NCBI GenBank assembly: GCA_946478865.1
Contig: CAMLDO010000065.1
Span: 1 to 6,227 of the forward strand
Length of the DNA stretch: 6,227 nt
Origin: an uncultured Methylobacillus sp.
GTDB taxonomy: Bacteria > Pseudomonadota > Gammaproteobacteria > Burkholderiales > Methylophilaceae
Direction of reading: 5' to 3'
Below, piece by piece: positions 1-6,227 of this stretch (positions are counted from its first letter, which is position 1; each line of letters begins with the position of its first letter). Below the pieces are notes generated by a model. It had not been told where the DNA came from, did not search any database, and was given only the letters and a program-made list of their open reading frames with translations. A program made the translations under genes and the position numbers.

Positions 1-498
1 TACTTCATCGAGATGAACACGCGCGTGCAGGTCGAACACCCGGTCACGGAGCAAGTGACCGGCATCGATATCGTAAAGACCCAGTTGCTGGTCGCCGCCG
101 GACAAAAGCTGCCGTTCAAGCAGAAGGACATCCACACGCGCGGCCATGCCATCGAATGCCGCATCAATGCCGAGGATCCGCACAACTTCGTGCCCTCCCC
201 TGGCCGCATCACCGGCTTCCACATGCCGGGCGGGCCGGGCGTGCGCGTCGATACGCATGCGTACCACAACTACATGGTGCCACCGAACTACGACTCCATG
301 ATCGGCAAGCTGATTACCTACGGCGACACGCGCGAGCAGGCGATCGCTCGCATGCGCATCGCGCTGTCGGAAATGGTGGTGGAAGGCATCAAGACCAATA
401 TTCCGCTGCATATCGAGCTCATGAACGATGCGGCCTTCCATCAGGGCGGCACCAGTATTCATTACCTCGAAAACAAGCTCGGCATCGTCAGCAAGTAG
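1..498 (+). CDS. accC: Biotin carboxylase subunit of acetyl-CoA carboxylase, C-terminal part (5' end outside window)
   Basis: AccC carries out the ATP-dependent carboxylation of the biotin on AccB, the first half-reaction of acetyl-CoA carboxylase in fatty acid synthesis. It is a cytoplasmic enzyme. The window opens in frame at [17 protein letters not shown], the conserved active-site strand of the ATP-grasp fold. By alignment from memory, its Glu, Asn and Arg correspond to E. coli E288, N290 and R292. About 284 N-terminal residues are therefore missing and about 165 are present. The C-terminal biotin carboxylase domain follows, including [14 protein letters not shown] and the family-typical ending [13 protein letters not shown], so the C-terminus is complete with a TAG stop. 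The prmA start lies 18 bases downstream, which suggests one transcript; accB probably lies upstream, outside the window. Pyruvate or propionyl-CoA carboxylase is unlikely because the protein ends right after this domain, with no fused biotinyl domain. Confidence 0.96.
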
Positions 499-516
499 GC
501 TGGCGGAGGAATAGTC

Positions 517-1404
517 ATGCCTTGGCAATCGCTTGAAATCACGGCGGGAGAAGACGTCGCCGAATCCATCAGCGATGCGCTGATGGAGCTGGGTGCGCTC
601 TCCGTCAGCATCGAGGATGCTGACGCGGAGACCGACTCGGAAACCCCCATCTTCGGTGAGCCGGGCGAAGCGCCGCCGGGAATGTGGCGCCACAATGTGG
701 TCAGCGCCCTGTTCGATGCGGACGCCGATATCGATCGTGTCATGGTGTCCCTCAGCGAAGCCACCGGACTGCGCAACCTGGGATATACCGTGCAGGCGGT
801 CGAGGAGCAGGATTGGGTGCGTGCCACTCAATCGCAATTCGATCCCATCCGCATCCGCGACGACTTGTGGATCGTGCCTTCCTGGCATGATGCGCCCAAT
901 CCCGACGCGCTCAATATCGTGCTCGATCCCGGCTTGGCCTTCGGCACGGGGAGCCATCCGACCACGCATCTCTGCCTGGCCTGGCTCGCGGATAACCTGC
1001 AAGGTGGCGAAAGCGTGCTTGACTACGGCTGCGGCTCCGGCATCCTTGCCATTGCCGCCAAGCTCCGTGGCGCCGGCGAAACCATTGGTGTCGATATTGA
1101 TCCGCAGGCAATGGTTGCCAGCCGCTTCAACGCGGAGAACAACGGCGCGGATGTCCGCTTCTTCCTGCCGGACGACATGCCAACCATGATCACGGATGTG
1201 GTCGTCGCCAATATTCTGGCCAGCCCGCTCAAGGTGCTGGCCCCGGCGCTGGCATCGCATTGCAAGCCGGGCGGGCGCATCGCACTGTCCGGCATCCTGC
1301 GCGAACAGGCCGAGGAAGTCTCGGCCATCTACGGCGAATGGTTCGAGATGAACCCGCCGCAACCTCTGGAAAACTGGGTACTGCTCACAGGCCGTAAAAA
1401 ATGA
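517..1404 (+). CDS. prmA: Ribosomal protein L11 methyltransferase
   Basis: PrmA uses S-adenosylmethionine to methylate amino groups of ribosomal protein L11 in the cytoplasm. The 295-residue protein has the usual family length (E. coli about 293). The N-terminal part (about 1-120) matches the substrate-recognition domain with the opening PWQSLEI. The family signature FGTGSHPTTHLCL is at about 142-154. SAM-binding motif I, DYGCGSG, is at 169-175, followed by GVDIDPQA, whose acidic residues should contact the SAM ribose. The NILA motif at 232-235 is the expected catalytic-region segment. The ATG is preceded by a strong Shine-Dalgarno, GGAGGA at 505-510, which fixes the start. Its TGA stop overlaps the ATG of the next gene in an ATGA arrangement, so translational coupling is likely. 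The order accC-prmA-DUF3426 gene is common in Betaproteobacteria (general knowledge). Confidence 0.96.
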   Translation: MPWQSLEITAGEDVAESISDALMELGALSVSIEDADAETDSETPIFGEPGEAPPGMWRHNVVSALFDADADIDRVMVSLSEATGLRNLGYTVQAVEEQDWVRATQSQFDPIRIRDDLWIVPSWHDAPNPDALNIVLDPGLAFGTGSHPTTHLCLAWLADNLQGGESVLDYGCGSGILAIAAKLRGAGETIGVDIDPQAMVASRFNAENNGADVRFFLPDDMPTMITDVVVANILASPLKVLAPALASHCKPGGRIALSGILREQAEEVSAIYGEWFEMNPPQPLENWVLLTGRKK

Positions 1405-2480
1405 GCTTGCTCACCTCCTGCCCCGCCTGCGGCACGGTGTTCAGAATCAAACCCGAGCAGCTGGCCCCCAGCCGCGGCGATGTGCGCTGCGGCAAGTGCG
1501 GCGAGGTGTTCAATGCCCTGCAATCCTTGAGCGTCAACCAGACGCAACCAGCCAGTGACGACGCACTCCAGGAATTCTTTGTTCCGGCCGCAGAAGCGGC
1601 GCCTGCCCAAGACCCCGAAATCCCTGGAGCCCCAACGGCCGATTCGGATTTAGCCAAGCCGACGTTGCCAAAACCTGTGCCTGAGCAAGAATCGGAAGAA
1701 ATCGTCCTGGATTTCAATATTCCGTTCGACATGGAGGACGCGCCTGCAAAGCCGTCGCCGCAATCGGAGGCGCCGGCCACGCCCGAACCGCTTCCACAAT
1801 TCGAAGCGCCACAGCCACAGCCACAGCCACAGCCACAGCCACAGCCACAGCCACAGCCGGAACCGGAACCGGAACCGGAACCGGAACCGGAACCGGAACC
1901 GGAACCGGAACGCAAGAGCGTGGTACCGCCTGCGCCGGCAGTCAATATTCCGCCTACTCCGGCAAGCTCCCGCAAAACACCCGGCAAGAAGAAAAGACGC
2001 GGACCTTTGGTCTGGCCATGGATTACGGCATGCGCCCTGGCGCTGCTGTTTCTGTTCGGCCAGACGCTCTTTCAGCTGCGCTCGCAGATCGCCACGATGC
2101 TTCCCCAAACCAAGCCCTTGCTGGAGCAGGCCTGTGCCGCGATGGGGTGTAAAGTGGAGCTGCCGCGCAATGCACAATTACTGAGCATCGACGAGTCCGA
2201 CCTGCAGGAGCACCCGGATCACAAGGATGTGCTTCTCCTGACCGCATCCATCGTAAACCGCGCGTCTTACACCCAGGCGTATCCCTTGCTGGAAGTGACA
2301 CTGACCGATCTCCGCGATGCTGCCATACTGCGCCGCACACTGCGACCGCAGGAATATCTTCCGCCCGGCACGCCTGTCGAGAAGGGGCTGGGAGCGCAAT
2401 CCGACATCCGGATCAAGCTTGCCTTTACCGCTGCGGACGTCCCTGCCACGGGCTATCGGGTATACGTGCGCTACCCCTAA
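1401..2480 (+). CDS. Zinc-ribbon, single-pass membrane protein with DUF3426 domain
   Basis: This is a family of unknown function, recognised here by its architecture. Residues 3-36 form an MJ0042-type zinc ribbon with two Cys pairs, C7/C10 in CPAC and C30/C33 in CGKC. Residues about 45-195 are a low-complexity, acidic, proline-rich linker that includes (PQ)8(PE)9 at 137-170. A Lys/Arg-rich stretch (KKKRRG) then precedes one transmembrane segment at about 204-224. The C-terminal 130 residues resemble the DUF3426 domain, ending in GYRVYVRYP. By the positive-inside rule the zinc ribbon should be cytoplasmic and the DUF3426 domain periplasmic. The ATG overlaps the prmA stop and has no clear Shine-Dalgarno of its own, so expression probably depends on coupling to prmA. 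The function cannot be read from the sequence; an envelope or regulatory role is only a guess from the topology. Confidence 0.88.
   Translation: MSLLTSCPACGTVFRIKPEQLAPSRGDVRCGKCGEVFNALQSLSVNQTQPASDDALQEFFVPAAEAAPAQDPEIPGAPTADSDLAKPTLPKPVPEQESEEIVLDFNIPFDMEDAPAKPSPQSEAPATPEPLPQFEAPQPQPQPQPQPQPQPQPEPEPEPEPEPEPEPEPERKSVVPPAPAVNIPPTPASSRKTPGKKKRRGPLVWPWITACALALLFLFGQTLFQLRSQIATMLPQTKPLLEQACAAMGCKVELPRNAQLLSIDESDLQEHPDHKDVLLLTASIVNRASYTQAYPLLEVTLTDLRDAAILRRTLRPQEYLPPGTPVEKGLGAQSDIRIKLAFTAADVPATGYRVYVRYP
1809..1856 (+). repeat. Perfect tandem hexamer CCACAG x 8 (Pro-Gln repeat)
   Basis: Eight exact copies of CCACAG run in frame in the DUF3426-family gene and encode (PQ)8. The codons are identical throughout (CCA for Pro, CAG for Gln). 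The unit length is a multiple of three, so gain or loss of copies would change protein length without a frameshift. Confidence 0.95.
1857..1910 (+). repeat. Perfect tandem hexamer CCGGAA x 9 (Pro-Glu repeat)
   Basis: Nine exact copies of CCGGAA directly follow the CCACAG tract and encode (PE)9. The proline codon switches abruptly from CCA to CCG at the junction (1857), so the two tracts probably expanded separately. The result is a stiff, acidic spacer in front of the membrane segment of the host protein. Confidence 0.95.
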
Positions 2481-2529
2481 AGTCCGTATGGAAACGTGAT
2501 AGCATCGCATAACGATAAGGACGAAAACC

Positions 2530-3138
2530 ATGACAGCCCGTAGAACGCTATCCCAAGCCAAGGTCGACAACATCGGACACGCCGCCGCCAAGCTGCATCG
2601 TCTGCTGAAAGAGCTGGGACATGCCAAGGGGCTGCAACAGTCCGCCGCCACCATGCCGGACGCACGCGATCGTCTCAGCTTCATCGACCAGACCATGCAC
2701 GAAGCTTCCGAAAAAACCATCAGTGCGGTGGAAAACTCCCTTCCGCTCACCGAAAACACACGGTCGACGTGCGCCAGCCTTGCCGAACGCCTGTCCGGGT
2801 CCCCTGACCTGGCGCACCATTCCGAAGTGCAGGCAGCGGTTTCCCACCTGGGCGAAATCGCCGCTGCGGAAGAGATGCTGCGCCACAACCTGCTGCAGAT
2901 CATGGAAGCGCAGGAGTTCCGCGATGTCGCCGGGCAGATGGTCAACAAGATCCTGGATGCCGCGGTCGAGATCGAAAAGATTCTGCTCGACCTTCTGCGC
3001 GAGCATGCGCCAGACGGCCAGACCGGCTCGCTGATTCGTACCGACGGCCTTACCGCCGGGCCTTCCCTGGGCAGCAAAACCGGCGATCTCCAGGGCCAGG
3101 ACGAAGTGGACGATTTGCTGGCCTCCATGGGGTTCTGA
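2530..3138 (+). CDS. cheZ: Protein phosphatase CheZ (CheY-P phosphatase)
   Basis: CheZ speeds up dephosphorylation of CheY-P and so ends the motor-switching signal in chemotaxis; it acts in the cytoplasm as a long four-helix-bundle dimer. The 202-residue protein is close to the usual size (E. coli 214) and is predicted to be almost all helical. The catalytic segment is QEFRDVAGQ. D132 and Q136 correspond to E. coli D143 and Q147, the Gln being the residue inserted into the CheY active site. The C-terminal tail DEVDDLLASMGF is the conserved CheY-binding peptide, joined by a flexible linker at about 162-188. The start is supported by AAGGA at 2517-2521. It lies 49 bases after the DUF3426-family gene, with no convincing terminator between them. 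No cheY, cheA or flagellar gene is visible, so this copy is isolated from its usual neighbours. Confidence 0.93.
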   Translation: MTARRTLSQAKVDNIGHAAAKLHRLLKELGHAKGLQQSAATMPDARDRLSFIDQTMHEASEKTISAVENSLPLTENTRSTCASLAERLSGSPDLAHHSEVQAAVSHLGEIAAAEEMLRHNLLQIMEAQEFRDVAGQMVNKILDAAVEIEKILLDLLREHAPDGQTGSLIRTDGLTAGPSLGSKTGDLQGQDEVDDLLASMGF

Positions 3139-3153
3139 TTTCCCTCACCTCCT

Positions 3154-3170
3154 TGCACTATGGATGTGCA
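3154..3170. promoter_or_regulatory. Candidate NtrC binding site (enhancer)
   Basis: TGCACTATGGATGTGCA is a 17-base inverted repeat with arms TGCAC and GTGCA. It fits the NtrC consensus TGCACC-N5-GGTGCA in size and in 10 of 12 defined positions. Its centre lies about 130 bases upstream of the start point predicted from the sigma-54 promoter at 3266, a normal enhancer distance (compare the NtrC sites of E. coli glnAp2 at about -108 and -140). Binding is inferred, not shown. Confidence 0.65.
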
Positions 3171-3185
3171 CTACCCTTTCTCGTG

Positions 3186-3191
3186 GTGCAC
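3186..3191. promoter_or_regulatory. Additional GTGCAC half-site, possible second NtrC contact
   Basis: GTGCAC recurs at 3186-3191, exactly 20 bases (about two helical turns) after the GTGCAC at 3166-3171 that includes the right arm of the main palindrome. No good partner half-site exists at 17-base spacing, so this would be a weak or half-site. Two adjacent sites are usual for NtrC enhancers, where they help hexamer assembly. Confidence 0.35.
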
Positions 3192-3234
3192 ACACCCCTC
3201 CCTCCCTCACCTCAACCAGTCCGCACATCAAATA

Positions 3235-3247
3235 CAAGTAACTGATA
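3235..3247 (-). promoter_or_regulatory. Possible IHF site between enhancer and promoter
   Basis: On the minus strand this reads TATCAGTTACTTG, which matches the IHF core WATCAA-N4-TTR at all but one defined position. It lies in an AT-rich patch between the NtrC-like palindrome and the sigma-54 promoter, where IHF commonly bends DNA to help looping. The motif is short and degenerate, so the call is weak. Confidence 0.3.
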
Positions 3248-3265
3248 TACAACAATAATCAATTG

Positions 3266-3282
3266 TTGGCATGGCAGTTGCT
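3266..3282 (+). promoter_or_regulatory. Sigma-54 (RpoN) promoter of the ANTAR regulator gene
   Basis: TTGGCATGGCAGTTGCT matches the sigma-54 consensus YTGGCACGRNNNTTGCW at all defined positions but one (T for C in the -24 element). The invariant GG (3268-3269) and GC (3280-3281) are separated by exactly 10 bases, as sigma-54 requires. Transcription should start near 3293, giving a leader of about 24 bases before the ATG at 3317. Together with the upstream NtrC-like palindrome this points to nitrogen-limitation control. Confidence 0.82.
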
Positions 3283-3306
3283 ATTCAGCTTCCGAGGGAA
3301 ATTTTT

Positions 3307-3312
3307 AGGAAG
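3307..3312 (+). promoter_or_regulatory. Shine-Dalgarno of the ANTAR regulator
   Basis: AGGAAG lies just upstream of the ATG at 3317. It supports that start over the in-frame TTG at 3263, which has no Shine-Dalgarno and lies upstream of the predicted transcription start. Confidence 0.75.
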
Positions 3313-3316
3313 CGCC

Positions 3317-3892
3317 ATGCTCCGAGTAATGATTGTCGACGAGAACAGGGAGCGTTCCGCTCCATTAAAACAATATCTCGACGAAGCAGGCTACACCGTG
3401 GTGGGCCATCTTTCGGATACCGCCGACCTGAACAAGGCGGTGGCCCAGATGAAGCCGGACGTGATCATCATCGACACGGAATCGCCCAGCCGCGACACGC
3501 TGGAACATATCTGCGTGGTAAGCCGCGATGATCCGCGGGCCATCGTGATGTTCTCGCATGACGGGGAAACCGAAAAGATACGTGCAGCAACACGGGCGGG
3601 CGTATCGGCATATGTGGTCGGTAGCCTGGAAAGTGCACGCCTGCGGCCGATTCTGGATGCAGCGCTGGTGCGCTTCGAGGAATACCAGGCGCTGAAGAAT
3701 GAACTGGAAATGACCGCGACCAAACTCGCGGAGCGCAAGACGATAGACCGCGCGAAAGGGATTCTCATGAAACAGCGCGGCCTGGACGAGGATGCGGCGT
3801 ACCAATCGCTGCGCAAGCTCGCAATGCAACGCGGAATGCGCATGGGCGAAATTGCCCAACAGGTCATACAGGCAGCAGAACTGCTGTCTTAG
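3317..3892 (+). CDS. nasT: NasT-like response regulator with ANTAR RNA-binding domain
   Basis: This protein is predicted to be a transcription antiterminator for nitrate assimilation genes: in NasT-type systems the ANTAR domain binds paired hairpins in the leader RNA and prevents termination. The 191-residue protein has a receiver-like domain at about 1-120, with acidic residues D8 and E9 and a possible acceptor D53. S80 takes the conserved Thr/Ser place. The usual receiver lysine (KP motif) is replaced around V101, so classical phosphorylation control is doubtful. A helical linker (about 120-138) leads to the ANTAR domain at about 136-190, with the signature DRAKGILMKQRGLDEDAAY and the helix GMRMGEIAQQVI. 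The start follows from the Shine-Dalgarno at 3307 and the sigma-54 promoter at 3266. The gene sits directly before a two-hairpin leader and nrtAB. No nasS is adjacent. AmiR is the alternative family, but the nitrate transporter context favours NasT. Confidence 0.88.
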   Translation: MLRVMIVDENRERSAPLKQYLDEAGYTVVGHLSDTADLNKAVAQMKPDVIIIDTESPSRDTLEHICVVSRDDPRAIVMFSHDGETEKIRAATRAGVSAYVVGSLESARLRPILDAALVRFEEYQALKNELEMTATKLAERKTIDRAKGILMKQRGLDEDAAYQSLRKLAMQRGMRMGEIAQQVIQAAELLS

Positions 3893-3899
3893 GGGTAAA

Positions 3900-3979
3900 A
3901 CGATCCGGCCCAGCGTCGGACGGGATCGTGAAAATGACGGCAAGCCGACGAAGGCGAGCCAACGAGACAAGGGCGTCTT
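3900..3979 (+). promoter_or_regulatory. ANTAR-type two-hairpin antiterminator leader of nrtA
   Basis: Two hairpins with six-base loops can be drawn. P1 has arms 3900-3911 and 3918-3929 (12 positions, 10 paired, 2 mismatches) and loop AGCGTC at 3912-3917. P2 has arms 3964-3968 and 3975-3979 (5 pairs, one G-U) and loop AAGGGC at 3969-3974. Both loops have A at position 1 and G at position 4, the hallmark of RNAs bound by ANTAR proteins such as NasR and EutV. A linker of 34 bases separates them. P2 uses bases 3969-3979, which also form the 5' arm of the downstream terminator, so P2 and the terminator cannot coexist. P1 begins only 7 bases after the regulator's stop codon. The pairing was done by hand; protein binding is inferred. 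Confidence 0.78.
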
Positions 3980-4027
3980 TCAGCCGATTCGGAAAACCGG
4001 ATTGACGGAAAGACGCCCTTTTTGTTT
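3969..4027 (+). terminator. Conditional intrinsic terminator upstream of nrtA
   Basis: A perfect 13-bp stem joins AAGGGCGTCTTTC (3969-3981) to GAAAGACGCCCTT (4008-4020). After a 3-by-3 internal loop it continues as a second stem of 8 pairs (two G-U) capped by AAAA at 3993-3996. The stem is followed by a T-rich run, TTTTTGTTT. The terminator sits between the ANTAR regulator gene and nrtA on the same strand, with its 5' arm overlapping the P2 hairpin, so it is best read as an attenuator rather than a plain end of operon. Confidence 0.9.
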
Positions 4028-4073
4028 CCAGAGATTTTTATTGTTTAGAAGAGCCTACTGAAAGGAGCATTAC

Positions 4074-5351
4074 ATGAAGTTTTTACACAAGAAGCCCCAA
4101 GCGCTGCCGGTGAACCCGGAACGCCGCCAGTTCCTGCAAGGCGCAGCGGCGGCAGCCAGCGCTGCTGCAGTGGTCGGCATGGGTTCGCTCGGAATCCAGA
4201 ACACCGCATGGGCCGCCGGTTCGGATGCTCCCGAATTGACCGAAGTGAAGATCGGCTTCATTCCGCTGACCGACTGCGCGCCGATCGCGGTGGCCGCCGC
4301 CATGGGCTTCGACAAGAAGTACGGCATCAAGATCACCCCGTCCAAGGAAGCTTCCTGGGCCGGCGTGCGCGACAAGATGGTGAACGGTGAGCTGCATGCC
4401 GCCCACGTGCTGTATGGCCTGGTGTACGGCGTCCAGCTCGGCATCGGCGGTCCGCAGAAGGACATGGCGGTGCTCATGACGCTCAACCACAACGGGCAGG
4501 CCATCACCCTGGCGAACCAGCTGAGCGAAAAAGGGGTGAAGGATGGCGCCACCCTGAAGCGCATGCTGGACAACGAGAACCGCGACTACACCTTCGCACA
4601 GACCTTCCCCACCGGCACCCACGCCATGTGGCTGTATTACTGGCTGGCGACTTACGGCATCAACCCGATGAAGGACGTGAAGACCATCGTCGTGCCACCC
4701 CCGCAAATGGTCGCCAACATGCGTGTCGGCAACATGGACGGCTACTGCGTTGGCGAGCCGTGGAATGCCCGGGCGATTAGCGACAAGATCGGCTTTACCG
4801 CCGCCACAACCCAGGACATCTGGACCGATCACCCGGAAAAGGTGCTCGGCACCACCGCCGCTTTTGTGCAGAAATACCCCAACACCGCACGCGCAATCAT
4901 CATGGCCGTGCTGGATGCCAGCCGTTACATCGATGCCACCGCCAACCGCGCGGCCGTAGCCAAGCTGATCTCCAGCAAGTCCTACGTCAACGCGCCGGAA
5001 GACGTGATCCTGGGCCGCTTCCTCGGCCACTACGACAACGGCATCGGCAAGAAGTGGGAAGACCCGAACTACATGAAATTCTTCAATGACGGCAAGGTGC
5101 CCTTCCCCTACCTGTCCGACGGCATGTGGTTCATGACGCAGCACAAGCGCTGGGGTTTGCTCAAGACCGATCCGGATTACCTCGGCGTCGCCAAGAAGGT
5201 GAACCAGATCGCGCTGTACAAGGAAGCCGCCGGCGCGCTGGGCATCAGCGTCCCCAAGGACGAGATGCGCACTTCCAAGCTCATCGATGGCGTGGTGTGG
5301 GACGGCAAGGATCCCAAGGCCTATGCCAACTCGTTCAAGGTCAAGGTCTGA
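4074..5351 (+). CDS. nrtA: Nitrate/nitrite ABC transporter substrate-binding protein, Tat-exported
   Basis: This is the periplasmic binding component of a high-affinity nitrate/nitrite importer of the NrtA/CmpA family. The 425-residue protein starts with a twin-arginine signal: R17-R18 in ERRQFLQ, an Ala-rich hydrophobic stretch at about 23-42, and a likely cleavage after AWA (residue 47). The mature protein begins close to VKIGFIPLTDCAPIAVA. W95, G97, Q142, H183 and K256 fall where the nitrate-contacting residues of Synechocystis NrtA (W102, G104, Q155, H196, K269) are expected, as recalled from that structure. This favours nitrate over bicarbonate (CmpA). The start is supported by AAAGGAG at 4061-4067. 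The Tat signal argues against this being NasS, the cytoplasmic nitrate sensor of the same fold. Synthesis should depend on read-through of the upstream attenuator. nrtB follows after 28 bases. Confidence 0.93.
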   Translation: MKFLHKKPQALPVNPERRQFLQGAAAAASAAAVVGMGSLGIQNTAWAAGSDAPELTEVKIGFIPLTDCAPIAVAAAMGFDKKYGIKITPSKEASWAGVRDKMVNGELHAAHVLYGLVYGVQLGIGGPQKDMAVLMTLNHNGQAITLANQLSEKGVKDGATLKRMLDNENRDYTFAQTFPTGTHAMWLYYWLATYGINPMKDVKTIVVPPPQMVANMRVGNMDGYCVGEPWNARAISDKIGFTAATTQDIWTDHPEKVLGTTAAFVQKYPNTARAIIMAVLDASRYIDATANRAAVAKLISSKSYVNAPEDVILGRFLGHYDNGIGKKWEDPNYMKFFNDGKVPFPYLSDGMWFMTQHKRWGLLKTDPDYLGVAKKVNQIALYKEAAGALGISVPKDEMRTSKLIDGVVWDGKDPKAYANSFKVKV

Positions 5352-5379
5352 AGCCATTTTTCGGAATTAGGAGACGAAT

Positions 5380-6227
5380 ATGAGCGCAACTGTCGTCGCA
5401 CTCAAACCGGAAGCGGCCGAGCAGGCTGCGGCCGTACCCGGCAAAACCGAGTCCACTCCTCCGCCTCAGGCGGAGGCCACCCCAGTTGCGGGAGAAACAC
5501 GTCAACGCATCATGAGTACATTACGCACCATTACCCTTGCTGTTCTGCCGCCCATGGTGGGCCTCGCGCTGTTCCTCCTGATCTGGGTCGGGATTTCGAT
5601 GGTTTCCCCGTCTCTGCCGGGACCGGCCAAGACCTGGGATTCCGCCGTGGTACTGTTCAGCGATCCGTTCTACCAGAACGGCCCCAATGATCAGGGCATA
5701 GGCTGGAACATTCTCAACTCGCTGCAGCGCGTCGGCATGGGCTTCGGCATGGCAGCGGTGATCGGCATACCGCTGGGCTTCGTGCTGGGCCGCTTCAAGT
5801 TCATGAACGACATGGCTTCGCCCATCATCAGCCTGCTGCGCCCGGTTTCGCCGCTCGCCTGGCTGCCGATCGGCCTGCTGGTGTTCAAGGCAGCCGACCC
5901 CGCCGCAATCTGGGTGATCTTCATCTCCAGCATCTGGCCGCTCGTCATCAATACCGCGATGGGCGTTTCCAAGGTGCCGCAGGATTACCTCAACGTCGCC
6001 CGCGTGCTCAACCTGTCCGAATGGAAGATCGCGACCAAGATCATGCTGCCGTCCGCGATGCCCTACATCCTGACCGGTATCCGCCTCTCCATCGGCGTGG
6101 CCTGGCTGGTGATCGTGGCCGCGGAAATGCTGACCGGCGGCGTGGGCCTGGGCTTCTGGGTGTGGGATGAATGGAACAACCTCAACGTGGAGCACATCCT
6201 GATCGCGATCTTCGTGGTCGGCATCGT
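5380..6227 (+). CDS. nrtB: Nitrate/nitrite ABC transporter permease, 5' part (3' end outside window)
   Basis: This is the inner-membrane permease of the same importer. The reading frame starts at ATG 5380, with AGGAG at 5369-5373, and stays open to the window edge (282 codons plus two bases). Residues 1-45 are a hydrophilic Ala/Pro-rich cytoplasmic extension. Hydrophobic segments follow at about 50-75, then around MGFGMAAVIGIPLGFVLG, LAWLPIGLLVF, AAIWVIFISSIWPLVI, LSIGVAWLVIVAAEML and the final ILIAIFVVGIV. The coupling loop characteristic of importer permeases (EAA loop) starts at about N205, NVARVLNLSEWKIATK through MLPSAMPYILTGIRL, and should contact the ATPase subunit. The ABC nitrate permease family is clear from LPGPAKTW and LRPVSPLAWLPIGLL. 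An internal ATG at 5512 (codon 45) lacks a Shine-Dalgarno. The ATPase gene (nrtC/nrtD type) is expected beyond the window. Confidence 0.92.
   Translation, partial: MSATVVALKPEAAEQAAAVPGKTESTPPPQAEATPVAGETRQRIMSTLRTITLAVLPPMVGLALFLLIWVGISMVSPSLPGPAKTWDSAVVLFSDPFYQNGPNDQGIGWNILNSLQRVGMGFGMAAVIGIPLGFVLGRFKFMNDMASPIISLLRPVSPLAWLPIGLLVFKAADPAAIWVIFISSIWPLVINTAMGVSKVPQDYLNVARVLNLSEWKIATKIMLPSAMPYILTGIRLSIGVAWLVIVAAEMLTGGVGLGFWVWDEWNNLNVEHILIAIFVVGI
5458..5476. repeat. Perfect 8-bp inverted repeat with 3-base loop inside nrtB
   Basis: CCTCCGCC and GGCGGAGG flank TCA, giving a stable GC-rich hairpin about 80 bases into nrtB. It encodes part of the low-complexity N-terminal extension (PPPQAEA region). 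No T-run follows, so it is not an intrinsic terminator. Confidence 0.85.

What the first reader, a model, noticed from the sequence alone, without database searches (positions are those of the whole stretch)
3900..4027. Nitrate-responsive ANTAR attenuator with mutually exclusive P2 and terminator
Sequence: two hairpins with hexaloops AGCGTC and AAGGGC, both A1 and G4, precede a 13-bp plus 8-bp terminator stem with a T-run. Bases 3969-3979 belong to both P2 and the terminator. Known: NasR, NasT and EutV bind exactly such loop pairs. Inference: NasT binding stabilises P1-P2 and lets polymerase read into nrtAB. P2 is short (5 pairs), so it would need protein to compete with the terminator.
Basis: partly seen in the sequence, partly recalled or inferred. 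Interest (0 to 1): 0.75.

Follow-up and report, generated by a model that had tools for sequence, protein, structure and literature searches.

The report
Three-hairpin nitrate-gene RNA switch
Between a bacterial regulator gene (nasT) and the nitrate-uptake genes after it lies an RNA off-switch that the regulator is expected to open; in relatives it usually carries three docking hairpins rather than the two known from studied cases, and most of the relatives tested lack the usual nitrate-sensor partner.

Summary
The attenuator is real. Window 3900-4027 has two A1/G4 hexaloop hairpins (loops 3912-3917, 3969-3974); the second overlaps a strong terminator. A covariance model from 12 relatives, window left out, finds 3904-3979 as its only window hit (E=1.2e-5).

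In relatives it usually has its own A1/G4 hexaloop: 48 of 60 Methylophilaceae nasT leaders have two or more such loops upstream of P2; in the 45 with shuffle controls it is 34, against at most 2 in shuffles. Eight leaders of other families share the layout. But in the window and its closest relative the middle loop has G1 instead of A1, so P0+P2 stays a live alternative.

A sigma54-type site precedes nasT in 63 of 67 Methylophilaceae loci, suggesting one nasT-leader-nrt transcript. NasS, NasT's usual nitrate sensor, is missing from 24 of 34 NasT genomes tested, so nitrate sensing is open. New variant of the known ANTAR attenuator.

The parts
3267..3282 (+). sigma54-type promoter-like site TGGCATGGCAGTTGCT, 50 nt before the nasT start
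   Evidence: 10 of 11 consensus positions; the same kind of site lies 26-64 nt before nasT in 63 of 67 Methylophilaceae loci, against 6 of 4640 control bins elsewhere in the loci
3317..3892 (+). nasT: REC-ANTAR protein, 191 aa
   Evidence: PF03861 E=1.3e-20, PF00072 E=3.8e-11; aligns with EutV 6wsh over residues 3-185
3900..3929 (+).
   Evidence: fold; equivalent upstream hexaloop hairpins in relatives
3939..3960 (+).
   Evidence: fold; same place in L001 with loop GATGCA; A1/G4 hexaloop at this place in most relatives
3964..3979 (+). P2: antiterminator hairpin, 5 bp, hexaloop AAGGGC at 3969-3974
   Evidence: fold; a GAC/GGC-A..G..-GTC type P2 motif found in all 60 Methylophilaceae leaders
3969..4023 (+). 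intrinsic terminator (stem 3969-4020, then T-run) that shares 3969-3979 with P2
   Evidence: fold; consensus folds
4074..5351 (+). nrtA: nitrate-type ABC substrate-binding protein with Tat-like signal
   Evidence: PF13379 E=1.8e-107; TAT_signal PF10518 E=3e-4, 21.0 bits, just under its cut-off of 22.7
5380..6225 (+). nrtB: nitrate ABC transporter permease, runs off the window
   Evidence: TIGR01183 244 bits, cut-off 209

Best explanation
An intercistronic ANTAR transcription attenuator with three hexaloop-type hairpins (P0-P1-P2). A sigma54-type promoter before nasT makes a transcript that encodes NasT and then runs into the leader. By default P0 and P1 fold and the arm that could make P2 is taken by the terminator, so mainly nasT mRNA is made. 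When NasT is active, dimers dock on P0 and P1 as they leave RNA polymerase and are handed on to P2 (P1-P2 loop spacing 22 nt); holding P2 blocks the terminator and transcription enters nrtAB and the genes beyond. Shown by sequence: hairpins, terminator overlap, conservation and covariation in relatives, promoter-like site, NasT's RNA-contact residues. Inferred: binding, order of hand-off, read-through, nitrate as the signal. In the window P1 has G1 in place of A1; since A1 makes no protein contact in the EutV structure, I expect P1 still to work, perhaps weakly, with P0 helping.
For: Covariance model from 12 relatives without window or L001 finds 3904-3979, its sole window hit, E=1.2e-5. Two or more A1/G4 hexaloops upstream of P2 in 48 of 60 Methylophilaceae NasT leaders; with shuffle control 34 of 45, shuffles mean 0.10, maximum 2. 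Unsupervised consensus folds recover P0, P1 and terminator in 18 and in 7 leaders, covariation score above all 500 shuffles and all slid versions. EutV contacts R142, K143, Y164, M172 are kept in NasT and K147 is Arg (alignment, residues named in PMC8934654). That paper finds a dimer grips one hexaloop at a time and proposes a recruitment hairpin that hands over to P2, so a third hexaloop is a third docking site. Promoter before nasT and none seen between nasT and nrtA in the window.
Against: The window fails the automatic A1/G4 rule for both upstream hairpins, and its model match has three non-standard pairs, one in P0 and two in P1. A1-to-U lowered EutV induction. P1-P2 spacing is 17-22 nt in part of the family but 28-34 nt in most and 46 in two, longer than eutP's 24. 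In the 18-leader set P1 and P2 hardly vary, and two of five covariation measures do not beat the shuffles. NasR-type leaders of the family manage without a middle A1/G4 loop in most cases. No binding or expression data.
Confidence: 0.6

Rival explanations
1. Only two working hexaloops: P0 and P2, with the middle hairpin a structured spacer that brings them together; its docking function is lost in the Methylobacillus branch.
For: In the window and L001 the middle loop is G1/G4 while P0 and P2 keep A1/G4. NasR-type leaders of the same family have an upstream A1/G4 loop 55-151 nt before P2 and, in the last 75 nt, hairpins mostly with other loops, often of 4 nt.
Against: Distance 57 nt, where EutV fails with a longer linker. 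In most relatives the middle loop is A1/G4, and it keeps G4 in the window.
Confidence: 0.28
2. P0 is a decoy that binds NasT without opening the switch and so sets a threshold for the amount of NasT made from the same transcript.
For: EutX RNA titrates EutV and has a third single hexaloop beside its dual motif (PMC8934654). NasT is encoded just upstream.
Against: P0 is kept with P2 in leaders whose middle loop is not A1/G4 (L001, L007, L014), which fits a needed docking site better.
Confidence: 0.06
3. An ordinary nasT terminator with chance hexaloops; nrtA has its own promoter and is not controlled here.
For: A strong terminator directly after a gene is common; the simple scans found no special feature.
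Against: Conserved A1/G4 loops far above shuffles, covariance hit, P2-terminator overlap in relatives, no promoter-like site before nrtA in the window.
Confidence: 0.05

Closest known systems
EutV / eutP-type dual-hexaloop attenuators, Enterococcus faecalis (PMC3369931, PMC8934654)
   Same: REC-ANTAR protein; hexaloops with A1/G4; P2 overlaps the terminator; P1-P2 loop distance 24 in eutP, 22 here.
   Different: A further hexaloop hairpin (P0) upstream; G1 in the middle loop here; receiver lysine not kept (K in EutV, G here); regulator and target apparently on one transcript.
NasS-NasT control of nasA, Paracoccus denitrificans (PMC3795266, PMC5424462; passages read)
   Same: NasT with an RNA leader before nitrate assimilation genes; nasT promoter under nitrogen control.
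   Different: There NasS is encoded beside NasT and holds it until nitrate binds; here no NasS in most relatives tested. Two hairpins, HI and HII, are described there.
NasR / nasF leader of Klebsiella, and NasR-type (long ANTAR ORF) leaders of Methylophilaceae
   Same: Nitrate assimilation genes, A1/G4 hexaloops, sigma54-type site; the P2 loop AAAGGC is the same in the Methylophilaceae set.
   Different: A longer ANTAR protein (424-466 aa open frames; taken as NIT-ANTAR from recall, not tested); usually no middle A1/G4 hexaloop.
EutX sRNA (PMC8934654 discussion)
   Same: A dual hexaloop motif plus one more single hexaloop with G4.
   Different: A sequestering RNA, not a leader in front of a structural operon.

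Membership tests
ANTAR dual-hexaloop attenuator | P2 hexaloop with A1 and G4 whose bases overlap an intrinsic terminator | tested here: met
   3964-3979 and 3969-4020
ANTAR dual-hexaloop attenuator | an upstream hexaloop with A1 and G4 | tested here: met
   P0 loop 3912-3917 AGCGTC, but on an interrupted stem
ANTAR dual-hexaloop attenuator | an A1/G4 hexaloop at the short canonical distance from P2 (eutP loop-to-loop 24) | tested here: inconclusive
   hairpin at 22 nt has G4 but G1 (3947-3952); the A1/G4 one is 57 nt away
ANTAR dual-hexaloop attenuator | exactly two hexaloops | tested here: not met
   three hexaloop hairpins in the window (one G1), two or more A1/G4 upstream of P2 in 48 of 60 relatives
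ANTAR dual-hexaloop attenuator | ANTAR protein binds and causes read-through | not testable with these tools
   needs binding and transcription assays
ANTAR protein family (PF03861) | domain match and RNA-contact residues | tested here: met
   E=1.3e-20; R142, K143, Y164, M172 kept, K147 to Arg
NasS-NasT system | NasS partner, a signal-less NrtA-like sensor | tested here: inconclusive
   absent in 24 of 34 relatives with NasT; the window's own genome is not held
Rfam families | match to any of 4227 covariance models | tested here: not met
   0 at gathering score; 3 unrelated weak matches

The most novel reading that the evidence does not exclude
NasT works here without NasS because NrtA, the transporter's binding protein made from the attenuated operon, is also the sensor. 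NrtA has a Tat-like signal; Tat cargo folds in the cytoplasm before export (recalled), so folded pre-NrtA could hold NasT until nitrate binds, closing a loop in which the switch's own product sets it, read out by a three-hexaloop relay. In four genomes a nasT is followed by an NrtA-like protein whose match starts after the signal region (63-66% identical to NrtA; the one read in full, in L063, has no such signal), as if the sensing role had split off there; in two of the four (G116, G134) it stands beside the ordinary nasT-nrtA pair.
Probability: 0.18. Interest if true: 0.8.

Novelty: new variant of a known kind. Interest (0 to 1): 0.55.

Why it matters
It is unsettled why ANTAR attenuators need two hexaloops when one dimer grips only one (PMC8934654). 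A natural, conserved three-hexaloop version, beside relatives with two loops or with a different spacer hairpin and nearly the same P2, gives a ready comparison for testing the recruitment and hand-off model. The missing NasS raises a second testable question: how such a NasT learns about nitrate.

Tried and rejected
Rfam gave nothing. The simple promoter/terminator scan did not report this terminator. Alignments A1-A3 mixed strands, because loci from the genome search are not oriented; they were redone as A4-A6 and only those are used (A5, with the window, was used only to look at).

Automatic P2 assignment missed 15 of 60 Methylophilaceae leaders, 24 of 28 loci of the other set and 3 of 19 NasR-type loci. 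One search, with a P2 motif, covers all 60 (48 with two or more, 11 with one, the window with none) but has no shuffle control of its own. Rows left out before these counts: L002 (moved to the other set), L049, L051, L057, L063 (signal-less NrtA copies), L064, L069, L071 (cut or no leader). One search used 55 leaders: it also lacks L026, L033, L067 (no terminator assigned), L040 (no P2 assigned) and L037 (set aside). Seven of the 60 are within a few per cent or one sequence cluster of another; one search gives the 43 that share few 8-mers. The 12 rows of A7 were chosen because they show all three hairpins, so its pair counts lean towards the structure. A4 and A6 were aligned without structure, but their rows too were picked by me.

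It said four non-standard pairs in the window's model match; there are three. It said that four genomes have a second nasT; two do.

Considered and dropped: sensing by phosphorylation (receiver lysine not kept; not excluded); a large NasT regulon (in 12 genomes only G109 has a second hit below E=0.01, but only 150 of 737-1142 first-look candidates per genome were scored).

Papers: PMC3369931 abstract, passages, section 7 and part 1 of section 10; PMC8934654 abstract, sections 24 and 26; PMC3795266, PMC5424462, PMC6759348 passages only; others as search listings. No paper describing a three-hexaloop ANTAR attenuator, or NasT in Methylophilaceae, was seen in searches, of which listings were read; subscription papers and supplements were not available.

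Full report
What is there. The window reads accC end, prmA, a DUF3426 gene, cheZ, a REC-ANTAR gene, the leader, nrtA and nrtB. The closest relative found is Methylobacillus sp. MM3 (NasT 91%). P0 starts 8 bases after the last base of the REC-ANTAR stop codon. A middle hairpin, 3939-3960, was not mentioned.

More than chance? The region folds far better than shuffles (z -5.99), though the terminator makes most of that. The stronger test is comparison. Of 187 genomes of the relative's family, 141 have a match to NasT at E<=0.001, many of them to other response regulators or longer ANTAR proteins; by my count of the listing 64 have one at E<=1e-57. Sixty leaders, the window's included, were read. 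In 55 of them, hexaloop hairpins with at least 4 pairs upstream of P2 carry A1/G4 in 90 cases; the next commonest loop type has 11. In 43 that share few 8-mers, 42 have at least one such hairpin and 26 at least two; 300 shuffles reached at most 12 and 2. With a looser stem rule (3 pairs, G-C closed, within 170 nt) 34 of 45 have two or more, shuffles mean 0.10, maximum 2; with P2 set by motif it is 48 of 60, 11 have one and the window none. The window scores zero because its P0 stem is interrupted and its middle loop has G1.

Structure in relatives. Consensus folds on plain MAFFT alignments recover P0, P1 and the terminator in 18 leaders and in 7 from other families. P0 stems change on both sides in both sets, P1 stems in the second. 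The covariation score is above all 500 shuffles and all slid versions. In the 18-leader set P1 and P2 hardly vary, so they say little about pairing there, and two measures (pairs changed on both sides, 87 of 500 shuffles; further pair types, 394 of 500) do not stand out. A covariance model from 12 leaders, without the window and L001, finds the window at 3904-3979 (27.9 bits, E=1.2e-5 in the window, 2.1e-4 in 110 kb), its sole hit there, and L001 at 43.1 bits. The window match has three non-standard pairs, one in P0 and two in P1. In 12 of 12 genomes the top hit is the nasT-nrtA leader; four of the 12 (G365, G424, G054, G180) supplied rows of the model, so eight are independent.

Which hairpins work together? 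In seven leaders with just two hexaloops the loops are 21-28 nt apart (L002, L102, L103, L106, L109, L116, L118); L112 has 39. eutP has 24, from the numbering in PMC3369931. In the 34 three-hairpin leaders the nearer hairpin is 17-22 nt from P2 in nine, 28-34 in 23 and 46 in two; the farthest is 55-117 nt. In eight leaders of other families (L092-L096, L100, L101, L104) the nearer distance is 21-25. The window has 22 and 57. Against this, the middle loop is G1/G4 in the window and L001, and the NasR-type leaders of the family have an upstream hexaloop 55-151 nt from P2 and in 3 of 16 cases a second one; their spacer hairpins have mixed loops. The two-hairpin reading therefore keeps 0.28.

Protein side. 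NasT aligns with EutV over residues 3-185. The hexaloop contacts named in PMC8934654 are kept (R142, K143, Y164, M172; K147 is Arg; the chain's numbering is shifted by 2). The receiver's aspartate is kept, the lysine is not. In the EutV structure A1 makes no contact and G4 stacks on Tyr164, so a G1/G4 loop may bind; but A1-to-U lowered induction.

Circuit. A sigma54-type site lies 26-64 nt before nasT in 63 of 67 Methylophilaceae loci, the window included; L049, L051, L060 and L064 lack it, and the same test is met in 6 of 4640 control bins. L060, L002 and several other-family loci have it between nasT and the leader. No promoter-like site was seen between nasT and nrtA in the window. So regulator and target are probably on one transcript with the attenuator between them. 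In Methylobacillus MM3 (L122) nrtA is followed by nrtB, an ABC ATPase, an Alginate_exp protein, an MFS transporter, a tetrapyrrole methylase and a nitrite-reductase-like gene, with other ORFs between.

Sensor. Known NasT is held by NasS until nitrate or nitrite binds (PMC3795266). Of 34 NasT genomes searched with NrtA (18, 16, six of these chosen because or one search suggested a second or signal-less copy), 24 hold a single NrtA/NasS-like protein, the one encoded just after nasT; G137 seems to hold one NrtA split over two contigs; G118 and G136 hold only the signal-less copy; G116, G134, G033, G166, G275, G315 and G414 hold two or three. Proteins of 36-43% identity were detected in four genomes, so a NasS of that likeness would have been seen; a more distant one might not. 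For eight of the 24 (G067, G107, G109, G110, G174, G334, G365, G403) one contig is as long as the stated genome. The family-wide PF13379 list is cut at weak E-values. Whether the window's organism has NasS cannot be tested.

Judgement. An ANTAR-type attenuator: about 0.93. The three-hexaloop relay as described: 0.6. Nitrate as the signal: likely from the genes controlled, unproven. The novelty is the third hexaloop and the NasS-less setting, not the principle of attenuation. Against the returned draft, only the two-hairpin rival moved (0.3 to 0.28), so that the odds of the rivals add up with the main reading.

Noticed in passing
L135:1388-1781 (G109): A second leader with sigma54-type site, A1/G4 hexaloop, a further hairpin, P2 (AAAGGC loop) and terminator stands before a gene with a PilJ domain (PF13675, E=4.7e-13), which may put a chemo- or nitrate-sensor-like protein under NasT or another ANTAR protein.
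   Followed up: partly
L063:503-2454 (also L049, L051, L057): nasT followed by an NrtA-like protein (63-66% identical) whose match starts after the signal region; L063 and L049 show a P2-like hexaloop between the two genes.
   Followed up: partly
L074-L091: In Methylophilaceae genomes with a longer ANTAR protein before nrtA, the upstream hexaloop and P2 are 55-151 nt apart, far beyond the EutV linker limit, with other hairpins between.
   Followed up: partly
L105, L108, L110, downstream of nasT: nasT is followed by a hexaloop leader and terminator before an outer-membrane-type protein gene instead of nrtA; the gene looks like the Alginate_exp protein of L122 by eye only.
   Followed up: no
L045, between terminator and nrtA: A long GTAGGAGC...GCTCCTAC palindrome, like a REP-type element, sits between terminator and nrtA and accounts for the long gap there.
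   Followed up: no
window 1811-1910: Tandem hexamer repeats in the DUF3426 gene encode runs of PQ and PE.
   Followed up: no
L098 and L099: Two other-family nasT loci have leaders whose P2 hexaloop looks degenerate, one before a gene without NrtA match in the stretch held.
   Followed up: no
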